Shown here in pieces: positions 1-64,000 of a DNA stretch of 64,000 bases (positions within the stretch are counted from its first letter, which is position 1; the number at the start of each line of letters is the position of its first letter). The position numbers and the translations under genes are program-made. The DNA is taken from assembly GCA_035697325.1 (NCBI GenBank), contig DASSDB010000004.1, positions 186,001-250,000 on the forward strand, in the 5' to 3' direction. Below the pieces are notes generated by a model. The model was not told where the DNA came from and ran no database searches. It saw nothing but the letters and a program-made list of their open reading frames with translations. The stretch is from Candidatus Saccharimonadales bacterium. GTDB lineage: Bacteria > Patescibacteriota > Saccharimonadia > Saccharimonadales > Saccharimonadaceae.

Positions 1-165
1 TGGCTTTTAGAAACCAGCCTACCGATTGTATGGATAGAGAACAATCCTGAATCAGCCGAGAAAACGATTAGCGACACGCTTGACGCGGTCCTATATAATA
101 AAGCCAATGCCGGAGGGAGAGAACTAGCAAAGGCGATGCTAAAAAAAGCTAAGGAACTTATATGA
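1..165 (+). CDS. C-terminal end of an unidentified protein (5' truncated by window)
   Basis: Frame 1 is open from the first base to the TGA at 163-165, giving 54 residues of a C-terminus that ends in a lysine-rich helix. The stop overlaps the next start in an ATGA arrangement, so it is the upstream member of a translationally coupled operon with a Nudix hydrolase, a MazG-like enzyme and a HAD phosphatase. The alternating beta and alpha pattern would suit a nucleotide-kinase-type fold, but no motif is visible and the function is unknown. Confidence 0.6.
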   Translation, partial: WLLETSLPIVWIENNPESAEKTISDTLDAVLYNKANAGGRELAKAMLKKAKELI

Positions 166-668
166 CCGAAAAAGTATGCACGTTATTGTTTTTGCGCCGC
201 GACGATGAAATATTACTCGCCATGAAAAAGCGTGGTTTTGGATCAAATAGATACAACGGCGTCGGAGGCAAGATTGAACCTGGAGAAACTATCGAACAGG
301 CACTTGAGCGTGAATGCCAGGAAGAAATCGGCGTGACACCGCTCCATTACTGGAAAGTTGCCGAGCACGACTTCATGCAAAAGGAAGGCAACATGCCATG
401 GCGAATGTATGTTCATGCCTACCTTTGTGATAAATGGGAAGGTGAGCCTATCGAAACCGACGAGATGGCGCCGGAATGGTTCAAAATACAGGACATCCCT
501 TATGATGCCATGTGGCAAGATGACGAATACTGGCTCCCGCAAGTACTTGCCGGTGATAAGGTAAGCGGAGAGTATACATTTGACGAAAATGACCGGATGC
601 TCACACACGATATCCATGTTGTTGAAACACTGCCGGGAATTATCCCCTCAAGCCCAAAGAAAGGATAG
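162..668 (+). CDS. MTH1/NUDT1-type Nudix hydrolase (oxidised purine nucleotide sanitation)
   Basis: The 168-aa protein has a perfect Nudix box from G36 to V58, with E42, R50, E51, E54, E55 and G57 in the canonical spacing that binds Mg2+. Beyond the box it keeps features of the MTH1 substrate pocket: an asparagine at 32 in a GFGSNRYNG stretch and a W118-x-D120-D121 element followed by a YW pair. The family hydrolyses oxidised purine dNTPs such as 8-oxo-dGTP to the monophosphate, keeping them out of DNA. The start overlaps the upstream stop (ATGA), and the MazG-like gene begins four bases after its stop, so all three are one operon. Specificity is inferred from the MTH1-like pocket; other oxidised or methylated purine nucleotides are possible. 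Confidence 0.88.
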   Translation: MTEKVCTLLFLRRDDEILLAMKKRGFGSNRYNGVGGKIEPGETIEQALERECQEEIGVTPLHYWKVAEHDFMQKEGNMPWRMYVHAYLCDKWEGEPIETDEMAPEWFKIQDIPYDAMWQDDEYWLPQVLAGDKVSGEYTFDENDRMLTHDIHVVETLPGIIPSSPKKG

Positions 669-672
669 GATC

Positions 673-1065
673 ATGTCAAAAGCACCAGCCCAACAAGAAA
701 TAAGCCTCGAAACACTCAATCAGATTATCTGGAAGCATCTTGAGGCACGAGATTGGCACCGCAACAAAAGTCGCGGCCTTGCTATTTCACTCGCACTCGA
801 AGCTAATGAGCTGCTTGAGCATTACCAATGGGGGGAAGAACCCGTAGGGGGCAGGGATGCGATAGCCGAAGAGCTTGCCGATGTTCTTATTTATGCTTTC
901 CAAATCGCTCAGCAAAACGATATTGATATTGCCGACCATATTAAGAAAAAGCTCGAAAAAGCTGCCGCAAAGTACCCAGCAGAAGCGTTTAAGGGCAAGT
1001 TAGGCAAAGAACACAGTGACGCATGGTTCAAACATAAAATGGACTACAAAAAGAAGGGGCTCTAG
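673..1065 (+). CDS. MazG-like / DCTPP1-type nucleotide pyrophosphohydrolase
   Basis: The 130-aa all-alpha protein carries the MazG signature: an E43-x-x-E46 pair and a later E67-x-x-D70 pair that together bind Mg2+. The spacing, the short single-domain size and the QW residues after the first helix pair fit the dCTP pyrophosphatase (RS21-C6/DCTPP1) subgroup, which hydrolyses dCTP and modified dCTPs. I chose the ATG at 673, preceded by AGGATAGG-like sequence, because 31 residues of the longer open frame overlap the Nudix gene and lack family similarity. The position between a dNTP-sanitising Nudix and a HAD phosphatase supports a pool-cleaning role. Confidence 0.82.
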   Translation: MSKAPAQQEISLETLNQIIWKHLEARDWHRNKSRGLAISLALEANELLEHYQWGEEPVGGRDAIAEELADVLIYAFQIAQQNDIDIADHIKKKLEKAAAKYPAEAFKGKLGKEHSDAWFKHKMDYKKKGL

Positions 1066-1800
1066 ATGAAAAAGTTCGCCGTTTTTGATATCGACGGAAC
1101 TATTTTTCGCTGGCAGCTTTTTAGCGAGATCGTTTTTGAACTAATCAACAACGGTTACATCCCTAAAAGCGCAAAGGAAAATATCGATGCAAAGATGGCA
1201 CAATGGCGCAGCCGGCTGCATGCACACTCGTTTCATGATTACGAAGTCGCTATCATCGAAGCCTTCTTTCCGTATGTAAAGAATCTACCCGTAGCGAGCA
1301 TAGAAGAAGCTGCCGAAGCGGTGATCGCACGAAGCGGAACCCATGTCTATATGTACACACGAGATCTCACAAAGCGTCTGAAAGATGAAGGTTATACGCT
1401 CGTTGCCATCTCCGGATCACAAGATGAAATCGTACAAAAATTCGCTCAGCTTTGGCACTTCGACATCGCTATAGGCCAAGTTCATGACTCTGAAAACGAT
1501 ATTTACACAGGAACAATTCCCGGCAACAAACTGCTCGTTTTACAAAAAGGAGACGTGCTAAAAGACATCGTTAAAAACCATGGGTTAGACTGGAAAGAAA
1601 GCGTGGCAGTCGGTGATTCAAGAAGCGACATCGCAATGCTTGAGCTGGTAGAAAATCCAATCGCTTTCAACCCAAATGACGACCTTTTCAGTGCTGCCCA
1701 AAAACACGGCTGGAAGATTGTTATAGAACGAAAAAACATGATTTACGAACTGGAGCCTAAAGATGGAACATACGTATTGGCGAGTGCAAGTACCCGATAA
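1066..1800 (+). CDS. HAD-superfamily phosphatase (SerB-like subfamily IB)
   Basis: The 244-aa protein begins with the HAD nucleophile motif FDIDGT (D8 and D10). It has a motif II serine in AISGSQ and a motif III/IV module with a lysine followed by GDSRSDIAML. The helical cap between motifs I and II is the size seen in the SerB/HAD-IB group, which acts on small phosphomonoesters; the exact substrate cannot be told. The start codon follows the upstream TAG with no gap, and its 3' end overlaps the next gene by 38 bp, so it is co-translated with the nucleotide-sanitation genes and may dephosphorylate their products. Confidence 0.82.
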   Translation: MKKFAVFDIDGTIFRWQLFSEIVFELINNGYIPKSAKENIDAKMAQWRSRLHAHSFHDYEVAIIEAFFPYVKNLPVASIEEAAEAVIARSGTHVYMYTRDLTKRLKDEGYTLVAISGSQDEIVQKFAQLWHFDIAIGQVHDSENDIYTGTIPGNKLLVLQKGDVLKDIVKNHGLDWKESVAVGDSRSDIAMLELVENPIAFNPNDDLFSAAQKHGWKIVIERKNMIYELEPKDGTYVLASASTR

Positions 1801-2554
1801 ACCTCTGTTTCCTGATGTAGAATGGAGCAAACCAGAGCAACGCTCTCAGGCGGGGCGTCTTGGCATTATCGGCGGAAATAAGCTTGGCTTCGCCGGTGTT
1901 GCGGAAAGCTACAGCACTGCACTTCAAAGCGGAGTAGGGCAAGTACGGACACTTCTTCCTGATGCTCTGCGCAAAACGATCCCAACTTCAATTACGGACA
2001 CTACTTTTGCTCCAAGTAATCCATCAGGTAGCCTTTCTAAGGAAGCCTTTGGAGACATGCAAGCGCTTGGCGCATGGGCCCACCATATTCTGCTTGTCGG
2101 TGATGCGGGCAGGAATAGTGAAACGGCAGTGCTTTACGAAAACTTCATCCAAGATTATAGTGGGCAACTCACACTCACAAGAGATGCGATTGATCTAATA
2201 AAAAATGGTGCCACGCTCCTCGTCGAGCGTCCGGATACGCTTTTGGTAGTATCGTTTGCACAACTACAAAAACTCTTTCAAAGCGTTTACTATCCAAAGA
2301 TATTGACTTTCAGTATGCAACTGAATAGCCTCGTAGAGGCTCTTCACAAATTTACCATTACTTACCCGGTAGGAATCGCAGTACTTCATAAAGATTACCT
2401 CCTCGTGGCCGCAAAGGGAGAAGTAGTCTCTACTTTATGGCAAAATCCTATGGCTATTTGGCGGGGTCAGACTGCTACAAAAGCAGCCTGTTATTGGTTA
2501 TGGAATCCTGGTCAGCTAGTCAAGAGCGTTTCTGCCAGTCTGGTTAGTAAATAG
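1763..2554 (+). CDS. YjeF C-terminal-like / ribokinase-fold protein
   Basis: The 263-aa protein starts at an ATG seven bases after a GGAG inside the 3' end of the HAD gene (38-bp overlap). Residues around 32-60 read GRLGIIGGNKLGFAG, then an alanine-rich helix and VGQVRTLLP, the layout of the N-terminal Rossmann half of ADP-dependent NAD(P)H-hydrate dehydratase. That enzyme repairs hydrated NADH. The C-terminal half has an A/T-K-A helix like the end of these enzymes, but I do not see the clean ATP-binding GTGD motif, so activity is uncertain. A metabolite-repair role would fit the operon. It ends 11 bp inside the convergent prepilin gene. Confidence 0.55.
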   Translation: MEHTYWRVQVPDKPLFPDVEWSKPEQRSQAGRLGIIGGNKLGFAGVAESYSTALQSGVGQVRTLLPDALRKTIPTSITDTTFAPSNPSGSLSKEAFGDMQALGAWAHHILLVGDAGRNSETAVLYENFIQDYSGQLTLTRDAIDLIKNGATLLVERPDTLLVVSFAQLQKLFQSVYYPKILTFSMQLNSLVEALHKFTITYPVGIAVLHKDYLLVAAKGEVVSTLWQNPMAIWRGQTATKAACYWLWNPGQLVKSVSASLVSK

Positions 2555-4466
2555 TTTCCTGGCGAGGAATCTTCACCTCTACAGGAGTGCTCCTATCGGT
2601 TGTCGTACCATCTCCAAGCTGACCGTTATTGTTACGACCCATAGCATACAGTTTTCCATTATCGCCCAAAATAAAGGCTGTATACTCGTCACCATTTGCG
2701 AGCGCGGTTGCCTTTACGCCAGCTGGAAGTTGCACTTTGGCTGGACTTGGATTACATGCTTGTAGTGGGGCACCTGTGCCTAATTTTCCGTAAGTATTGT
2801 CTCCCATGGCATAGACATTTCCAGCCGTCGTGATGTACATGGCTGAATTCATCTGATATGTAGCCTCGCTATTCATACTATAAAGAGCTGTCTCGCCGCT
2901 AAAGTTAAGCATGCCAGACCAACTTGGTATTCGCGTACAACTACCCGTGCCAAGTTCGCCGAACGAATTGCTTCCCATACACCACACACCACTATCTGGC
3001 GGTAAGCGATCTTTAGCAATTACGCAAACTGCATGTTGGTCGCCACCCTGTTCTCCAAGGCTAAGTGTTCGCCCGAACGCGCCGCTCGTAATACTTCGCG
3101 GAGTTGAGTAACAATTGACGCTGCTACTAACCGCACAAGAACCCGAAAACGCACCATCGTTTGCCGTACCGTAGCCGTTTTGCCCACTCATATAAACAGT
3201 TGCCGAAGGTGGATTATTAACGTTAAAGAAAACTGCCTCTTGAGCCCCATGATACGACAAAACAATGTCCGTCACCGGAGGATTACCTGGTATCTGGGCT
3301 CGCCCAGGAATCGACTTACCGATCCAAACATTGGTTGTAAAGTTTGCCTGACCAAGCTGGCCGTAATTATTATCTCCCGCGCAGTAGGCTTGATCATCTG
3401 ATGCGATAACACAGGTGGTGCGGTCCTGATTAAATATCGACTTCACGGTTAATGAAGATGCCGAACCTGATACCGGTCCGGGGCTCGCAAGATCGAGCCT
3501 AAATTTCACCGGTGAAGTGAAAGGTACGTACGAATTGCTTGTTGTACCAGAGCCAAGCCCGCCACTGTCATTCAAACCTGCGCAGTATGCCTGAAGGTCG
3601 GACGCTTTTACGCACGCGCTATTCTGGCCATAGCCATTTACTCTCATATCCATTGCCGTGAGGCCTGCCGGAAGGCCAAACCGAACCCAGTCGGTTCCTC
3701 CAGTCAACTCCGTACCCCGACAATATGCTTGGTCACCGGTGCTTGTATTTGTAGCAAGAATACACAAAATACTTGCTCCTTGACCGGAATTATACACTTT
3801 TTTTACCTTGCTCACTCCGACAGGAAGGTCAATTTTAACTGGTATGGTTACTGTCGTGCCTAATGTTGTAGGATTACCAAGTTGATAACTCCCATTGTCT
3901 CCCCAGCCATAAAGGGTTCCGTTGGCTGCAAGCATATAGCCATTATGCCCAGCCCCCTTCCAGCCCGCGCCACCAGCAATTTGCGGGGCATCATTATAAC
4001 GAGAATTTTCGGCTGCGACATACGTGTACGTTCGCCATACCTGGTTTGGATCAGATGCACGAGTAAGCTGTACTGTTCCTGTCGAAATGATCCTTAAAGA
4101 GCTGGACACGCCAACCGTAGGGGCGGGCACGCTAAACGTTGATCGGATGTTATTGGCATTTACTATATAAGCACTAATGGGGCTAGCGTCCTCACCATAA
4201 CAGCCTGTATTAGGCTTAAGGGGTGTCGCGTCTGTCCAAGTGGGGGAGTAGTTAAAATACCGAAGGCAGGCACGGGCGGTCGCCAAACCCGATTCTGCCG
4301 CCTCGCGGGCGAGCTGATTGTAGTATTGGTTAGCAAGCGAAGAGGTGACTGAGCCAACTGCCGTTACCGAAGTTACCAAAATCGTTAAAAGAATAACCGA
4401 TGCAATAATAACCGTCGGCAATGCAAACCCTCCGGTCGCTTGGTGCTTGGTAAGCATAGGCTTCAT
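2544..4466 (-). CDS. Prepilin-like surface protein with RCC1/BNR-type repeats
   Basis: From the ATG at 4466 the protein has 640 residues. The N-terminus is a class III (type IV pilin) signal: a short basic leader ending in GG, then FALPT and a hydrophobic helix at about residues 14-36. A helical stretch follows (QYYNQLAREAAESG), as in minor pilins. The rest is a repeat domain with at least six W/M-G-D/S-N-x-x-x-Q/E-L-G units, the hallmark of RCC1/BNR seven-bladed propellers, with many paired cysteines. The usual +5 glutamate of major pilins is threonine, as in some minor pilins. I infer a pilus-tip or surface adhesin. A longer ATG at 4508 adds a non-conserved leader and is less likely. Confidence 0.8.
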   Translation of the reverse strand: MKPMLTKHQATGGFALPTVIIASVILLTILVTSVTAVGSVTSSLANQYYNQLAREAAESGLATARACLRYFNYSPTWTDATPLKPNTGCYGEDASPISAYIVNANNIRSTFSVPAPTVGVSSSLRIISTGTVQLTRASDPNQVWRTYTYVAAENSRYNDAPQIAGGAGWKGAGHNGYMLAANGTLYGWGDNGSYQLGNPTTLGTTVTIPVKIDLPVGVSKVKKVYNSGQGASILCILATNTSTGDQAYCRGTELTGGTDWVRFGLPAGLTAMDMRVNGYGQNSACVKASDLQAYCAGLNDSGGLGSGTTSNSYVPFTSPVKFRLDLASPGPVSGSASSLTVKSIFNQDRTTCVIASDDQAYCAGDNNYGQLGQANFTTNVWIGKSIPGRAQIPGNPPVTDIVLSYHGAQEAVFFNVNNPPSATVYMSGQNGYGTANDGAFSGSCAVSSSVNCYSTPRSITSGAFGRTLSLGEQGGDQHAVCVIAKDRLPPDSGVWCMGSNSFGELGTGSCTRIPSWSGMLNFSGETALYSMNSEATYQMNSAMYITTAGNVYAMGDNTYGKLGTGAPLQACNPSPAKVQLPAGVKATALANGDEYTAFILGDNGKLYAMGRNNNGQLGDGTTTDRSTPVEVKIPRQETIY

Positions 4467-4543
4467 ACTAGATTTATGATAGCACCAAAACAAGGGGAAA
4501 ACCAACAAAAAAGAACAAACTATTTAGAGTTTGCTCCTCTTCT

Positions 4544-4630
4544 TGGTACCGCGAGCCGGACTTGAACCGGCACGAGCTAATGCTCACCAGATTTTGAGTC
4601 TAGCGTGTCTACCAATTCCACCATCGCGGC
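4544..4630 (-). tRNA. tRNA-Leu (anticodon CAA)
   Basis: Read on the minus strand the cloverleaf is complete. The acceptor stem GCCGCGA pairs with TCGCGGT (one G-U), the anticodon stem encloses loop CTCAAAA giving anticodon CAA, there is a long variable arm typical of class II tRNA-Leu, and the T arm contains GGTTCAAGTCC. The 3' CCA is encoded at 4544-4546. It lies alone between the prepilin and sortase genes. Confidence 0.95.
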
Positions 4631-4689
4631 ACGTGTCATGGTAGTTGCTACCAATGTATTGTACAATAGATGTCAGTAGGAATCTATAG

Positions 4690-5925
4690 ATGAGACCAGA
4701 TGATCAAAACAATGGGCGATTGGGCACGCCGTTGGTACCGCAGCGACAACTGCTAAAACCATCTGGCGCCGACCCGCGCGCTCGTACCACCGAAGCAGCC
4801 GCCAATATCGTACGCGGTCAGATTAATTCTATCTATGAGCAGCCTGGGCAATCCCAAGAAGCACAATCTTCTCCCCCCGCTCAACAAATTGCCCCCGATA
4901 CTCAACCTCATCCCTCACAGGGCGAGCAAGCCACCGATCAAAATCCTTATGAGCGTACCCATACTCCCGTCCATCAGGTACAGGCCGACCAGTGGAAGCA
5001 ATACCATAGCGCATGGCAGGATTATTATCAGAAATATTATGAACGCTACTACCTTGGGCAAATCCACGAAGCCAAACAAGCGATCGCAGCCCAAGCTCCG
5101 CAGTCATCACCCGACGCAGACCAAAAACCTCAAACTATTTCTAAGGACGAGGCGATGTACGAGCTCCGCAGCACATTGGTCAATAAACTTCAAACTGGCG
5201 CAAAAAAAGTTCGAGGAAGCAGGCATTTTATTCCTATCGCCGCCGCAGCCTGTGTCATGCTTGTCTTTCTCTTTTTACAATACAACCGGGTATTATTCGC
5301 CAACGTTGAGGCGTACGTAAGTCCGGGCAATATTAACCCAGCAAATATCATCGTAGACCCGGTAACGGAAGTCCCTGTTAGCGCCGACCCTAAACTTATC
5401 ATTCCTAAGATTAACGTTGATGTGCCGGTAGTCTTCGATACTACTCCCGATCAAGCGTCGCAGCTCAAAGCCATGGAAGGTGGTGTGGCATGGTTTGGCA
5501 TTCCAGGCGCGAACAGCAAGCCGGGACAAGTGGGCAATACCGTTCTTTCGGGCCACTCTAGTAATGACGTTGTCGACAGAGGTGACTATAAATTTATCTT
5601 TGCCCGGCTCGAACAGCTAGCGCAGGGTGACACAGTTTATGTCAACTATCAAGGCAAGCGCTACACGTATACCATCACAAAAAAAGAAGTGGTTAAACCC
5701 ACTGAAGTGAGTAAGTTGGTCTACGCAACCGATAAACCTATCCTGACATTGATTACCTGTACACCTCTTGGTACGGCGCTTAATCGCCTCCTTGTCACAG
5801 CCGAGCAGGTAAGCCCCGACCCTAAATCGGCGGCTAAAGCTCCTGATTCATCAGGCGGTAATAGTGCCGTTGATATGCCAGGCAACTCACCCACATTCAT
5901 TCAACGGATATTCGGGCAGAATTAG
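4690..5925 (+). CDS. Sortase family transpeptidase with long N-terminal extension
   Basis: The 411-aa protein has a roughly 180-residue N-terminal region rich in Q, P, S and A, then a membrane helix at about 181-198, then a sortase domain. The catalytic residues are visible: H289 in SGHSSN, C357 in TLITCTP and R366 in NRLLVTA. The TLITCTPxGT...RLLV signature is nearest to class C/D sortases. Sortases cleave LPxTG-like signals and join proteins to the cell wall or to each other. The large cytoplasmic extension is unusual, because typical sortases have a short N-terminus before the helix. Neighbouring surface genes fit a role in surface assembly, but no canonical LPxTG substrate was seen in this window. 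Confidence 0.88.
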   Translation: MRPDDQNNGRLGTPLVPQRQLLKPSGADPRARTTEAAANIVRGQINSIYEQPGQSQEAQSSPPAQQIAPDTQPHPSQGEQATDQNPYERTHTPVHQVQADQWKQYHSAWQDYYQKYYERYYLGQIHEAKQAIAAQAPQSSPDADQKPQTISKDEAMYELRSTLVNKLQTGAKKVRGSRHFIPIAAAACVMLVFLFLQYNRVLFANVEAYVSPGNINPANIIVDPVTEVPVSADPKLIIPKINVDVPVVFDTTPDQASQLKAMEGGVAWFGIPGANSKPGQVGNTVLSGHSSNDVVDRGDYKFIFARLEQLAQGDTVYVNYQGKRYTYTITKKEVVKPTEVSKLVYATDKPILTLITCTPLGTALNRLLVTAEQVSPDPKSAAKAPDSSGGNSAVDMPGNSPTFIQRIFGQN

Positions 5926-5934
5926 AACTGACTA

Positions 5935-7398
5935 TTACGGCAGTACGAGGCGTGCGCGAGTCAGCTGAACGTTGCCTGATTCGCCCGCGGTAAAGGCATA
6001 TACATACGTATCGTCACTACTCAATGTCACCATCGATAAATTAGCCACAGGCATAATGTCGCTCTGATTGGCACCATCAAATTCGTAAAAACGGAGGAGT
6101 CCATCGCGGTTGCTCCAAAGCATATAATTATCCAGCCAAGCCACATTTGATGATACCGGGCCTTCGCCTTTTAGCATCGTTTTACTCAGCTGCTTTAGCT
6201 CGTTGTCGTATACATAAACATCCGCATTTTGCTGAGCAATAACGAATCGGCCGCTCGTTCGGATATCAAGATACTGCGCACCGCCCGGAATTGTAACCGT
6301 TGTTTCACGAGTCAGCTTTGCGGTGTCTTTTTCGTCATCAGGCAGACTACCCCGCAGTATCTCAACGCTATCTCCATGGGCGATTGCAAGATACGGCTCG
6401 TTAAAGTACTTACCGAATGCAATATGAAGAGGTATTTGGCCGTTATCCGTGAAAGATTTAATTGTGCGAGGTTTCTCAGCACCATCTTCATAGTATCCTA
6501 CCGTGCGCGCTCCTGATTGATCGAGGTGTGTCGTATAAAGGATGGTCGAGCGGTCAAAAAGGCTGAACTCCGCTACGTTACTCACCAACGGACGGCTCAT
6601 GGTAGCACCATTGATATCCACTTTTCGGACATCCGTATCGGTCTGAGCATACACTATATTGCTATCGGCATTGCTGAACACAACTTTGGATATAGAGATA
6701 TTCAATAACGCAGTGATGTTTTTAGTGTGCGAAATGTCCTGGGTATCTGCCACGAGCCATTCGATTGTGTCATTCACCACGTGGCGAATAAGCACGAACC
6801 TGCTTGATGGATCCCAGCCATCTAAGATAAACTGTTGGGATTTACCAGCCACAGGGGGGGTAAATGAGCCTTGAGGAAACACCAGCTCTTTTTGTTTTGT
6901 CTCCGCACCCGAGATATCAATGAGATAGAACGCCGGCACACTCGGATCTTCTTTGGCTGCAATAAGTTTTTCGTTCGGGGAAGCAACACTTGAAGTCACC
7001 GTGCTGAAACTCGCGACGTTCTCTTTCTTTAGCTCGCTTGGAATAAGTCGCGCATAGTTGAGCCACAACACCGCACCCGGGGCAAGGTTGACCGTTTTTT
7101 GCCACTGTTTATACCCATTTTTATTCATAGTAAAAAGGTGGCTACCGGCATTGAGAGTGCTCTTGGTTGCCGTAGGAGAGCCAAGGCCAACTCCATCGAT
7201 CGTGACATTCGCCCCGCCAGGCACAGAATCAAACTGGACAAGCCCGCCCTGCTCAATCTGGCCATCGGTACGATTAAACTGGTAGCCTTGGACCACAAAA
7301 AGCAACGCCACCACAAGTCCAACGACAGCAAGCGACATGATCGTATAAATAATGACACGCTGAATCAATTGCTTTCGTTTAGAAGGTTGTTTGTACAT
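5935..7398 (-). CDS. Membrane-anchored PEGA-domain protein with propeller-like C-terminus
   Basis: The 487-aa protein has one membrane helix at about 14-36, then a PEGA domain at about 45-120 (FDSVPGGANVTIDG ... LNAGSHLFTMNKNGYKQW). PEGA domains are small extracellular beta modules associated with S-layer and surface proteins. The remaining ~350 residues are beta-rich with repeated D-x-x-x-V/I-Y and ASPNEK-type turns, which suggests a beta-propeller. A TATAAT-like box lies just upstream on the minus strand, so the message may be nearly leaderless. It is convergent with the sortase gene, with only 9 bp between stops. Confidence 0.72.
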   Translation of the reverse strand: MYKQPSKRKQLIQRVIIYTIMSLAVVGLVVALLFVVQGYQFNRTDGQIEQGGLVQFDSVPGGANVTIDGVGLGSPTATKSTLNAGSHLFTMNKNGYKQWQKTVNLAPGAVLWLNYARLIPSELKKENVASFSTVTSSVASPNEKLIAAKEDPSVPAFYLIDISGAETKQKELVFPQGSFTPPVAGKSQQFILDGWDPSSRFVLIRHVVNDTIEWLVADTQDISHTKNITALLNISISKVVFSNADSNIVYAQTDTDVRKVDINGATMSRPLVSNVAEFSLFDRSTILYTTHLDQSGARTVGYYEDGAEKPRTIKSFTDNGQIPLHIAFGKYFNEPYLAIAHGDSVEILRGSLPDDEKDTAKLTRETTVTIPGGAQYLDIRTSGRFVIAQQNADVYVYDNELKQLSKTMLKGEGPVSSNVAWLDNYMLWSNRDGLLRFYEFDGANQSDIMPVANLSMVTLSSDDTYVYAFTAGESGNVQLTRARLVLP

Positions 7399-7514
7399 TG
7401 CTTTTTATTATAGCAAAACCGCTTGCATATTTTGCTCACGTTACCTACTATAAAAGATATCGGTCTTAAAGATTAAACACCAGGCAGACAAACAAGGGCG
7501 AAATAGGGGATAGT

Positions 7515-8456
7515 ATGAGTCAAAAAACAATCACTATTAACGGTAGGATTTACGATACACACACTGGCATGCCGGTTGATACTCCCGCACCAGATACTGC
7601 TCCTGCACCTGAAAAGGCATCGCCAAAGCGTTCACCACTTCATCATTCGCAGTCTATGCACCAAACAGCCCAAAAGTCCCACACGCTCAATCGCCGAGTA
7701 GTCAAAAAAATAGTCGCAGCTCAGGCTCAGGCACGTGAAGCAAATCAAACTCAAAAAAGCCCGCAAATCACTAAATTCGCCAGCCACCCCAGCGCTGTCA
7801 AGCCCCGCGTCATGTCTGATATCGCCGCAACGACTCACCCCCATGTCGCAAAGGCAAATCAAGCACTGGCTAGCAAAAAGCAAGTAACAGCTTCCGCCCC
7901 TAAACCATCGCATGTCATCAAGGAAGAAGTTATCAAAAATGCGCTTGAAAAAGCTCCAAGCAAAACCGATAAGCAAGTAAAAACGAAGAAATCGCGTAAG
8001 TTTTCGCGCTTTGCAAGTATTACATCGGCAGCCTTTGCATTGCTTCTGCTTGGCGGATATTTTACGTATCTTAATATGCCGAATTTATCGGTGCGCGTCG
8101 CTGCTGCACAGGCTGGTATCAACGCAAGCTATCCAGAGTATCGCCCCGACGGCTACAGCCTTAAAGGTCCTATTGGCTACAGCGATGGCCAAGTGAATAT
8201 GAAGTTTGCCGCCAACGCCGGCCCGCAGAGCTATACTGTTTCAGAACAAAAAAGCGGTTGGGATTCAAGCGCCGTCCTTGATAACTACGTTAAAGAAAAA
8301 GCAGGCGATAACTATATCACCTACAATGAGCGTGGTCTGACTATTTATACTTTTGACGGCAATGCGGCCTGGGTAAATGGTGGCATTCTCTACACAATCT
8401 CTGGCGATGCACCACTTTCAAGCGACCAAATTCGTCGCATAGCAGTTAGTATGTAA
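7515..8456 (+). CDS. Single-pass membrane protein with DUF4367-like extracellular domain
   Basis: The 313-aa protein has a basic, A/K/P/Q-rich cytoplasmic region of about 165 residues, a membrane helix near 171-190, and a compact external domain with the pattern SYPEYRPDGYSLKGPI...YTVSEQKSGWDSSAVLDNYV...LTIYTFDGNAAWVNGGILYTI. That arrangement matches DUF4367/anti-sigma-tail-type domains found in Gram-positive membrane proteins. A GGGGATAGT ribosome-binding region precedes the ATG. The gene is divergent from the PEGA gene. Function unknown; a surface-sensing or envelope role is inferred only from topology. Confidence 0.65.
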   Translation: MSQKTITINGRIYDTHTGMPVDTPAPDTAPAPEKASPKRSPLHHSQSMHQTAQKSHTLNRRVVKKIVAAQAQAREANQTQKSPQITKFASHPSAVKPRVMSDIAATTHPHVAKANQALASKKQVTASAPKPSHVIKEEVIKNALEKAPSKTDKQVKTKKSRKFSRFASITSAAFALLLLGGYFTYLNMPNLSVRVAAAQAGINASYPEYRPDGYSLKGPIGYSDGQVNMKFAANAGPQSYTVSEQKSGWDSSAVLDNYVKEKAGDNYITYNERGLTIYTFDGNAAWVNGGILYTISGDAPLSSDQIRRIAVSM

Positions 8457-9096
8457 CTTCTTCGATTCCATTATAGAATAGTTTGCTGTTAAAAAGGCGC
8501 TTTCTATCCATGCGTAGGGCGTGCATAATCCTTGCCGCCATTTCTTCGCTAATATACTCAACCCCCCTTGAACCATACAGCTTTTGCACTTGTTCGATAA
8601 TCTGCGCCTCCGGCATTGTTTCTCCTCGCTCCCAATATCCTGCATGAATTTCAATCAGCGCCCTGACATGAACCGCAAGAGGAGGTGTATCTGGAATAAA
8701 ATAGATACTTGTAAAATCTGGACATGTGTCGTGCGTCTCTGTGAATAGTTCAATCCGACGGCGATATTTATCATTTCCAAGCTCCCCGGGGTCACTTATT
8801 GTATCGAAAGACGGCACACGCCCGCTTTTTGTCAGCACATACTCTTCGCCAAACAACTCGCCAATAGAAGTGTCCCCGCCAAAACGATACGGATTATCGT
8901 TAAAATATTCTATATCGCTCACATAGGTGTCACTGAGTAATGCGGGCCTTTCTTTGCGAAGCACAGCTTCAATATCATCCCATGTGGCACTCTCCGTCAA
9001 GCGGATTCCCAGGCCGCCTAACGTTTTAGCGACGGTCTCTCTGTGAACGTCATCCAGTACCTCGCCGAGTGCAAGGCGATTTTCAAAACTTCTCAT
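8446..9096 (-). CDS. Conserved hypothetical protein
   Basis: The protein has 216 residues from the ATG at 9096; longer starts at 9114 and 9162 overlap the gltX promoter. It is mixed alpha/beta and acidic, with YFNDNPYRFGGDTSIGELFG in the middle and a C-terminal helical segment. No family motif is recognised. It is divergent from gltX and overlaps the tail of the preceding membrane protein by 11 bp. Codon use resembles the housekeeping neighbours, so I take it as a native gene of unknown role. Confidence 0.6.
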   Translation of the reverse strand: MRSFENRLALGEVLDDVHRETVAKTLGGLGIRLTESATWDDIEAVLRKERPALLSDTYVSDIEYFNDNPYRFGGDTSIGELFGEEYVLTKSGRVPSFDTISDPGELGNDKYRRRIELFTETHDTCPDFTSIYFIPDTPPLAVHVRALIEIHAGYWERGETMPEAQIIEQVQKLYGSRGVEYISEEMAARIMHALRMDRKRLFNSKLFYNGIEEVTY

Positions 9097-9157
9097 AATT
9101 GTTCTTTTTACCATAAAACTTACCCTGTGCCAATATCCAGACATCCCGTGCCTGTGG

Positions 9158-9163
9158 TACAAT
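9158..9163 (+). promoter_or_regulatory. -10 box of gltX; leaderless start
   Basis: TACAAT lies seven bases before the gltX ATG at 9171. The expected transcription start would be at or next to the A of the start codon, and there is no Shine-Dalgarno sequence. This is one of several leaderless-type starts in the window. Confidence 0.6.
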
Positions 9164-9170
9164 AACCCCT

Positions 9171-10604
9171 ATGAATACCGTTCGCACTCGATTCGCTCCA
9201 AGCCCCACTGGCTTTCTCCATGTTGGTAATATCCGCACCGGACTTTTTGCCTGGCTTGTTGCCCGACACTTCGATGGCACTTTTATTTTGCGCCTTGAGG
9301 ATACGGATAAAAAACGAGAGGTAGAGGGGAGTGCCGATCATCTCCTTGAATGCCTGAAGGTTCTTGGTATCCAATACGACGAAGGTATTGGTATTGGTGG
9401 CCCCTACGGCCCCTACAAACAAAGTGAGCGGCTTGATATTTATAAAGCGTGGGCACAAAAACTCATCGACAGCGGCCGTGCCTATGCCGACCCATACACA
9501 CCCGAGGAGCTCCAAGCTTTCCGCGAGCAAGCTAAGAGTGAGAAGCGTGCCTTTTTATATCGTCATCACCGGCCAGAAAACCCACCAACGTGGGATGGTA
9601 CGACACCGCTCCGTTTTAAATCGGACCCAAAAAACTATTCGTGGCACGATGAAGTTATGGGTGATCTTTCTACGGGTCCCGAAGTTATCGATGATATCAT
9701 TCTCATTAAGTCGGATGGGTATCCAACCTACAACTTCGCGCATATCGTTGACGATGCCGAGATGAAAGTAAGTCACATCATTCGCGGACAAGAGTTTATT
9801 GCCAGTCAGCCGAATTACCTCAATATCTACGAGGCTCTTGGGCTGATACCACCGATTTTTGCCACTATGCCGCATATCTTAGCAGCTACCGGCGGTAAAA
9901 AGCTGGGCAAGCGCGATGGCGCCAAGGATGTGCTCGATTACATCCGAGATGGCATCCTTCCTGAAGCACTGCTTAATTTCATCGCGAGTCTCGGCTGGAA
10001 TGACGGCACAGAGCAGGAAGTATTTTCTGTTGAAGAATTGATAGAGAAGTTCACACTCGACCGTGTACAGCGCAGCGGAGCCCGCTTTGACGAACAGCGC
10101 CTCCTTTGGCTCAACGGCCAGTGGATTCGTCGGATCTCACTCGACGATCTTTCAAAGCGAGCCAAACAGTTCTGGCCAGAAAGTGCGCAAAAAGCAACTG
10201 ATGAAAAACGCCTCCAAGTACTAGGGCTTGTTCAAGACCGACTTAAAACACTGACCGACTTGCCCCTCCTCACACGCTACTTCTTTGAAGAACCTGGCGT
10301 TGATCTTTCGCTTATCGAAACGAACAAGCAACTCAAAAAACTCGACAAATCTGAAATATCGTCACTCCTTATTCAAGCCAAAACCGCGTATGAAGCTGCG
10401 GGTTTTGAAAGCGCAGATTCGATCCAGGATACACTCAATCAGCTGCTAGAAGTAACCGGCCAAAAGCCTGGTATTCTCTTCGGTCTTATCCGCCTGGCGG
10501 TGTCGTGGGCACCGTTTAGCCCCGCACTCAACGACACACTTTTCGTCCTCGGTAAAGATACTGTTCTTCAAAGGCTTAATACATCACTCGAAGTTTTCCA
10601 ATAG
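9171..10604 (+). CDS. gltX: Glutamyl-tRNA synthetase
   Basis: The 477-aa protein is a class I aminoacyl-tRNA synthetase. The HIGH-type signature is PSPTGFLHVGN at residues 10-20, and the KMSKS-type loop is KLGKRDGA near residue 244. The Glu-specific middle (FKSDPKNYSWHDEVMGD, GYPTYNFAHIVDDAEM) and an alpha-helical anticodon-binding C-terminal region are present. It charges tRNA-Glu. In lineages without glutaminyl-tRNA synthetase it also mischarges tRNA-Gln for GatCAB, which cannot be judged here. A tRNA-Glu(CTC) lies further along the window. Confidence 0.96.
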   Translation: MNTVRTRFAPSPTGFLHVGNIRTGLFAWLVARHFDGTFILRLEDTDKKREVEGSADHLLECLKVLGIQYDEGIGIGGPYGPYKQSERLDIYKAWAQKLIDSGRAYADPYTPEELQAFREQAKSEKRAFLYRHHRPENPPTWDGTTPLRFKSDPKNYSWHDEVMGDLSTGPEVIDDIILIKSDGYPTYNFAHIVDDAEMKVSHIIRGQEFIASQPNYLNIYEALGLIPPIFATMPHILAATGGKKLGKRDGAKDVLDYIRDGILPEALLNFIASLGWNDGTEQEVFSVEELIEKFTLDRVQRSGARFDEQRLLWLNGQWIRRISLDDLSKRAKQFWPESAQKATDEKRLQVLGLVQDRLKTLTDLPLLTRYFFEEPGVDLSLIETNKQLKKLDKSEISSLLIQAKTAYEAAGFESADSIQDTLNQLLEVTGQKPGILFGLIRLAVSWAPFSPALNDTLFVLGKDTVLQRLNTSLEVFQ

Positions 10605-10607
10605 CCC

Positions 10608-10961
10608 ATGGAGCCTCCAGAAATTCAAACCGGCAACGCGGCAAATGGCCTGAAAGGGTGGTTTATAGGAGGCAGTATCCCTGAAAGTTTCGGCCTAAGG
10701 CACACTTTTGATGTTGAATTAAAATGGAGTATCCACAAAGCCGGTGAAGAGCGGCCCGATTGGGTGACAAAAGAAGCCCGAACTACTGTTGCAATTCTTA
10801 TTTCTGGCAAATACGAGGTTATATTTCGGGAGCAATCATCAATCCTCTCCAAACAAGGAGACTATGTCATGTGGGGGAAGAGTTGCGATCATAGAGGCAG
10901 AGCTCTTGAAGATTCGATCATTCTAACCGTGCGTTGGCCATCTATTCCGCGCTCCACTTAA
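10608..10961 (+). CDS. Small cupin-like protein
   Basis: The 117-aa protein is almost entirely predicted beta strand with a VELKWSIHKAGEER turn, a T-x-A-I-L-I-S-G-K-Y core and a GDYVMWGKSCDH strand, resembling a single-domain cupin with a possible histidine ligand. The ATG lies three bases after the gltX stop, so it is probably translated from the gltX message. The promoter of the next gene (TATAAT at 10975-10980) lies just beyond its end. Function unknown. Confidence 0.6.
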   Translation: MEPPEIQTGNAANGLKGWFIGGSIPESFGLRHTFDVELKWSIHKAGEERPDWVTKEARTTVAILISGKYEVIFREQSSILSKQGDYVMWGKSCDHRGRALEDSIILTVRWPSIPRST

Positions 10962-10974
10962 AATATTCATCTGC

Positions 10975-10980
10975 TATAAT
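10975..10980 (+). promoter_or_regulatory. -10 box of the DUF3048 - kinase - regulator operon
   Basis: A perfect TATAAT ends ten bases before the ATG at 10991. No Shine-Dalgarno sequence lies between them, so the message would be leaderless or have a leader of only a few bases. Confidence 0.6.
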
Positions 10981-10990
10981 AACCTTAAGC

Positions 10991-12085
10991 ATGAACGATG
11001 GATTCGCAAAACCAACATTTTTTAGGCGGCTTAGGAATTGGGTGAGTACCCACCGTACGCGGACCATCGTCTTTCTTGGCATCATTCTTATTGCGGCAGC
11101 CGGGGTGACGGCGTATGCGCTTTTATCGCAAAATAGTCCGGCGTTAGAGTCGCTTCACCTTCAAGCCAAGCCCAAGCCAGCTCCACCCGCACCTGTATTT
11201 TACTCGCCACTTACCGGTGTAAAAGTGCCGGATGAGGCCAGCACAAAGCAGGCTGTAACGGCGATCATGATCGAAAACAGCCCCGATGCCCGGCCACAAT
11301 CGGGCCTTAAACAAGCGGGAGTCGTCTACGAAGCGATTGCGGAAGGTGGTATCACGCGGTTCCTAACACTTCACCAAGAAGATAAGCCTCAAGTCATCGG
11401 CCCCGTCCGCAGTCTTCGCATGTACTATGTAGATTGGCTGGCACCGTACAATGCAAGCGTTGCCCACGTAGGAGGCAGCGCAGCCGCACTTGCTGAAATA
11501 CGAAACGGAAAATACCGGGATATCGATCAGTTTTTCAATGGCGGCAGTTACTGGCGCGCGACCGACCGATATGCTCCGCACAACGTCTATACCAGCTTTG
11601 CCAAACTCGATGCGCTTAACGCCGCCAAAGGCTACACTAGCTCCACTTTCACAGGCTTTCCAAGGGCAGACGGTAAACCAGCAGCCAAGCCTACAGCGAG
11701 CGTCGTGACTATCAACTTCAGTGGCGCACTTTACAACACAGCATATGGCTATGACCCTGGAACAAACTCGTACTATCGCTCTGTTGGTGGAAAGCAGCAT
11801 ATGGACCGCGAAGAGGGACAGATTCATCCAAGTGTCGTCATTGCTATGAAGGTAAATATGCACAAAGTATTTGAAGATGGCTACCGCGAAGATATCAATG
11901 CCAATAGCACCGGTCAGGCTAACCTCTTCCAAAATGGCACAATGCAAGAAGTGACGTGGTCAAAGCCGTCACGTGAAAGCCAAATCACCTTCAAAGATGA
12001 AAACGGTAAAGAGGTACCCTTGGTGCGCGGACAAACCTGGATTACCGCCGTGCCAAATGGAACGGGGAGCGTTTCATGGCAGTAA
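10991..12085 (+). CDS. YerB/DUF3048-family envelope protein
   Basis: The protein has 364 residues from the ATG at 10991, chosen because it follows a TATAAT box. One membrane helix lies near residues 26-46. The external part has the DUF3048 pattern: YSPLTGVKVPDE, AIMIENSPDARPQSGLKQA, VVYEAIAEGGITRF, IGPVRSLRMYY and AHVGGSAAAL. YerB-type proteins are surface lipoproteins or membrane proteins of unknown biochemical activity in Firmicutes and CPR bacteria. It overlaps the downstream histidine kinase by ten bases, so a link to envelope sensing is plausible. Confidence 0.85.
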   Translation: MNDGFAKPTFFRRLRNWVSTHRTRTIVFLGIILIAAAGVTAYALLSQNSPALESLHLQAKPKPAPPAPVFYSPLTGVKVPDEASTKQAVTAIMIENSPDARPQSGLKQAGVVYEAIAEGGITRFLTLHQEDKPQVIGPVRSLRMYYVDWLAPYNASVAHVGGSAAALAEIRNGKYRDIDQFFNGGSYWRATDRYAPHNVYTSFAKLDALNAAKGYTSSTFTGFPRADGKPAAKPTASVVTINFSGALYNTAYGYDPGTNSYYRSVGGKQHMDREEGQIHPSVVIAMKVNMHKVFEDGYREDINANSTGQANLFQNGTMQEVTWSKPSRESQITFKDENGKEVPLVRGQTWITAVPNGTGSVSWQ

Positions 12086-13635
12086 AGCAAACCCCTCCAC
12101 AGCTGGTAAAAAACTACTGGCCTCGCTACCGCAGGCAGGCTATTGCTATCACCATTTTGATGCAAATTGCCGCAACACTCGCTATTGGATGCGCACTTCT
12201 GGCAACCGGCGCTACGCAACCGACGGTTCCTTTTTGGATCATGCTACTTGCCGTTATTTTTACATCAATCGGCGTTAATATTCTTCTTGTTAATCAGCTG
12301 CTCACGCCTTTGAAGGACCTTACGAGCGCACTCACGCATATCTCGGGCGAGCCCAGCACCATTACACCACCAAATCCAAACGCAAGCCACTTTGAGCGAG
12401 ACGGTTTTAAACCATTGCTTCAGCTTATTTACGAGCTGGCCGCCGACAAAAAGACCGAAACCGAACAGAAAGAAAGCCAAGCTGAAACGGCTTCAAAAGA
12501 GCAATCGGTCTCAGAAATTGCTACAGCATTCGAGAATACCGCCGCCGGATTTATTATCATGAAAGCATCTGGCGACATTCTGTATGCCAATAAGAATGCG
12601 CCCGTCCATACTGATCACGAAAATACAAAAAAGATTGATCTTATATTCGACGATTCGCCCAGCCTTACCGAATGGCTGAAGGATTGTGAAGAGCATGCCG
12701 TTCATGCCGAGCAAACATGGGAACGAGTTCCTAGCCAAATCATTGGGGAAGAAGACCGCAAAATCTATGATCTTGTCGCTTCATATGATAAAGGAAGTTC
12801 AGCAGAAGTTGTCATTACGCTTTTTGATCGCACAGCTGACTATCAGCCCGAAGATGATAGCCTTGATTTTATTGCTTTTGCAGCCCACGAATTGCGCGGG
12901 CCAATTACTGTTATTCGGGGCTACCTTGACGTGCTTGAAGATGAGCTCACTGATAAGATTGACGCTGAGCAGGGAGAACTTTTCAAAAGGCTTGTCGTTT
13001 CGGCCAATCGTCTTAGCAGTTATGTTAATAATATTCTTAATGCTTCGCGCTACGACCGGCGCCACCTTAAAGTGCACTTGCGCGAAAATAACCTATCCGA
13101 TATTTATGACACGATCAGCGACGACATGAATCTTCGCGCATCGTCGCAAAACAGACTTTTGGCCGTGCACTTTCCCAAAGATCTCCCCACGATCGCTGCC
13201 GATAAAGCAAGTATTAGCGAAGTTATTTCTAATCTTATCGACAATGCTGTCAAGTACAGCAATGAAGGGGGAGCGGTAAATGTGACCGCCGTGGTGGACG
13301 GCGACTTTGTGAAAGTATCTGTAGAAGACCACGGTATCGGCATGCCCGGAAGCGTCATTAGTAATTTGTTTCACAAATTTTACCGCTCGCATCGTTCCCG
13401 CGAAACGGTCGCGGGTACAGGCATCGGCCTATATATATGTAAAGCGATCGTTGAATCACATGGTGGTAAAATAGAGGTACGAAGCACCGAAGGCGAGGGG
13501 TCGGTATTTGAATTTACTATACCGATATACAGTACCGTTGCAGATAAACTCACCGCCAATAACAACAGCAACGAGGGATTGATTGAACATAGCGAAAGCG
13601 GGTGGATAAAAAACCACGCGATGTACAGGGGATAA
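12076..13635 (+). CDS. Membrane sensor histidine kinase (PAS, HisKA, HATPase)
   Basis: The 519-aa protein has two N-terminal membrane helices (about 17-40 and 48-70), a HAMP-like linker, a PAS-like segment near 150-240, a HisKA domain with the phosphoacceptor H271 in AAHELRGP, and a HATPase_c domain with NLIDNAVKYS (N box), EDHGIGMP (G1) and GTGIGLYICK (G2). It would autophosphorylate and pass phosphate to the adjacent single-domain receiver. There is almost no extracytoplasmic loop, so it probably senses a membrane or cytoplasmic signal. It overlaps the DUF3048 gene and is followed two bases later by the regulator. Confidence 0.92.
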   Translation: MAVKQTPPQLVKNYWPRYRRQAIAITILMQIAATLAIGCALLATGATQPTVPFWIMLLAVIFTSIGVNILLVNQLLTPLKDLTSALTHISGEPSTITPPNPNASHFERDGFKPLLQLIYELAADKKTETEQKESQAETASKEQSVSEIATAFENTAAGFIIMKASGDILYANKNAPVHTDHENTKKIDLIFDDSPSLTEWLKDCEEHAVHAEQTWERVPSQIIGEEDRKIYDLVASYDKGSSAEVVITLFDRTADYQPEDDSLDFIAFAAHELRGPITVIRGYLDVLEDELTDKIDAEQGELFKRLVVSANRLSSYVNNILNASRYDRRHLKVHLRENNLSDIYDTISDDMNLRASSQNRLLAVHFPKDLPTIAADKASISEVISNLIDNAVKYSNEGGAVNVTAVVDGDFVKVSVEDHGIGMPGSVISNLFHKFYRSHRSRETVAGTGIGLYICKAIVESHGGKIEVRSTEGEGSVFEFTIPIYSTVADKLTANNNSNEGLIEHSESGWIKNHAMYRG

Positions 13636-13637
13636 AA

Positions 13638-14033
13638 ATGGCTATAAAGACAATATTATGCATTGAAGACGACCGTTTTATCGGAGAGATGTATGTCCGT
13701 AGCCTTAAAAAAGCCGGTTACGACGTTGATTGGATGGTTGACGGCAACGATGGCCTGGTAGCTGCCCGTAATAAAACATATGATCTTATTCTGCTTGATA
13801 TCATGCTCCCCGAACGACGTGGTGGCGAAATTTTGGCCGCTTTGCGAGGCGAAAAAGGCGATCTTATTCCTAAAACAAAGGTAATCGTTATGACCAACTT
13901 TGAGCAAGACGATGAGTCACGTCAGGCTATGCAACATAATGTTGACGCATATCTTATAAAGGCAGAGATTACCCCAAAGAAGCTCTTGGGCGTTATTGAA
14001 AAACTCGCAACAGCACCCTCTCAAGTAGCATAG
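13638..14033 (+). CDS. Single-domain response regulator (CheY-like receiver)
   Basis: From the ATG at 13638 this is a 131-aa receiver with the acidic pair D11/D12, phosphoacceptor D54 in LLDIMLP, T86 and K108. No output domain follows, so it must act by protein contact or by phosphorelay. I chose this start because the longer open frame overlaps the kinase gene without receiver sequence. It sits directly behind the cognate kinase. Confidence 0.9.
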   Translation: MAIKTILCIEDDRFIGEMYVRSLKKAGYDVDWMVDGNDGLVAARNKTYDLILLDIMLPERRGGEILAALRGEKGDLIPKTKVIVMTNFEQDDESRQAMQHNVDAYLIKAEITPKKLLGVIEKLATAPSQVA

Positions 14034-14058
14034 ATTTGATACTTAGTCATATTTGTGA

Positions 14059-14064
14059 TATAAT
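14059..14064 (+). promoter_or_regulatory. -10 box of the 14128 unit, with 5' hairpin at 14084-14105
   Basis: TATAAT at 14059-14064 lies 63 bases upstream of the TTG start. The leader contains a 7-bp stem, CGTGCGG pairing with CCGCACG, about 13 bases after the expected transcript start, followed by AAGGGA as Shine-Dalgarno. Confidence 0.6.
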
Positions 14065-14127
14065 TAACTTAAGCTTCGTTCGCCGTGCGGACAAGCAACC
14101 GCACGTCACAATTGAAGGGAATCGCTG

Positions 14128-14673
14128 TTGCGAACCATACTTTTGTTTCTTCGCCAGTACTGGCTCAAACTTGCCGGAGGGCTGGCCGTTCTTGCGCTTA
14201 CCGCGGCAACGGCATACTACGTCGTTCAGGCGTTCGGCCCATCACCTGTGCCGCGGGCTATTCAGGCCCAGCAGGTGAGCACTGGCGCCTCTCCCGAAGG
14301 GTACATGACTCTCAGGGAGACACTACCGGCGCAAGTGATCATCGACCCGCAGACCTGCGCAGCGAGTATCGCGGGCGTCACAGCCACGAAGAAGGGAGTA
14401 ATCTGCTTCGTGAGCATCGATCTTCACACATACCCGCTCGTCAGAGGAAGTGTCGGATTCTGCCAGGATCTCGACACTACTTCTCCCGAGAATAGCGCGC
14501 AGAAGTTCGTTCTGGCCTTCAAGGGCAAGGAATCACTCATCCTGGGACTATACACCAAAGCACCCGAAGTGCTGCCCGGGCTCGCGGACGACACTCCGCC
14601 TGTTAGCGTTTCAGGCATCGATGACTCGTACGGAGGCGTCGACTGTACCTCGCTGCCCGCCGATCCCAACTGA
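14128..14673 (+). CDS. Membrane-anchored protein of unknown function (TTG start)
   Basis: The 181-aa protein starts at TTG 14128, seven bases after AAGGGA. A membrane helix spans about residues 15-33, and the external domain contains four cysteines (TCAAS, VICFV, GFCQD, VDCTS) that could form two disulfides. It has its own promoter and a terminator pair, and its codons are clearly richer in G/C than those of the preceding operon. No family is recognised. The single-gene unit structure is shared with many orphans in this window. Confidence 0.68.
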   Translation: MRTILLFLRQYWLKLAGGLAVLALTAATAYYVVQAFGPSPVPRAIQAQQVSTGASPEGYMTLRETLPAQVIIDPQTCAASIAGVTATKKGVICFVSIDLHTYPLVRGSVGFCQDLDTTSPENSAQKFVLAFKGKESLILGLYTKAPEVLPGLADDTPPVSVSGIDDSYGGVDCTSLPADPN

Positions 14674-14685
14674 CGTGCGTGGGGT

Positions 14686-14761
14686 AACCTTGGCTCTCTG
14701 CGAAAGCAATGAGCCAAGGTTGCCGTAGCACTCCGCAACCACCAAGTGTGGTCTTTTTTTA
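14686..14761 (+). terminator. Tandem hairpins ending the 14128 unit
   Basis: An 11-bp stem (14686-14696 with 14711-14721) is followed by a 5-bp stem (14738-14742 with 14748-14752) and seven T residues at 14754-14760, a standard intrinsic terminator. Confidence 0.8.
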
Positions 14762-14832
14762 ACTTGTCATAGCCCAATTCTCTCGCTACAGTAGTGAAGT
14801 CACTCTTTACATATCCTACCGGAAGGATGAAA

Positions 14833-15405
14833 GTGCGTACCGAACGCCGGGACTACCTCCCTGTCGTCAGACAGATTTATCCGCGCAACCCGCCCCAGGG
14901 CTTACCTTCGCTCGTGTATGTCGTCCAAACACTGGAGAACGGCTACTTCACCAGCCGTCAAAAGGAGCTTCTCAAGACGAAGCTTCAGGAAAAAATGGGG
15001 ACAGAGCACATCAGCGTCAGGGGAAACGGCAACGAAGTCACTGTTGCATCGGCGCCCTACGATTCGATCGACGGACGCTTCGTGCTCTTGGATGCGCTTC
15101 ATGAAATCACAAATCCCCAGGCACCATTCAGTGCACTCGGGACTCTGCTTTCCAGCTCCTTTAACGTCACCAACTACGTGCTGGGGTTGCAAATCCTGGG
15201 AACACACAGCGACGCCTCGCTTGCCCGTATCCAACAAGTGCTGAATGGAGTTACTGGCATTGAAAGCGTGCTGCGTGAACCCGATTACCCCAACGTTTTT
15301 AACATCTCGGTAAACGACGACTGGAGGCAAGCTAACACGAAGCTTCTTCGTGATCTTTTCAGTTACGGATTTGGAGCGAGCCTCCACGTAAATCAGCGAC
15401 AGTAA
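14833..15405 (+). CDS. Hypothetical protein of repeated ferredoxin-like halves
   Basis: I chose the GTG at 14833, six bases after GGAAGG, giving 190 residues; the ATG at 14827 abuts the same GGAAGG. The protein is alpha/beta with two segments of similar layout (an SRQKELLKTKLQEKMG helix and an SLARIQQVLNGVTGIESV helix, each followed by strand motifs), suggesting a duplicated alpha-beta sandwich. No membrane helix and no catalytic motif are visible. It is a monocistronic unit closed by a perfect hairpin. Confidence 0.6.
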   Translation: MRTERRDYLPVVRQIYPRNPPQGLPSLVYVVQTLENGYFTSRQKELLKTKLQEKMGTEHISVRGNGNEVTVASAPYDSIDGRFVLLDALHEITNPQAPFSALGTLLSSSFNVTNYVLGLQILGTHSDASLARIQQVLNGVTGIESVLREPDYPNVFNISVNDDWRQANTKLLRDLFSYGFGASLHVNQRQ

Positions 15406-15412
15406 AGAGTGG

Positions 15413-15450
15413 CCCGTGGCGCAAGAGATGGTGTTTTCTTGCGCCACGGG
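15413..15450 (+). terminator. Perfect 13-bp inverted repeat after the 14833 gene
   Basis: Positions 15413-15425 pair with 15438-15450. The tail is only TTATCTT, so it is weak as a classical intrinsic terminator. Confidence 0.65.
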
Positions 15451-15463
15451 TTATCTTAATTGG

Positions 15464-15492
15464 TATACTAAAAAGACGCCCTCAACCGGGCG
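15464..15492 (+). promoter_or_regulatory. -10 box and 5'-terminal hairpin of the 15516 unit
   Basis: TATACT lies at 15464-15469. The expected transcript start is near 15476, and a CGCCC/GGGCG stem at 15477-15492 begins at that point, so the RNA would start with a hairpin. GTAAGGAG and a GTG start follow. Confidence 0.55.
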
Positions 15493-15515
15493 CATTTGTT
15501 GTAAGGAGTGAAGAA

Positions 15516-15767
15516 GTGTCGGGTTTTAGCCACGGGTTCCGCCGTGATACACCCAAGTCGTTCATGACCATCGAGGAAGGGAAGCAGGCCATCTTAGACG
15601 CCTGTAAGAAGGGTGCATCATACCAGGGATTTGATGCGCTCCTCACGGCAGTCAACGACGTGAGAGGAGGAAAGCGTCTGTCGAGGCAGGATGCTCATGC
15701 AGCACTCAGCTCGCTTCGCGGCGATGGTCTGATCTCACCAACGAATTCCAACATCCACTCTCTGTAA
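15516..15767 (+). CDS. Small orphan protein (GTG start)
   Basis: The 83-aa protein starts at GTG 15516, seven bases after AAGGAG. It is predicted mostly helical, with an ALSSLRGDGLI segment near the end that resembles the recognition part of a small winged helix, so DNA binding is possible but not shown. It has its own promoter and a perfect 16-bp inverted repeat after the stop. No family recognised. Confidence 0.6.
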   Translation: MSGFSHGFRRDTPKSFMTIEEGKQAILDACKKGASYQGFDALLTAVNDVRGGKRLSRQDAHAALSSLRGDGLISPTNSNIHSL

Positions 15768-15770
15768 CAA

Positions 15771-15815
15771 ATGTACCTCGGAGGCCTCCCTAAGGACGGG
15801 GCCTCCGAGGTACAT
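15771..15815 (+). terminator. Perfect 16-bp inverted repeat after the 15516 gene
   Basis: Positions 15771-15786 pair with 15800-15815 without mismatch, followed by ATTTC. It could work in both directions. Confidence 0.65.
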
Positions 15816-15849
15816 ATTTCGACTAATCTAAAATTACTTTTATGAAAAC

Positions 15850-15899
15850 AGGGTAGACCCTTACGCGCCCAGTTTAAGAGCTTCGTAAGGGTCTACCCT
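15850..15899 (-). terminator. Perfect 16-bp inverted repeat ending the Gfo/Idh/MocA unit
   Basis: Positions 15850-15865 pair with 15884-15899. On the minus strand the stem is followed by GTTTTCAT, after the oxidoreductase stop at 15911. Confidence 0.65.
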
Positions 15900-15910
15900 T
15901 GGTACAGGCA

Positions 15911-16891
15911 CTACACGGTGAAGTTGTGCAGCACAGCCGGCCCGGTCGCGAGCCTGACACCCGAGCCGGAGAGCACCCTGAGCTGCGAGAAACTGAAGGT
16001 GCTCTTACGCGCCTTGATCTCTCGAGCGAACCGCTTCATGACACCGAGGAATACGTCGTCGTAGTTGAGCGGCGAGGCCATGCCTCGGCCCAACTCCAAC
16101 GTTTCGTGATCGTAGAACGTCGTTCGGCCGGAAAGCGTGAAGACAGTTTCGGTACCACCCTCGAAACGAAGAGTGATCGTCTCGGGGAAGTGATTCGTCT
16201 CCAGCTTGCGGCTGCCCGAGCAGAAGAAGGTCACTCCATCGTGCAGCGTACCGGCCACCGCGTAGCGGTCGGGACTGTTGGCCAGCCGGATCGCCGTGAA
16301 CGGCTGCCATCCGAGCAGCTTCATCAGGTAGCCGATCTCGTGACCCCAGTGATCGAGGAGAAGGCTACGCCCCTCCTTCTTCCAGGGGTTTTCCGTGGCG
16401 TGATACGTGAAGTCGAGCCCCACGTGCTCCAGTGCGCCATACTTGCGCTGGAGGTTGCCGAGATTGGCACACGCCCATCCGTAGGGCGCGTTTTCGAGCT
16501 CGTTGCGCGGATGGCACGTCGTCACCAGCACCTTGTTGGTTTCAGCCTCCACGAGCGCACGCTCCACGACCACCAGCCCATCCTGCGTGGTGGCCAGCGG
16601 CTTCTCGCAGAAAACAGGCTTACGCGCACGAACGACTCGAGCAAGCTGAGCCGGATGCGCCTCGTCGATCGACGCAATCACGATCGCGTCGATGTCCGGG
16701 TCGCGAAGGAGGTCTTCCTCTCGGCCGTAGCCCGGAACGTTCTGACCCACCTTCTGCCTGAACGTCGCGATACTCCTTTCCGAAGGATCGAACAGCCCGG
16801 CCAGCGAAAACTCACCGGTCTGGAGAGCAGGAATGGCGTGTGAGCGCCAGGCATGGTTACCAGTACCCAGGAAACCCAAGCGGATTACCAC
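15911..16891 (-). CDS. Gfo/Idh/MocA-family NAD(P)-dependent oxidoreductase
   Basis: The start is GTG 16891, three bases after GGAGGAAATT-type sequence, giving 326 residues. The N-terminal Rossmann motif is GFLGTGNHA, and the conserved EKP motif is in FCEKPLA. A histidine-containing GHEIGYLMKLLG helix lies in the expected active-site region of the C-terminal domain. Family members oxidise or reduce sugars, inositols or biliverdin; the substrate cannot be assigned. Codons are strongly G/C-ending compared with neighbours, and a sugar dehydrogenase standing alone is odd in a reduced genome, so acquisition, perhaps from an actinobacterial host, is a reasonable guess. Confidence 0.82.
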   Translation of the reverse strand: MVIRLGFLGTGNHAWRSHAIPALQTGEFSLAGLFDPSERSIATFRQKVGQNVPGYGREEDLLRDPDIDAIVIASIDEAHPAQLARVVRARKPVFCEKPLATTQDGLVVVERALVEAETNKVLVTTCHPRNELENAPYGWACANLGNLQRKYGALEHVGLDFTYHATENPWKKEGRSLLLDHWGHEIGYLMKLLGWQPFTAIRLANSPDRYAVAGTLHDGVTFFCSGSRKLETNHFPETITLRFEGGTETVFTLSGRTTFYDHETLELGRGMASPLNYDDVFLGVMKRFAREIKARKSTFSFSQLRVLSGSGVRLATGPAVLHNFTV

Positions 16892-17030
16892 AATTTCCTC
16901 CGTTGATCGGTCCAAACTGTACCCCTAAACCATACCATTTTAAATTAATTTCAGCAAACCATTTCACCCTTAAGTAGGTGCTGTGTGTCATGTGATAAAA
17001 TTAGTGAGTTGTCAACGGAGAGGAATCCTG

Positions 17031-17345
17031 ATGTACGAAGTTGAGTTCACGATGGAGCCCAAAGTTCGTGTCGCGAGTCAGGCGGACTTCACTCACAGCA
17101 TTGCCTACATCGTGAATCGGATTGAGCTGAACGAAAATCGCTGGGATGGTGAGGTGCAGCTTCGTCTAGTCAATGACGAGGAAGAGGGGACGATTGTTTC
17201 GTGCCCTGAATTTACCGCCGAAAACGACGAGCAGGCAAAGGGATACGCCGTCACATGGCTACGGACTACCCTCGGCGGGCTTCTCGGCTGCGCACCTGAT
17301 GAAGTAATCTTCGAAAACCTCACCTGGACAAGGACAAGAATCTAG
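17031..17345 (+). CDS. Orphan protein of 104 aa
   Basis: The ATG at 17031 follows GGAGAGGAATCCTG. The protein is acidic and soluble, with an antiparallel-strand-like first half and a helix carrying QAKGYAVTWLRTTLGGLLG. No motif is recognised. Upstream is an extended -10 (TGTGATAAAAT near 16990), and downstream is a perfect 15-bp hairpin, so it is an independent unit divergent from the oxidoreductase. Confidence 0.6.
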   Translation: MYEVEFTMEPKVRVASQADFTHSIAYIVNRIELNENRWDGEVQLRLVNDEEEGTIVSCPEFTAENDEQAKGYAVTWLRTTLGGLLGCAPDEVIFENLTWTRTRI

Positions 17346-17355
17346 TCAGACAACG

Positions 17356-17395
17356 GACCTAGCCATACCCTTATTTTTTCGGGTATGGCTAGGTC
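17356..17395 (+). terminator. Perfect 15-bp inverted repeat after the 17031 gene
   Basis: Positions 17356-17370 pair with 17381-17395; the loop holds TTATTTTTTC, and the downstream tail is ATGCGTTTTATT. Confidence 0.65.
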
Positions 17396-17472
17396 ATGCG
17401 TTTTATTGACATCATTTTTTATCTATGCGAAACTAGAAAGCAATAAGCGTGAGCTTAACGGGGGATAGACAA

Positions 17473-20031
17473 ATGAAACCAAAAAAAGCAATTATTATAG
17501 CTATTGCGCTTGTTATTTTCGTTGGCGCAGGAGCATGGGCTTTCTTTTCATCACGTTCTCAAAATACTTCACCGTCGCAGCAATCTGCTATCTCAACCGT
17601 TAAGCTCAATATTCCAAACTCAAGTCTTGAGCTAGCCAAAACAAGTAAGTCACTTGATATATCCGTAGATATTGAGGGCACGGCCACTATCGCAAGGGTT
17701 GAGTATCTGCTTGACGGAGAAGTAGTGGCTCGGAGCATAGAGCCTCCTTACAAAGTCACGATAAGCCTCGCCAAGTTAAAAAAGGGCGAACACACGCTCC
17801 AAGCTATTGCCTACGACACCTCTGGCGGCAGTGCCAAGAGCAAAGTGTTTACCTTCACCATCGATGATTCAGATACGGTAACTCCAGCAAACGACGAGTC
17901 CCAAACCACTGTTGAAGAAAGTACTTCGATCCCAACCGCAAGGGCATCTCGTGTGACTACGGCAAAGTCGGGAGGCTCTAGCGGTTCTAGCGGCACTTCA
18001 AACAACAACGATGGTGGTACGCCTACACCAACCGACTCTGAGGAAAATTACCGTACGGCCGGAGGTTGGTATGGTTCTCTTCCTCCACAACTAGAGATTT
18101 GTAGTAACAATGGCTGGAATGGCGGCCCCTCAAGCGCACCCGCAGGCAGTAATACTATTATCGTTCCCGCAGGCGACAACACCGGCTTCAATTTCACTCA
18201 AGATAATAAAATTTTCTGGTTTGCGCCCGGTGAGCATACGCTTGGAACAGGGCAATTCTCTCAGATAGTCGTCGGAAATAATAGTACTTATATTGGTGCG
18301 CCTACCGCGGTTCTTAATGGCAACAATAACAACCAGTATGCCTTTACCGGTAATGCCACCAACGTACGTATAGCTTATCTCGAAGTTAAGAACTTCGGTA
18401 GAGGTACAGATAACCAAGACGAGGGAGTTATTAATCACAACGCGGCCGACAATTGGACCATGGAGTATCTTTACGCTCACCACAATGATGGCGCAGCAGT
18501 ATTCCTTGGCAGCAATAATACCGTTCGCTATAACTGTCTAAAAGATAACGGCCAGTACGGGTTTAGCATGTTCAAAGACCAAATTGAAGGTGATTCTGCT
18601 ATTAAGGATATCGTCCTTGACCACAACGAAATCAGCGGAAATAACCAGGATAACTGGGAGGTTCTTTCGCCAGGATGTGGCTGTACGGGTGGGGGTAAGT
18701 TCTGGGATGTAAAAGGTGCTACGGTCACTAACAATTACGTTCACGATAACCTTAGTACAGGGCTCTGGGCAGATACGAACGACATCGACTTCTTGTTTGA
18801 CAGTAACTGGATCGAGCATAATTCGGGCGAAGGAATCTGGTACGAAATCAGCTACAATGCCACGATAAGCCGCAATACCCTTAAACGGAACGCCTGGGTA
18901 GGAGGCAACCGCAATACAGGTTCACCAGCACCCGCAATTTACATTTCAGAGTCTGGCGGCGATAGTCGACTGCAATCAACCACCAGCGGAAGTACCAATC
19001 TTCAAATCAAAAACAATTTACTTGAAGACAACTTCTCTGGCGTATCTGTCTTTGAAAACTCAAACCGTTTCTGTGATTCCAACGGTAACACGAGCAAATC
19101 GTACTGTACACCTTTTGTCAGCCCAACGATCATCCCTAAAAATCCGACCACACCCCCAACATATGACTTCACATATCCTAATCCTATCGGCTTAAATCAC
19201 CCTTGCTACACAAGCATTTCATCTGCTCCATATACATTTAATTGTCGCTGGCATTCTCAAAACGTTAAGGTATTCAACAATGAGTTCCGCTTTACGGCTG
19301 CGAATGTTCCATGTGCCGGCACTTTTTGCGGCGTTCAGGCGCTCTTTGCAACAGGTGCAAATAATATACCGTGGGCTCCGGCAGCGTACAACATTGGAAA
19401 CATCCAAAACGATGTCATGTTTAACAACGGAAACAAGTTCTCTAATAACACCTATATAGGAGACTGGCGATTCGCTAAGGGTAGCGGTGAAACAATCAAC
19501 TGGAATATTTGGCAGTTAGCACCGTTTAATCAGGATACTGGCAGTACCATCAGTGGTCAGACTCCAGTCGCCAATGCGCTCGATACTAACACGGCTACTC
19601 TTGAAGGCTCAATCGGACAGTGGCAATCTTGGTTTACAACAAATATCGCCCAATCAACACTAGAAGCACATAGTGGAACCCACAGTATGAAGATAGATAC
19701 CACTGGTGGAGGAAGCTGGGGAGTGCAACTTGCCAATTATCCAGGATTCCGTGTAACTCCAGGGTCTAAACACGTCAGCTTCTGGGCAAAGAAGACCGCT
19801 GGAACGACTTCGGCAGTACGCCTCCAGCTTACCTGGCGAGACAGTGACGGGAACGTCATTAACCCAACACCGGCAGATCTTACACTAAGTGGCCTTAATT
19901 CAACCTGGCAGCAAGCGAGTGTAGATATGGCTGCACCAAACAACGTTTCGACGGTCTTTATTAGCTTCCTCGGAACGGGCTCATTGGGTGACACGGTATT
20001 TATCGATGATATTGTCGTAGGAGATAATTAA
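17473..20031 (+). CDS. Large surface protein: Ig-like domain, beta-helix and carbohydrate-binding-like end
   Basis: From the ATG at 17473 (after GGGGGATAGA) the protein has 852 residues. It has a membrane anchor or signal helix at about 5-25, an Ig-like domain at about 45-125 with the VEYLLDGEVVARS pattern, a flexible Ser/Thr/Gly linker, and a right-handed parallel beta-helix at about 200-650, recognisable by repeated N-N-T/N-x-x-x-N-x-I turns as in pectate-lyase-like proteins. The C-terminal domain at about 720-850 resembles a carbohydrate-binding module. I infer a surface adhesin or polysaccharide-binding protein. It is the first of three surface genes. Confidence 0.8.
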   Translation: MKPKKAIIIAIALVIFVGAGAWAFFSSRSQNTSPSQQSAISTVKLNIPNSSLELAKTSKSLDISVDIEGTATIARVEYLLDGEVVARSIEPPYKVTISLAKLKKGEHTLQAIAYDTSGGSAKSKVFTFTIDDSDTVTPANDESQTTVEESTSIPTARASRVTTAKSGGSSGSSGTSNNNDGGTPTPTDSEENYRTAGGWYGSLPPQLEICSNNGWNGGPSSAPAGSNTIIVPAGDNTGFNFTQDNKIFWFAPGEHTLGTGQFSQIVVGNNSTYIGAPTAVLNGNNNNQYAFTGNATNVRIAYLEVKNFGRGTDNQDEGVINHNAADNWTMEYLYAHHNDGAAVFLGSNNTVRYNCLKDNGQYGFSMFKDQIEGDSAIKDIVLDHNEISGNNQDNWEVLSPGCGCTGGGKFWDVKGATVTNNYVHDNLSTGLWADTNDIDFLFDSNWIEHNSGEGIWYEISYNATISRNTLKRNAWVGGNRNTGSPAPAIYISESGGDSRLQSTTSGSTNLQIKNNLLEDNFSGVSVFENSNRFCDSNGNTSKSYCTPFVSPTIIPKNPTTPPTYDFTYPNPIGLNHPCYTSISSAPYTFNCRWHSQNVKVFNNEFRFTAANVPCAGTFCGVQALFATGANNIPWAPAAYNIGNIQNDVMFNNGNKFSNNTYIGDWRFAKGSGETINWNIWQLAPFNQDTGSTISGQTPVANALDTNTATLEGSIGQWQSWFTTNIAQSTLEAHSGTHSMKIDTTGGGSWGVQLANYPGFRVTPGSKHVSFWAKKTAGTTSAVRLQLTWRDSDGNVINPTPADLTLSGLNSTWQQASVDMAAPNNVSTVFISFLGTGSLGDTVFIDDIVVGDN

Positions 20032-20111
20032 AAAATGATTTATTTAATAGCCATAAGCAAAATGTTGTGATAGTGTAGTAAAATAAGGATAGAAAAGGTT
20101 AGAAACAGGAA

Positions 20112-21317
20112 ATGGCACGTTTACCAACACCAGGCTCAGATGATGGCACATGGGGCACCGTTCTTAACGATTTCTTAGCGGTCGCCCACGATAGCGGAGG
20201 AGGGCTTAAAGCTGGCGCAGTCAGTTCTTCTACGATTCAAGATAACTCTGTATCCGGCAGCAAGCTCCAAGATGGCAGTGTAACCAACGCCAAACTTGAT
20301 TCAGGGGCTGGCAGTGATGGACAGGTTCTCACCAAAGACAGTGCCTCTTCGGGTGGCTTCAAATGGACCTCTACGGCCGGTACACCCGATGCTACCACTA
20401 GTACCAAGGGACTGGTTCAGCTGGCAGGGGACTTAGGGGGAGTCGGTACGGCTGCCGCCGCCCCTATAATTAGCAATAATGCAATTACCAATGGCAAGAT
20501 TGCCGATAACGCTGTCACATCTGCTAAAATTGCCGACGGAACCATCGTTGATGCTGATATTTCAGCGAGTGCCGCTATCGCTAAGAGTAAACTCGCCGCA
20601 CTCAATATCGGTGATGCTGATGTAAGCGCCATTTCTGAAAGTAAAGTCACAAACCTCACTACAGATCTTGCGGCTACCGAGAAAACCGCTAATAAAGGTA
20701 CTGCCGGTGGATATGCCTCTCTTGATGGCTCCACAAAGGTACCTATCGCACAAATTCCTACGGGCACAACGGGGACGACGGTAGCCCTTGGTAATGACTC
20801 ACGCATTACTGGTGCTGAACAAACGGTAAACAAAGGTGCGGCAAGTGGATATGCGGGACTGAATGCATCGACACATGTACCTACAGGCCAGCTAGGCTCG
20901 GGTACGGCAGACTCTACGACATTCTTAAGAGGTGACTCGACATGGGTAACCGTATCTGGCGGTGGTCCTGCGGTAACTCCTACGAATGGTGGTGGCGAAA
21001 CATACTACGATATTGGTAACTCGGGAACCGCAGCAACAGCAGACCTTACTAACGGTAACGTTCAAAAACTGACGCTGACAGGCAACTGTACGCTTACTCT
21101 AGCAAACCCGGCAGCCGGAGCCATGCGCGCAATGACACTACTTGTATTTCAGGACGGCACAGGTTCACGAACTATCACTTGGCCTGCGTCTGTAAAGTGG
21201 GGTATCGCTGGAGCACCTGTACTATCGACCGCAGCAACAAAGATGGACATTGTCTCTCTCTTTACTGTTGACGGTGGCACGACCTGGTATGGAGCGCTTG
21301 GCGCCAAAGGCTACTAA
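20112..21317 (+). CDS. Tail-fibre-like repetitive surface protein
   Basis: The 401-aa protein starts with RLPTPGSDDGTWGTVLNDFL, followed by serial short repeats of the type N-A-I/V-x-x-x-K-I-A/x-D-N/G-A/T-V, typical of trimeric phage tail fibres and related adhesins. The C-terminal ~110 residues read as a compact beta domain (TLTGNCTLTLANPAAGAMRAM ...). I see no signal peptide. The N-terminal LPTPG is not in a sorting-signal position. AGAAACAGGAA precedes the ATG. It is followed three bases later by the LamG gene, so the two probably form one transcription unit. Confidence 0.75.
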   Translation: MARLPTPGSDDGTWGTVLNDFLAVAHDSGGGLKAGAVSSSTIQDNSVSGSKLQDGSVTNAKLDSGAGSDGQVLTKDSASSGGFKWTSTAGTPDATTSTKGLVQLAGDLGGVGTAAAAPIISNNAITNGKIADNAVTSAKIADGTIVDADISASAAIAKSKLAALNIGDADVSAISESKVTNLTTDLAATEKTANKGTAGGYASLDGSTKVPIAQIPTGTTGTTVALGNDSRITGAEQTVNKGAASGYAGLNASTHVPTGQLGSGTADSTTFLRGDSTWVTVSGGGPAVTPTNGGGETYYDIGNSGTAATADLTNGNVQKLTLTGNCTLTLANPAAGAMRAMTLLVFQDGTGSRTITWPASVKWGIAGAPVLSTAATKMDIVSLFTVDGGTTWYGALGAKGY

Positions 21318-21320
21318 AAA

Positions 21321-22016
21321 ATGGGTGCGCTCGCATCACTTCGCTTTACGGAGGTTCGACACCGCGATCAATACCCGGGTTTAATTGGAGCTTGGGGATT
21401 CGATGAGGGTACCGGCCTCGTAGCCGTCGATAGCTCTACGAAGGGCTCCGATCTCACGGTCAGCCCCGGTATGACATGGGCCACGGGATACGCAAGCGGG
21501 ACGGCTATTCAAAATGGAGGTGGTGGTGGCGCCGGTGGCGCTTTTCGCCAAAAAGACATTGTTGACAGCAACATGACAATCATGGGATGGGCACGGCCAC
21601 TTGATCTAACCTCTGGTACGTCCAGACCACTCTTTGGATTTTGGGATGCAACCAATGCGGCAGGGAGTACCTGGCTGGCAATCTGGGCACAACGCAACGA
21701 TTTCGGAACGGGAAATGTTTTACAAGGGAATGTGCGCGCAGGAGGATCTCTCGTCGCGCTTAATGGCTCGGCACTCACCCTCAATACTTGGGCTCATCTT
21801 GCTCTTACCTACAATGGAACAAACATAATTCTTTATAAAGATGGGGTATCTGTTGCAACGGTGGCACAGCCCGGCGCAGCGTACACAGGTACTGCCTATT
21901 TTCTCGTGGTACCAGATTCTGGCAATGCTCAAGTTGATGATGTGCGTGTTTTTAATACGACATTATCGCAAGCTGAAATACAGTCATTCATGCAACAACC
22001 CGTTGCCGTGCCGTAG
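21321..22016 (+). CDS. LamG / concanavalin A-like domain protein
   Basis: The 231-aa protein is a single LamG-type jelly roll. It shows GLIGAWGFDEGTG, TIMGWARP, LNTWAHLALTYNGTNIILYKDG and QVDDVRVFNTTLSQAEIQ, the standard strand order of LamG_3 modules that bind glycans or proteins. It begins four bases after the tail-fibre-like gene, which suggests the two products act together at the cell surface. No signal peptide is seen in either. A glycine run near residues 65-71 is loop sequence. Confidence 0.85.
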   Translation: MGALASLRFTEVRHRDQYPGLIGAWGFDEGTGLVAVDSSTKGSDLTVSPGMTWATGYASGTAIQNGGGGGAGGAFRQKDIVDSNMTIMGWARPLDLTSGTSRPLFGFWDATNAAGSTWLAIWAQRNDFGTGNVLQGNVRAGGSLVALNGSALTLNTWAHLALTYNGTNIILYKDGVSVATVAQPGAAYTGTAYFLVVPDSGNAQVDDVRVFNTTLSQAEIQSFMQQPVAVP

Positions 22017-22070
22017 GCCAGCTCGAAACCGAACAAAGCGGAATATGCGTCGTGATGAACGCGGTGAGAT

Positions 22071-22751
22071 TTATGCATCGGGAATCGTAACGGTGATATC
22101 GTCAAAGATTGTGCCGCTTGGGCAATTGTGCACAAGATGGGCAATCTCGTAAAATCCGGGCACAAAATCTCCGGGCGCTATAGTTTCAAGTTGCGCCCAG
22201 AATGCCTCACCAACTTCAGGGCGCAACTCGGCTTCGCGCCCTGGTCTGGCTTCGGCCGCTTCAAAAAGATGGACGAGCATATGGCGATCAAGGATATTCC
22301 CGCGAAATCCACGAACATAGACTCCGCCCCGATACGTAAGTCTTGCGATTAGGCCAGCTTTTTCCGCCAACTCCCGGGCAGCCATCTCGTCAAGTTTCTC
22401 ACCAAAATGAAGCATGCCATGCGGGAAACTGACCAAGCCTACGTTGGGCTGCCGGTGCCACCGTGAAAAGAGATACTCATCATTATCATTCTTACAAACG
22501 ATCGCCGTGAGAATCTTAGGTTGTTGGCGCGTCTTACCCGTTTCAAGACTGAGTGTTCCTGCAAACTGCAACCCTTTGGTGCTTAACCGATAGTGTTTCT
22601 CGTACTTCTCAATCAAGTCGTCTTTTATAAGGCCTTTCAGATGATACATAAAAAGATTGCCTTCAACACCCTTAGGACGAAGTTCACTATACCGGCGCGT
22701 CGCATGTCGCGTCAGTTCAAGCAATATATGGTATTGGATCCAGCTGAGCAT
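22071..22751 (-). CDS. Winged-helix plus Nudix-like domain protein
   Basis: The 226-aa protein has an N-terminal winged-helix of about 75 residues (ILLELTRHATRRYSELRPKGVEGNLFMYHLKGLIKDDLI) followed by a Nudix fold. The Nudix box is altered: the G-x5-E part and the RE pair are kept, but the next glutamate pair reads EK rather than EE before AGL. This N-terminal HTH plus Nudix layout resembles NrtR-like or other metabolite-sensing regulators in which the Nudix domain binds rather than hydrolyses ligand. It is convergent with the LamG gene and divergent from a second Nudix gene. Confidence 0.75.
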   Translation of the reverse strand: MLSWIQYHILLELTRHATRRYSELRPKGVEGNLFMYHLKGLIKDDLIEKYEKHYRLSTKGLQFAGTLSLETGKTRQQPKILTAIVCKNDNDEYLFSRWHRQPNVGLVSFPHGMLHFGEKLDEMAARELAEKAGLIARLTYRGGVYVRGFRGNILDRHMLVHLFEAAEARPGREAELRPEVGEAFWAQLETIAPGDFVPGFYEIAHLVHNCPSGTIFDDITVTIPDA

Positions 22752-22849
22752 TGTTCAATTATTTTTGAGTCAAAAAGCCTTACTTACGAAGCCATGCACT
22801 TCACTGATATCATTCTACTGTACCTTGACAGAAGAGATGACTCAAGCGG

Positions 22850-23485
22850 ATGAAGAAAGGTCTAAGGTTGAAACTGACATTTACACCGCCTAGCGACGGC
22901 CGAGTGCACAGCTACTGCCTTTATTGCGGGCAAGAAAGCCCTCGCAGTGGCTTGCGCGAGAAGCGTCTTGCGTATGAATGCAAGGCGTGTGGCCGACGGC
23001 ATACCCGAGCACTCATCATTGATCCCGGTGTTCGATGGTGGTGCGATGAAACCGGTGAATACTGGCACGAGACAGCAGGGATTTTCCTCAGCAACAATCA
23101 GGGGGAGTTTCTGTTTTTCGAGCGGACACGCCATCCGTTCGGGCTAACAGTTCCGGCGGGTCACGTCGACACCGGAGAGCTCGAAATGACGACGGCACGC
23201 CGGGAACTCGGAGAAGAAGCGGGCGTTCTGCTTCCGAATTCGGCTTTCAGGCACGTGGTGAGTGAGGCTATTTACGGCGACGAATGCCGGCGCGGAGCTG
23301 ATGTTCATCGCTGGCATATTTTCACCGCCAAATTGCCCAGTCATCTGTCGATTATCGTTGACGAGCGCGAGGGAGTAAATCCAATCTGGCTGCGCCTTGA
23401 AGACGCGCTAGAGCGCAAGCTCACTTTTGCAACACGGTACATCATCTCACGGCACTGCGAAGCTATCGCGCAGATCGTCGGGTGA
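22850..23485 (+). CDS. Nudix hydrolase with N-terminal zinc ribbon
   Basis: The 211-aa protein has two CxxC pairs near the N-terminus (YCLYCGQ and YECKACGR) forming a zinc ribbon. A Nudix domain follows with an intact box, G-HVDTG-E-LEMTTAR-RELGEEAGV, so it should be catalytically competent. Zinc-ribbon Nudix proteins include NADH pyrophosphatase (NudC), although the NudC SQPWPFPxS signature is not seen. It is divergent from the winged-helix Nudix-like gene and closed by a perfect hairpin. Confidence 0.82.
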   Translation: MKKGLRLKLTFTPPSDGRVHSYCLYCGQESPRSGLREKRLAYECKACGRRHTRALIIDPGVRWWCDETGEYWHETAGIFLSNNQGEFLFFERTRHPFGLTVPAGHVDTGELEMTTARRELGEEAGVLLPNSAFRHVVSEAIYGDECRRGADVHRWHIFTAKLPSHLSIIVDEREGVNPIWLRLEDALERKLTFATRYIISRHCEAIAQIVG

Positions 23486-23492
23486 GTAATAC

Positions 23493-23527
23493 GTGACCAA
23501 GCTGCTGTTTTGCGGCAGCTTGGTCAC
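23493..23527 (+). terminator. Perfect 13-bp inverted repeat after the zinc-ribbon Nudix gene
   Basis: Positions 23493-23505 pair with 23515-23527; there is no T-run on the plus strand. Confidence 0.6.
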
Positions 23528-23539
23528 CAACCCATATAT

Positions 23540-23568
23540 TTGACAAAATAATTCAAAAGAGCTATTAT
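23540..23568 (+). promoter_or_regulatory. Consensus promoter of the sigma factor gene
   Basis: TTGACA at 23540-23545 and TATTAT at 23563-23568 are separated by 17 bp. The start codon is ten bases beyond, so the message is leaderless or nearly so. Confidence 0.75.
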
Positions 23569-23578
23569 ACTCAGAATC

Positions 23579-24265
23579 ATGTCCGAGGTCACACGCACCC
23601 CCGACTCCTTTCGGCACGATTCCGAAGTGCCACCATCTTCCATGCCCGATAGCCGTACTCTTGGCAGGGAAGCCCTTCGGGAAGTTAACTCCTCACTCAA
23701 GCGAGAGTTCGAAACATTTATTGCTCCTCATGTTTCCCTTATCTTAGGAATCGCGCGTAAATCACTGAGCGACCCGCAGGATGCCGAAGACATCCTTCAG
23801 GAAGTGCTCATAAAGACATGGCATGTTTTCGAAAAAGGAAATCGGCCCAAGAAAGGTTGGTTTGCCACCGTTACCCGTACGACAATTATTGACAGTTACC
23901 GTAGAGAATCCCTGCGGCGCCCTAATACAGAAGCCGTTGATTACACCTCTTACGAAAATCAGGCTCTCCACCCCTCATATTCGTTCGAAGACACAATCAG
24001 ACAGGAGATGCTTGCGGGTGACGATGCATTTATGCAATTTCTCGTTGATATCCTTAGAACACAGCATATATCCGGCGAGGAGCTACTTGAGCTGGTTATT
24101 GAAATAGCAAACGGCTCCAAAGTAAGCGAGTACGCCGCGGCACACAATATGCCGGGCGGACAGGCTCGCCGCCATCTCTATATCGCGCGTAATCAGGCAA
24201 GAAAGTACGAAGCCCTCATACAAGCTTATCTTGCGGGTGAAGACATTTCCTCCAAAACATTATAA
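23579..24265 (+). CDS. ECF-type RNA polymerase sigma factor
   Basis: The 228-aa protein has a clear sigma region 2 at about 40-115, with DAEDILQEVLIKTW and KKGWFATVTRTTIIDSYRRESLRR. The C-terminal part (about 150-215) is helical and ends in an HTH-like YAAAHNMPGGQARRHLYIARNQAR, a divergent region 4. No anti-sigma gene is next to it. The next gene, 35 bp downstream with its own -10 overlapping this stop, encodes a protein made only of repeated LuxR-type HTH modules. The pairing of a sigma factor with a poly-HTH protein suggests an accessory regulatory unit. Confidence 0.8.
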   Translation: MSEVTRTPDSFRHDSEVPPSSMPDSRTLGREALREVNSSLKREFETFIAPHVSLILGIARKSLSDPQDAEDILQEVLIKTWHVFEKGNRPKKGWFATVTRTTIIDSYRRESLRRPNTEAVDYTSYENQALHPSYSFEDTIRQEMLAGDDAFMQFLVDILRTQHISGEELLELVIEIANGSKVSEYAAAHNMPGGQARRHLYIARNQARKYEALIQAYLAGEDISSKTL

Positions 24266-24300
24266 AATATGAACACACTGTCAGCAGAAGGGAAGTGCGC

Positions 24301-25146
24301 GTGCAACCCCCGACTCGAGAACTCGAAATCTTGTTGGCAGTCGCAAAAGGAGACAGCCACGAAGAAATTGCCAGAAATTTTGGCATATCCGAAATGAGTG
24401 TCAAAGCTAGCCTGGTCAAGACCAGGGAACGATACGGAGCAGTAAACAACGAAGAAGCTATCGGCTTTGCGCTTGCCGCTCGTCACATTCCTCTTCGTAA
24501 AGGGCAGAATCCCGGCACTCCTCTCAACCAAGCAGAAGTCGACTTTCTTAGCCTCGTAGCTGGCGGAAACCAAGATGAGGACTTGGAGAAGATTTACTTC
24601 TGTTCGCGGAAGCTTATCGATAATTACATGAAAGTAATCATCGGAAAACTGGATGCCGTCAACCGGTGCAATGCCATTTATAAAGGGTTTCGCTACGGAC
24701 TGTTGATTGAGAGGGGTGAGCGGTACTACGCAAAGCATCTTCGCAACTCCCAGGCAGATGCATTGCTTGCTTCCGCCGTTACTGCCAGTCTAGAAGAGGC
24801 GGCGGCGATACTTTGCCTTAAGCCGTCAACAGTAAAAACGCACCTGCAACACTGCCGGCGGCGACTTATTGCCAATACGACGCCCCATGCGGTGGCTATT
24901 GCGATTCACAACGGAGAATTGTTTTGTCCGCCCGCTGACGAGAATTCGGCAAAAACGCTTGAGTGGAGGGAACGCCAGGCGCTCATAAACATTGCCCAAG
25001 GATATAGTGATCCGGACTCCGCAGCGATGCTCAAAATTGGCGTTCGTACGCTGACTCGAGCAGTTGCTTCGGCTATCGAAAAGCTAGAAGCAACAGGTCG
25101 AGAGAACGCTGTCTTCAAGCTGTTTCAACAGGGAGTTCTTAAGTGA
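24301..25146 (+). CDS. Protein of four tandem LuxR/GerE-type helix-turn-helix modules
   Basis: I chose GTG 24301, seven bases after AAGGGA; the GTG at 24295 is too close. The 281-aa protein appears to consist of four modules of about 60 residues at roughly 3-63, 75-136, 149-208 and 221-280. Each follows the LuxR plan: a T/N-x-x-E helix, G/x-S/x-x-E-x-A helix, a recognition helix with K-T-H-L-type residues (clearest in module 3, STVKTHLQHCRRRLI), and an A-V-A-x-A-x-x-x-G-x-L end helix. Module 2 is the most divergent. No receiver, sensor or enzymatic domain is present. It could bind an array of sites or act as a scaffold on DNA. It follows an ECF sigma gene. Confidence 0.72.
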   Translation: MQPPTRELEILLAVAKGDSHEEIARNFGISEMSVKASLVKTRERYGAVNNEEAIGFALAARHIPLRKGQNPGTPLNQAEVDFLSLVAGGNQDEDLEKIYFCSRKLIDNYMKVIIGKLDAVNRCNAIYKGFRYGLLIERGERYYAKHLRNSQADALLASAVTASLEEAAAILCLKPSTVKTHLQHCRRRLIANTTPHAVAIAIHNGELFCPPADENSAKTLEWRERQALINIAQGYSDPDSAAMLKIGVRTLTRAVASAIEKLEATGRENAVFKLFQQGVLK

Positions 25147-25157
25147 ATCTCTCTTGA

Positions 25158-25197
25158 AAGGGTCGCGGGTGTCACGTATGTGGCATCCGCGACCCTT
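25158..25197. terminator. 17-bp inverted repeat after the poly-LuxR gene
   Basis: Positions 25158-25174 pair with 25181-25197 with two G-T pairs. The A-run that follows on the plus strand is a U-run for minus-strand transcription only, so it gives no classical plus-strand terminator tail. Confidence 0.6.
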
Positions 25198-25218
25198 AAA
25201 AAATATGGACAACTAAAA

Positions 25219-25677
25219 CTATCCGTAAATATCACGCACCGGACCTTCAACGCGAATATCACTTGGGAGATACGTCTTATCATTGGCATTATATGCAAAG
25301 GTCATTGTGTGGATAGTTTCAAAATAATCAGCTTCTTTACGCGTTTTATAAATAAGTTCCGACTCATGATGCTCCCGAGTCAGCGCAGGGCCATCATAAA
25401 TAACAAATTCTCGCTCTTCATGGGGCCGCAGCTCCGTATCCAACTCACGCGTCGTACCAAAGATACGTATTTTGTCGAGCTCAACCGCCTCAGGCCAGTT
25501 GTTCACGATATGACAGTAGAGTTGCATATGCGTTCCATTATTGTGCGGTTTTAAACGTTTAATAAATACCATCGGAAAACTGCTGTCATGGCCTTTTATG
25601 ATGCTCGATGCCGGCTGGGGAGCATCGCCATCACTCGTTGGTTCGTTACTTGGAGCGAAAAAATCAAATAATCCCAT
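25219..25677 (-). CDS. Conserved hypothetical protein (152 aa)
   Basis: The start at 25677 lies eight bases after a TATAGT box on the minus strand, another leaderless-type start. The protein begins MGLFDFF, has a short disordered acidic stretch, then a beta-rich domain of about 110 residues with HIVNNWPEAVELDKIRIFG and RPHEEREFVIYDGPAL. No catalytic pattern is visible. Base composition matches the housekeeping genes. Function unknown. Confidence 0.6.
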   Translation of the reverse strand: MGLFDFFAPSNEPTSDGDAPQPASSIIKGHDSSFPMVFIKRLKPHNNGTHMQLYCHIVNNWPEAVELDKIRIFGTTRELDTELRPHEEREFVIYDGPALTREHHESELIYKTRKEADYFETIHTMTFAYNANDKTYLPSDIRVEGPVRDIYG

Positions 25678-25701
25678 ATTTTTACTATAGCAGAGCAATC
25701 T

Positions 25702-25757
25702 GAGAAGAAATTTAAAAGGCCCGTGGTATCGCGTATTAACGCGACCCACTGACGGCC
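25702..25757 (-). terminator. Intrinsic terminator of the 62-aa gene
   Basis: On the minus strand an imperfect GC-rich stem, GGCCGTCAGTGGGTCGCG pairing with CGCGATACCACGGGCC, is followed by TTTTAAATTT. Confidence 0.65.
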
Positions 25758-25778
25758 TGTGCCCTGAAGACCCATCGT

Positions 25779-25967
25779 TCACTTTTTGGTGACTACTCGG
25801 ACCCTCTGGTTCGCCTTGAGTTCTCTCGTTTCACCATTGGACGCAGTAATCCGCACAACTGCGCCAGATGAACTCTCAACGGCTGATACGGTAAGGTATG
25901 GGCTGATAGCCACACCCAAACATAGTACGTAGAACGTCTGACCAACTGCCAGATCACGTGCACGCAT
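25779..25967 (-). CDS. Small basic beta-barrel-like protein (62 aa)
   Basis: The ATG at 25967 is preceded by AAAAAGGAG with an eight-base spacer. The sequence LAVGQTFYVLCLGVAISPYLTVSAVE...VVRITASNGETRELKANQRVRVV has the strand and turn pattern of a small SH3-like or OB-like barrel with a basic end, so nucleic-acid binding is possible. It forms its own unit with a terminator. Confidence 0.6.
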   Translation of the reverse strand: MRARDLAVGQTFYVLCLGVAISPYLTVSAVESSSGAVVRITASNGETRELKANQRVRVVTKK

Positions 25968-26041
25968 CGCAAGAACTCCTTTTTAGGCAATACCAATTAT
26001 TACTGTCCTCGATTACACTTGATGTGTCAAATATTTGAGCG

Positions 26042-26611
26042 TTATGACGAGAAAGTAAACGTAAAAGCCAGCCCTGGGTGAGCAGCCCTTGCCTGCACAT
26101 GCCAGGTTTGGCCTTCGGCAACCTCCTGTGGCGAGTGGTTCGTCGGCGCCGCGATGATTCGCGTCACCATCGGGTAACGCTGGTGACCGTTGCGCAGTTC
26201 GCGTGCCGTCAGCGTGTCCTTGAGGCTCGTCAACACCCGCGGAGGGGCATCGAAGAGCTCTTCGAACACGGCTACTCGGCACGCCAAGAAACTCAGTTCG
26301 GGACTGTACTGAAGGACAGCCTTTTCCGCGCCGCCCTGTCGATTCAGGGCGTCGAGGTCGAGGCCACCGTAGAGCTCCTCCGGAGAGGTACCCTGGCCAA
26401 ACGACTTGACGTACGGAGTCACGTCCCTGATGGCACCAAAGGCGGCCTCCAAGAACTCCGACTTTCCGTGACCGCCAGGGCCACTGAAAATCAGATTGAC
26501 ACCTGCGGCTATTGCGAGCGAAAACGCCTTGCGCATTTCATCTGCGTAGACGAAGTGACCCGTAGCACTCTCGACCCAGGGAAGGATGAGGGTGTGGGAA
26601 AGAGTGTCCAT
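26042..26611 (-). CDS. Truncated MoxR/RavA-like AAA+ ATPase
   Basis: The 189-aa protein has a Walker A (GPGGHGKSEF, about 44-53), a Walker B-like VAVFEELFDAPP near 115, and a sensor-1 region TRIIAAPTNHSP, in the spacing of MoxR-family AAA+ proteins. It stops about 25 residues after sensor 1. The arginine finger, sensor 2 and helical lid of a full MoxR protein (usually over 300 aa) are missing, and no continuation is recognisable downstream. It has its own promoter, a 5' hairpin and a GGAG site, so it may be expressed as a short ATP-binding protein, or it may be a decayed gene. Confidence 0.72.
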   Translation of the reverse strand: MDTLSHTLILPWVESATGHFVYADEMRKAFSLAIAAGVNLIFSGPGGHGKSEFLEAAFGAIRDVTPYVKSFGQGTSPEELYGGLDLDALNRQGGAEKAVLQYSPELSFLACRVAVFEELFDAPPRVLTSLKDTLTARELRNGHQRYPMVTRIIAAPTNHSPQEVAEGQTWHVQARAAHPGLAFTFTFSS

Positions 26612-26662
26612 GATCGGCTCCTAACCGTAGTGATTGTGGATAAATAGATGGAAAGCTACTAT

Positions 26663-26706
26663 AAGTGCGCAGCAGAAAATCTGGCGCACTTTCGCTGGTA
26701 ATTATA
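26663..26706 (-). promoter_or_regulatory. -10 box and 5'-terminal hairpin of the MoxR-like gene
   Basis: On the minus strand TATAAT occupies 26706-26701, and an 8-bp stem (26691-26684 with 26670-26663) starts within a few bases of the expected transcript start. Confidence 0.6.
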
Positions 26707-26807
26707 TCATATTTATAGTTTTTTGTCTACTCAGGGTTCAATCGTTCCCTATGGGTCACTTTCGGGCTCTTAAAACGACATAATTTCTATCTCATTTTGA
26801 GAGTCAG

Positions 26808-26844
26808 CCCGACCCGTTCGCCTTGAAACTGCGAACGGGTCGGG
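26808..26844 (-). terminator. Perfect 14-bp inverted repeat after the 421-aa orphan gene
   Basis: Positions 26808-26821 pair with 26831-26844; there is no U-run on the minus strand. Confidence 0.6.
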
Positions 26845-26853
26845 GTAAACCGC

Positions 26854-28119
26854 TTACTTCGAATCGGCCGCCTTCACCAGCGTGAAGGTCGTGGCGTACA
26901 ACCTGCCCGACACCAGCGGATATCCGCTGCCACGGCGGAACAGCACGACGTCACCCGCGTGGGGGAACTTCCTGCTCCCGCCGGGCAGATCGTAGGTGAT
27001 CTGGCGCCGGTCCTTGATGTACTTGCACTGGCCGGCCCTCACGTAGAGCTGGGTACGCCCCTGGTACTTCTCGGTCTTGAGCGTTCCCGTCAGCCAGCCT
27101 TCGTCCCGGAGGGCGGAGAGCAGCCGGCGCTCGATCTCCTGCGACAAGCGCAGGTTGTCGCTGTCCGGCTCCTGGGTCAGCCACCACTTGTAGGTGGTGA
27201 CGCTGTTGGTCCTCAGCACGTCGCCGAGTTCCTTCAGCAGGGCGAAGCCGCCGTTGGCCGCATCCATCTCGAGCGCCATCTGGATCACCCACGTCCCGGA
27301 GGGCGTGAACCGGCGAGCCAAGTCGAGCTGCACGCAGAGCGGCAGCTTGGCCATCACATCGAGCGACACCAGATCGAAGCTCTGGAGGTTCGTCGCGGCG
27401 AGCTCGAGCAAGGCATCCACCTTGCTGTCACCCAACCGCAACCTCAGCTTCTCCGAGGTGGTGAACCACTCGTTGGAGCCTCTCCCGCTGAACAGCATGT
27501 TCGGCGCCGTCTTGGCGACGATCTGCATCGCGGTGAGCAACTGCTCGTCGTCGAGGATCCCCCAGTAGCTGTCGGGCTCCTCGAACACGCCGTGGCCGTT
27601 GGTCAGCTGGCGCACACGGCCCGACCCGTTCCCCACGAAGGCGTGCTTCGTGAAGTTGATGACGTTGTAGCGATACTCCACCTTGGTCTGGCGGAGCTTC
27701 TCGAAGATCATCTCGGCGAGGTCGTCCTTGCTGATACCCACCTTCAAGGCGTGCACCAGCCAGTAGTCGTACGCGGCGCCAGCCGCGAGGAACACCTCGC
27801 GGACAAACGGCACGCGCTGCTCGTCGCCCAGGGCGAGGAGCAGCCACTCGTTGTTGAGCAGGTCTTCTCCGACGTGGAAGTTGTCGAGGTGACGCCGGTA
27901 GAATTCCTCCACCGACGACCCGGCCGCTTCCAGCAACTCCAAGAACAACTGCGTGTGCTCGGAGATCCACCGCACGCCCTGCGAGTAGGGGATGCCCTCG
28001 TACCCGTCGGGGTGGGTGGATTCCACAGCCGTGTCCAGCAGCTCCAGGCTGACGGTACCCTCGCGGGTCGCCTCGGCCAGCTGGCCCTGGATCACGGTGT
28101 AGTCGATGGTCGCGGTCAT
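26854..28119 (-). CDS. Large orphan protein (421 aa)
   Basis: I chose ATG 28119, six bases after GGAG, rather than the ATG at 28131. The protein is mainly helical in the first 300 residues, with leucine-rich pairs and a repeated D-L-L/A-L-x-L pattern that could be an alpha solenoid. The C-terminal ~90 residues are beta-rich and basic (TGTLKTEKYQGRTQLYVRAGQ, CKYIKDRRQITYDL, HAGDVVLFRRGSGYPL), like a small nucleic-acid-binding barrel. No VWA MIDAS motif is seen, so it is not a standard MoxR partner. Third codon positions are very G/C-rich. Upstream are a consensus promoter and two leader hairpins. Function unknown. Confidence 0.62.
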   Translation of the reverse strand: MTATIDYTVIQGQLAEATREGTVSLELLDTAVESTHPDGYEGIPYSQGVRWISEHTQLFLELLEAAGSSVEEFYRRHLDNFHVGEDLLNNEWLLLALGDEQRVPFVREVFLAAGAAYDYWLVHALKVGISKDDLAEMIFEKLRQTKVEYRYNVINFTKHAFVGNGSGRVRQLTNGHGVFEEPDSYWGILDDEQLLTAMQIVAKTAPNMLFSGRGSNEWFTTSEKLRLRLGDSKVDALLELAATNLQSFDLVSLDVMAKLPLCVQLDLARRFTPSGTWVIQMALEMDAANGGFALLKELGDVLRTNSVTTYKWWLTQEPDSDNLRLSQEIERRLLSALRDEGWLTGTLKTEKYQGRTQLYVRAGQCKYIKDRRQITYDLPGGSRKFPHAGDVVLFRRGSGYPLVSGRLYATTFTLVKAADSK

Positions 28120-28141
28120 AGCAATCTCCATTCTTCTCAGG

Positions 28142-28301
28142 AAGACTACGCTAAGAAAGTAGTCTTTCGAAAGCCGAACTACTCACTTAATACGGAATAA
28201 GCAGTTCGGCTTCCAAAAGATCTATTCGATGTAAGAGGTCATGCCAAAAGCAATGCTTATGACAATTTTTATATTATAGCATAATAGTTATATTTTTTCA
28301 A
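28142..28301 (-). promoter_or_regulatory. Promoter and two-hairpin leader of the 421-aa orphan gene
   Basis: On the minus strand TTGAAA (28301-28296) and TATAAT (28278-28273) are 17 bp apart. The ~147-nt leader contains a 10-bp stem (28212-28203 with 28180-28171) and an 8-bp stem (28166-28159 with 28149-28142) directly before the Shine-Dalgarno region. The stems could protect the mRNA or control translation. Confidence 0.6.
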
Positions 28302-28312
28302 TAGCCTGCCTC

Positions 28313-28723
28313 TTAGGAAGACCGGGGGACCTTGGGGAAGTGCGCTCTTGTTTGCTTATCCAAAACAAGAAAGGCAATGGCCGCAAGCATGATAGCCCCG
28401 CCTGCTTGAGCGATATCAAACCAGAGTGGCAGATTCGGCGTAAATACAATGAACGCTACTGCACCAAGAGGAGCTAATACGCTTATGACGCTCAGCCGCA
28501 CCCAACTACTCCTTTTTCCTTTAGACATTTGCTTTAAAAGATACAGCAAAACCAACCCGCCAATAACCCAAATTCCACCACGTACTAGCACAACGTCAGC
28601 CGTATCGCCGATCATTGCACCTCTCATAATAAGTGCTGCCAGAAAAAATATAACGTTCCATGCTATAAACAAGCCGGCTACCTTTTTTGCTTTACCAATA
28701 GTGTTGTGTAAGTGTTCGCTCAT
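28313..28723 (-). CDS. Four-helix membrane protein
   Basis: The 136-aa protein has four predicted membrane helices (about 17-35, 45-63, 76-92 and 98-117) with short loops, and a basic C-terminus. AAAAAGGAGAAATAC precedes the ATG. It lies 11 bp after the TetR gene and is probably co-transcribed, so the regulator may control it. No transporter signature is recognised. Confidence 0.65.
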   Translation of the reverse strand: MSEHLHNTIGKAKKVAGLFIAWNVIFFLAALIMRGAMIGDTADVVLVRGGIWVIGGLVLLYLLKQMSKGKRSSWVRLSVISVLAPLGAVAFIVFTPNLPLWFDIAQAGGAIMLAAIAFLVLDKQTRAHFPKVPRSS

Positions 28724-28734
28724 GTATTTCTCCT

Positions 28735-29319
28735 TTACTTTTTCGTTGCTCGCATAAACATTTGCCAGATTGAATCCGCATACTTTTTTGAATTGATGGC
28801 CGGATTTTCCAAAAGATAAAAAGACGACCCATCAATAACAAAGCGGAGTGATACCGCCATTGTTCTTGCATCAAACTCGCCAAACTCACCCCCGTTCTGC
28901 CCCCTTAAAAAGAGCAATTCCAATAGATCAACCGCATTGCCACTATAGTCGACCGCGGGCGTATTCAATATAACCTGGTGCACGGCCGCAATCTGATCGG
29001 CATGCTGGGCAAGATACTCAATATTAGAAGTTATGTACGCTTTTAACTTGTCGGTCATCGTTTGTGCGGCATCAATACGCGGCTTCATATAGGCTGCACC
29101 TTCCATATAAGCCGTCTCGACAATGGCACCAATCAGCTCATCCTTTGTTGCAAAATGATACATAATTGTTCCTTTGCTCACGTGGGCTTCCTTGGCAATG
29201 GACATAATTGACGTGGCTGCGTAACCGTCCCGGTTAATAATTTTCGTCGCAGCAGTAATAATATCTTGCCGACGCACTTGCTGAATCCGAGTCGTCTGAG
29301 CTTCTTTTTTTGAACGCAT
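28735..29319 (-). CDS. TetR-family transcriptional repressor
   Basis: The 194-aa protein has a typical TetR N-terminal HTH (IITAATKIINRDGYAATSIMSIAKEAHVSKGTIMYHFATKDELIGAIV) and an all-helical ligand-binding region with a tryptophan-containing last helix. These repressors usually control adjacent genes and their own promoter. TATAAAAT lies just upstream of the start. The downstream four-helix membrane protein is the obvious target, suggesting a small-molecule or drug response. Confidence 0.88.
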   Translation of the reverse strand: MRSKKEAQTTRIQQVRRQDIITAATKIINRDGYAATSIMSIAKEAHVSKGTIMYHFATKDELIGAIVETAYMEGAAYMKPRIDAAQTMTDKLKAYITSNIEYLAQHADQIAAVHQVILNTPAVDYSGNAVDLLELLFLRGQNGGEFGEFDARTMAVSLRFVIDGSSFYLLENPAINSKKYADSIWQMFMRATKK

Positions 29320-29412
29320 GGTTAAATTTTATACCAATCGTTCAACATTTGCAATGAGTTGTCATGTTCATAAATCTACACAAAATTACTGTTTATGAAG
29401 CCATATCCTTGC

Positions 29413-29442
29413 TATAATCGGGCAAGTTGGTTCCAAAACCCG
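29413..29442 (+). promoter_or_regulatory. -10 box and 5' hairpin of the poly-excisionase gene
   Basis: TATAAT is at 29413-29418. A CGGG/CCCG stem (29419-29422 with 29439-29442) with an inner TTGG/CCAA lies at the expected transcript start, followed by GAAGGAAG and the GTG start. Confidence 0.5.
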
Positions 29443-29455
29443 AGAAGGAAGAATA

Positions 29456-30565
29456 GTGGAGCTCGTAACTTCAACCAGACTTGCCGATAAGCTGCGAATC
29501 ACCGCAGACACGCTCGCCCAATGGCGAAGAGTCGGTTTTTTAGCACCCGCAGAAACCATCAACAATACAAATCACTACAAAATCACAAATGTAGACGAAA
29601 TATTGCAACGAGGAGCGACAAATCTTAACCATAAGATATCCGCCAAGGATGTCTTATGGGGCAAGGTGGTGCTCTTACCCATAGGTGATGCCGCAGAGAA
29701 GCTAGGCACAAGCACTAATGCGCTTCGTCATCGCATCGAACGAGGGAGGTTTGGGGCCATCAAGCTCCTGTCGGAATGGCGTGTCCTCGAAGCAGATGTC
29801 GACCGGTTTCTCATGCAAGCTAACAATCCAGATTACATATCACGAGAAGAAGTGGCACATATTTTTGGATCGCGCCTTGATTACGTCAAGGAGCGCATCC
29901 AGAGCGGGGAGTTGCGGTGCGTTACGATTCCTGGCAAGCCGATCAGGAGGCCAGTCACCCTAGAAAGCATTCTCGCTTTACTCCAAAAACTCATCCCAAA
30001 GTGGGTAGACGCCAAAGAGTGGATCGCAGAGCGCAAAAAAGACGAGCGTCCCTTAATAGGGCTACGAGAATTCGAGCGTTTTCTTGGACTTAGTGCCAAC
30101 ACAGGGCAGAACGTGTTAAAAGATGGGCGGATCGCTTACCTCCAAACAGAAGGAGGTTTGATAAAGATTTCCCCCGTGTCAGCGAACCGCCTGCTTGATC
30201 GGCAAACTCCACTCAACGTAGGGCAGGTAGCCGCGATCTTCGGGGTAGACGAGGATACCGCCGCGAAAGCTTGGCAATCCGGAGATCTTGAATGCACTTT
30301 GCATCATCATAGCGACAAAAAACTCCGACAAGCGTGTGTCGTAGAAATGCTAAGGGATTGTCTCAGTCCGGGAGTCACCCAGCGAATAAAATGGTGTGAG
30401 CAACGCTTGCGTGACCCCAGCCCGCTCTTGTCTGTAGCTGAAGCAGCGGCCTTTTTCGACGTTTCGGAAAAGCAAGTTACACATTTCCTTCAAAGCGGTA
30501 AGCTGCGAGGAGTTAAGCTACCCGGCAGAACCACCGAGTGGCATATCGCGAAGGATATGCGCTAG
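29456..30565 (+). CDS. Protein of six tandem excisionase/MerR-like helix-turn-helix modules
   Basis: The start is GTG 29456, four bases after GAAGGAAG. The 369-aa protein appears to be built from six HTH_17/excisionase-type units at about 4-51, 74-120, 127-176, 199-248, 252-300 and 323-369. Each has a x-x-A-A/V-x-x-F/L-G/x-V/x-S/D-x-x-x-V/A helix pair, a short basic G-K/R-L/F-x-G/x turn, and a wing with K/R-x-W/x-x-I/V. The clearest are LSVAEAAAFFDVSEKQV (module 6) and LNVGQVAAIFGVDEDTA (module 5). No other domain is present. Single-module relatives are excisionases or small regulators; a chain of six is very unusual. It is a stand-alone unit with its own promoter and terminator. Confidence 0.72.
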   Translation: MELVTSTRLADKLRITADTLAQWRRVGFLAPAETINNTNHYKITNVDEILQRGATNLNHKISAKDVLWGKVVLLPIGDAAEKLGTSTNALRHRIERGRFGAIKLLSEWRVLEADVDRFLMQANNPDYISREEVAHIFGSRLDYVKERIQSGELRCVTIPGKPIRRPVTLESILALLQKLIPKWVDAKEWIAERKKDERPLIGLREFERFLGLSANTGQNVLKDGRIAYLQTEGGLIKISPVSANRLLDRQTPLNVGQVAAIFGVDEDTAAKAWQSGDLECTLHHHSDKKLRQACVVEMLRDCLSPGVTQRIKWCEQRLRDPSPLLSVAEAAAFFDVSEKQVTHFLQSGKLRGVKLPGRTTEWHIAKDMR

Positions 30566-30572
30566 CTCTTAA

Positions 30573-30616
30573 ACCTCCATGCGAGCTTCTCGTGCTCGCA
30601 TGGAGGTACTCTTTTT
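30573..30616 (+). terminator. Intrinsic terminator of the poly-excisionase gene
   Basis: A perfect 13-bp stem (30573-30585 with 30595-30607) is followed by ACTCTTTTT. Confidence 0.8.
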
Positions 30617-30711
30617 AGTCTATTGTTTTTGGATACTGACAGTATACAAAGCATTGCACAAGGAGAAAAGTTAGTTTAAAGTAATACTTCTGGCCTCTGA
30701 AATACAACAAC

Positions 30712-30771
30712 TAAAAAAGCCCCATCAAAAAAGTGGGGCGCCCAGGAGGAGAACGAGTCATCCTCCTGGGC
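30712..30771 (-). terminator. Tandem hairpin terminator of the 163-aa gene
   Basis: On the minus strand an 11-bp stem (30771-30761 with 30750-30740) is followed by a 7-bp GCCCCAC-type stem (30739-30719) and a run of six T residues. Confidence 0.8.
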
Positions 30772-30776
30772 CTTCG

Positions 30777-31268
30777 TCACCCCTCGGGCGTGAGGGGGAC
30801 GGCGTGGGGATTGAGCTGTCGCCAGGCGAAGCTACCGCGCAGCTCCGCGTCGGCCGTGAGGTAGAGGATGGCGAACATCGCTGTCACCAGTTCGGTCAGG
30901 CCAAGCGCGTTCACGATGTTGCGAAGCACGAGCATGGGCACGCGCGCGCCATCGTTCTTCGTGACAGTCAGCGGCTTCATGATCCCGAACGCGTAGTAGA
31001 ACGCGAACGGCTTCGACAACCCGGTGTTCGTGTCGACCCCGTTGCTGAGGGTTGCAAGCATGTCTTGCACGCGAGTTTGCCGCGCCTCAGGGGTGCTACC
31101 CTCGGATACCCTTCTGGCAGTAGCCATCTTGACATCATCACTACGCACTGCGGCGATTTCAGCCTCTCCTTCGGCCAGGCGCATACGCGCTTGGTGAAGC
31201 AGTTCATCCAGTTGTTCCTGCGGAGTGTCCAGCGGAATGCTGAACCACTCCTCCGCGGTCATGGTCAT
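30777..31268 (-). CDS. Orphan helical protein (163 aa)
   Basis: The ATG at 31268 follows TAGGAG. The first third is a charged helix (QEQLDELLHQARMRLAEGEAEIAAV), and the rest is moderately hydrophobic and may form a compact helical bundle (VLRNIVNALGLTELVTAMFAILYL). No family is recognised. Its codons are G/C-rich, and it has a full consensus promoter and a strong terminator. Confidence 0.6.
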   Translation of the reverse strand: MTMTAEEWFSIPLDTPQEQLDELLHQARMRLAEGEAEIAAVRSDDVKMATARRVSEGSTPEARQTRVQDMLATLSNGVDTNTGLSKPFAFYYAFGIMKPLTVTKNDGARVPMLVLRNIVNALGLTELVTAMFAILYLTADAELRGSFAWRQLNPHAVPLTPEG

Positions 31269-31310
31269 TGCCGATCACTCCTAACAGAGATGCGGTTTTA
31301 ACAAATTTAT

Positions 31311-31339
31311 ATTATAGATGCAAAGGCGTTTTTTGTCAA
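31311..31339 (-). promoter_or_regulatory. Full consensus promoter of the 163-aa gene
   Basis: On the minus strand TTGACA (31339-31334) and TATAAT (31316-31311) are exactly 17 bp apart. Confidence 0.8.
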
Positions 31340-31403
31340 TGACTTGCTCATATCTTACGAAATAGGGTGGTATTTAGCACAACAGAGGATGTAATATATA
31401 ATT

Positions 31404-31877
31404 ATGAAAGACTATCGTGCATCCGCTCAAGCTATCTTAGCTGACAACATATACGGCACAATCGCCACCACCTCCAAAGACGGCTTACCATGGGCGGCAC
31501 CCCAATTTATCGCCTTTGATAACGATTTAAAAAACATATATTGGTGTGCCGCTCGTACCAGCCAGCACGGTCAAAACATTCAAGCAAATAGCAAAGCCTT
31601 TATCGTTGTGTACGATTCAAGTGTTGGTCCGGGTGAAGGCAGTGGCGTGTATCTGCAAGCAGACGCCGCTATCGTGACCGATCCGGACGAAATGAAGCGC
31701 GCTATGACCCAACTGATCGACCGCCATCAGAGCATACCCTACTTCACTCTAGAAGACGTCCAACGGCCCGATGCCACAACGGTTGTCTTCAAAGCCCATA
31801 TTCGACAAGCTTGGATTAATAGCGGGCGTGAAGAGAATGGCCAGTTCGTTTTGTACCGTGAACCTGTAAAATTATAA
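31404..31877 (+). CDS. Pyridoxamine 5'-phosphate oxidase-family (split-barrel flavin) protein
   Basis: The 157-aa protein has the PNPOx-like split-barrel layout: an N-terminal helix, then GTIATTSKDGLPWAAPQFIAFDNDL, IYWCAARTSQHGQNI, AFIVVYDSSVGPGEGSGVYLQADA and a C-terminal helix. Members bind FMN or F420 and reduce or oxidise small molecules, or only bind flavin. The substrate is unknown. TAATAT lies about seven bases before the ATG, a leaderless-type start. Confidence 0.78.
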   Translation: MKDYRASAQAILADNIYGTIATTSKDGLPWAAPQFIAFDNDLKNIYWCAARTSQHGQNIQANSKAFIVVYDSSVGPGEGSGVYLQADAAIVTDPDEMKRAMTQLIDRHQSIPYFTLEDVQRPDATTVVFKAHIRQAWINSGREENGQFVLYREPVKL

Positions 31878-31895
31878 CTATTGATTGGAAAATAT

Positions 31896-32210
31896 ATGGA
31901 ACAAGAATCTTCAGCCCAGCCAGCAAATTAGCACAGTCAACTGCCGGTCCCAAATACAACCTCTTGAAGTTTTGATTGGGCGCTGGATGACAAATGGCAG
32001 CACCTTTGATGAAAACGACAAGCCGCAGTTAGCTATCAATACAGTAGATATTTATGAGTGGATCCCTGGTAAGCGTTTATTGTACATACCGCTTTTGGCC
32101 TCACGGGTGAGATGAACGTCGTCATGAGCGGTTAAATCCTGCCGGTAGCTGGGAACATTCGATGGATGTTACATTATCCAAAGTGGAATGAGGTAAGCAA
32201 GAAGAAATAA
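31896..32210 (+). pseudogene. Broken DUF1579-like gene
   Basis: An ATG at 31896 opens only eleven codons before TAG. A second frame from 31885 continues with LEVLIGRWMTNGST and VDIYEWIPGKRLLYIP, which look like the start of a DUF1579-type lipocalin-like domain, then ends at 32115. A third frame near 32090-32140 carries on with a GLTGEMNVVMSG stretch before another stop. Similarity scattered over several frames indicates a gene decaying through frameshifts. It follows the PNPOx-like gene closely, so the two may once have been an operon. Confidence 0.5.
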
Positions 32211-32224
32211 GCAGAAACAGAGTA

Positions 32225-32304
32225 GCAGTTCCTAAAAGCACTTCCATAAATGCGTTTAGGAACTGCCAGGTGAGCACGGGCGGCATCGCCGTCGTGCTCA
32301 CCTG
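32225..32304 (-). terminator. Two tandem 12-bp hairpins after the 142-aa gene
   Basis: Stems 32293-32304 with 32267-32278 and 32255-32266 with 32225-32236 are both perfect and directly adjacent. The second has no clear U-run. Confidence 0.6.
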
Positions 32305-32311
32305 AAGCTCT

Positions 32312-32740
32312 CTATCTTTCAGTTCGTCGAAGCCGCTCGTAAGCGACGGAATCTCCGACCAGTAGTCGGCCGTTGTCACCCAGACGCGTCACGTTGGTGA
32401 AGTTCGTCTTCTCGTCCGTGATGAGTTCATAGGTACGACCCACGAACTTTACTTCGCCTCCCACACCACTGATGATGCGTGGAATGCCGTGGACCGGGCT
32501 GAGAACGTATGCCCAGAACCGGCCGCACCGATCCCCGATGAAACCCAGCAGGTAGAATTCGCTCCAGCTCTCGCCACCGTCCTCACTGTAAAAGACGCAG
32601 CTCTCGCCGGGGAAGTTATCTTCGCTATCATTGAGGCGTTTTCTCCACGTGGTGACTCCCTCCGTGACCAGCAGCCGAAACTGTCCGTTTGCCTCTTGTC
32701 GATAGGCGTGAGCGTGGGGTACGTTGACCTCAGTGATCAT
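32312..32740 (-). CDS. Orphan protein (142 aa)
   Basis: The ATG at 32740 is five bases after AAAGGA. The protein is mostly beta strand, with CVFYSEDGGESWSEFYLLGFIGDRCGRFWAYVLS resembling a BNR-type or sialidase Asp-box turn (S-x-D-x-G-x-x-W), and a short C-terminal helix. One Asp-box alone does not define an enzyme. A long leader with a perfect 14-bp stem precedes it. Confidence 0.6.
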   Translation of the reverse strand: MITEVNVPHAHAYRQEANGQFRLLVTEGVTTWRKRLNDSEDNFPGESCVFYSEDGGESWSEFYLLGFIGDRCGRFWAYVLSPVHGIPRIISGVGGEVKFVGRTYELITDEKTNFTNVTRLGDNGRLLVGDSVAYERLRRTER

Positions 32741-33091
32741 GATGTCCTTTCAGAACTTGATTACGGCGAACTAGCTATGGTTTAATAGCCACTTCGCCGT
32801 AATCAATGAGATAGAGAGTTAAGATACTTTGGAGTTGCCTCACAAAATACTCTTATGTTATATCATTAAGTATAATTTATGTCAATCATCGCAAGGATAC
32901 CGAAATAACAGAAGTAAATTACAAAATAAAGGCCGGGGGAATACTCTCTGGGACTCCTCACTTTATTACAAGATAGTAGGAGTCTTAAACCATACGCGAC
33001 AAATGTGAAACACTCTACCGCCTGGTATAAAACGTATTAACCTACAGCTTATTGCGCTAAAGATTAAGGAACAGGCCGCAAATCCCCGGAA
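32741..33091. promoter_or_regulatory. 351-bp intergenic region: promoter and leader hairpin of the 142-aa gene
   Basis: On the minus strand TTGACA (32885-32880) and TATAAC (32862-32857) are 17 bp apart and drive a leader of about 110 nt. The leader contains a perfect 14-bp stem, 32806-32793 with 32770-32757, ending about 17 bases before the start codon. The remainder (32890-33091) holds a 7-bp hairpin at 32960-32984 (GACTCCT/AGGAGTC) and no credible gene. Confidence 0.65.
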
Positions 33092-33919
33092 CTAAGTACT
33101 TCGTTCACGACGCAATAAATCCATCTTTGTTTCAAAGATAAGTTTGGCATACTCATTTAAGATTACTCGAATACCTCGGGAGGTCGTCGTCCATCCCTCT
33201 CTAGTAAAATCGTACGACATAGAGTCAGAGGCAACTGGTACTGTTTTGATAGCCCAAGGTGTAAATTTATACCAATCCATCTCGCAACGACGCAGTGCAA
33301 ACGGTGATGCAACTATAATTAATTTAGCAGGCTTAAAATCAATGTCCTCAAACAAATCAAGAGTACGCTTCACGTTATCTGGTATGGTTATAGCTTTCGG
33401 CTCTAGCAGCAATGCTGATTCTGGAACTCCTTCGTCTAAAGCTACCTTGGCCATTCGCTCAGCTTCATTTTGCGTATGGCTTGCGTAAAAAGGTCCGTGA
33501 CCGCTTATAACAATCTTATCGGAAAATCCAGCTTTGTATAATTCAATAGCTTTTCGTATTCTTAAATCGTTTGGAGATCCAAAAACAAATATTGCGTCGG
33601 CATTTTCCGGCTCTTTATTTATAACAAGCTTGTCGTAGACGGCTGCGTAAAGAGGGTCTGTTTTATTGAACATGCTCGCCTCAAGCTTATCAAAGCATGC
33701 GAGCAAACGTGCGTCTAGCTCGACGAGATCTATTTGTTCGTACACACTCAACCAATCACATTCCGCCCCATATTTACGACACAATTGCTTAAAGGGTATA
33801 AAGATATCTTGATGAAGTTTCAGATAATCGTAATAAACAGCAAGTCTTTGGGATTCTTTTGCAAGAATCTCCCATAACTCACTGGCGGAGGGTAGCTCAG
33901 CATTACTTGTCCTTGGCAT
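33092..33919 (-). CDS. DUF218/YdcF-like protein
   Basis: The 275-aa protein has a helical N-terminal ~100 residues and a DUF218 Rossmann-like domain: DAIFVFGSPNDLRIRKAIELY, KIVISGHGPFYA, ALLLEPKAITIPDNVKRT and KLIIVASPFALRR. Relatives include ElyC, SanA and YdcF, involved in envelope maintenance or of unknown function. The N-terminal helical part resembles the YdcF subgroup. TATAGT lies just upstream of the start, suggesting a leaderless message. Confidence 0.82.
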   Translation of the reverse strand: MPRTSNAELPSASELWEILAKESQRLAVYYDYLKLHQDIFIPFKQLCRKYGAECDWLSVYEQIDLVELDARLLACFDKLEASMFNKTDPLYAAVYDKLVINKEPENADAIFVFGSPNDLRIRKAIELYKAGFSDKIVISGHGPFYASHTQNEAERMAKVALDEGVPESALLLEPKAITIPDNVKRTLDLFEDIDFKPAKLIIVASPFALRRCEMDWYKFTPWAIKTVPVASDSMSYDFTREGWTTTSRGIRVILNEYAKLIFETKMDLLRRERST

Positions 33920-34048
33920 GATGACTTCTACTATATATAAACCTAACGGGAGTATAACACCAATTTAACAGATATAAAAAGCCAAACAAAAAAGTTCCAG
34001 CGAATATTTTCCGAAACTTCTTACCTCTGTTGAAATTGAATAATGTCA

Positions 34049-34123
34049 TGGTGACCTCACGGGGAATCGAACCCCGATTGCAAGGATGAGAACCTTGTGT
34101 CCTAACCGTTAGACGATGAGGCC
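34049..34123 (-). tRNA. tRNA-Glu (anticodon CTC)
   Basis: On the minus strand the acceptor GGCCTCA pairs with TGAGGTC (one G-U). The anticodon stem CAAGG/CCTTG encloses loop TTCTCAT with anticodon CTC, and the T arm has GGTTCGATTCC. The discriminator A and an encoded CCA end at 34049. Confidence 0.95.
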
Positions 34124-34298
34124 ATTTACTTCGATAACTATACCAAACGATACTCATTTTGTACAGAGGTGACACATGCACTAAGGGCGGAGAAACTCTT
34201 CCAGGGGCCACCTCTTGCATCACCTTACGATATGCGGTACGATGGCGCATGCGCGGATGAGGTGGTACGACCAGAATATCAACGAGAAGGGAATCTGA

Positions 34299-34787
34299 AT
34301 GCCTGCTAAAAAGCCCATCGATACCCCTGCACAGATCGCGACACTCACCGCTTTCGAACTGGATGTTCTCCAAGACAAAGCCTGCGGCCTCACTGATGCC
34401 GCAGTCGGCGATAAGCGAAACCATGCAAGTATCTCTACTGCCAAAAGCTGGCTACGTGATATCTTCGAAAAGCTTGGCTACTACCAGGATGATGATGTGG
34501 CTAAGGATATCGAAAACCCCGCCGCTCGAGCCGTCTGCGCGGTCCTCCGGGCAAAAAAGATCGCTGGACCCCCGGGAATGAAGGGTAAAGTTCAGGGCCT
34601 CAGCAGGGAGGAGCAAAGTGTCCTTGATTTCGTTTCACTCGGCTATTCCACGCCGCAAATCGCCAGCTACCTGTATTCCGGTGAAGAGACTGTTAAGGCA
34701 CGGATTCAGAGCGCCGGCAAAAAATTGGGCGTGAAGTCTCGCGTCCAGATAGCAGCCGCCGCAATCGCTCATGGCTTAATCGAGTAG
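34299..34787 (+). CDS. Protein of two tandem LuxR-type helix-turn-helix modules
   Basis: The ATG at 34299 follows AGAAGGGA. The 162-aa protein has two LuxR/GerE-like modules at about 15-90 and 100-161. The second is canonical (LSREEQSVLDFVSLGYSTPQIASYLYSGEETVKARIQSAGKKLGV...AHGLIE); the first has an insertion in the middle. No sensory or receiver domain is present. It resembles half of the four-module protein at 24301, with the same unit style: TTGCAT and TACGAT 17 bp apart upstream, and a terminator downstream. Confidence 0.75.
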   Translation: MPAKKPIDTPAQIATLTAFELDVLQDKACGLTDAAVGDKRNHASISTAKSWLRDIFEKLGYYQDDDVAKDIENPAARAVCAVLRAKKIAGPPGMKGKVQGLSREEQSVLDFVSLGYSTPQIASYLYSGEETVKARIQSAGKKLGVKSRVQIAAAAIAHGLIE

Positions 34788-34818
34788 AAGCACCTCATCC
34801 GCGCTTCTACTATTTTTT
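34783..34818 (+). terminator. Intrinsic terminator of the two-module LuxR gene
   Basis: A 9-bp stem (34783-34791 with 34803-34811) overlaps the stop codon and is followed by ATTTTTT. Confidence 0.8.
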
Positions 34819-35670
34819 AGGGAGCTGCTCTTTGAGGGATTTCATATCGTCAATTTGTATGGCCTGCGCCCATAGCATCTCAAAGAACTGCCGCTGCGCA
34901 TCGGCGATTTCTTGATTATGAATCTCGATGCCAAAAACCTCACCATCCCTCCAGTTAAAATACGATGTCACATCATCATAAATAGTCGTTGAGTGGGTAA
35001 TAGGAAAGACACCATCAGGAATATAACGTCCCTCCCAATTGATAAGGCGTTCGTTGGTATTGTTTTTGTACCATTCTTGCTGCGTGCGTACAAAGTTATC
35101 GCTTATAATACTTCGTGATTTCATTCCGCGCTCGTTACATACTCGCACCCATCGTTCAAAAAAACTGAGCTTGGTACGATTTTGCATGTTTTCAAAAAGG
35201 ATTGAAAGATTTTCGCCCTTGCTGCGTGTCTGGTTCCAAAACATTTGTTTCAGACCATCGACGCCCTGATATGCTTGAACTTTTGTCGCTTCAGATAGGT
35301 GATTTTTGTTTGAGAGGACTTCCTGAAGATCACCAAGGCCCCTATAGAGTTCATGAAGATCCTGCTCTTTTTTTGATAGCAAAATTTGAAGATTTGAGAT
35401 GGGTGCGGCCCGGAAGAGCTTGCGCTTGTACTGCGCCTCAATTTCTACTAAACCGCTTGATTGCAACTCGTCCATAAGCCGATAGATACGAGTTCGCTCC
35501 ACGCCGGAGCGGCGAGCAAGCTGCGATATTGTTTGCTCGCCATATGCATAGAGTGCCAAATAGATATCGGCTATTTCCGAGGAAAGACCAAGTTTAAAGA
35601 AGTACGCCCTGATGGCTTGCGTATCACCCAACATTTCTTCATTTATATCACTTATTGTCACGTTTTGCAA
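34810..35670 (-). CDS. TrmB-family transcriptional regulator
   Basis: The 286-aa protein has the TrmB N-terminal winged helix (SEIADIYLALYAYGEQTISQLARRSGVERTRIYRLMDELQSSGLVE), then a coiled-coil dimerisation helix, then a regulatory domain of the sugar-sensing type. The likely start is TTG 35670, four bases after GAGG inside the end of the upstream gene, so the two are translationally coupled. TrmB proteins usually control sugar uptake or central carbon genes; no target is visible nearby. Confidence 0.82.
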   Translation of the reverse strand: MQNVTISDINEEMLGDTQAIRAYFFKLGLSSEIADIYLALYAYGEQTISQLARRSGVERTRIYRLMDELQSSGLVEIEAQYKRKLFRAAPISNLQILLSKKEQDLHELYRGLGDLQEVLSNKNHLSEATKVQAYQGVDGLKQMFWNQTRSKGENLSILFENMQNRTKLSFFERWVRVCNERGMKSRSIISDNFVRTQQEWYKNNTNERLINWEGRYIPDGVFPITHSTTIYDDVTSYFNWRDGEVFGIEIHNQEIADAQRQFFEMLWAQAIQIDDMKSLKEQLPKK

Positions 35671-35671
35671 G

Positions 35672-36535
35672 TTACCTCAACTGCATATCCGGGTTACGCA
35701 TAAAGGCTATGTCCTGCGCTCGTAACTGCTCCCAACTTTCGATTTTTCCTTCGCGAAGCTGTTCGGCTACAAAATTGGTGTAGCGCGTCACCTGAGTACG
35801 ATGGGTTGCCAGCGCACCCTCGGCTTCAGGTAGTAGGTAGCGATAATTTTCAACGAAGGGAGCTTGTTTTTCGTAAAATTGCGGAAAACCTGCCATGTCG
35901 GGCGTTTCGCCTGCGTTCGATCCTTGCCGCTGTGCGTACAATTGGTGACCAAGATAGGGCCCATAGGGCTTATATAACGCTCCGAGATCAGCCGACGCTA
36001 CGCTTTTGGCAAATAATTCTTCTTCCTTAGAGTCGTACTCAAGCTGCTGCGCCATTTGACCGATAATCTTACCTTTTATAGGTCCATCGGCGTCAAAAAG
36101 CGGCTCGGTTCCTAAAATAGCTTTAGCGCCCATCTTAGCCACTACACGGTCAAACAATCCTGCCTCAACAATCCTTTGTTCGATCCACGCTGCACTGTCC
36201 CGCTCATCGGCCCCTCGGCCCCAGAGCTGCCGGACATCATGAGCATCACCAGTTGCACGCGCCAGCTCTTGCAGGGAAGGGGAGAGATCAACCGCACCCG
36301 CCACCCGAGCTCCGCCTTCGCCTACTATGTAGTTATGGAAAGAGTTATTAAAGCCGAGCTTCTGTTCGCTTCCTCCGCTATAGTCAAATCCTTCTATCAT
36401 GTCGCCACGATAAATCGGAAAACCGCTACAATACCGTTCTTTTGATACTTCTAAAGCGCGACTACCAATCTTACGCAGGGCCTTTATTTGTTTCTGGTCA
36501 AATTCAAAAAGACTGGACGCCAGACGTTCGCTCAT
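35672..36535 (-). CDS. Conserved hypothetical protein upstream of TrmB
   Basis: The 287-aa, mostly helical protein has charged, alanine-rich sequence and no membrane segment. Features include YRGDMIEGFDYSGGSEQK, LYKPYGPYLGHQLYAQRQG and a C-terminal YTNFVAEQLREGKIESWEQLRAQDIAFMRNPD. The ATG follows TGAGGT. The stop lies one base before the TrmB start, so the two probably work together. No family recognised. Confidence 0.6.
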   Translation of the reverse strand: MSERLASSLFEFDQKQIKALRKIGSRALEVSKERYCSGFPIYRGDMIEGFDYSGGSEQKLGFNNSFHNYIVGEGGARVAGAVDLSPSLQELARATGDAHDVRQLWGRGADERDSAAWIEQRIVEAGLFDRVVAKMGAKAILGTEPLFDADGPIKGKIIGQMAQQLEYDSKEEELFAKSVASADLGALYKPYGPYLGHQLYAQRQGSNAGETPDMAGFPQFYEKQAPFVENYRYLLPEAEGALATHRTQVTRYTNFVAEQLREGKIESWEQLRAQDIAFMRNPDMQLR

Positions 36536-36779
36536 AGTTTTACCTCAATTATTTATTACTTATAGGACACCCCCGAGCATACCTAAGGAAAATCCATCTC
36601 AAAACTTGTTGTGCAAACTCCACACATTTTCAAAAATAAGAATACACCCGTGGTCGCCTTGCACTTCCTTCTTATGCTTGGCATAATAGGCGTAGGAAGA
36701 TCACACTCGTAAATAGGGGGCATTTATCAAACCATTACCGCTCACACGCTTCTGGCATCGCCGTATCTGCGAGGCGATC

Positions 36780-38873
36780 ATGCTTGTTTCGCTGATCGTA
36801 TTGACGCTCTATTTCTGGGCATATTTTGCCGATGTTAAAAGCATCGGCTCATCGCTACTCGTACCCGATCTGGCGGCCATTACTGCCGGCATCGCCTTTG
36901 CGGTTGGGTTCGTTTCGTACTTATGGGCACCAAAAAAGCTCATCGCACTTGGAGTAGGAAGCGCCTATGCGCTCCTTTGCCTCACCACCACCTTGCTGGT
37001 CTTCACAACCGGCGGTACTTCTTCGCCATTCATTGCCTTATGGATGGTGGTTGCCGTATTTGCCGGTGTTTTTGGCTGGTATGCGCTCTTGCCGTTGTTT
37101 CTCGCTACGCTTGGGTATATGGGCTGGCTCAGTTTTGAAGCAACCCTCACAAGGGAAATGATCGTTACGATAGTGCTCGCCGGCGAACTTCCGCTTGTCG
37201 CGAGTTATCTGATGTGGCACAAAAAAGATCAAGAAGTAGCAGAAGGGGAAAACACCACAGGAAAGGCCTACAAGGAGCTCGCCGCCGAATACAGCCAAGT
37301 ATCCGGAAAATCGGATGTGGTTATTAGCGCCATCGCCGATGGTGTCATTGCTCTCGACAGCAAAGGCACTATTCAGCTCATCAACCCCGCGGCAGAACAA
37401 ATCGTCGGTTGGACTAGGCAGGACGCGCTCTCGCTTGATTACAAATCGGTTTTAAAGCTCATCGATACTAAAGATGCCGAACTCACTCCCGCCAACGATC
37501 CCATTTCCCAAGCCATAGCCACCAACAAAGAAGTTGAAACAGACAAACTTAGTCTGCTTACAAAATCGGGTAAAAAACTTCTCGTTTCTATTACCGTTTC
37601 TCCTACCGGCCAGCCAGGATCCGGAGTTATTGTTGTATTCCGAGACATCACCAAAGCCAAGGCCGAAGAAAGGGAGCAAGCGGAATTTATCAGCACTGCC
37701 AGCCACGAAATGCGCACGCCTGTCGCCTCGATAGAAGGATACCTTGGTTTAGCGCTCAACCCCAATACTTCTCAAATCGACGACAAAGCCAGGGAATATA
37801 TAGGTAAAGCGCACGAATCCGCTCAACACCTTGGACGTCTCTTCCAAGATCTTCTGGATGTCTCGAAGGCTGAAGACGGTCGTCTGGCCAATAACCCCAA
37901 GGTTGTTGATGTGGTCGATTTCATGCACGATATTATAGAGGGGTTACGGCCAAAAGCCGAGCAAAAAGGCCTCCGGATGATCTATAAACCCATGCCTGAG
38001 GCGAGCGATGAAAGCACCCAGGGCGAGCGTCGCCTCAACCCCGTATATTACGCCAACGTCGACAATGATCATCTGCGCGAAGTACTCAATAACTTGGTTG
38101 AAAATGCCATTAAATACACGCCCAAAGGAGATATTACCGTTGATATCGGCGGTGATGAATCGGGCGAACATATCGTTATTTCTGTTGCCGACAGTGGAAT
38201 CGGCATTCCAAAAGAAGATATGGCACACCTCTTTCAGAAATTTTATAGGGTAGACAACAGCCAAACCCGTGAGATAGGAGGGACCGGGTTAGGACTCTAT
38301 CTGTCTCGTCGTCTTGTTGAGGCCATGAATGGTCGAATCTGGGTAGAAAGTGAGTTTCAGAGAGGGAGCACTTTCTATGTTGAGATTCCAAGGATCAGTC
38401 ATGAAGAGGCAACGCGCATAATCGAGGCTGCCGATATCGCAAAAGAACAAGCTCCACCTCAAATTATTCCCGATCCGACGTACGCAGCATCGGCAATTCC
38501 AGCTCCTGTGCCAAACGTTGCCTCGCCTACGCCCGTCACGACGCCGCCACCTTCCGGCGCACCAGCTCCTATCGCACCTCCTCAAGTCCAGCAAATGGAG
38601 CCAACCGTTATGTCCGAAACGGCCTACGTCAGTCCTCCGGCAGAATCGATTGCCGAGCAGCTTCATGGCGCTATTCAATCTGTTACACCTCCTCCGGTGA
38701 CTGCGCCAGCACCTCCAAGTAGCCAACCTCGCCCTATGCCAACCGCTCAAGCACCTTATACCGTACCTCGTGTTAATACACCCATTACGAGCATCGAGCA
38801 GGACCCCGCACGTTACCTTCGCCCCCAGCAAGCTGGCGTTGTCGTTCCTCCTCGTAACCAAAATCAACCATAA
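36780..38873 (+). CDS. Membrane sensor histidine kinase with proline-rich C-terminal tail
   Basis: From the ATG at 36780 the protein has 697 residues: five or six membrane helices (about 1-150), a PAS domain at about 180-295, HisKA with phosphoacceptor H309 in TASHEMRTP, and a HATPase domain with NLVENAIKYT and GTGLGLYLSRR. After residue ~560 a tail of about 140 residues rich in P, A, V, T and S follows. The next gene is a receiver protein with a similar tail. An AGGGGG site at 36715-36720 followed by an in-frame ATC at 36726 suggests a possible 18-residue N-terminal extension. TTGCAC and CATAAT, 17 bp apart, lie upstream. Confidence 0.9.
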   Translation: MLVSLIVLTLYFWAYFADVKSIGSSLLVPDLAAITAGIAFAVGFVSYLWAPKKLIALGVGSAYALLCLTTTLLVFTTGGTSSPFIALWMVVAVFAGVFGWYALLPLFLATLGYMGWLSFEATLTREMIVTIVLAGELPLVASYLMWHKKDQEVAEGENTTGKAYKELAAEYSQVSGKSDVVISAIADGVIALDSKGTIQLINPAAEQIVGWTRQDALSLDYKSVLKLIDTKDAELTPANDPISQAIATNKEVETDKLSLLTKSGKKLLVSITVSPTGQPGSGVIVVFRDITKAKAEEREQAEFISTASHEMRTPVASIEGYLGLALNPNTSQIDDKAREYIGKAHESAQHLGRLFQDLLDVSKAEDGRLANNPKVVDVVDFMHDIIEGLRPKAEQKGLRMIYKPMPEASDESTQGERRLNPVYYANVDNDHLREVLNNLVENAIKYTPKGDITVDIGGDESGEHIVISVADSGIGIPKEDMAHLFQKFYRVDNSQTREIGGTGLGLYLSRRLVEAMNGRIWVESEFQRGSTFYVEIPRISHEEATRIIEAADIAKEQAPPQIIPDPTYAASAIPAPVPNVASPTPVTTPPPSGAPAPIAPPQVQQMEPTVMSETAYVSPPAESIAEQLHGAIQSVTPPPVTAPAPPSSQPRPMPTAQAPYTVPRVNTPITSIEQDPARYLRPQQAGVVVPPRNQNQP

Positions 38874-38918
38874 GCGCTATAGCATTTTTAAGATTCACTT
38901 AGTACAATAGAGGGTAAT

Positions 38919-39854
38919 ATGACCAAAATACTACTGGTAGAAGACGATAAAAGTCTACGCGAAATCTATGGCGTACGGCTTTTGGCCGAAGGCTACGATA
39001 TTGTCTCAGCGGGTGATGGAGAAGAAGCGCTTGCAATGGCAATAAAAGAGCGCCCTGAACTTATTATCAGTGATGTCATGATGCCTAAAATCAGCGGCTT
39101 TGACATGCTTGATATTTTGCGCTCAACAACTGAAACAAAAGATATTCACGTTATCATGATGACCGCACTTTCAAGCGAAGATCAACGCGCTCGCGGCCAG
39201 GCGCTTGGTGCCGATAAGTACCTTGTCAAATCGCAGGTAGGAATCGAGGATGTCGTTCGCACCGTTCATGAAGTCCTAAAAGACGCCCCTGTTGCCGGTG
39301 CCAGTCCCGCTCAAGCATTCGGTGGTCCTGCACCAAGCAGCGTGCCACGTCCGGCTCCTTCGGTTGCTCCTCGCCCCACAACAACCCCTGCGCCTACAGC
39401 ACCGTCGTTCACGCCTCCTCCGGCGCCAAGTCAGCCCAGTTCACCACTTCCGCAGCCAACTGCACCATTTTCAACCGCGCGACCTTCCGGACTTGGAGAG
39501 CGAGTTATTCATCCGATTGGCTCGTCAACTCCACCAAGTGATCTCGCAAGTCGTATGGACCAAGAACTACAGGGCGCTACGAATCCTTCACCGGTGTCTG
39601 AACCAGTAGCTCCGGTGGCACCCTCTGTACCATCTACCCCTCAGGCTCCGGCGCCCGCACTAGCTTCACCCGCATCAGCAGTCCCACCAACCACACCAAC
39701 ACCATTAGCTCCTTCACCTTCAGTCCCTTCAGCACCCCAGGCATCGATCATACCCGACGGGCAAGCCTCCGGTGTTCAATTCGAAGAAATACCTCGTCCG
39801 CCGGTACCCCCTGCGCCAGGCAGCTCAACAACGCCACCCACACCTCAGGCATGA
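38919..39854 (+). CDS. Response regulator with long proline-rich tail and no DNA-binding domain
   Basis: The 311-aa protein has a complete receiver (D9/D10, phosphoacceptor D52, T82, K104) in the first ~125 residues. The remaining ~185 residues are low-complexity P, A, S and T with no HTH. It lies 45 bp after the kinase that carries a similar tail, with its own TACAAT box. Output may be by protein-protein contact, possibly involving the tails. A missing output domain cannot be blamed on truncation, because the reading frame continues well past the receiver. Confidence 0.85.
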   Translation: MTKILLVEDDKSLREIYGVRLLAEGYDIVSAGDGEEALAMAIKERPELIISDVMMPKISGFDMLDILRSTTETKDIHVIMMTALSSEDQRARGQALGADKYLVKSQVGIEDVVRTVHEVLKDAPVAGASPAQAFGGPAPSSVPRPAPSVAPRPTTTPAPTAPSFTPPPAPSQPSSPLPQPTAPFSTARPSGLGERVIHPIGSSTPPSDLASRMDQELQGATNPSPVSEPVAPVAPSVPSTPQAPAPALASPASAVPPTTPTPLAPSPSVPSAPQASIIPDGQASGVQFEEIPRPPVPPAPGSSTTPPTPQA

Positions 39855-39868
39855 TATAATTCATCCTG

Positions 39869-40558
39869 ATGACAGAACCTCCCCTCGAACGACTCAACAA
39901 ACACCTCGCACTTCAGCTTGGTGTTTCTCGTCGTGAAGCTGATGACCTAATAGAGAAGGGGAAGATACGAATAAACGACTCTGTCGCGATTTTAGGTGCC
40001 CGTTTTAAACAAGGTGATGCTATTTTTGTTAATGGCAAGCCTTTGCAATCAGAAGCATCCTATCGCTACATACTGTTTCATAAACCCATAGGATACGTTT
40101 GTTCACGCCGCGCTCAAGGGGAAAATCCTACGATCTACTCGCTTCTTCCACGGGAGCTAGCTGCTCTCAAGCCGGTTGGAAGGCTCGATAAAGACAGTTC
40201 TGGGCTTATCCTTTTAACAAACGATGGGGATTTTGCCTACCAAATGACTCACCCCAAGTTCCATAAAACAAAGGTCTATGAGGTATCTCTTGATCATATG
40301 CTTGAGCCGCTTCACCAGCAGATGATAAGTGACTTTGGTGTACAGCTCGAAGACGGCACTAGCCAACTTCAGCTCGAGCGACTCGATGAGACACGAAAAA
40401 GCTGGCGTGTCACTATGCACGAAGGCCGTAACCGCCAGATCCGTCGAACCTTCGCCGTGCTTGGCTATACTGTTGTGAAGCTTCATAGAACTCACTTTGG
40501 GTCGTATGTCCTTGCCAATCTCCCGCCAGGTGAGTACGCTACCTTCTCTCTCAAATAA
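39869..40558 (+). CDS. RsuA/RluB-family pseudouridine synthase
   Basis: The 229-aa protein has an N-terminal S4 RNA-binding domain (LNKHLALQLGVSRREADDLIEKGKIRIND) and a PseudoU_synth_2 catalytic domain with the GRLDKDSSGLILLTND motif containing the catalytic aspartate, and HEGRNRQIRR. It modifies uridine in rRNA (RsuA in 16S, RluB/E/F in 23S); the target cannot be decided. TATAAT ends eight bases before the ATG, a leaderless-type start. Confidence 0.92.
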   Translation: MTEPPLERLNKHLALQLGVSRREADDLIEKGKIRINDSVAILGARFKQGDAIFVNGKPLQSEASYRYILFHKPIGYVCSRRAQGENPTIYSLLPRELAALKPVGRLDKDSSGLILLTNDGDFAYQMTHPKFHKTKVYEVSLDHMLEPLHQQMISDFGVQLEDGTSQLQLERLDETRKSWRVTMHEGRNRQIRRTFAVLGYTVVKLHRTHFGSYVLANLPPGEYATFSLK

Positions 40559-40645
40559 TTCGAATACCTCAAGATTGACTTTCTCTTAAGATACAAATAT
40601 GATAATTTAGTCCACTTTCAGTTTGATTTAGAAGAGGAGAGTCTT

Positions 40646-41032
40646 TTGACTCGTCGAATCATTCTCTGGGTACTCGGAGCCCTGGTTGGCGTATTCGTGC
40701 TCACAGCCTGTGGTTCCGGCTCGAATCTGCCGGTCAACGTGAACATCAACGAAACCGGCGTCAATGTGTCGGCCGATCCGTCGATGATCACCAGCGAGGT
40801 ACTTCACAACGGCCTGGTCGCCCAAGGCTTCAAGGCGAACGGCGACAAGACCGAGTACACCAAGGGTGACGTGGTTATCCAGGTGGCAGGCGGGAAGCCG
40901 ACGGGTGTCAAGTACAAGGGCCAGGCCCTGGACGGCTGCAAGCCCACCGGGCAGTCAGTGCTCTTTGGCGCTGCGACCGGGCTGCTCGACGGCACCCAAG
41001 AGGATATCCTCCACCGCTTCTGCGGAAACTAG
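40646..41032 (+). CDS. Small lipoprotein (TTG start)
   Basis: The 128-aa protein starts at TTG 40646 after GAAGAGGAG. It has a lipoprotein signal peptide (MTRRIILWVLGALVGVFVLTAC) with the lipidated cysteine at 22, then an acidic external domain of about 100 residues that is partly repetitive (NVNINETGVNVS). Two further cysteines near the end could form a disulfide. It is a single-gene unit with G/C-rich codons and a terminator. Function unknown. Confidence 0.7.
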   Translation: MTRRIILWVLGALVGVFVLTACGSGSNLPVNVNINETGVNVSADPSMITSEVLHNGLVAQGFKANGDKTEYTKGDVVIQVAGGKPTGVKYKGQALDGCKPTGQSVLFGAATGLLDGTQEDILHRFCGN

Positions 41033-41043
41033 CACCAGTGGAC

Positions 41044-41066
41044 CCCGCCGATGTTTTGTCGGCGGG
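41044..41066 (+). terminator. Terminator of the 40646 lipoprotein gene
   Basis: CCCGCCGA (41044-41051) pairs with TCGGCGGG (41059-41066), followed by TGTTCCTTTT. Confidence 0.75.
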
Positions 41067-41134
41067 TGTTCCTTTTACCATATACCGCTCATGCTCGCAA
41101 AATTCTTTTACCTCTGTTATAATTAGCGCTAAGT

Positions 41135-42493
41135 ATGGCCTCAAAACTCCCTACAGTGGCGATCATCGGTCAAGCGAACGTTGGTAAAAGTTCGCTTTTT
41201 AATCGTATGGTAAGGGCCCAGCAGGCGATTGTCGCCCGCGAAGCAGGGACAACCCGCGATAACGTCCTCGGCCGCGTGGAGTACAATTACCACCAATTCT
41301 GGCTGGTCGATACCGCCGGTCTTAAAGATCCGAATGATGAATTTGAGGCATCTATTCAAGAACAAATTACAGAGGCGGCAGAAGCAGCAGATGTCATTCT
41401 TGTGGTCGTCGATAGTACTCAATATGTCAGTGATCAGGACCGGCTTGTTGCCAAAAAAGCCCTTAAGAGCAAAAAACCAGTCATCCTTATTACCAACAAG
41501 GCCGATCTTAGAACCGGCGTACCAGCCGATGAATTCAAGCGTCTTGGCATCAAATCTATCATTCGTACCAGTGCCGAGCACAATAGCGGCATCACCGATG
41601 CGCTCGATGAGATTATCGCGCATATCCCTGCTAAAAGTGAGGATACGCCTGATGAAGTTCTGCGGATTGCCCTTATCGGTCGACCAAATGTGGGCAAGTC
41701 CAACCTCTTTAATACGCTTGCAGGCAAACAGCAAGCGCTAGTGGCCAATATCGCCGGTACTACTCGAGATATCAATCGTGTCAGCATCCGGTACAATCAG
41801 CGCGAGGTAGAACTCCTCGACACGGCAGGTATTCGTAAGCCGGGCAAACAAGAGGTAGGTATTGAGAAGTTCAGTGTTCTTCGCACACTTCAAGCTATCG
41901 AGGAGGCCGACGTCTGCTTCCTCCTCATGGACGTCAACGAGTTGAATACGCAGCTCGACCAAAAACTTGCCGGCATCATCGACGAAGCAGGCAAGGGAAT
42001 GGTAATTGTCGTCAGCAAATGGGATAGCGTTGAAGGAAAAGACGCCTTCACCCGAGATGCTCTCGCGCCGCGTATCGCCCACACCTTCAACTTTACTCCT
42101 TGGGCACCTCTTATTTTTACAAGTAGCGTAACAGGACAGAATGTCACAAAACTATTTGATCTCGCCCTCGATATTGACGCACGTCGCAAACAGCCTACCA
42201 AAACACGTGTTCTTAATGATTTGCTCCAGAGCGCGATCCAAAAACATCCACCAGCCGGCCTTAAAAACACCCACCCAAAACTCCGGTACATGGTACAAAC
42301 TGATACAACACCGCCTTGGTTCGTTATTTATGGTTCCAATCTTAAATTCGTGCATTGGAGCTACAAACGCTACCTCGAACGACTCATTCGTGAAACCTAC
42401 AGTTATATAGGCACCCCAATCAAGCTTTCTTTCCGAGATGAAAAACAAATCAAAGCCAACCGCGAAAAGGCGGCCAAGGACCTAAAAAAATAA
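41135..42493 (+). CDS. der: Ribosome-assembly GTPase Der (EngA)
   Basis: The 452-aa protein has two GTPase domains in tandem: G1 motifs GQANVGKSS near residue 12 and GRPNVGKSN near 185, G3 DTAGLK and DTAGIR, and G4 NKAD and SKWD. The C-terminal KH-like domain is present. Der acts in 50S subunit maturation. TATAAT at 41118-41123 lies eleven bases before the ATG, so the message has little or no leader. Confidence 0.96.
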   Translation: MASKLPTVAIIGQANVGKSSLFNRMVRAQQAIVAREAGTTRDNVLGRVEYNYHQFWLVDTAGLKDPNDEFEASIQEQITEAAEAADVILVVVDSTQYVSDQDRLVAKKALKSKKPVILITNKADLRTGVPADEFKRLGIKSIIRTSAEHNSGITDALDEIIAHIPAKSEDTPDEVLRIALIGRPNVGKSNLFNTLAGKQQALVANIAGTTRDINRVSIRYNQREVELLDTAGIRKPGKQEVGIEKFSVLRTLQAIEEADVCFLLMDVNELNTQLDQKLAGIIDEAGKGMVIVVSKWDSVEGKDAFTRDALAPRIAHTFNFTPWAPLIFTSSVTGQNVTKLFDLALDIDARRKQPTKTRVLNDLLQSAIQKHPPAGLKNTHPKLRYMVQTDTTPPWFVIYGSNLKFVHWSYKRYLERLIRETYSYIGTPIKLSFRDEKQIKANREKAAKDLKK

Positions 42494-42573
42494 TCCGCTT
42501 TTACTAGGCGCTCAAGCTGGTGACGACTTTTCGCGTATAGTCGTCACCAGCGAGCACCTGGAAAAGCGGATTC
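42491..42573. terminator. Nested inverted repeat between der and the 43-aa ORF
   Basis: An inner perfect 12-bp stem (CTGGTGACGACT with AGTCGTCACCAG, about 42519-42550) is enclosed by an outer AATCCGCTTTT / AAAAGCGGATT pair (about 42492-42502 with 42562-42572). It lies between convergent genes and could terminate both. Confidence 0.6.
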
Positions 42574-42703
42574 AGCAGTGAGCCACTTGTCGTGGTCGTG
42601 GAACTTGCCTCCGATCGACATTGATTTTCCGGCACAACGCGCGCAGGCTGTCCGTCACTTTACGACGCGTCATCCTACTGTGGGGCTGCTCGTCATTCCA
42701 CAT
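42572..42703 (-). CDS. Small arginine-rich protein (43 aa)
   Basis: An ATG at 42703 opens 43 codons to a TGA at 42572-42574. AAAGG lies seven bases before the ATG. Upstream on the minus strand TTGTAT (42757-42752) and TATAAT (42734-42729) are exactly 17 bp apart. The product is basic, with RMTRRKVTDSLRALCRK and VDRRQVPRPRQ, and has two cysteines. The nested hairpin follows. The complete promoter, Shine-Dalgarno, ORF and terminator set makes a real gene likely despite the size; a nucleic-acid-binding role would be a guess. Confidence 0.5.
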   Translation of the reverse strand: MWNDEQPHSRMTRRKVTDSLRALCRKINVDRRQVPRPRQVAHC

Positions 42704-42764
42704 GGAATCACCTTTCTACTCAAACACTATTATAAAATAAAAGGATTCATTATACAATAAGACC

Positions 42765-43331
42765 ATGAAACTTATCTTTGCACAAGGAAACCCAGGCGCT
42801 ACCTACGATAACACCCGTCACAACATCGGCTTCGCCGTTCTGGATTCAATTACCAGCACCCTTCAGCTCTCATTTACCGAAAAAACAAAGTTCCAGGCGC
42901 TTTTCACCGAAACAACTATTGACGGCGAAAAGATTATCTTTGCCAAACCTACCACGTTTTACAACGAGACAGGCATAGCTGCGCGCACCATCGCCGATTT
43001 CTACAAGCTCGATACCGCCAAAGACATCTTGGTAGTCCATGATGAACTCGCCCTACCATTCGGCACCATCAAAACAAGACAGGAGGGCAGCGATGCCGGC
43101 AATAACGGTATCAAATCACTCAATCAGCACCTTGGCCCTCGATATGCACGCATCCGTATCGGCATTTACAATCCGCTGCGTGATCAAATAAACGATGCTG
43201 ATTTTGTCCTTGGAAAGTTCACGAGTGAAGAGGCAAAGGCCCTACCGCTTATCGTTAATCAGACCAACATCTACATCGACCGGTTCATAGCAGGAGAGCT
43301 CGCTCCAACTCGCACCAGCATTGTCCTCTAA
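42765..43331 (+). CDS. pth: Peptidyl-tRNA hydrolase
   Basis: The 188-aa protein shows Pth signatures: GNPGATYDNTRHNIGF with N10 and catalytic H19, FAKPTTFYNETG, and VVHDELALPFGTIKTRQEGSDAGNNGIKSLNQHLG with the catalytic aspartate. It releases peptides from prematurely dropped peptidyl-tRNA. A TATACAAT-type box lies close upstream, divergent from the promoter of the 43-aa ORF. Confidence 0.95.
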   Translation: MKLIFAQGNPGATYDNTRHNIGFAVLDSITSTLQLSFTEKTKFQALFTETTIDGEKIIFAKPTTFYNETGIAARTIADFYKLDTAKDILVVHDELALPFGTIKTRQEGSDAGNNGIKSLNQHLGPRYARIRIGIYNPLRDQINDADFVLGKFTSEEAKALPLIVNQTNIYIDRFIAGELAPTRTSIVL

Positions 43332-43352
43332 GAATGCAAAAACATTTTTGCG

Positions 43353-44102
43353 CTATACACCAAGCAACGTTATAACCGTACCCACGAGCACCACCCCAAT
43401 AAGCAACATAACCGCCTGAATCGTTCCGATACGACGAGGTTGCTCATGAATGTCCGGAATAATATCACTGGCAGCAACATACAGAAAGAAGCCCGAAGTG
43501 AGAGCAAGCAGCACCGGCACAAAATCATGAGAATCTTTAGCAAAAACATACACTAATATCGCTGCGATAACGGTGGCTATTGCTGTCGCTAAGTTGGCTA
43601 TAATGACCGTCTTTCCTCTCCAGCCGCGCGAAAGCAAGAAAGCAAATGTTCCTAACTCTTTAGGAATTTCGTGAGTCGCCACGGCAAAGGTAGTTATGAT
43701 ACCCGTAGGAACACTGACAAGAAACGCAGCGCCTATTGCCAATCCGTCGATCGCGTTGTGTGTCATGTCGCCAACAACGACAAGCCATCGCTGGGACTTC
43801 TTATTGCCGGGCATCTCTTCGTGCTGATGGTGATGATGAAACCAGCCAGCCAGCCGCTCAAACAAGAAAAACAACACAAATCCTACCAAACAAAAGAGGA
43901 GCATCTGCTTCGGGTCCGCTTGTTCAAACGCTTCGGGGAGAAGATCAAAAAAAGCTGCCGCAAGCAAAGCGCCTGCGCCAAATGGCATCGTCATTAAAAG
44001 CGCTGCCTGACGGCGCTTTTTAACTCGAAGTAACACTATACCGCCTATAAGTGAGATGAGGCTGCCTAAAATAACAGCAATAGTTATATAAAGAATCGTC
44101 AT
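43353..44102 (-). CDS. ZIP-family divalent metal transporter
   Basis: The 249-aa protein has eight predicted membrane helices. The cytoplasmic loop between helices III and IV carries the histidine cluster HHHHQHEEMPG. Helix IV has HNAIDGLAIGAAF and helix V HEIPKELGTFAFLL, the conserved metal-binding signatures of ZIP proteins. It probably imports zinc or iron. It is convergent with pth; the start has a TATGAT box close upstream. Confidence 0.92.
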   Translation of the reverse strand: MTILYITIAVILGSLISLIGGIVLLRVKKRRQAALLMTMPFGAGALLAAAFFDLLPEAFEQADPKQMLLFCLVGFVLFFLFERLAGWFHHHHQHEEMPGNKKSQRWLVVVGDMTHNAIDGLAIGAAFLVSVPTGIITTFAVATHEIPKELGTFAFLLSRGWRGKTVIIANLATAIATVIAAILVYVFAKDSHDFVPVLLALTSGFFLYVAASDIIPDIHEQPRRIGTIQAVMLLIGVVLVGTVITLLGV

Positions 44103-44136
44103 AATTGCTTCTTATCATATCAGTTTTTCAAACAAC

Positions 44137-44382
44137 AAAAAAGCACCAGGTAAGGGTGGGCATCACCTGGTGCCATTTTGCCCTTTAACGCACCCCTGAG
44201 GGTATAGCGTGACCCACCTCACACATATGGAGGTCCGCTTGTTAAAGGGATTAGTATGCGCGCAATGCTTTAACGCTAAAAAGTGGAGGGTAGAATACTT
44301 AATAACGCATTGCGCACAACCTAACATAAGTTAGAATAGGGGGTATAAGGTGCGTTTGACCAAGACGTGCTTAATCAATCGT
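44137..44382 (-). ncRNA. Structured small RNA of ~245 nt, family unknown
   Basis: On the minus strand TTGACG (44416-44411) and TATTAT (44393-44388), 17 bp apart, predict a transcript start near 44382. The RNA ends in a perfect 9-bp hairpin (44173-44165 with 44151-44143) followed by six U residues. Between them several helices are visible: CTAAC/GTTAG, GCGCAATGC/GCATTGCGC, CCCTTTAAC/GTTAAAGGG enclosing ACCTC/GAGGT, and a competing AACGCACC/GGTGCGTT. No long ORF is present. RNase P, tmRNA and SRP signatures are not seen. A 6S-like regulator is possible but the fold is not the usual single rod. Confidence 0.7.
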
Positions 44383-44387
44383 GTTCC

Positions 44388-44430
44388 ATAATAGCACGTA
44401 TTTGACTTTGCGTCAATACCTTTTGTCATA
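44388..44430. promoter_or_regulatory. Divergent promoters with back-to-back -35 boxes (ncRNA and dprA)
   Basis: TTGACT (44402-44407, plus, toward dprA) and TTGACG (44416-44411, minus, toward the RNA) lie three bases apart in an inverted repeat TTGACtttgcGTCAA. RNA polymerase could probably not occupy both at once. Confidence 0.65.
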
Positions 44431-44436
44431 TTTCTC

Positions 44437-45294
44437 ATGAAAATCAATAGAATTTTTCCAGATAAGCATAAGTACTTACAGATTACAGATTGTATTGCTA
44501 AAAAACCAAAAACATTATACTATCGCGGGACTTTGCCTGAAACTCGTCTCCCTAGCGTCGCTATCGTAGGGACACGCAAACCAAGCGCGTATGGCAAAGA
44601 GATAGCTCATCGGCTCAGTACAGAACTTGCGAAAGAGGGAATTGTCATCATTAGCGGACTAGCGCTAGGAATAGACGGTATTGCCCACCGCGCTTGCCTT
44701 CAAACCGGAGGTAAGACTATTGCCGTACTAGGGAATAGCGTCGATCATATTTATCCGCGCAACCATCTCGGGCTGGCCGAGCAAATAATAGAGCAGGGAG
44801 GAGCAGTTTTAAGCGAGTATGAGCCTCCCACCGAAGCGCGAAATTATCACTTTTTAGAGCGCAACCGCATTGTAAGCGGGCTGGCGGATATAGTGGTGAT
44901 CGTAGAAGCTGCCGCCAGAAGCGGCACGCTCAACACTGCCAGCCATGCAATAGAACAGGGGAAGCACCTTTTTGCTGTGCCTGGCAATATAACGAGCCCT
45001 CTTTCATCCGGATGTAATGCCCTGATTCGTCAAGGCGCTCAGCCTCTTTTGTCTCCTCGCGATATCCTCGATATACTTCTGCCTCAAAAAACTGCCCGGC
45101 AAGGGGCACTCCCACTTACTTCATCCCCCCTTGAAGCCAAAATCATTACATTAATCGAGCAGGGCATCCGAGACGGCGATGAAATTCAGCAGCAGCTTGG
45201 TGTTTCAGCTCAAGAATTCAGTCAAACACTTACACTCATGGAAATTACGGGTATCATTCGGGGCCTAGGCGCCAATCAATGGACGCTCAATTGA
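44437..45294 (+). CDS. dprA: DNA-processing protein DprA
   Basis: The 285-aa protein has the DprA Rossmann core: VAIVGTRKPSAYG, IISGLALGIDGIAHRACL, TIAVLGNSVDHIYPRNH, FLERNRIVSGLAD, VVEAAARSGTLNTASHAIEQG and VFAVPGNI-type sequence, plus a C-terminal winged-helix (DML1-like). The N-terminal SAM region is short. DprA protects incoming single-stranded DNA and loads RecA during natural transformation, fitting other CPR bacteria that take up DNA. Confidence 0.95.
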   Translation: MKINRIFPDKHKYLQITDCIAKKPKTLYYRGTLPETRLPSVAIVGTRKPSAYGKEIAHRLSTELAKEGIVIISGLALGIDGIAHRACLQTGGKTIAVLGNSVDHIYPRNHLGLAEQIIEQGGAVLSEYEPPTEARNYHFLERNRIVSGLADIVVIVEAAARSGTLNTASHAIEQGKHLFAVPGNITSPLSSGCNALIRQGAQPLLSPRDILDILLPQKTARQGALPLTSSPLEAKIITLIEQGIRDGDEIQQQLGVSAQEFSQTLTLMEITGIIRGLGANQWTLN

Positions 45295-45297
45295 CAA

Positions 45298-45319
45298 ATT
45301 AATAAGGATACTTATTAAT
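45298..45319 (+). promoter_or_regulatory. Perfect 9-bp inverted repeat inside the lipoprotein promoter
   Basis: ATTAATAAG (45298-45306) and CTTATTAAT (45311-45319) flank GATA, between TTGACA at 45291-45296 and the putative -10. It could be an operator. Confidence 0.5.
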
Positions 45320-45325
45320 ACTATT

Positions 45326-45823
45326 ATGGGTACTTCCAAGAGGAACGTCCTGATGGTGTGCGTTGCCGCCATCACCACCCTGGTCGTCACCGCATGCGGT
45401 GGTAACCCCCAACCCGCACCGCCCATTCCGTCCACCGTACAGGCAATTTCTCAGGAGCCTGTACCGAGCAAGGGGGAGCGCGTCGTGAGCTTTGCTGTTC
45501 CCAGCGAAGCTTCGGGCGCGCTACTCCAGGAGTACTCGATCGTTGTCGGGGCGAGCACACTGGTCTGCACCACGCAGTCGCCTCTGGAGCTGTCTCTCAC
45601 CGAACCCACCAAGGGTTACAGCGGTGAGATCACCGTCCAGAAGTTCAATAACGGGCTGGTCCGAATCAACTGGGATTCCACGGCTGTGCGCTCCATCATC
45701 GTGAACAAACAGCGGTGGGCGCCGATCGATACGAGTAGCGCTCCGCCGCTCGCCACCAACCTTCGCCCCAACGACTGGGGAGGAGAGATCACCAGCATCA
45801 CAGGCTGTAATTGGGGTATGTAA
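45326..45823 (+). CDS. Lipoprotein of unknown function
   Basis: From ATG 45326 the 165-aa protein has a basic n-region (TSKRN), a hydrophobic core and the lipobox VVTAC with cysteine 24. A second ATG at 45353, eight bases after AAGAGGA, is a good alternative but would remove the basic n-region. The mature part is beta-rich with an AVPSEASGALLQEYSIVVG pattern and two more cysteines. It is a stand-alone unit with a promoter palindrome upstream and a perfect hairpin downstream. Confidence 0.68.
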   Translation: MGTSKRNVLMVCVAAITTLVVTACGGNPQPAPPIPSTVQAISQEPVPSKGERVVSFAVPSEASGALLQEYSIVVGASTLVCTTQSPLELSLTEPTKGYSGEITVQKFNNGLVRINWDSTAVRSIIVNKQRWAPIDTSSAPPLATNLRPNDWGGEITSITGCNWGM

Positions 45824-45837
45824 CCAGTGGAAAACCC

Positions 45838-45876
45838 TGTGGCCGTTCTTCGGGGTACACCTGAAGAACGGCCACA
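45838..45876 (+). terminator. Perfect 14-bp hairpin after the 45326 lipoprotein gene
   Basis: Positions 45838-45851 pair with 45863-45876, followed by TTTCCTTTTG. Confidence 0.75.
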
Positions 45877-45938
45877 TTTCCTTTTGTCCTATATAATTAG
45901 GCTTGTTCATTCCAAACGCCAGCGAGACAGGAAGTGAT

Positions 45939-46262
45939 ATGACCGAGCGTACGGCTATGCTCTATTTGAGCAAAGCAGCCGCGTCAAGTATCCAGACTGA
46001 GCTGCGACAACCGTTCGGCGCAGCCGCACAGGCTAAGGCACATGGGTACATTCTTGAGACCATCGCAAGCTACGCCCTTAAGCAAGGCCTCCATGGGATC
46101 GCAGAGGAGCTGGAGACATTCGCAGTACGCGGCGGCGAACTCCGCATTTACCAGGAGGGGCTGGAGGCAATAGAAGCTACGATGGAATTCTGGCCAGACG
46201 ACACCCCTGAGCCTTCCTTTGACCATCTCGTTACCTTGCGTATTCCGCAAGGGTCTGTCTGA
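45939..46262 (+). CDS. Orphan helical protein (107 aa)
   Basis: The ATG at 45939 follows ACAGGAAG. The product is alanine-rich and helical (AAAQAKAHGYILETIASYALKQGLHGIAEELETFAVRGGELR) with an acidic C-terminus. No family recognised. TATAAT lies near 45891-45896, and a 12-bp perfect hairpin follows the stop. Confidence 0.6.
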   Translation: MTERTAMLYLSKAAASSIQTELRQPFGAAAQAKAHGYILETIASYALKQGLHGIAEELETFAVRGGELRIYQEGLEAIEATMEFWPDDTPEPSFDHLVTLRIPQGSV

Positions 46263-46273
46263 GGTGAACGGCT

Positions 46274-46311
46274 GGGTAGCCTCTTGACGCTGTCGCGCTA
46301 AGAGGCTACCC
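46274..46311 (+). terminator. Terminator of the 107-aa gene
   Basis: A perfect 12-bp stem, 46274-46285 with 46300-46311, is followed by GAATTTTAATATTT. Confidence 0.75.
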
Positions 46312-46356
46312 GAATTTTAATATTTGCAAAAACCTACACATATTATGTAGCGAAAT

Positions 46357-46424
46357 TTGACCCTTGCTTAAGGTATTATCTAAACTGAAGTGTACCGTTC
46401 CGTGAGCTAGGGGAGATCCGGAAC
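46357..46424 (+). promoter_or_regulatory. Promoter and 5' hairpin of the 80-aa zinc-ribbon gene
   Basis: TTGACC (46357-46362) and TAAACT (46381-46386) are 18 bp apart. A GTTCCG/CGGAAC stem (46397-46402 with 46419-46424) begins close to the expected transcript start. Confidence 0.45.
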
Positions 46425-46451
46425 AATCCACAGAGCAGAGGAGGTGAACCG

Positions 46452-46694
46452 TTGGATCATCAATGGGAAAGGGAATTCTCTGCCGGAAGACGGTACTGTC
46501 GGCGCGCCCACAAGATGAAACATAGATTTCTGAGTGAGGGTGCTGCTGAAGCAGCAAGAGCAATAATTAATAGTCGCGACTTTGATAACAAAAGATCGTA
46601 CTACTGTACAAGCTGCAAGGCATGGCATCACGCCACCGTTGTCGAAACCGACGAAACAGATACAATATTTTACCGGTGCGTTTCTTCTTTCTAA
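46452..46694 (+). CDS. Small zinc-finger-like protein (80 aa, TTG start)
   Basis: TTG 46452 follows GAGGAGGTGAACC. The basic product has a CxxC pair followed by a histidine pair (YYCTSCKAWHHA) and two other cysteines (RYCRR and YRCVS) that could complete a zinc site. DNA or RNA binding is plausible. It has its own promoter and terminator and precedes topA without sharing its start. Confidence 0.6.
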   Translation: MDHQWEREFSAGRRYCRRAHKMKHRFLSEGAAEAARAIINSRDFDNKRSYYCTSCKAWHHATVVETDETDTIFYRCVSSF

Positions 46695-46732
46695 TTGGAG
46701 GAGCAATGGGCCATAGCGCCCGCTCGTGGATC

Positions 46733-46760
46733 AGCCGTCCGAATTATAATAAGGACGGCT
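46733..46760 (+). terminator. Terminator between the zinc-finger-like gene and topA
   Basis: AGCCGTCC (46733-46740) pairs with GGACGGCT (46753-46760), followed by TTTTC. Confidence 0.7.
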
Positions 46761-46862
46761 TTTCTCATGCACAAGATTTTATATTTACAAAAGCAAAAAA
46801 CTAGCGTAGTATCTATCTCTAGCGCTTCCAAAGAAAGCGTAAGAAGGTTAGACTCTATAGTA

Positions 46863-49151
46863 ATGGGCAAGCAATTAGTAATCGTAGAAAGTCCAGCAAA
46901 AGCGAAGACGATCGAAAAGTATCTTGGCAAGGATTTTGTGGTCAAAAGTAGCATTGGCCATATTCGTGGATTGCCCTCAAAATCAGGAAGTATAGATGTC
47001 GCTAACAATTTTGCGCCACGCTTTGAAGTAGACCCCGATAAAAAAAAGGTTATCTCTGAACTTAAAAAAGAAGTTAAGGCGGCTGATACCGTATGGCTTG
47101 CGAGCGACCCTGACCGCGAAGGGGAGGCGATCGCCTGGCACCTAGCCGAGGTATTAAAGCTCGATCCTAAGACCGCTAAGCGTATCAGTTACGATGAAGT
47201 AACGAAAACTGCCATCATGGACGCCATTGCGCATCCTCGCACTATTGATATGCCCCTTGTTGAGGCTCAGCAGGCGCGCCAGTCACTTGATTACCTCGTG
47301 GGCTTCGAGCTTTCACCGGTGTTATGGCGAAAAGTCCGTCCGCAGCTTTCAGCTGGTCGTGTGCAATCGGTTGCCGTTCGCCTCGTCGTTGAACGCGAAG
47401 CAGAAATCGACGCGCACGTTCCTGAATCCACATTTAAAATCACCGCCGAATTTACCCTTGAAGACGGCACTGTTTTACCCGCCACAAGCGCCAAAAAACA
47501 TCAAACAGCCGATGAAGTCCGTGCAATTCTTGAAGCATTCGCAATCAGTAATTTCACTGTTGCCGATATTGAGAAAAAGCCCGGTTCACGCAACCCAAGC
47601 GCACCATTTACTACTAGTACGCTACAACAAGAAGCCAGCAGTAAGCTTGGTTTTAGCCCGCGCAGCACCATGCAGCTCGCTCAACGCCTATACGAAGCAG
47701 GGCACATTACATATATGCGTACCGACTCGGTAACATTATCCGCTCAAGCCCTCGGCGCCATGACAGCGCACATAAAAAGCACGTACGGAGAAAATTACCA
47801 TCAATACCGGACCTTTAAGTCAAAAAGTGCTAACGCTCAAGAAGCGCACGAGGCTATTCGCCCCACTAATTTTACGGTTGACTTTGCTGGCGCAGACGCA
47901 CAGCAGCAAAAACTCTACAATCTCATATGGCGCCGCACGTTAGCCAGCCAAATGGCTCCAGCAGTGCTAGAAAAGACCACTATTTCCGTGGCGGCAAGCA
48001 AATCGGACGAAATTATGGAGGCTAAGGGCGAAATCGTCGTCTTTGATGGCTTCCTTAAGGTATATGGTCGCAGCGGTGACGATGTCCTACTTCCAGAGGT
48101 AAAAAAGGGAGATCCGCTCACCCTCAAGCAAGCTGAGGCCCTCGAGGTGCTCTCTCGTGGTCCAGCTCGTTACACCGAAGCTTCTCTTGTGAAAAAGCTT
48201 GAAGAAATGGGTATCGGCCGGCCAAGCACCTATGCCAGCACGATTAACACTATCCAGACCCGCGGCTATGTCGAACGAGGTGATCTCGAGGGTATTCCTA
48301 AGAAAATCCAAAAGATAAGCCTCAAAGATGGTATCGTCTCTCAAAACGAGGAAGAAATCGCGTATGGAAAAGACTCAAACAAGCTCTTTCCGACCGATAC
48401 AGGCAAGGTAGTCACTGACTTTCTCGTGAAGCACTTTACAGAAGTAATGGATTACGATTTTACCAAATCTGTCGAGGACAGGCTTGACGAAATCGCAAAT
48501 GGCCAAAAAGACCGCGTCAAGGTACTAACCGATTTTTACACGCCGTTCCACAAGCTCGTTGAGGCCAGCGGTGACATTTCACGCGCCGAAGCGACACAAA
48601 CGCGCCATATAGGAGATGATCCAAAGTCTGGTTTGCCAATTTTTGCACGCTTTGGCCGTTTTGGCCCCATGCTTCAAAAAGGTGAACAATCAGACGACCC
48701 CAAGCCAACATTCGCACCGCTCCCGGCTGGCGCCAAAATCGAAACAGTCACCTTAGAGCAAGCGCTTGAAATGTTTAAATTGCCACGACTTGTAGGCAAA
48801 ACAGAAGACGGGAAGGAAATTAAGGCAAATATTGGCCGTTTTGGCCCCTATATCGTGATCGATAAGACGTTTGTGAGTATCAAACCACTCGATCCACACA
48901 CTATCACTCTCGATGAAGCGCGAAAACTCTATATCGAGAAGCTGAAGGCCGATGCTGAAAAAAATATAGCCGACTTTGGCGATGGTATTAAAATCCTTAA
49001 AGGACGATACGGTCCCTACATTACTGATGGCAAAAAGAACGCTAAAATCCCCAAGGACACCGAGCCTAAGGATATTACACACGAACAAGCGAAGAAGTTA
49101 CTCGCAGAAGCACCCACCAAAAAGGCTCGACGAACTTTTCGTCGAAAATAG
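46863..49151 (+). CDS. topA: DNA topoisomerase I
   Basis: I chose ATG 46863 because the conserved N-terminus (KQLVIVESPAKAKTIEKYL) starts there; the upstream in-frame extension crosses a terminator. The 762-aa protein has a Toprim domain (GHIRGLP, ASDPDREGEAIAWHL), the catalytic tyrosine Y284 in GHITYMRTDS, and the QQARQSLDYLVGFELSPVLW arch segment. The C-terminus has two or three GRFGPY-type topoisomerase repeats and a basic end, without cysteine zinc fingers. It relaxes negative supercoils. TATAGT lies immediately upstream, so the start could be leaderless. Confidence 0.96.
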   Translation: MGKQLVIVESPAKAKTIEKYLGKDFVVKSSIGHIRGLPSKSGSIDVANNFAPRFEVDPDKKKVISELKKEVKAADTVWLASDPDREGEAIAWHLAEVLKLDPKTAKRISYDEVTKTAIMDAIAHPRTIDMPLVEAQQARQSLDYLVGFELSPVLWRKVRPQLSAGRVQSVAVRLVVEREAEIDAHVPESTFKITAEFTLEDGTVLPATSAKKHQTADEVRAILEAFAISNFTVADIEKKPGSRNPSAPFTTSTLQQEASSKLGFSPRSTMQLAQRLYEAGHITYMRTDSVTLSAQALGAMTAHIKSTYGENYHQYRTFKSKSANAQEAHEAIRPTNFTVDFAGADAQQQKLYNLIWRRTLASQMAPAVLEKTTISVAASKSDEIMEAKGEIVVFDGFLKVYGRSGDDVLLPEVKKGDPLTLKQAEALEVLSRGPARYTEASLVKKLEEMGIGRPSTYASTINTIQTRGYVERGDLEGIPKKIQKISLKDGIVSQNEEEIAYGKDSNKLFPTDTGKVVTDFLVKHFTEVMDYDFTKSVEDRLDEIANGQKDRVKVLTDFYTPFHKLVEASGDISRAEATQTRHIGDDPKSGLPIFARFGRFGPMLQKGEQSDDPKPTFAPLPAGAKIETVTLEQALEMFKLPRLVGKTEDGKEIKANIGRFGPYIVIDKTFVSIKPLDPHTITLDEARKLYIEKLKADAEKNIADFGDGIKILKGRYGPYITDGKKNAKIPKDTEPKDITHEQAKKLLAEAPTKKARRTFRRK

Positions 49152-49199
49152 CATCGTAGGTGTATAATTACTTTTGTTGTCCCTTTACAGAGGAGCGGT

Positions 49200-49625
49200 A
49201 TGTTCGTCATTCTTGCAGAAGTTGTCCCCTTTGTTCAACAAGAACTCGTGAGATCATTGCCAGAATCTCGAGGCTGGAACTTCCTGGAAACAGCCAAAGC
49301 ATTTATGCGCCATAGTGTGAGCGTCGCAAGGAGAGGAGTAAGTGTTTGTGGTAGCTGTGCCTCATATATTAATCACTCCGGCCAGGAACAGCTCCCGGCA
49401 CATTGTCCTAATTGTGGCATTGAGTGGCGCCACCTCCTGCCTTGCTTTCTTTATTTCGCACTCGGTTCATTTAACAATACCAACGCGGTCAAGAAGTCAG
49501 ATGAGAACTACTGTAAAGAATTGGCACCTCACCTCACATACACTCCGAGTGTCGCACTGACGTATATATCCCCGGCAACTCGCCCGGGTTACGATATCAA
49601 CGATGACTGGCAAATCATCACGTAG
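49200..49625 (+). CDS. Orphan protein with one zinc ribbon (141 aa)
   Basis: The ATG at 49200 follows AGAGGAG, with TATAAT about 40 bases upstream. The middle of the protein has CGSCASYIN and, eighteen residues on, HCPNCGIEW, a clear CxxC...CxxC zinc ribbon. The N-terminal helix and the C-terminal region (TPSVALTYISPATRPG) have no recognised features. It is a stand-alone unit with a terminator. Zinc-ribbon proteins of this size often bind nucleic acids, which is only a possibility here. Confidence 0.62.
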   Translation: MFVILAEVVPFVQQELVRSLPESRGWNFLETAKAFMRHSVSVARRGVSVCGSCASYINHSGQEQLPAHCPNCGIEWRHLLPCFLYFALGSFNNTNAVKKSDENYCKELAPHLTYTPSVALTYISPATRPGYDINDDWQIIT

Positions 49626-49641
49626 TAGATGAACGAGGACC

Positions 49642-49673
49642 AGCGGGGCGAGTTACCTTTTACTTGCCCCGCT
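49642..49673 (+). terminator. Terminator of the zinc-ribbon gene
   Basis: A 12-bp stem with one G-T pair (49642-49653 with 49662-49673) is followed by CTCTTAAAT. Confidence 0.65.
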
Positions 49674-49779
49674 CTCTTAAATGACATACTTTTCCACAGT
49701 ATTTTACAAAATATATCAAAAACATTCTTTACTAATTGCGTCTACTTAATGCTATAATTAATTTTAGTAAGGAAGTTAT

Positions 49780-49808
49780 TTGACATTATAGAAACATTAT
49801 TCTATAAT
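49780..49808 (+). promoter_or_regulatory. Strong consensus promoter of the sigma4/HARE gene
   Basis: TTGACA (49780-49785) and TATAAT (49803-49808) are exactly 17 bp apart. A second TATAAT lies at 49753-49758. The leader is about 55 nt and ends in AAGAAAGGA, so this gene, unlike many housekeeping neighbours, has a proper leader and Shine-Dalgarno site. Confidence 0.85.
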
Positions 49809-49868
49809 CGAGGATAGATTGATTAAAAATCTTATTAAAAGAGGTAACAGAAGAAAGGAAACCACATC

Positions 49869-50921
49869 ATGAGTGATACTGCCCAGCCAGATACCGCGAC
49901 TATGCTCACTACTGCCGTAAATGAAATTCTTGAGGTGATTGAGCACGAGCGTGAGCGCGAGATCATCACACGCCGTTTCGGCTTATTTGACCGTCGCGAA
50001 ACACTCGAGCAAATCGGTGAATTACTTGGCATTACTCGTGAGCGTGTTCGCCAGCTTGAAAAGGCTATTCTCGTTCGTCTTAAAAACATCGCTGAAGACG
50101 ATAAAGTCCCTGCGATTCACACCATTGAGCGAGCGCTTGTTCGCGATCTTTCAGAAACTGGCCGCGTTGCTCGCGTTCACGATATTACCGAGCGCCTCGT
50201 CGGTAAGGATCACGATGCCCGCAACCGTGCACATATTGCGTTTATCGCTGAACTTTCTCCAAATATTACCGTGGTTAACGAAAACGACAACTATTATCAC
50301 GCTATCGCCATCAAAGAGCACGGTGACGAAAAGAAAATCAAATCGGCCGTTGACGAGGTAGTACAGACTATCAAAAAGCACGGCGAACCTCTCTCTATCG
50401 AAGACCTTCATGGCAAACTCGATCACGAACACCCAACTCACGTACGCGCACTTGCCAGCACAAGCAAGCATCTTGCCAGCCTCAAGGATAACTGGGGTCT
50501 TGTAAAATGGCCAACCGTTAACCCTAAAAACATCCGTGATAAAATCTACGTTATTTTAAACGAAAACGGCTCACCAATGCATTTCTCTGACATCGCCAAA
50601 TCTATCAAACAGAGCAGCTTCAAACGTAAAGATGTTACTACGCAGGCTATCCACAACGAATTGATCAAAGATAAGCGCTTCGTGCTCATCGGTCGCGGCA
50701 TTTATGCTCTCGACCATTGGGGATTCTCTAAGGGGACTGTCGCAGATATCATTACCGATGTCCTTAAGAAGGCAGGGGAGCCACTCCACCGCGACGAGAT
50801 CGTCAAACGCGTACTCGAGAGCCGCCACGTCAAAGAGACAACCATTCTCCTTAACCTCCAAAGCAAACCTCAATTCAAGCGTGTAGCCAAAGCAACTTAC
50901 GCACTGGCTGAAGAAAAATAA
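49869..50921 (+). CDS. Sigma-region-4-like HTH protein with HARE-type winged helices
   Basis: The 350-aa protein opens with a sigma-70 region 4 fold at about 10-75 (EREIITRRFGLFDRRETLEQIGELLGITRERVRQLEKAI), nearly identical in plan to region 4.2, but no region 2 or 3 is present. Three winged-helix modules follow (starting near 155, 215 and 288) with the HARE-HTH/RpoE-delta pattern of G-x-P-L/M-x-x-x-D/E-I-x-x-x-I/L. Proteins like this are widespread in CPR genomes and probably bind RNA polymerase or promoters. It is preceded by the strongest promoter in the window, implying high expression. Confidence 0.85.
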   Translation: MSDTAQPDTATMLTTAVNEILEVIEHEREREIITRRFGLFDRRETLEQIGELLGITRERVRQLEKAILVRLKNIAEDDKVPAIHTIERALVRDLSETGRVARVHDITERLVGKDHDARNRAHIAFIAELSPNITVVNENDNYYHAIAIKEHGDEKKIKSAVDEVVQTIKKHGEPLSIEDLHGKLDHEHPTHVRALASTSKHLASLKDNWGLVKWPTVNPKNIRDKIYVILNENGSPMHFSDIAKSIKQSSFKRKDVTTQAIHNELIKDKRFVLIGRGIYALDHWGFSKGTVADIITDVLKKAGEPLHRDEIVKRVLESRHVKETTILLNLQSKPQFKRVAKATYALAEEK

Positions 50922-50968
50922 CGCTCCCTTGCAAAGCTAGGGCACCAATGGGACAATAGAGCGTAAGG

Positions 50969-53773
50969 ATGAACGCTATTTTGTGGATGATCGACTTCTT
51001 GCTACAATGGTACGTTTGGGTGCCCATTGTACTTATTTTAGTGTTTTTAACGTGGCGCAACTACCGCAAAATCGATGCTGTTCAGGCTACCGTCGATAGT
51101 GTTTTGCTGATTCTTGAAATTCCTAAAGCCAACGACAAAAAAGAACTCGCAGCCGAACAATTGTTTGCCAGTTTGCACGGAATCCTGCGCGATAGCAAAG
51201 AATTGAAACTTTCAAAAGGTATCCAAGAACACCTTAGTTTTGAATTCGCCTCTGTTAACGGGCAGATCCGTTTTTATGTCTGGGTACCAAAAGCACTCCA
51301 GAGTTTTGTCGAAGGCCAGATCTACTCACAGTATCCCACAGTCCAAATCCACACGGCTGATGAGGATTACGTCGCACACGAGCGGCGCCACAGTGTTGTG
51401 TACACGGCAGAGATTGTTCCGACCGATAGTGAATTTCTTCCCATTAAGACATTCCAGAGTTTTGAAGTCGATCCGCTTGCCGGTATTACTGGAACGCTTG
51501 CTAAGCTCGAGTCAACCGGTGAGGAAGTATGGGTACAGATTTTAGCTCGTCCTATTCCGGATGTCTGGCATAAATCTGCCAGCAAATGGATCACCAGCGT
51601 CAAAAACGGCAATCCCCTCGCATTCCTCTCCGGAGAAGGCTTTAGCTTTAAGTTTTTTGGCGATATTATTGCCGCTCTCTCCAAACCACCAGAGGATGGC
51701 AAAGTAGGTAATGGGCCCAAAGAGCTTTCAGAACGTGAAAAAACTCGTATTGCCGAAGCCGAGAAGAAAGCGACGAAACTAGGCTATCAGGTTAAAATCC
51801 GCCTGGTTTACCTTGGTGAGAGCACCACGAACGCCAAGCTGCGCATGCAAGCCATCGTCGGTACATTTAAGCAGTTTAACAGTACCAATCTCAATGGTTT
51901 TCGTATGACTGGCGGCAGCTTTAAAAAAGAAGATCTGGCTCAGTATAAAGCTCGACTTTTCATGGATAGGGGATTCATCCTTAATATTGAAGAGCTTGCG
52001 TCGGTATACCACCTTCCACACACCAATGTGGAAACCCCTAACATTGTTTGGGCAAGCAGCAAAACCGCCGAGCCTCCAGCTAAGCTGCCAATCATCACGG
52101 GGAACGATGCTATTGATGAAAATATCAGTGCCTTCGGCCTCACGAACTTCCGCGGTATTAATCATCAATTTGGCATGCTGCGCTATGATCGGTCAAGGCA
52201 TATGTACATCATCGGTCAAACCGGTGCAGGTAAATCCGGTACACTTGAACTACTCGCGCTCTCCGATATTTTCCATGGTCAAGGGTATGCTATCATCGAC
52301 CCGCACGGCGACTTTGCCATGAATAATCTTCGTTTTATCCCTGGTAGTAGACTTGAAGACGTCGTTTATTTCAACCCTGCCGACACGGCGTATCCGTTAG
52401 GATTTAACCCGCTTGAGGTAACCAATCCTGCCCAAAAAACTAATATTAGCTCCGAAGTAATCGGCGTATTAAAGCGTATGTTTGGTGAATCTTGGGGGCC
52501 TCGGCTTGAATATATCCTCCGCTATACTATCCTAGCCCTCCTCGACCGTCCAGAAACAACCATGCTCGACATTACCCGCATGCTTACCGACAAGAAGTTC
52601 CGTAAAGAAACGCTGTCATACTGTACTGACACTGTCGTGCTTCAGTTTTGGAACGTAGAATTTGCCAGCTGGACTGATAAATTCCAAGCAGAGGCTATCG
52701 CGCCAGTGCTCAATAAGGTGGGTGCCTTCACCGCAAACCCTGTTATCCGTAATATTATCGGCCAGCCAAGAAGTACCTTCAATATTCGTAAAATCATGGA
52801 CGAGGGGAAAATTCTTATCGTTAACCTCTCAAAAGGTCTCATAGGAGAAGACAATGCCTCGATTCTGGGGTCGTTCCTGGTCACCAAAATCCAACTTGCC
52901 GCCATGAGCCGCTCCGATATCCCTGACATCAAGGATCGTCGGCCGTTCTATCTTTACGTGGATGAATTCCAAAACTTCGCTACCGATTCGTTTGCAACGA
53001 TTCTTTCCGAGGCCCGAAAATACGGCCTTAACCTTACCGTAGCCAACCAGTACATTTCACAGATGAGTGACACTGTACGTGACGCTGTATTTGGAAATGT
53101 TGGTACAATGATTTCGTTCCGCGTTTCACCAGACGATTCACCAATTCTTGCCAAGCAATTCGAACCAACCTTCGAGGCCACTGACTTACTTCAAATGCAC
53201 AACCGTAACTTCGTTATTAACATGGTGATAAACGGTGAAAAAGCGCCCGCCTTTAGTGCTCGCACTCTTAACTTGCCACCACCGCAGACAGATAACACGG
53301 GCCGCATTGTTGAATATACACGCGAGCATTACAGCCGCAACAGACAAGAAGTAGAAGACGAAATCAGCGAGCTTATTCAACCCACCGGCGCCAAAAAGAC
53401 CACTCCCATACCAGCCGCGGCACCGAAAGCATGGCCTATTAATGCTCAAACCAATGTTATTACCCCGAATGCTCAACCCGCTAGCCCGGCAGGGGAGGCG
53501 ATTAAACTTGCTCTTGAGCAACCCGGCCAGCCTAAAGCACAGGCTAGTCCTCAGCCCCAATCACAGCCTCAAGCCGAAACTTCTGCCCTAACAGCAGAAG
53601 GAGACGCACCAAAGAAAAAACGACGTCGTCGCAAGCGCAAAAAGCCAGGTGAAGGGGAGGGAGCTCTGCCACCGGTTGTCCCCCCAAAAGATCTTCCATC
53701 TCCAGCACCAATAGGCGAAGCGAAACCGCTTCCTAAAAGCGAAGGCCACGAAACTGAAATCCGGCTTCGCTAG
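50969..53773 (+). CDS. TraG/VirB4-like type IV secretion ATPase with basic tail
   Basis: The 934-aa protein has one N-terminal membrane helix (about 10-30), a long cytoplasmic region, a Walker A at about 415-423 (GQTGAGKSGT), IDPHGDFAMN, and a Walker B near residue 658 (YLYVDEFQNFAT) followed by a TraG/TraD-type sensor region (ARKYGLNLTVANQYISQ). The last ~180 residues are low-complexity Q/P/A and include a highly basic KKKRRRRKRKK cluster, which may bind DNA or RNA. Such ATPases are chromosomal and conserved in CPR bacteria, possibly for DNA uptake or pilus function. TATAAT-like sequence is not obvious upstream; co-transcription with the sigma4/HARE gene is possible (47-bp gap). Confidence 0.88.
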   Translation: MNAILWMIDFLLQWYVWVPIVLILVFLTWRNYRKIDAVQATVDSVLLILEIPKANDKKELAAEQLFASLHGILRDSKELKLSKGIQEHLSFEFASVNGQIRFYVWVPKALQSFVEGQIYSQYPTVQIHTADEDYVAHERRHSVVYTAEIVPTDSEFLPIKTFQSFEVDPLAGITGTLAKLESTGEEVWVQILARPIPDVWHKSASKWITSVKNGNPLAFLSGEGFSFKFFGDIIAALSKPPEDGKVGNGPKELSEREKTRIAEAEKKATKLGYQVKIRLVYLGESTTNAKLRMQAIVGTFKQFNSTNLNGFRMTGGSFKKEDLAQYKARLFMDRGFILNIEELASVYHLPHTNVETPNIVWASSKTAEPPAKLPIITGNDAIDENISAFGLTNFRGINHQFGMLRYDRSRHMYIIGQTGAGKSGTLELLALSDIFHGQGYAIIDPHGDFAMNNLRFIPGSRLEDVVYFNPADTAYPLGFNPLEVTNPAQKTNISSEVIGVLKRMFGESWGPRLEYILRYTILALLDRPETTMLDITRMLTDKKFRKETLSYCTDTVVLQFWNVEFASWTDKFQAEAIAPVLNKVGAFTANPVIRNIIGQPRSTFNIRKIMDEGKILIVNLSKGLIGEDNASILGSFLVTKIQLAAMSRSDIPDIKDRRPFYLYVDEFQNFATDSFATILSEARKYGLNLTVANQYISQMSDTVRDAVFGNVGTMISFRVSPDDSPILAKQFEPTFEATDLLQMHNRNFVINMVINGEKAPAFSARTLNLPPPQTDNTGRIVEYTREHYSRNRQEVEDEISELIQPTGAKKTTPIPAAAPKAWPINAQTNVITPNAQPASPAGEAIKLALEQPGQPKAQASPQPQSQPQAETSALTAEGDAPKKKRRRRKRKKPGEGEGALPPVVPPKDLPSPAPIGEAKPLPKSEGHETEIRLR

Positions 53774-53778
53774 CTCTA

Positions 53779-53822
53779 AATTAAAGTATCCGCCCTGCTT
53801 CTTGGAGGCGGATACTTTAATT
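53779..53822. terminator. Perfect 16-bp inverted repeat between convergent genes
   Basis: Positions 53779-53794 pair with 53807-53822. It lies between the ATPase stop and the convergent 94-aa gene and could end both. Confidence 0.7.
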
Positions 53823-53859
53823 ACCTCAAAGAAACAAGGACGGATGAGTCCGTGGGTAG

Positions 53860-54144
53860 TCAAGTATCGAGAAGTCGCGCAAGCGAAGTACCCTTCGGCT
53901 TCGTGATGCTATAGAACCGCTGCGTACGATCCATCCCCTGCACGGGTCTCACAATGACACGTAAGAACCCCTTTCCGACAAGCTCCATACACGAATCGTA
54001 TACGATCCTCGCCGAAGAAGCTTTTGAAAAAACCTCAACCAGATCCGACTCCGGGCATTCTTCGTCAGGAGTACGTGCCAAATAACGCAAAATCGGCCCG
54101 CAGTCCATACTCCGACGCCATTCATCAATCTCACGGATATTCAC
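53860..54144 (-). CDS. Small winged-helix-like protein (94 aa)
   Basis: I chose GTG 54144, six bases after GAGGAGG, over the longer frame. The sequence CGPILRYLARTPDEECPESDLVEVFSKASSARIVYDSCMELVGKGFLRVIVRPVQGMDRTQRFYSIT has the helix, turn, recognition helix and wing pattern of a small winged-helix protein, so DNA binding is likely though the family is not assigned. Its terminal K-P-K-G-x-S-L-A-R-L-L helix is basic. It is a single unit of the G/C-richer class. Confidence 0.6.
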   Translation of the reverse strand: MNIREIDEWRRSMDCGPILRYLARTPDEECPESDLVEVFSKASSARIVYDSCMELVGKGFLRVIVRPVQGMDRTQRFYSITKPKGTSLARLLDT

Positions 54145-54316
54145 AACTGCCCTCCTCAGGAATCCACCGAACACTATTTTTTATAACATCCTTTCTTAAC
54201 CATATCAAGTTGATTACGTTATCGAATCCCTCAATTAAAAAATATGAAACGGAATACCCAAACCGAAGAGAAGTACTTAAGCTTGCTTTTTCATTAGACA
54301 AGCGGATAATTTAAGC

Positions 54317-55081
54317 ATGAATGAGCTATCTCACTCAATAGCAGAAGCTATAAAGTTCAGGGCCACGACTTCGATTTTAGGGACTTATTTTTTATTCTGG
54401 TTAGTATTCCATTGGCAAGCTTTTTACGTAACATTTTTTGTAAACGAGGACCTCATTCTCACGCAACACCATATATTGAAAAATGAGTATATAAATCAAT
54501 ATTTCATTCAACCTAGGCCCGATTCAATTTCTTTTTGGGTGTGTATTATTGTGCCTGGAATACTAACTTATCTGTGGATTTGGGTGTTACCAAAGCTACT
54601 CTTTATAAAAGCATTCAAAAGAGAGAGGGAATACACATATGAAAAAAGATCCCAGGTAGTAAAGGACCAGATTAGATTAAAGAAACTCGAAGAAGAGCTG
54701 GCTAAAAAGAACGTAAATATTGCCGACCTAGAACTTGATGCGACAAAAAAAGAGCTTAGCGCAGCCAAAAACGAACTCAGTAAGGTAAGAAGCGAGTTAG
54801 AAGTACAAAGAGTATTCCATGCAACTGAAGAGCTTACCGACAATGAAAAACAATATCGTGAATTCATGAAAAAAGATAATGCCCATAAAATTCTCGATGA
54901 TATAAAAGAATGCATCTATAAGTATAGCGGTCGGCTCGATAGGCCCTCATACAATTATACGTTAAATACTGATTCCTACGTAGCCGCTGACACAAACAAG
55001 CTTGTAAGAAGAATTAAGGGAACGACGTACCCAACTATCGAGCTCACCGATTTAGGAAGATATTTTTTGAGTAAATTATAA
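54317..55081 (+). CDS. Membrane protein with coiled coil and C-terminal domain, AT-rich
   Basis: The 254-aa protein has two membrane helices (about 18-40 and 72-94), then a charged coiled coil at about 105-165 with heptad-like KKLEEELAKK and ELSAAKNELSKVRSELEV, and a folded-looking C-terminal part. Its bases are clearly more A/T-rich than its neighbours, and it is followed by ~690 bp of AT-rich noncoding DNA, which suggests recent acquisition. No family recognised; two-TM plus coiled-coil proteins occur among defence effectors, but nothing here proves that. Confidence 0.65.
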   Translation: MNELSHSIAEAIKFRATTSILGTYFLFWLVFHWQAFYVTFFVNEDLILTQHHILKNEYINQYFIQPRPDSISFWVCIIVPGILTYLWIWVLPKLLFIKAFKREREYTYEKRSQVVKDQIRLKKLEEELAKKNVNIADLELDATKKELSAAKNELSKVRSELEVQRVFHATEELTDNEKQYREFMKKDNAHKILDDIKECIYKYSGRLDRPSYNYTLNTDSYVAADTNKLVRRIKGTTYPTIELTDLGRYFLSKL

Positions 55082-55774
55082 GCAATACCAAGAAGGTAGA
55101 ACAAAAATAGAACATAATTAATAGAGTGTTCGTTTCCAAGAATCATTTCAAAGCTCCATGGAATTTCGCTGAGCCTTGGAGTTAAATAGATCATACAGAA
55201 ATATTTATTATTTGACCCAAAGGAGGCAACGATGCATACAGGAGTCAGGGCTAAAGGAGGGAAGCAAAAACTACATTAGAACAAAAACAAAACTATTTTG
55301 ATAATAAAAGTCTTATAGATTATATGTCGCACAATATATCTTTTACGACATTAAGATATAGTAAATAAGATGTATAAGCACTCATCTACAACAGGGTACT
55401 ATTAAGCTCTACGAGCTCAATACAAGGAACTCCGGCTTAACACACTCGTGACTTTATACATTCCTAGCGTCCGCACCTCTACTGAGTTTAGTCGTCTTCG
55501 AATCATTCTAAGCGTTCCTGCTTATGAGTCCTATACTTTTCCACAGCAAGGCTATTTGCATTTTTCACGTTCTATATTTTTATATATGTTTTTTGACTTT
55601 TTTCTTTAAGTATTTATTCGTATAGTTACTTCCCCTATTTTACCTATATCCCCTGCTCTTTTTAGTATTTGTTTGCTTTTTTATATATTCAATACTTTTA
55701 TATGTTTTTTGAATACGATCTCAAAAAAGAACAAATATAGAACACTCTTTCAGGAAGGAAAGAGAAGCTTTTCT
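55082..55774. other. 693-bp AT-rich noncoding stretch with imperfect direct repeats
   Basis: No ORF of normal size is present. AGAACAAAAATAGAACA (55098-55114) recurs with one change at 55728-55744, near both ends. AGAGTGTTC at 55123-55131 is the inverse of GAACACTCT at 55740-55748. TATGTTTTTTGA occurs near 55586 and 55701. Poly-T and TATA-like runs fill 55560-55720. A tiny ORF with a perfect Shine-Dalgarno lies at 55232. The region may be a decayed insertion between the AT-rich membrane gene and ftsQ. Confidence 0.55.
55232..55279 (+). CDS. Possible 15-codon peptide with perfect Shine-Dalgarno
   Basis: AAAGGAGG (55219-55226), five bases, then ATG and fifteen codons (MHTGVRAKGGKQKLH) to TAG at 55277-55279. 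The peptide is basic. It may be a leader peptide, a truncated gene start or chance; there is no clear downstream gene on this strand. TTGACC lies at 55212-55217, but no -10 at the right spacing precedes the start. Confidence 0.3.
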   Translation: MHTGVRAKGGKQKLH

Positions 55775-56719
55775 CTATCGATAAAATGCTTTCCCGCTCA
55801 CCCGAATATCAATGTATTGTGGTGACTGTTTTTTTTGCTGAAACCAATGGATTGCTCGCACCATATCTTCTACCTGCTCCCCTACTCCACGATCAATTGA
55901 AAGTTTTATGGGATATGCCAACCCATCGATATGAAGTTCCACTTCACGAGTTGTTCCCGTAGGAATCGCTACTTGAGTTACAGTGTAGCCCTGGGCCTTT
56001 GTAAGACCCACGGTGCGCCCAACAAAACTCAAGAAGCGATTGCTAGCTATCGCTTGACCGCCCGCTGCCTGTACGCCGCTATTATCGACGATCTGAACGG
56101 AGGGAGTAGGATAATAATTATGCGAGAAGGCCGTTCCTGAAGAATCTACATACTGCTGGCGTCCCTGAATAGACCATCCTGCCAGAGGCTGCCTCATTGC
56201 TATCGTATAGTCAGATCTTCCAAATCCGCTATTATTGCCGACTCGAACCGAAGCCACTTCGGGTAGTTTTTGCTTCACATATTCGTTAAGAGCATCTGAA
56301 TTTGTTAAAAAACGTAACCGTTCAACAGGGCGCGTCACCAGATACGACTGGATCGTATCGGCATAGCTTTTATCGACAGGAACATCAATACCTGGTGTCC
56401 GGACATCAACGCTTGCCGTAAACTCATATACGAGCACACAGAGCCCCATAGCCGCAAACAATACGACGAGCAGGAGAGAGCCGAGACGTCGACGTTTTTT
56501 TCGAAGTTCGTGGGCCTGAACACGAGGCGACTTAAGCTGTGCGTTTGCTTCGCCAGCACTTGCTATTTCAGAAGAGCGGCTTCCTGTCAGTGTTCGATTA
56601 CGACGAAAATTATACCTCTGGTCGATATCGGTAAGCCTCTGTTGCTCACTCCTTCCCTCAGTTGGTGCCGCGCGGCGACCGGGCTGTGGGTTTGACTGTT
56701 TTTTAGAAAAAAGTCCCAC
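55775..56719 (-). CDS. ftsQ: Cell-division protein FtsQ/DivIB
   Basis: The 314-aa protein has a long basic cytoplasmic N-terminus (about 85 residues), one membrane helix at about 82-103, and an external POTRA-type region with a FtsQ/DivIB-like beta domain (VASVRVGNNSGFGRSDYTIAMRQPLAGW, YVDSSGTAF). FtsQ links FtsL/FtsB to the divisome. It is the last gene of the operon, nine bases after murG. The alignment is weaker than for the enzymes around it, but topology and position agree. Confidence 0.85.
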   Translation of the reverse strand: MGLFSKKQSNPQPGRRAAPTEGRSEQQRLTDIDQRYNFRRNRTLTGSRSSEIASAGEANAQLKSPRVQAHELRKKRRRLGSLLLVVLFAAMGLCVLVYEFTASVDVRTPGIDVPVDKSYADTIQSYLVTRPVERLRFLTNSDALNEYVKQKLPEVASVRVGNNSGFGRSDYTIAMRQPLAGWSIQGRQQYVDSSGTAFSHNYYPTPSVQIVDNSGVQAAGGQAIASNRFLSFVGRTVGLTKAQGYTVTQVAIPTGTTREVELHIDGLAYPIKLSIDRGVGEQVEDMVRAIHWFQQKKQSPQYIDIRVSGKAFYR

Positions 56720-56728
56720 CGCGTCCGC

Positions 56729-57904
56729 CTATTCTCTTCCCCGTCTTATAGAGCCCATCACTCTTTCGATAATCGCGGCCATATCTGCGGCCGCCTGGGG
56801 TTTAGCATACGCATGGAAGGCCTTACTCATTTTCTGCAAGCGAACAGGATTAGCAAGAAGCGTTGTAATAGTGTCAACAAGCAATTGAGGGTTGACTTGT
56901 AGTTCAATTTCGTCAATTACCTCAACCGCTCCTGTTTCAGCGTATACGGCCGCATTCTTCAACTGATGTCCCCCTGTCAAGTAAGGACTGGGCACTAAAA
57001 TAGTAGGACGAGCTAGAGCGGCTAACTCAAGTATTGTCGTCGCACCCGCACGCGCCACAACGATATCTGCCGCACCTAGATATTCGTGCATGTTACCGCT
57101 AATAAAAGGATGAAGCTGAAAGCGAGGGTCATCCTGAGGCGTGAGCGTTTTTACGTCATCGAACTGATTGGTTCCTGATATAAGAACGAGTGACGTTATA
57201 TCAAGTAACTCATGGATACGTTTTACGACAGCATCGTTAATGTTTTGCGCACCTAAACCACCGCCGGTCACTACCACCAGAGGTTGCCTAGGATCAAATC
57301 CAAAAGACGCCTTCAGTTCTTTGCGTTCTTCAAGAGAAAAAGGCTTGAATGCCTCGTTTACCGGCGTTCCTACATACTGCGACTTCTCTTCAGGGTATGG
57401 ATAATACTTTAGTGGTGCTCCTGTACCAATGTAGGTAGCAAATCTCGACAGGATTCTATTTGTGAGTCCTGGATGAGCGTCGGAATCATGAATAACGAGA
57501 GGTATTTTAAAGAGCCATGCCGCGCATCCTACGGGCAGACAAACAAAGCCGCCTTTCGTAAACACCACATCAGGCCGCCATAAGAAAAGTTTGACGACGC
57601 TTTGTAAAAAACCACATCCCACCAAAAAAAGATCACGGATATTTGGCAGTAATATTGAGAAAGGCCTTAGTAATTGACGCCACACGGGTAGTGAGTGGTA
57701 CCGACGCAGCTTACCAGCAATAACAGTATCGACACGAATAGAAGGATCGTAGTGGCGCATAATACTCCTGGCCTCTGGGGCAAATTTTCTATCGCACCAA
57801 AAACGCACCTCAAGGTTGGCGTCTTTCTTTCGTAACTCACGAAGTACTGCGACGACCGGCGTAACGTGACCGCCCGATCCCCCGCCGAGTGCCAGGATTC
57901 TCAT
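56729..57904 (-). CDS. murG: UDP-GlcNAc:lipid I N-acetylglucosaminyltransferase MurG
   Basis: I use ATG 57904; an ATG two codons earlier (57910) is equivalent. The 391-aa GT28 enzyme has ILALGGGSGGHVTPVVAVL at the N-terminus, VVTGGGLGAQNINDAV, and a C-terminal UDP-GlcNAc site (ARAGATTILELAALARPTILVP, HQLKNA). It makes lipid II from lipid I at the inner membrane face. Its start lies 68 bp inside ftsW, an unusually long overlap that indicates translational coupling. Confidence 0.95.
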   Translation of the reverse strand: MRILALGGGSGGHVTPVVAVLRELRKKDANLEVRFWCDRKFAPEARSIMRHYDPSIRVDTVIAGKLRRYHSLPVWRQLLRPFSILLPNIRDLFLVGCGFLQSVVKLFLWRPDVVFTKGGFVCLPVGCAAWLFKIPLVIHDSDAHPGLTNRILSRFATYIGTGAPLKYYPYPEEKSQYVGTPVNEAFKPFSLEERKELKASFGFDPRQPLVVVTGGGLGAQNINDAVVKRIHELLDITSLVLISGTNQFDDVKTLTPQDDPRFQLHPFISGNMHEYLGAADIVVARAGATTILELAALARPTILVPSPYLTGGHQLKNAAVYAETGAVEVIDEIELQVNPQLLVDTITTLLANPVRLQKMSKAFHAYAKPQAAADMAAIIERVMGSIRRGRE

Positions 57905-59141
57905 ATCCATTCTCCTTATTTACTGAACCATGAATTGTATAGCGCGAGAGTTGAAATGCTAAGCCAAGCGCACCGGCAATGAAAATCATACTTGTACCGC
58001 CAAAACTAAGCAGTGGCAATGTGATACCCGTAAGCGGAAAAATCCCTATCATGGCTGCTACATTCAATATAACATGCGCCGCAAGCCAACCAAATACGCC
58101 CGCTACTGCAAGTTTCATCCACATGTCTGGCAAATGGTCGACGATCCGTAAGAGCCGTATTAAAAGCGCTGCAAACAGCAATAATATAAGTGTTAAGCCG
58201 ATAAAACCGAATGTTTCACCCATAATCGCGAATACGGAGTCGTTAATAGCCTCGGGCAAGTAGCCTGTAGCCTGCACACTGTTGCCAATCCCAACGCCAA
58301 GCAACCCACCACTACCAATAGCGATCTTAGCATGCGTAATGTGATAGTTCGCGTCGTCGATTGAAATGCTCGAAGCATCATCACCCGAGAAGAAGGTCGT
58401 GATTCGCTCCATGCGATGCGGCGCAATGATAATCAGCAGAATAAGGAGAAACACGGCTGAAATGCCAAGCCCGACACCAATTTTTCTACTAAGTCCCGCT
58501 ACCATCAACATCGACGCAAGAATAGCAATCAGCACAATTCCGGTACCCATATCCTTCTGGAGCCCAATCACAAAGAAAATAGCAAGCAGCATCACCGCGC
58601 CGACAGGTATGAGCGTCTTATGGAGGTCATTAACAAGGCCCTGGCGCATGCGTATTGCAACAAATCCTGCCGTGAATACAAGCAATCCAAACTTCAAGAA
58701 CTCTGCTGGCTGCAAACTTCCCAGAGGCCCTAACTCAAACCAACGGCATGCGCCAAGGCTACACTGAGCGATTCCCATATTCAAAAAACCAGCGACAGAC
58801 AAAATAAGGCAAGCGATAAATCCTCCAGCCAGAAGTCTCCCGGCATGCTTTTTTACCCATTCAAATGGTGTCATTGCCAAGAGGAAAAACGCAGCTAGAG
58901 CAAGCAGTAAACTCACCGTCTGTTTTACAAAGAAATACATACTGGTGTAATAATCCGTATCGTAGGCGTTATTTAACACATTGGCACGCTGCGGGCCGAT
59001 AGCATACATAATAATAAGCCCAAGAAGCATAAGCAGCCCCATGTACAAGATAATATGGTAATCAGGACGATGACGTCGAACAATAGGCCGCTCAACATTC
59101 TGAGAGCCCTCCCGGCGGAGCAATCGTCTCACCGCTGGCAT
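57837..59141 (-). CDS. ftsW: Peptidoglycan glycosyltransferase FtsW (SEDS family)
   Basis: The 434-aa protein has about ten membrane helices and SEDS signatures: a large external loop with QPAEFLKFGLLVF, LLGVGIGNSVQ, LPEAINDSVFAIMGETFGFIG and LTGITLPLLSFGGTSMI. It polymerises glycan strands at the septum with FtsI. It starts three bases after mraY, and its 3' end overlaps murG. The divisome pairing with FtsI in the same operon supports FtsW rather than RodA. Confidence 0.93.
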   Translation of the reverse strand: MPAVRRLLRREGSQNVERPIVRRHRPDYHIILYMGLLMLLGLIIMYAIGPQRANVLNNAYDTDYYTSMYFFVKQTVSLLLALAAFFLLAMTPFEWVKKHAGRLLAGGFIACLILSVAGFLNMGIAQCSLGACRWFELGPLGSLQPAEFLKFGLLVFTAGFVAIRMRQGLVNDLHKTLIPVGAVMLLAIFFVIGLQKDMGTGIVLIAILASMLMVAGLSRKIGVGLGISAVFLLILLIIIAPHRMERITTFFSGDDASSISIDDANYHITHAKIAIGSGGLLGVGIGNSVQATGYLPEAINDSVFAIMGETFGFIGLTLILLLFAALLIRLLRIVDHLPDMWMKLAVAGVFGWLAAHVILNVAAMIGIFPLTGITLPLLSFGGTSMIFIAGALGLAFQLSRYTIHGSVNKENGYENPGTRRGIGRSRYAGRRSTS

Positions 59142-59144
59142 GGC

Positions 59145-60173
59145 TTAGATATGACCTCCGGCAAGTGCCATCATAATACCCAGCGATCCCATCACGCACG
59201 CAATCACCCAAAATCGCATCGTTACCTTTGTTTCAGGCCAGCCTTTTGCTTCTAAGTGATGATGGATAGGGGCAGAAAGAAAGACTTTGCGGTGAAAGAG
59301 TTTTTTGCTAGTAATTTGGACAAGACTGGAACCCGCTTCGATGACGAAGATGAGCCCAATGATCGGAAGGAGAAATAGTGTATTTGTCAGCATCGCCACT
59401 ACCCCGAGGCTCGTGCCAAAAGCGAAGCTCCCCACATCTCCCATAAAAAAGCGCGCTGGATAAATATTAAACCAAAGATAACTAAGAAGTGCACCAACCA
59501 CCGTAAAACAGAACCCGGCTAGAATAACATGACCTTGAAGTAACGCGATAACCCCAAATACACCGTAACTAATGGTAAGAAGGCCGCCAGCAAGCCCATC
59601 AAGTCCGTCGCTGATATTAACTGCATTGCTGGTAGCCACCACCGCAAACACAAACAGCGGCACAATAACCCAACCAAGAAAGAGATCGCCCACGAATGGA
59701 ATGTGAACGCTAGTGTAGCCCAGCTTCACAAAGAAAAACCAGCCAAGAAATAGCGCAAGCAAGGTAATCATCGCGAACTTCAAACTCGACCGCAGACCAG
59801 CCACACCGGTTCCCTGCCCGCGAATATTAATAAGGTCATCCAGTAACCCTACGGCTCCTCCGCCAACGAGCGCCGCAAGTGGTAACCATGTCTGCGCTCT
59901 ATCCAGATTGAAAAAGAGAGTTATTACGGTTATAGAAATAACCCCGATAATGCCGGCCATGGTCGGAATGTTACGTTTGAACTTATCCGCATGAAGCTTA
60001 GTAAATACCTCAAGCTTTTCACCAGTCGTACTTGTGCTCCGCTGCTTTTTCCAAAATTTATATCGATAAGCAAAAAAAGTAAATACCGGCGTAAGAATCA
60101 TCGCTAACAAAAACGCACCGACACTCAGAATGAAAGTTCCGTTTAATTCGTGAGTAAACTGTGCAAGCGCCAT
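59145..60173 (-). CDS. mraY: Phospho-MurNAc-pentapeptide transferase MraY
   Basis: The 342-aa protein has ten membrane helices and MraY motifs: DDLINIRGQGTG near residue 100, SNAVNISDGLDGLAGG near 185 with catalytic aspartates, FMGDVGSFAFG and PIHHHLEAKGWPETKV. It transfers phospho-MurNAc-pentapeptide to undecaprenyl phosphate, giving lipid I. It begins five bases after ftsI ends. Confidence 0.96.
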   Translation of the reverse strand: MALAQFTHELNGTFILSVGAFLLAMILTPVFTFFAYRYKFWKKQRSTSTTGEKLEVFTKLHADKFKRNIPTMAGIIGVISITVITLFFNLDRAQTWLPLAALVGGGAVGLLDDLINIRGQGTGVAGLRSSLKFAMITLLALFLGWFFFVKLGYTSVHIPFVGDLFLGWVIVPLFVFAVVATSNAVNISDGLDGLAGGLLTISYGVFGVIALLQGHVILAGFCFTVVGALLSYLWFNIYPARFFMGDVGSFAFGTSLGVVAMLTNTLFLLPIIGLIFVIEAGSSLVQITSKKLFHRKVFLSAPIHHHLEAKGWPETKVTMRFWVIACVMGSLGIMMALAGGHI

Positions 60174-60178
60174 ATCTC

Positions 60179-61927
60179 TTATCCTTTCGGTTGTAGTTTC
60201 AAATAATCAATGAGCCAGTTTGAAATGTCTGTAAAAATCGGCATGGCATCTTTGTTACCCGCGAGAAGCATGTGCTTTCCGGATACTTGCACCATTATGA
60301 CATACCGAGGGTCATCTGGGCTACTACCACCAAAACCTAAATAGGTTCCGATAGTCTGATCGTCAGCATATTGCCCGTTCTCAATCACCTGAGAGGTACC
60401 TGTTTTACCACCTATGTAATAGCCAGGTTTATCTTGGCTTGCATAAAATATATGGCGCGCTTGGTGTACCATTTCGCGTACTGTCGAAGCTGTTGCTGGG
60501 CTTATGACACTAGTCCGCGGTGTTTTAATCGGTTGCTCTGTAAAATTCTGGCCATCATCGCTCATTTTGCCGGCAATAACAGTCGGATAGTAATATGTAC
60601 CGCCGTTTATAACTGTACTGAAGGCCGAACAAACTTGAAGCATCGTCACGTCCATTCCCTGTCCGAACGCCATGTTCGAATATCGTACTGCGCCACCATC
60701 TACATCCGTCGGCGGAATAACGGTGCCCTTGGCTTCACCGGCCAACTCAACTCCTGTTAATTCACCCAGACCAAGCTTGTCATGAAAATACTCATAAAGC
60801 GTATTCCGTGCACTCAAGGTGATATTGTTACCATCACCCAGCCGTTTCATAATTTCTATCATTCCGGTATTAAGCGAATAGTTAAGCGCGGTCTGAATAG
60901 TAATATTACCTGTTTGACCTTTGGTAGCGTTACCAATCGTACGATCTTCAACTTTTACCGAGTCGGTATTATTGAATGTTGAAGTGGGTGTAATCACGCC
61001 TTTATCAACGCCAACAGTGACTGTCAGCGCCTTTATATCCGAACCTGGCTCGTACGGCACTACCACTGTTCCATTGTTAAATGCGGCTGCGTCCTGAACT
61101 TTATTAATTTCAGCCGGATTGAAAGTTGGAAGATTAGCCATGGCCATAATTTTACCGGTCTTTGGATCCATCACCATGACGCTTCCGTTTGTTGCACGTG
61201 AATTTTTCAATCCAAGTGCAAGGGCTTTTTCGGCGTATGATTGAATATTTCTATCTACCGTTAATACGACATTATCTCCGTTTTTGGCTGGCTGATTCAC
61301 ATTATCGTTACCAATTGTAAGCGGGACATTACTCACATCCGTTACCGAGCGAAGCAGACCATCTTTTCCCGCAAGCTTATCGTTAAGTTCTTGTTCCAGT
61401 CCGTATTTTCCATTACCTTCACTATCAACAAAACCTAATGTTTGCGAAGCCAGTTGACCCTCTGGGTACACACGTTGTGTTTCTGCCTGAAAACCGAGAC
61501 CTTTCAAGTGAACATTCTTAAGCATTTCAGCCTGCTTGCGTGAAACCTTGGTGGCCAAAATTTGATACCGTGACTCCTTTTTTCCTAACAGTTCCTCTAA
61601 ATTCGGGCGAGCGTTCCCCCCTGCTACTTTTCGCACATTATCAATAATTTCTTGCGGTTTATCCACAACCTTCGGATCGGCAAATACCGTATAGACCGTT
61701 TCGTTTAAGACTATCTTTACCGGATTACCATCATCCATTGCGTAAATTTCTCCACGTTTGGCGGGAATGACTAGCTGCTTCGTTTGCTCTTGGCGTGCAA
61801 GATCCGTGTAATAGTCGTAACGAATGACTTGCAAGTAAAAGAGACGAATCACAAAAATAGCCATGATAACTAACGTCACGATGGCTAAATAAAATGCTCG
61901 GCTGCCTCTCTTAAAATCTAGCTGCAT
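60179..61927 (-). CDS. ftsI: Septal penicillin-binding protein FtsI (class B PBP)
   Basis: The 582-aa protein has a membrane anchor at about 14-34, a PBP dimerisation region (PAKRGEIYAMD, GLEQELNDKLAGKDG) and a transpeptidase domain with S296-D-I-K299 (active-site SxxK), S351-L-N353 (SxN) and K508-T-G510 (KTG). The usual STxK is SDIK here. No PASTA domain is present. It crosslinks septal peptidoglycan, working with FtsW. It lies eleven bases after the FtsL-like gene. Confidence 0.94.
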   Translation of the reverse strand: MQLDFKRGSRAFYLAIVTLVIMAIFVIRLFYLQVIRYDYYTDLARQEQTKQLVIPAKRGEIYAMDDGNPVKIVLNETVYTVFADPKVVDKPQEIIDNVRKVAGGNARPNLEELLGKKESRYQILATKVSRKQAEMLKNVHLKGLGFQAETQRVYPEGQLASQTLGFVDSEGNGKYGLEQELNDKLAGKDGLLRSVTDVSNVPLTIGNDNVNQPAKNGDNVVLTVDRNIQSYAEKALALGLKNSRATNGSVMVMDPKTGKIMAMANLPTFNPAEINKVQDAAAFNNGTVVVPYEPGSDIKALTVTVGVDKGVITPTSTFNNTDSVKVEDRTIGNATKGQTGNITIQTALNYSLNTGMIEIMKRLGDGNNITLSARNTLYEYFHDKLGLGELTGVELAGEAKGTVIPPTDVDGGAVRYSNMAFGQGMDVTMLQVCSAFSTVINGGTYYYPTVIAGKMSDDGQNFTEQPIKTPRTSVISPATASTVREMVHQARHIFYASQDKPGYYIGGKTGTSQVIENGQYADDQTIGTYLGFGGSSPDDPRYVIMVQVSGKHMLLAGNKDAMPIFTDISNWLIDYLKLQPKG

Positions 61928-61938
61928 AATGGTTCGGT

Positions 61939-62289
61939 TTATTCACGCACATAATCGGTACTGGCAGGTTTAGTCATTTCGCGGGCCACACTGCTGTTCT
62001 GGACATTCTCTAGCGCAGTGAGGCGTGAGTTTTCAACCTCCAGGTCGGTTTTTTGGTTATTCAGGTCGGCGATCTTACTGTCGATCTTTTGAGCTTCGTA
62101 GTCATATCCGGTTGTACGAGTTGCTTGAGTTAAGTATATCAAACCAAGCACCGTAATCATAAGGGCGACAAGCACCGTATGAGTCACAGGGCCAAGTTTC
62201 ACAGCCGAAGTAAATGCAACCGTATTCTGGTTACGGCCCAGAGGCGCTGCTCCGCGGCGATTTGCAAATTGTGTACGTTGATATGACAT
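61939..62289 (-). CDS. FtsL-like divisome protein
   Basis: The 116-aa protein has a cytoplasmic basic tail, one membrane helix (about 37-57), and an external coiled coil (KIDSKIADLNNQKTDLEVENSRLTALENV), the usual FtsL/DivIC layout. FtsL sequences are poorly conserved, so the call rests on topology and on position between rsmH and ftsI, where ftsL normally lies. I leave the symbol empty because DivIC/FtsB-type proteins look similar. Confidence 0.75.
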   Translation of the reverse strand: MSYQRTQFANRRGAAPLGRNQNTVAFTSAVKLGPVTHTVLVALMITVLGLIYLTQATRTTGYDYEAQKIDSKIADLNNQKTDLEVENSRLTALENVQNSSVAREMTKPASTDYVRE

Positions 62290-62333
62290 ATTTTTGTTTT
62301 CTTTTTGATTTTGTTTTTATAACCGCCCTGGCA

Positions 62334-62362
62334 GGGTGCACCCGGTTACCGGGCACACCCTA
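62334..62362 (-). promoter_or_regulatory. 13-bp hairpin with TAA loop between the micro-ORF and the FtsL-like gene
   Basis: On the minus strand AGGGTGTGCCCGG pairs with CCGGGTGCACCCT around a TAA loop, with two G-T pairs. No U-run follows, so it is more likely a processing or translational element than a terminator. Confidence 0.6.
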
Positions 62363-62373
62363 AAGGGAAATAT

Positions 62374-62439
62374 TTATTTAAAGCGTACAGCGACCTTAGT
62401 GATCTCTGACTGGCTTTGTACTTTGATTTGGACAGGCAT
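62374..62439 (-). CDS. 21-aa micro-protein between rsmH and ftsL
   Basis: ATG 62439 opens 21 codons to TAA at 62374-62376, with AAGGGAAGGGG upstream at a suitable distance. The peptide is MPVQIKVQSQSEITKVAVRF followed by K: alternating hydrophobic and polar residues as in a beta strand, with a net positive charge. It sits 26 bases after the rsmH stop in an otherwise tight operon. It could be a translated leader controlling the division genes, or a short functional peptide. Confidence 0.45.
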   Translation of the reverse strand: MPVQIKVQSQSEITKVAVRFK

Positions 62440-62465
62440 TGGTGTTTACCCCTTCCCTTTTTGTT

Positions 62466-63362
62466 TTATTTTTTCACTGCGACCCTGAGCTTGCTGCTCC
62501 TGGAGCGCGGATTGTGAACGTCGTAAATACTCCCGTCAAGCGGTTTTTTGGTCACGATGTTCAGCTCTGCCTCGTATCCCGCTTGCTTTTGTTCCGTAAA
62601 AAAACGTTTCACAAGTCGATCTTCAAGGCTATGGAAACTGATGATACCCACTCTTCCACCAGGTTTTAGTAATTTTGGAAGAAGCAAAAGCGTCGACTCA
62701 ATTTGTCCAAGCTCATCGTTTACCGCTATGCGGAGTGCTTGAAAAGTACGCGTAGCCGGATGAATTCGTTTCCATCTGCCACGATACTGCCCTTCTATAA
62801 GGCGGGCGAGATCTTCTGTGGTTCGAAGCGGCCGTGCTTCGACAATTGCTCCAGCAATGCGCCGGGCAAATCCGAGCGGCTCTTCACCATATGTCGTTAT
62901 GATACGCACCAGTTCGTCCTTCGTAGCAGTATTTACCAGCGTTTCACCTGATGTTTCCTGCCGGACATCCATGCGCATATCAAGCGGACCATTTTTTGTA
63001 AAAGAAAACCCTCGTTCGCCCCTATCGAGCTGTGGTGATGACACCCCCAAATCAATCAGCACGATAGCAAATTGCCTACCTTCTTCGACAAGTGCTTTAG
63101 CCGCACTCGCAAAATCAGTATGCATCAGCCGTGTTCCTTTTTTAGCAAACGTCTGAAGATGCGAAATCGCAAAATCATCGCGGTCAACTAAAACCGAATC
63201 GGCGTAATTTTCCGTTAGCTCTAAAATACGTCCTGCATGACCGCCATAGCCCGCTGTAAGGTCAAGATAGTTCTCGCCTTTCTTGGGAGCAAGCAGTTTC
63301 AGTGTCGTATCGAGCAAAACCGGAACGTGGAGTTGTTGTGGTGGATGTTCTTTAATACTCAT
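62466..63362 (-). CDS. rsmH: 16S rRNA m4C1402 methyltransferase RsmH (MraW)
   Basis: The 298-aa protein shows RsmH motifs: HVPVLLDTTLKLL, the SAM-binding DLTAGYGGHAG, VLIDLGVSSPQLDRGERGFSF, PLDMRMD, and VGIISFHSLEDRLVKRFF near the end. It N4-methylates C1402 of 16S rRNA. It is the first full gene of the minus-strand division operon, and its ATG follows GATAGGATAGATAAAG after a 457-nt leader downstream of mraZ. Confidence 0.96.
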   Translation of the reverse strand: MSIKEHPPQQLHVPVLLDTTLKLLAPKKGENYLDLTAGYGGHAGRILELTENYADSVLVDRDDFAISHLQTFAKKGTRLMHTDFASAAKALVEEGRQFAIVLIDLGVSSPQLDRGERGFSFTKNGPLDMRMDVRQETSGETLVNTATKDELVRIITTYGEEPLGFARRIAGAIVEARPLRTTEDLARLIEGQYRGRWKRIHPATRTFQALRIAVNDELGQIESTLLLLPKLLKPGGRVGIISFHSLEDRLVKRFFTEQKQAGYEAELNIVTKKPLDGSIYDVHNPRSRSSKLRVAVKK

Positions 63363-63819
63363 AAACTTTATCTATCCTATCAGAGTTCCGCTTCGCATGT
63401 CATCACCTTTTCAACCAACGGACTCCGCGCCAAGAATTTCACGAATCAGCGATGTAAATCCTTGGGCTCTCGTATGTTGTTCTCAAAGGGATGCCAGCTC
63501 GCTGGCTCTTCATGATATTTTGTTTCTCGAGATCACCTAACTGGCAGCAGAGAGTTTTTGTTTTGAGTGTGTTTGTTTTTGTAATAAGTGTCCAGGTGGT
63601 TATGAAGGGGGTTACAGTGTAACTCATACCCTCCCCACTTGGTTTGAGAGACTTATGTGTGTGAGGTGGAGTTTTTTGGGAGGTGTTGTGTGTTGAGGAA
63701 AGTGCGTCAGTCTTTTTAATGTGGTACCGAATCGCCACGTCTCATACTGCCAGATAGTTGATCTCGAGAGCATTTCTTTACTCTTATTGATCCCGACTTG
63801 TTAAAGAACAGTGGATAAC
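63363..63819 (-). other. 457-nt leader between mraZ and rsmH with RNA-structure signals
   Basis: mraZ and rsmH are usually adjacent; here 457 bases separate them. On the plus strand GGTTATGA...GTTAC-AGT-GTAAC...TCATACC at about 63597-63630 gives a stem-loop readable on either strand. Open frames exist (63439-63738 from a GTG without Shine-Dalgarno) but look non-coding. A structured regulatory leader is possible; an mraW RNA motif is known upstream of mraW in Actinobacteria. Confidence 0.5.
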
Positions 63820-63999
63820 TTAGGCGTCGGACCCTGCCGGCAAAATTCGCCAGTATGCGCCCGCCCGTACTGCTACAACTTCCCTATCAATCCCTGCGTA
63901 CTCAAGCAAGTGTTGCTCAAAGGTAACCCGACCCTGTTTTTGATCCAGTTCCACAGCCGTTTTTCCACGACGGAACCGAACATTCAGATCTGCTACTCG
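63820..63999 (-). CDS. mraZ: C-terminal part of MraZ (gene continues beyond the window)
   Basis: From the window end the minus strand is open to TAA at 63820-63822, giving 59 residues. ELDQKQGRVTFEQHLLEYAGIDREVVAV matches the second SpoVT-AbrB repeat of MraZ (DKQGRI-type signature followed by a helix and two strands). MraZ is a DNA-binding repressor of the division operon that binds direct repeats upstream of its own gene, outside this window. Its position before rsmH confirms the call. Confidence 0.85.
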   Translation of the reverse strand, partial: RVADLNVRFRRGKTAVELDQKQGRVTFEQHLLEYAGIDREVVAVRAGAYWRILPAGSDA

Positions 64000-64000
64000 C

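Follow-up and report, generated by a model that had tools for sequence, protein, structure and literature searches.

BldC of Streptomyces is a protein of 68 aa with a MerR-like (HTH_17) winged-helix fold (PDB 6AMA and 6AMK), many subunits of which occupy 9-bp direct repeats in head-to-tail order, bending the DNA and building filaments (PMC5859096). BldC needs Arg30 and His46; Arg30 is a major-groove arginine, and its replacement in R30A abolishes binding (PMC5859096). Phage Xis (Pukovnik Xis, 4J2N; lambda Xis) and the ICE factor RdfS (8DGL) have the same fold and are filament-forming architectural DNA binders, with a single module and with an integrase as partner. The filaments formed by RdfS, Xis and Cox are comparable to those of BldC, some with indirect readout (PMC11963761). 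Regulators of the MerR family, CvkR and RacA included, also carry a winged-helix domain; the classical members, which are symmetric dimers, have a coiled coil and in most cases an effector domain. Serial DNA-binding repeats in one chain are known from Myb repeats and TALE proteins, which resemble in design the protein described here and differ from it in folds and origin.

That protein, P0001, is encoded in the window (the whole 64-kb stretch of DNA that was analysed), part of a 1.03-Mb CPR genome. That the genome is one of the CPR (Patescibacteria) follows from another genome of its phylum (G759), in which a protein stretch is identical to a Ca. Daviesbacteria record. P0001 has the fold in common with BldC, Xis, RdfS and MerR; its best PDB sequence match was to the BldC-DNA complexes, and BldC was also among the top fold matches of its single modules. 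BldC is a single module whose assembly takes place on DNA, whereas P0001 carries six non-identical modules within one polypeptide and lacks the equivalents of both Arg30 and His46. Unlike Xis and RdfS, it lies in a zone in which no integrase was found. Its first module (M1) matched MerR_1, and the protein has neither the coiled coil nor the effector domain of the classical MerR members. We infer the function of P0001 from these relatives, and DNA binding, head-to-tail order, bending, regulatory role and targets are all discussed below by analogy with them.

Gene and Transcription Unit

The reading frame was exactly that of the first-pass annotation in start, stop and length (Table 1). The same annotation had described a stand-alone, G/C-richer unit with a 5' hairpin and an intrinsic terminator. 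The terminator was borne out, and because the upstream TetR gene (28735-29319) is divergently oriented, P0001 forms a single-gene unit. The 5' hairpin was discarded, its stability being the same as that of shuffled sequence (z 0.11). The difference in G+C content was in the right direction but small (51.1% vs. 48.6% for the 64-kb window). A GC3 of 0.52 did not set P0001 apart, and codon usage separated neither P0001 from backbone genes nor true from false reading frames.

The -10 element was missed by a consensus scan because its -35 is poor. No direct-repeat operator was found in the promoter region of P0001. An 8-bp inverted repeat upstream of the gene (29367-29399), of a kind shown by about 9% of such regions by chance, could be a candidate operator.

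Table 1. Coordinates of P0001, its signals and modules, and of neighbouring features in the window. The last column gives the domain found by the hidden Markov model (HMM) built from relatives.
Feature	Position	Strand	Basis	Domain by relatives' HMM
Putative promoter: -10 element TATAAT, TGC before it	29413..29418	+	Read in sequence	
Shine-Dalgarno-like GAGAAGGAAGA, just 5' of the P0001 GTG	29442..29452	+	Read in sequence	
P0001 ORF: GTG start, TAG stop, 369 aa, six HTH_17-type winged-helix modules	29456..30565	+		
Module 1 (residues 2-51), nearest MerR_1	29459..29608	+	Alone: MerR_1 E 4.5e-4	Residues 2-51, 12.3 bits
Linker 1-2 (residues 52-72), within the first two-module unit	29609..29671	+	Module spacing	
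Module 2 (residues 73-120), most canonical HTH_17	29672..29815	+	Alone: HTH_17 E 7.4e-7, 29.8 bits	Residues 73-119, 23.2 bits
Module 3 (residues 126-179)	29831..29992	+	Similarity to M5/M6, z 6.2/7.4; AF2 winged helix	Residues 126-165, 8.5 bits
Linker 3-4 (residues 180-198)	29993..30049	+	AF2 predicted helix at residues 186-195	
Module 4 (residues 199-247), weakest by sequence	30050..30196	+	Similarity to M6, z 5.6; AF2 winged helix	Residues 208-237, 5.9 bits (weakest of six)
Module 5 (residues 250-302)	30203..30361	+	Similarity to M3 and M6	Residues 253-280, 11.6 bits
Linker 5-6 (residues 303-321)	30362..30418	+	Spacing; in register with linker 3-4	
Module 6 (residues 322-368), stops short of the usual last helix	30419..30559	+	Alone: HTH_17 E 1.5e-5	Residues 324-359, 24.1 bits
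Intrinsic terminator: 14-bp stem (30573-30607), then T-run	30573..30615	+	Fold z -6.57	
P0002, 283 aa, four GerE/LuxR-type HTH modules	24295..25146	+	Pfam GerE 75.7 bits, 4 stretches	
tRNA-Glu(ctc), marker of the hypervariable insertion zone	34049..34123	-	Synteny with relatives	
P0003, 162 aa, two GerE-type modules, the first degenerate	34299..34787	+	GerE 45.7 bits	

Six Modules in One Chain

Pfam HTH_17 (PF12728) matched P0001 in six stretches (81.5 bits; curated cut-off 27 bits), and TIGR01764 'excise' matched it in four (51.6 bits; cut-off 28.8 bits). No effector or other non-HTH domain was found by Pfam or NCBIfam, and the entire chain consisted of modules and of linkers of about 20 aa. 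When the chain was scanned with Pfam in single pieces, M1, M2 and M6 matched HTH families, M4 (0.16) and M5 (0.076) were marginal, and M3 had no match. Because several modules were weak or absent in that scan, an HMM was trained on 74 HTH domains taken from relatives, most of them members of the same phylum. With this model exactly six domains were found in P0001 (93.5 bits in total). A domain scoring at least as high as M4 appeared in just 3 of 3000 shuffles of P0001, and 99.9% had none. The turn glycine and the hydrophobic core were retained in all six modules. The first-pass description of P0001 as six excisionase-type modules and no other domain was thus upheld for the chain as a whole; matching each segment separately to a profile succeeded for three of them only.

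Compared with each other, modules M2 to M6 were interlinked (M3-M5, M3-M6, M2-M6, M4-M6 and M5-M6; z 5.6-7.4). The spacing of the six modules was not even.

Two-Module Units and Predicted Structure

The autocorrelation of P0001 had its maximum at a shift of 124 residues, and module starts were about 70 and about 53 residues apart by turns; P0001 is therefore made of three two-module units, and the longer linker is the one within a unit. Unit 2 aligned with unit 3 nearly end to end, linkers included (z 11.8). Judged from sequence, this points to an origin of P0001 by duplication of a two-module ancestor, and the retention of the fold in units that have diverged far argues for selection on the fold.

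AlphaFold2 (AF2) predicted M3+M4, the two weakest modules, as two winged helices and a linker helix (pLDDT 86.4, pTM 0.78). The input alignment held the other two units of P0001 and two natural two-module proteins; being small and made of supposed homologues, it lets the model support the fold without being independent proof of it. For M1, M2, M5 and M6 the winged-helix assignment comes from sequence. The whole protein, predicted from its single sequence, gave an uninformative model (pLDDT 40). Structure prediction thus returned repeated winged helices, not one globule, for the modelled second unit (M3+M4).

Single-module PDB matches of the M3+M4 model in Foldseek were Pukovnik Xis (4J2N) and BldC (6AMA and 6AMK), with probability 1.00 and TM-scores up to 0.84 by target length, followed by the MerR-like domain of RacA and by RdfS. 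No PDB match below 0.001 covered the whole two-module query. The top viral match, from Rhodococcus phage ChewyVIII, was an HTH protein of 126 aa to which the full query aligned; since this protein spans both modules, module pairs probably occur in phages.

Residues at the DNA-Contact Positions of BldC

P0001 was basic overall (+10, pI 9.4). At the position of BldC Arg30, modules M1 to M6 had Q, H, E, N, K and H, respectively, and at the position of His46 they had T, a gap, P, L, D and T. Arg47 of BldC was retained solely in M3, with K in M5. The match of P0001 to the BldC subfamily model NF033787 (33.6 bits) did not reach the cut-off of 77. Arginine occupied the Arg30 position in just 39 of the 74 HTH domains of relatives, and its loss in P0001 is therefore compatible with binding. 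The net charge of the modules was +1 to +2, except for M5 (-3), against a mean of +4.2 in relatives. Wings were basic in M3 (KPIRR), M5 (HHHSDKK) and M6 (PGR) and non-basic in M1 and M4, and the core of M5 was acidic.

The loss of BldC-type contact residues from most modules and their low charge, together with the wings of M1 and M4, the core of M5 and the weak HTH_17 matches of M1, M3, M4 and M5 taken singly, would suit a protein whose modules are mostly degenerate HTHs serving as a protein-protein scaffold or as spacers. Only M2, and perhaps M6, would then sit on DNA, and P0001 would be a single-site regulator or an adaptor. The basic character of the whole protein and of the wings of M3, M5 and M6 speaks against such a role, as does the intact fold predicted for even the weakest modules (M3 and M4); RdfS, a relative, likewise binds without clear base specificity (PMC11963761). 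A scaffold is, on this evidence, rather unlikely. By analogy with its relatives P0001 likely binds DNA, although its modules may individually have weak or changed DNA specificity.

Occurrence in Other Genomes

No full-length homologue of P0001 was found in the congener and other relatives (101 genomes), among 393 genomes of the order or 394 of the family, in the genome-contig collection, or in viral contigs, the last queried both with the protein and with the two-module alignment. In plasmids and phages (tblastn, E up to 10) there was no full-length homologue either, only weak partial matches. Weak matches in genomes of the order were rejected, those read being single-HTH or unrelated proteins (DNA methylases, a helicase and a DUF4209 protein among them). 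A match on a Mycobacterium plasmid was also left aside; it adjoins an AbiEii-type gene and is probably an AbiEi-like protein.

Among 115 ORFs with HTH_17 from viral and genome contigs, 113 had one module and two had two. The HTH_17 proteins read among 150 relatives likewise had one module and two at most, either in small proteins or at the front of larger ones, which included DNA methylases and a helicase. The first-pass view that such domains normally occur once per protein, alone or as a part of a larger one, agrees with these counts. A profile of the two-module unit, run over 362 genomes of the phylum, spanned both modules in just two giant proteins. Two HTH_17 modules were present in a giant protein of Ca. 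Daviesbacteria (L113/L075) and in a viral protein (L158); L113 and L158 had comparable spacing and aligned in register with a unit of P0001. Unlike P0001, these natural pairs stop at two modules, and the pair of Ca. Daviesbacteria is fused to a giant protein. A literature search returned no paper describing an HTH_17 array longer than pairs; such arrays may nevertheless be listed elsewhere. In P0001 a known domain appears in a new arrangement, and its gene is an orphan within a variable zone.

One or two N-terminal MerR-type HTHs were found in CPR proteins L075/L113 (G759, Ca. Daviesbacteria), L078 (G809), L079 (G793), L077 and L051, several of which are giant. In L075, L077, L078 and L079 the HTH was followed by a hydrophobic, apparently transmembrane stretch and then by long repetitive regions, which in L078 were collagen-like GPTGATG repeats; to judge from their sequences, these four apparently tie DNA-binding domains to cell-surface proteins. 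Separately, four C5-cytosine DNA methylases of relatives had an N-terminal MerR/HTH_17 domain.

The division into three semi-independent units with linkers, and the presence of the RacA MerR-like domain among the fold matches, raise the alternative that P0001 organises or bridges the chromosome, each two-module unit holding a separate DNA segment, as a nucleoid-associated protein or a RacA-like anchor. A general organiser should be conserved, yet P0001 was absent from the congener and from about 390 genomes of the family. It sits in variable cargo, and no domain beyond the HTH modules, anchoring or otherwise, turned up in it. Such a role is improbable.

Genomic Context

The hypervariable zone extends from 14030 to 36780 and is flanked by two conserved two-component gene pairs. 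In two relatives (G009 and G015) tRNA-Glu(ctc) lies within about 130 bp after the response-regulator gene; here about 20 kb, P0001 included, separate the response regulator (13602-14033) from the tRNA gene. The cargo around this tRNA-Glu differs among relatives G009, G015 and G023. A predicted ORF on the minus strand (33903-34424) runs across the tRNA-Glu gene, and some or all of it is probably spurious.

Lineage-specific genes beside a tRNA gene, and a domain family named after excisionases (TIGR01764; PHROG excisionases), would fit a P0001 that is a true excisionase, a recombination directionality factor or a transposition accessory protein of an element at tRNA-Glu. However, none of the zone's genes that were scanned with Pfam encoded an integrase, and a search of 13.9-36.9 kb gave no att-like direct repeat, for which reasons a role in excision is unlikely. 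The recombinases found in the genome, one tyrosine and one large serine recombinase, are both on another contig, and the tyrosine recombinase, being single, is presumably Xer-like. Known Xis proteins, moreover, have one module, against the six domains and 369 aa of P0001. Overall, we consider an excisionase very improbable.

The only HTH_17 matches in the genome were those of P0001, and the only GerE matches above the cut-off were those of P0002 and P0003, in a genome-wide count of HTH_17 and GerE matches. P0003 is a paralogue of P0002 (BLASTP 5e-6), and no full-length relative of either was found among 120 related genomes. Three all-HTH proteins of two HTH types thus lie in one variable zone, P0002 and P0003 flanking P0001 at distances of up to about 5 kb. 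An ECF-like gene (23579-24265, plus strand), matching Pfam Sigma70_r2 only, ends 30 bp before P0002; from this arrangement the pair may consist of a sigma factor and, as a separate protein, its expanded DNA-reading subunit.

Four genes on the minus strand (15911-16915, 26042-26611, 26854-28131 and 30777-31268) had a GC3 of 0.68-0.92, compared with about 0.47 in the backbone. The high-GC3 genes of the cargo zone include a short ORF for a MoxR ATPase. By composition they are likely recent imports from high-G+C bacteria.

Discussion

The six-module observation is real, and P0001 is more ordered than the first-pass annotation stated, with three two-module units in place of six equal repeats. The best explanation is that P0001 is a covalently pre-assembled, BldC/Xis-like (HTH_17) DNA-binding array, to which we give about an even chance of being right. 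This reading is favoured because the nearest structural relatives (BldC, Xis and RdfS) bind DNA head-to-tail. P0001 would be a one-chain version of the winged-helix filaments that these proteins build from separate subunits. Its non-identical modules, joined within each unit by a linker that is helical where modelled, would be arrayed next to one another on a single long site, of about 54 bp if each module takes 9 bp as in BldC. Each module would add a weak, partly sequence-independent contact, all of them would jointly bend the DNA, and P0001 would have an architectural role in the regulation of a promoter or locus. The fold, the charge of the whole protein, the basic wings of M3, M5 and M6 and the canonical M2 count for this reading; the replacement of Arg30 in all modules and of Arg47 in most, together with the low module charges, counts against it, and no target site was found. 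The functions proposed in the first pass (a long multi-part DNA site, bridging of distant sites, chromosome organisation) would also suit the head-to-tail binding of these relatives.

A wider reading joins two proposals, namely that P0001 is a one-chain filament that reads or wraps a single composite site of about 50-60 bp, and that HTH-only stacks are a general design of this genome. The second proposal is made because the stacks of four and of two GerE modules flank P0001 within about 5 kb. Taken jointly, the two are put forward tentatively, as a possibility that we doubt somewhat.

BldC, Xis, RdfS and Cox assemble from separate subunits, and the number of bound modules therefore varies with the DNA. 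If the array reading is true, P0001 would turn the geometry of the filament into a fixed-length reader with six set, non-identical modules, and bacteria would have in it their own natural equivalent of DNA-binding repeats in series. Work on how many winged helices cooperative bending needs would also gain a tractable construct. With three all-HTH proteins of two HTH superfamilies together in a single cargo zone of this 1-Mb genome of the CPR, one may ask whether HTH stacking is a regulatory strategy of reduced bacteria of this kind.
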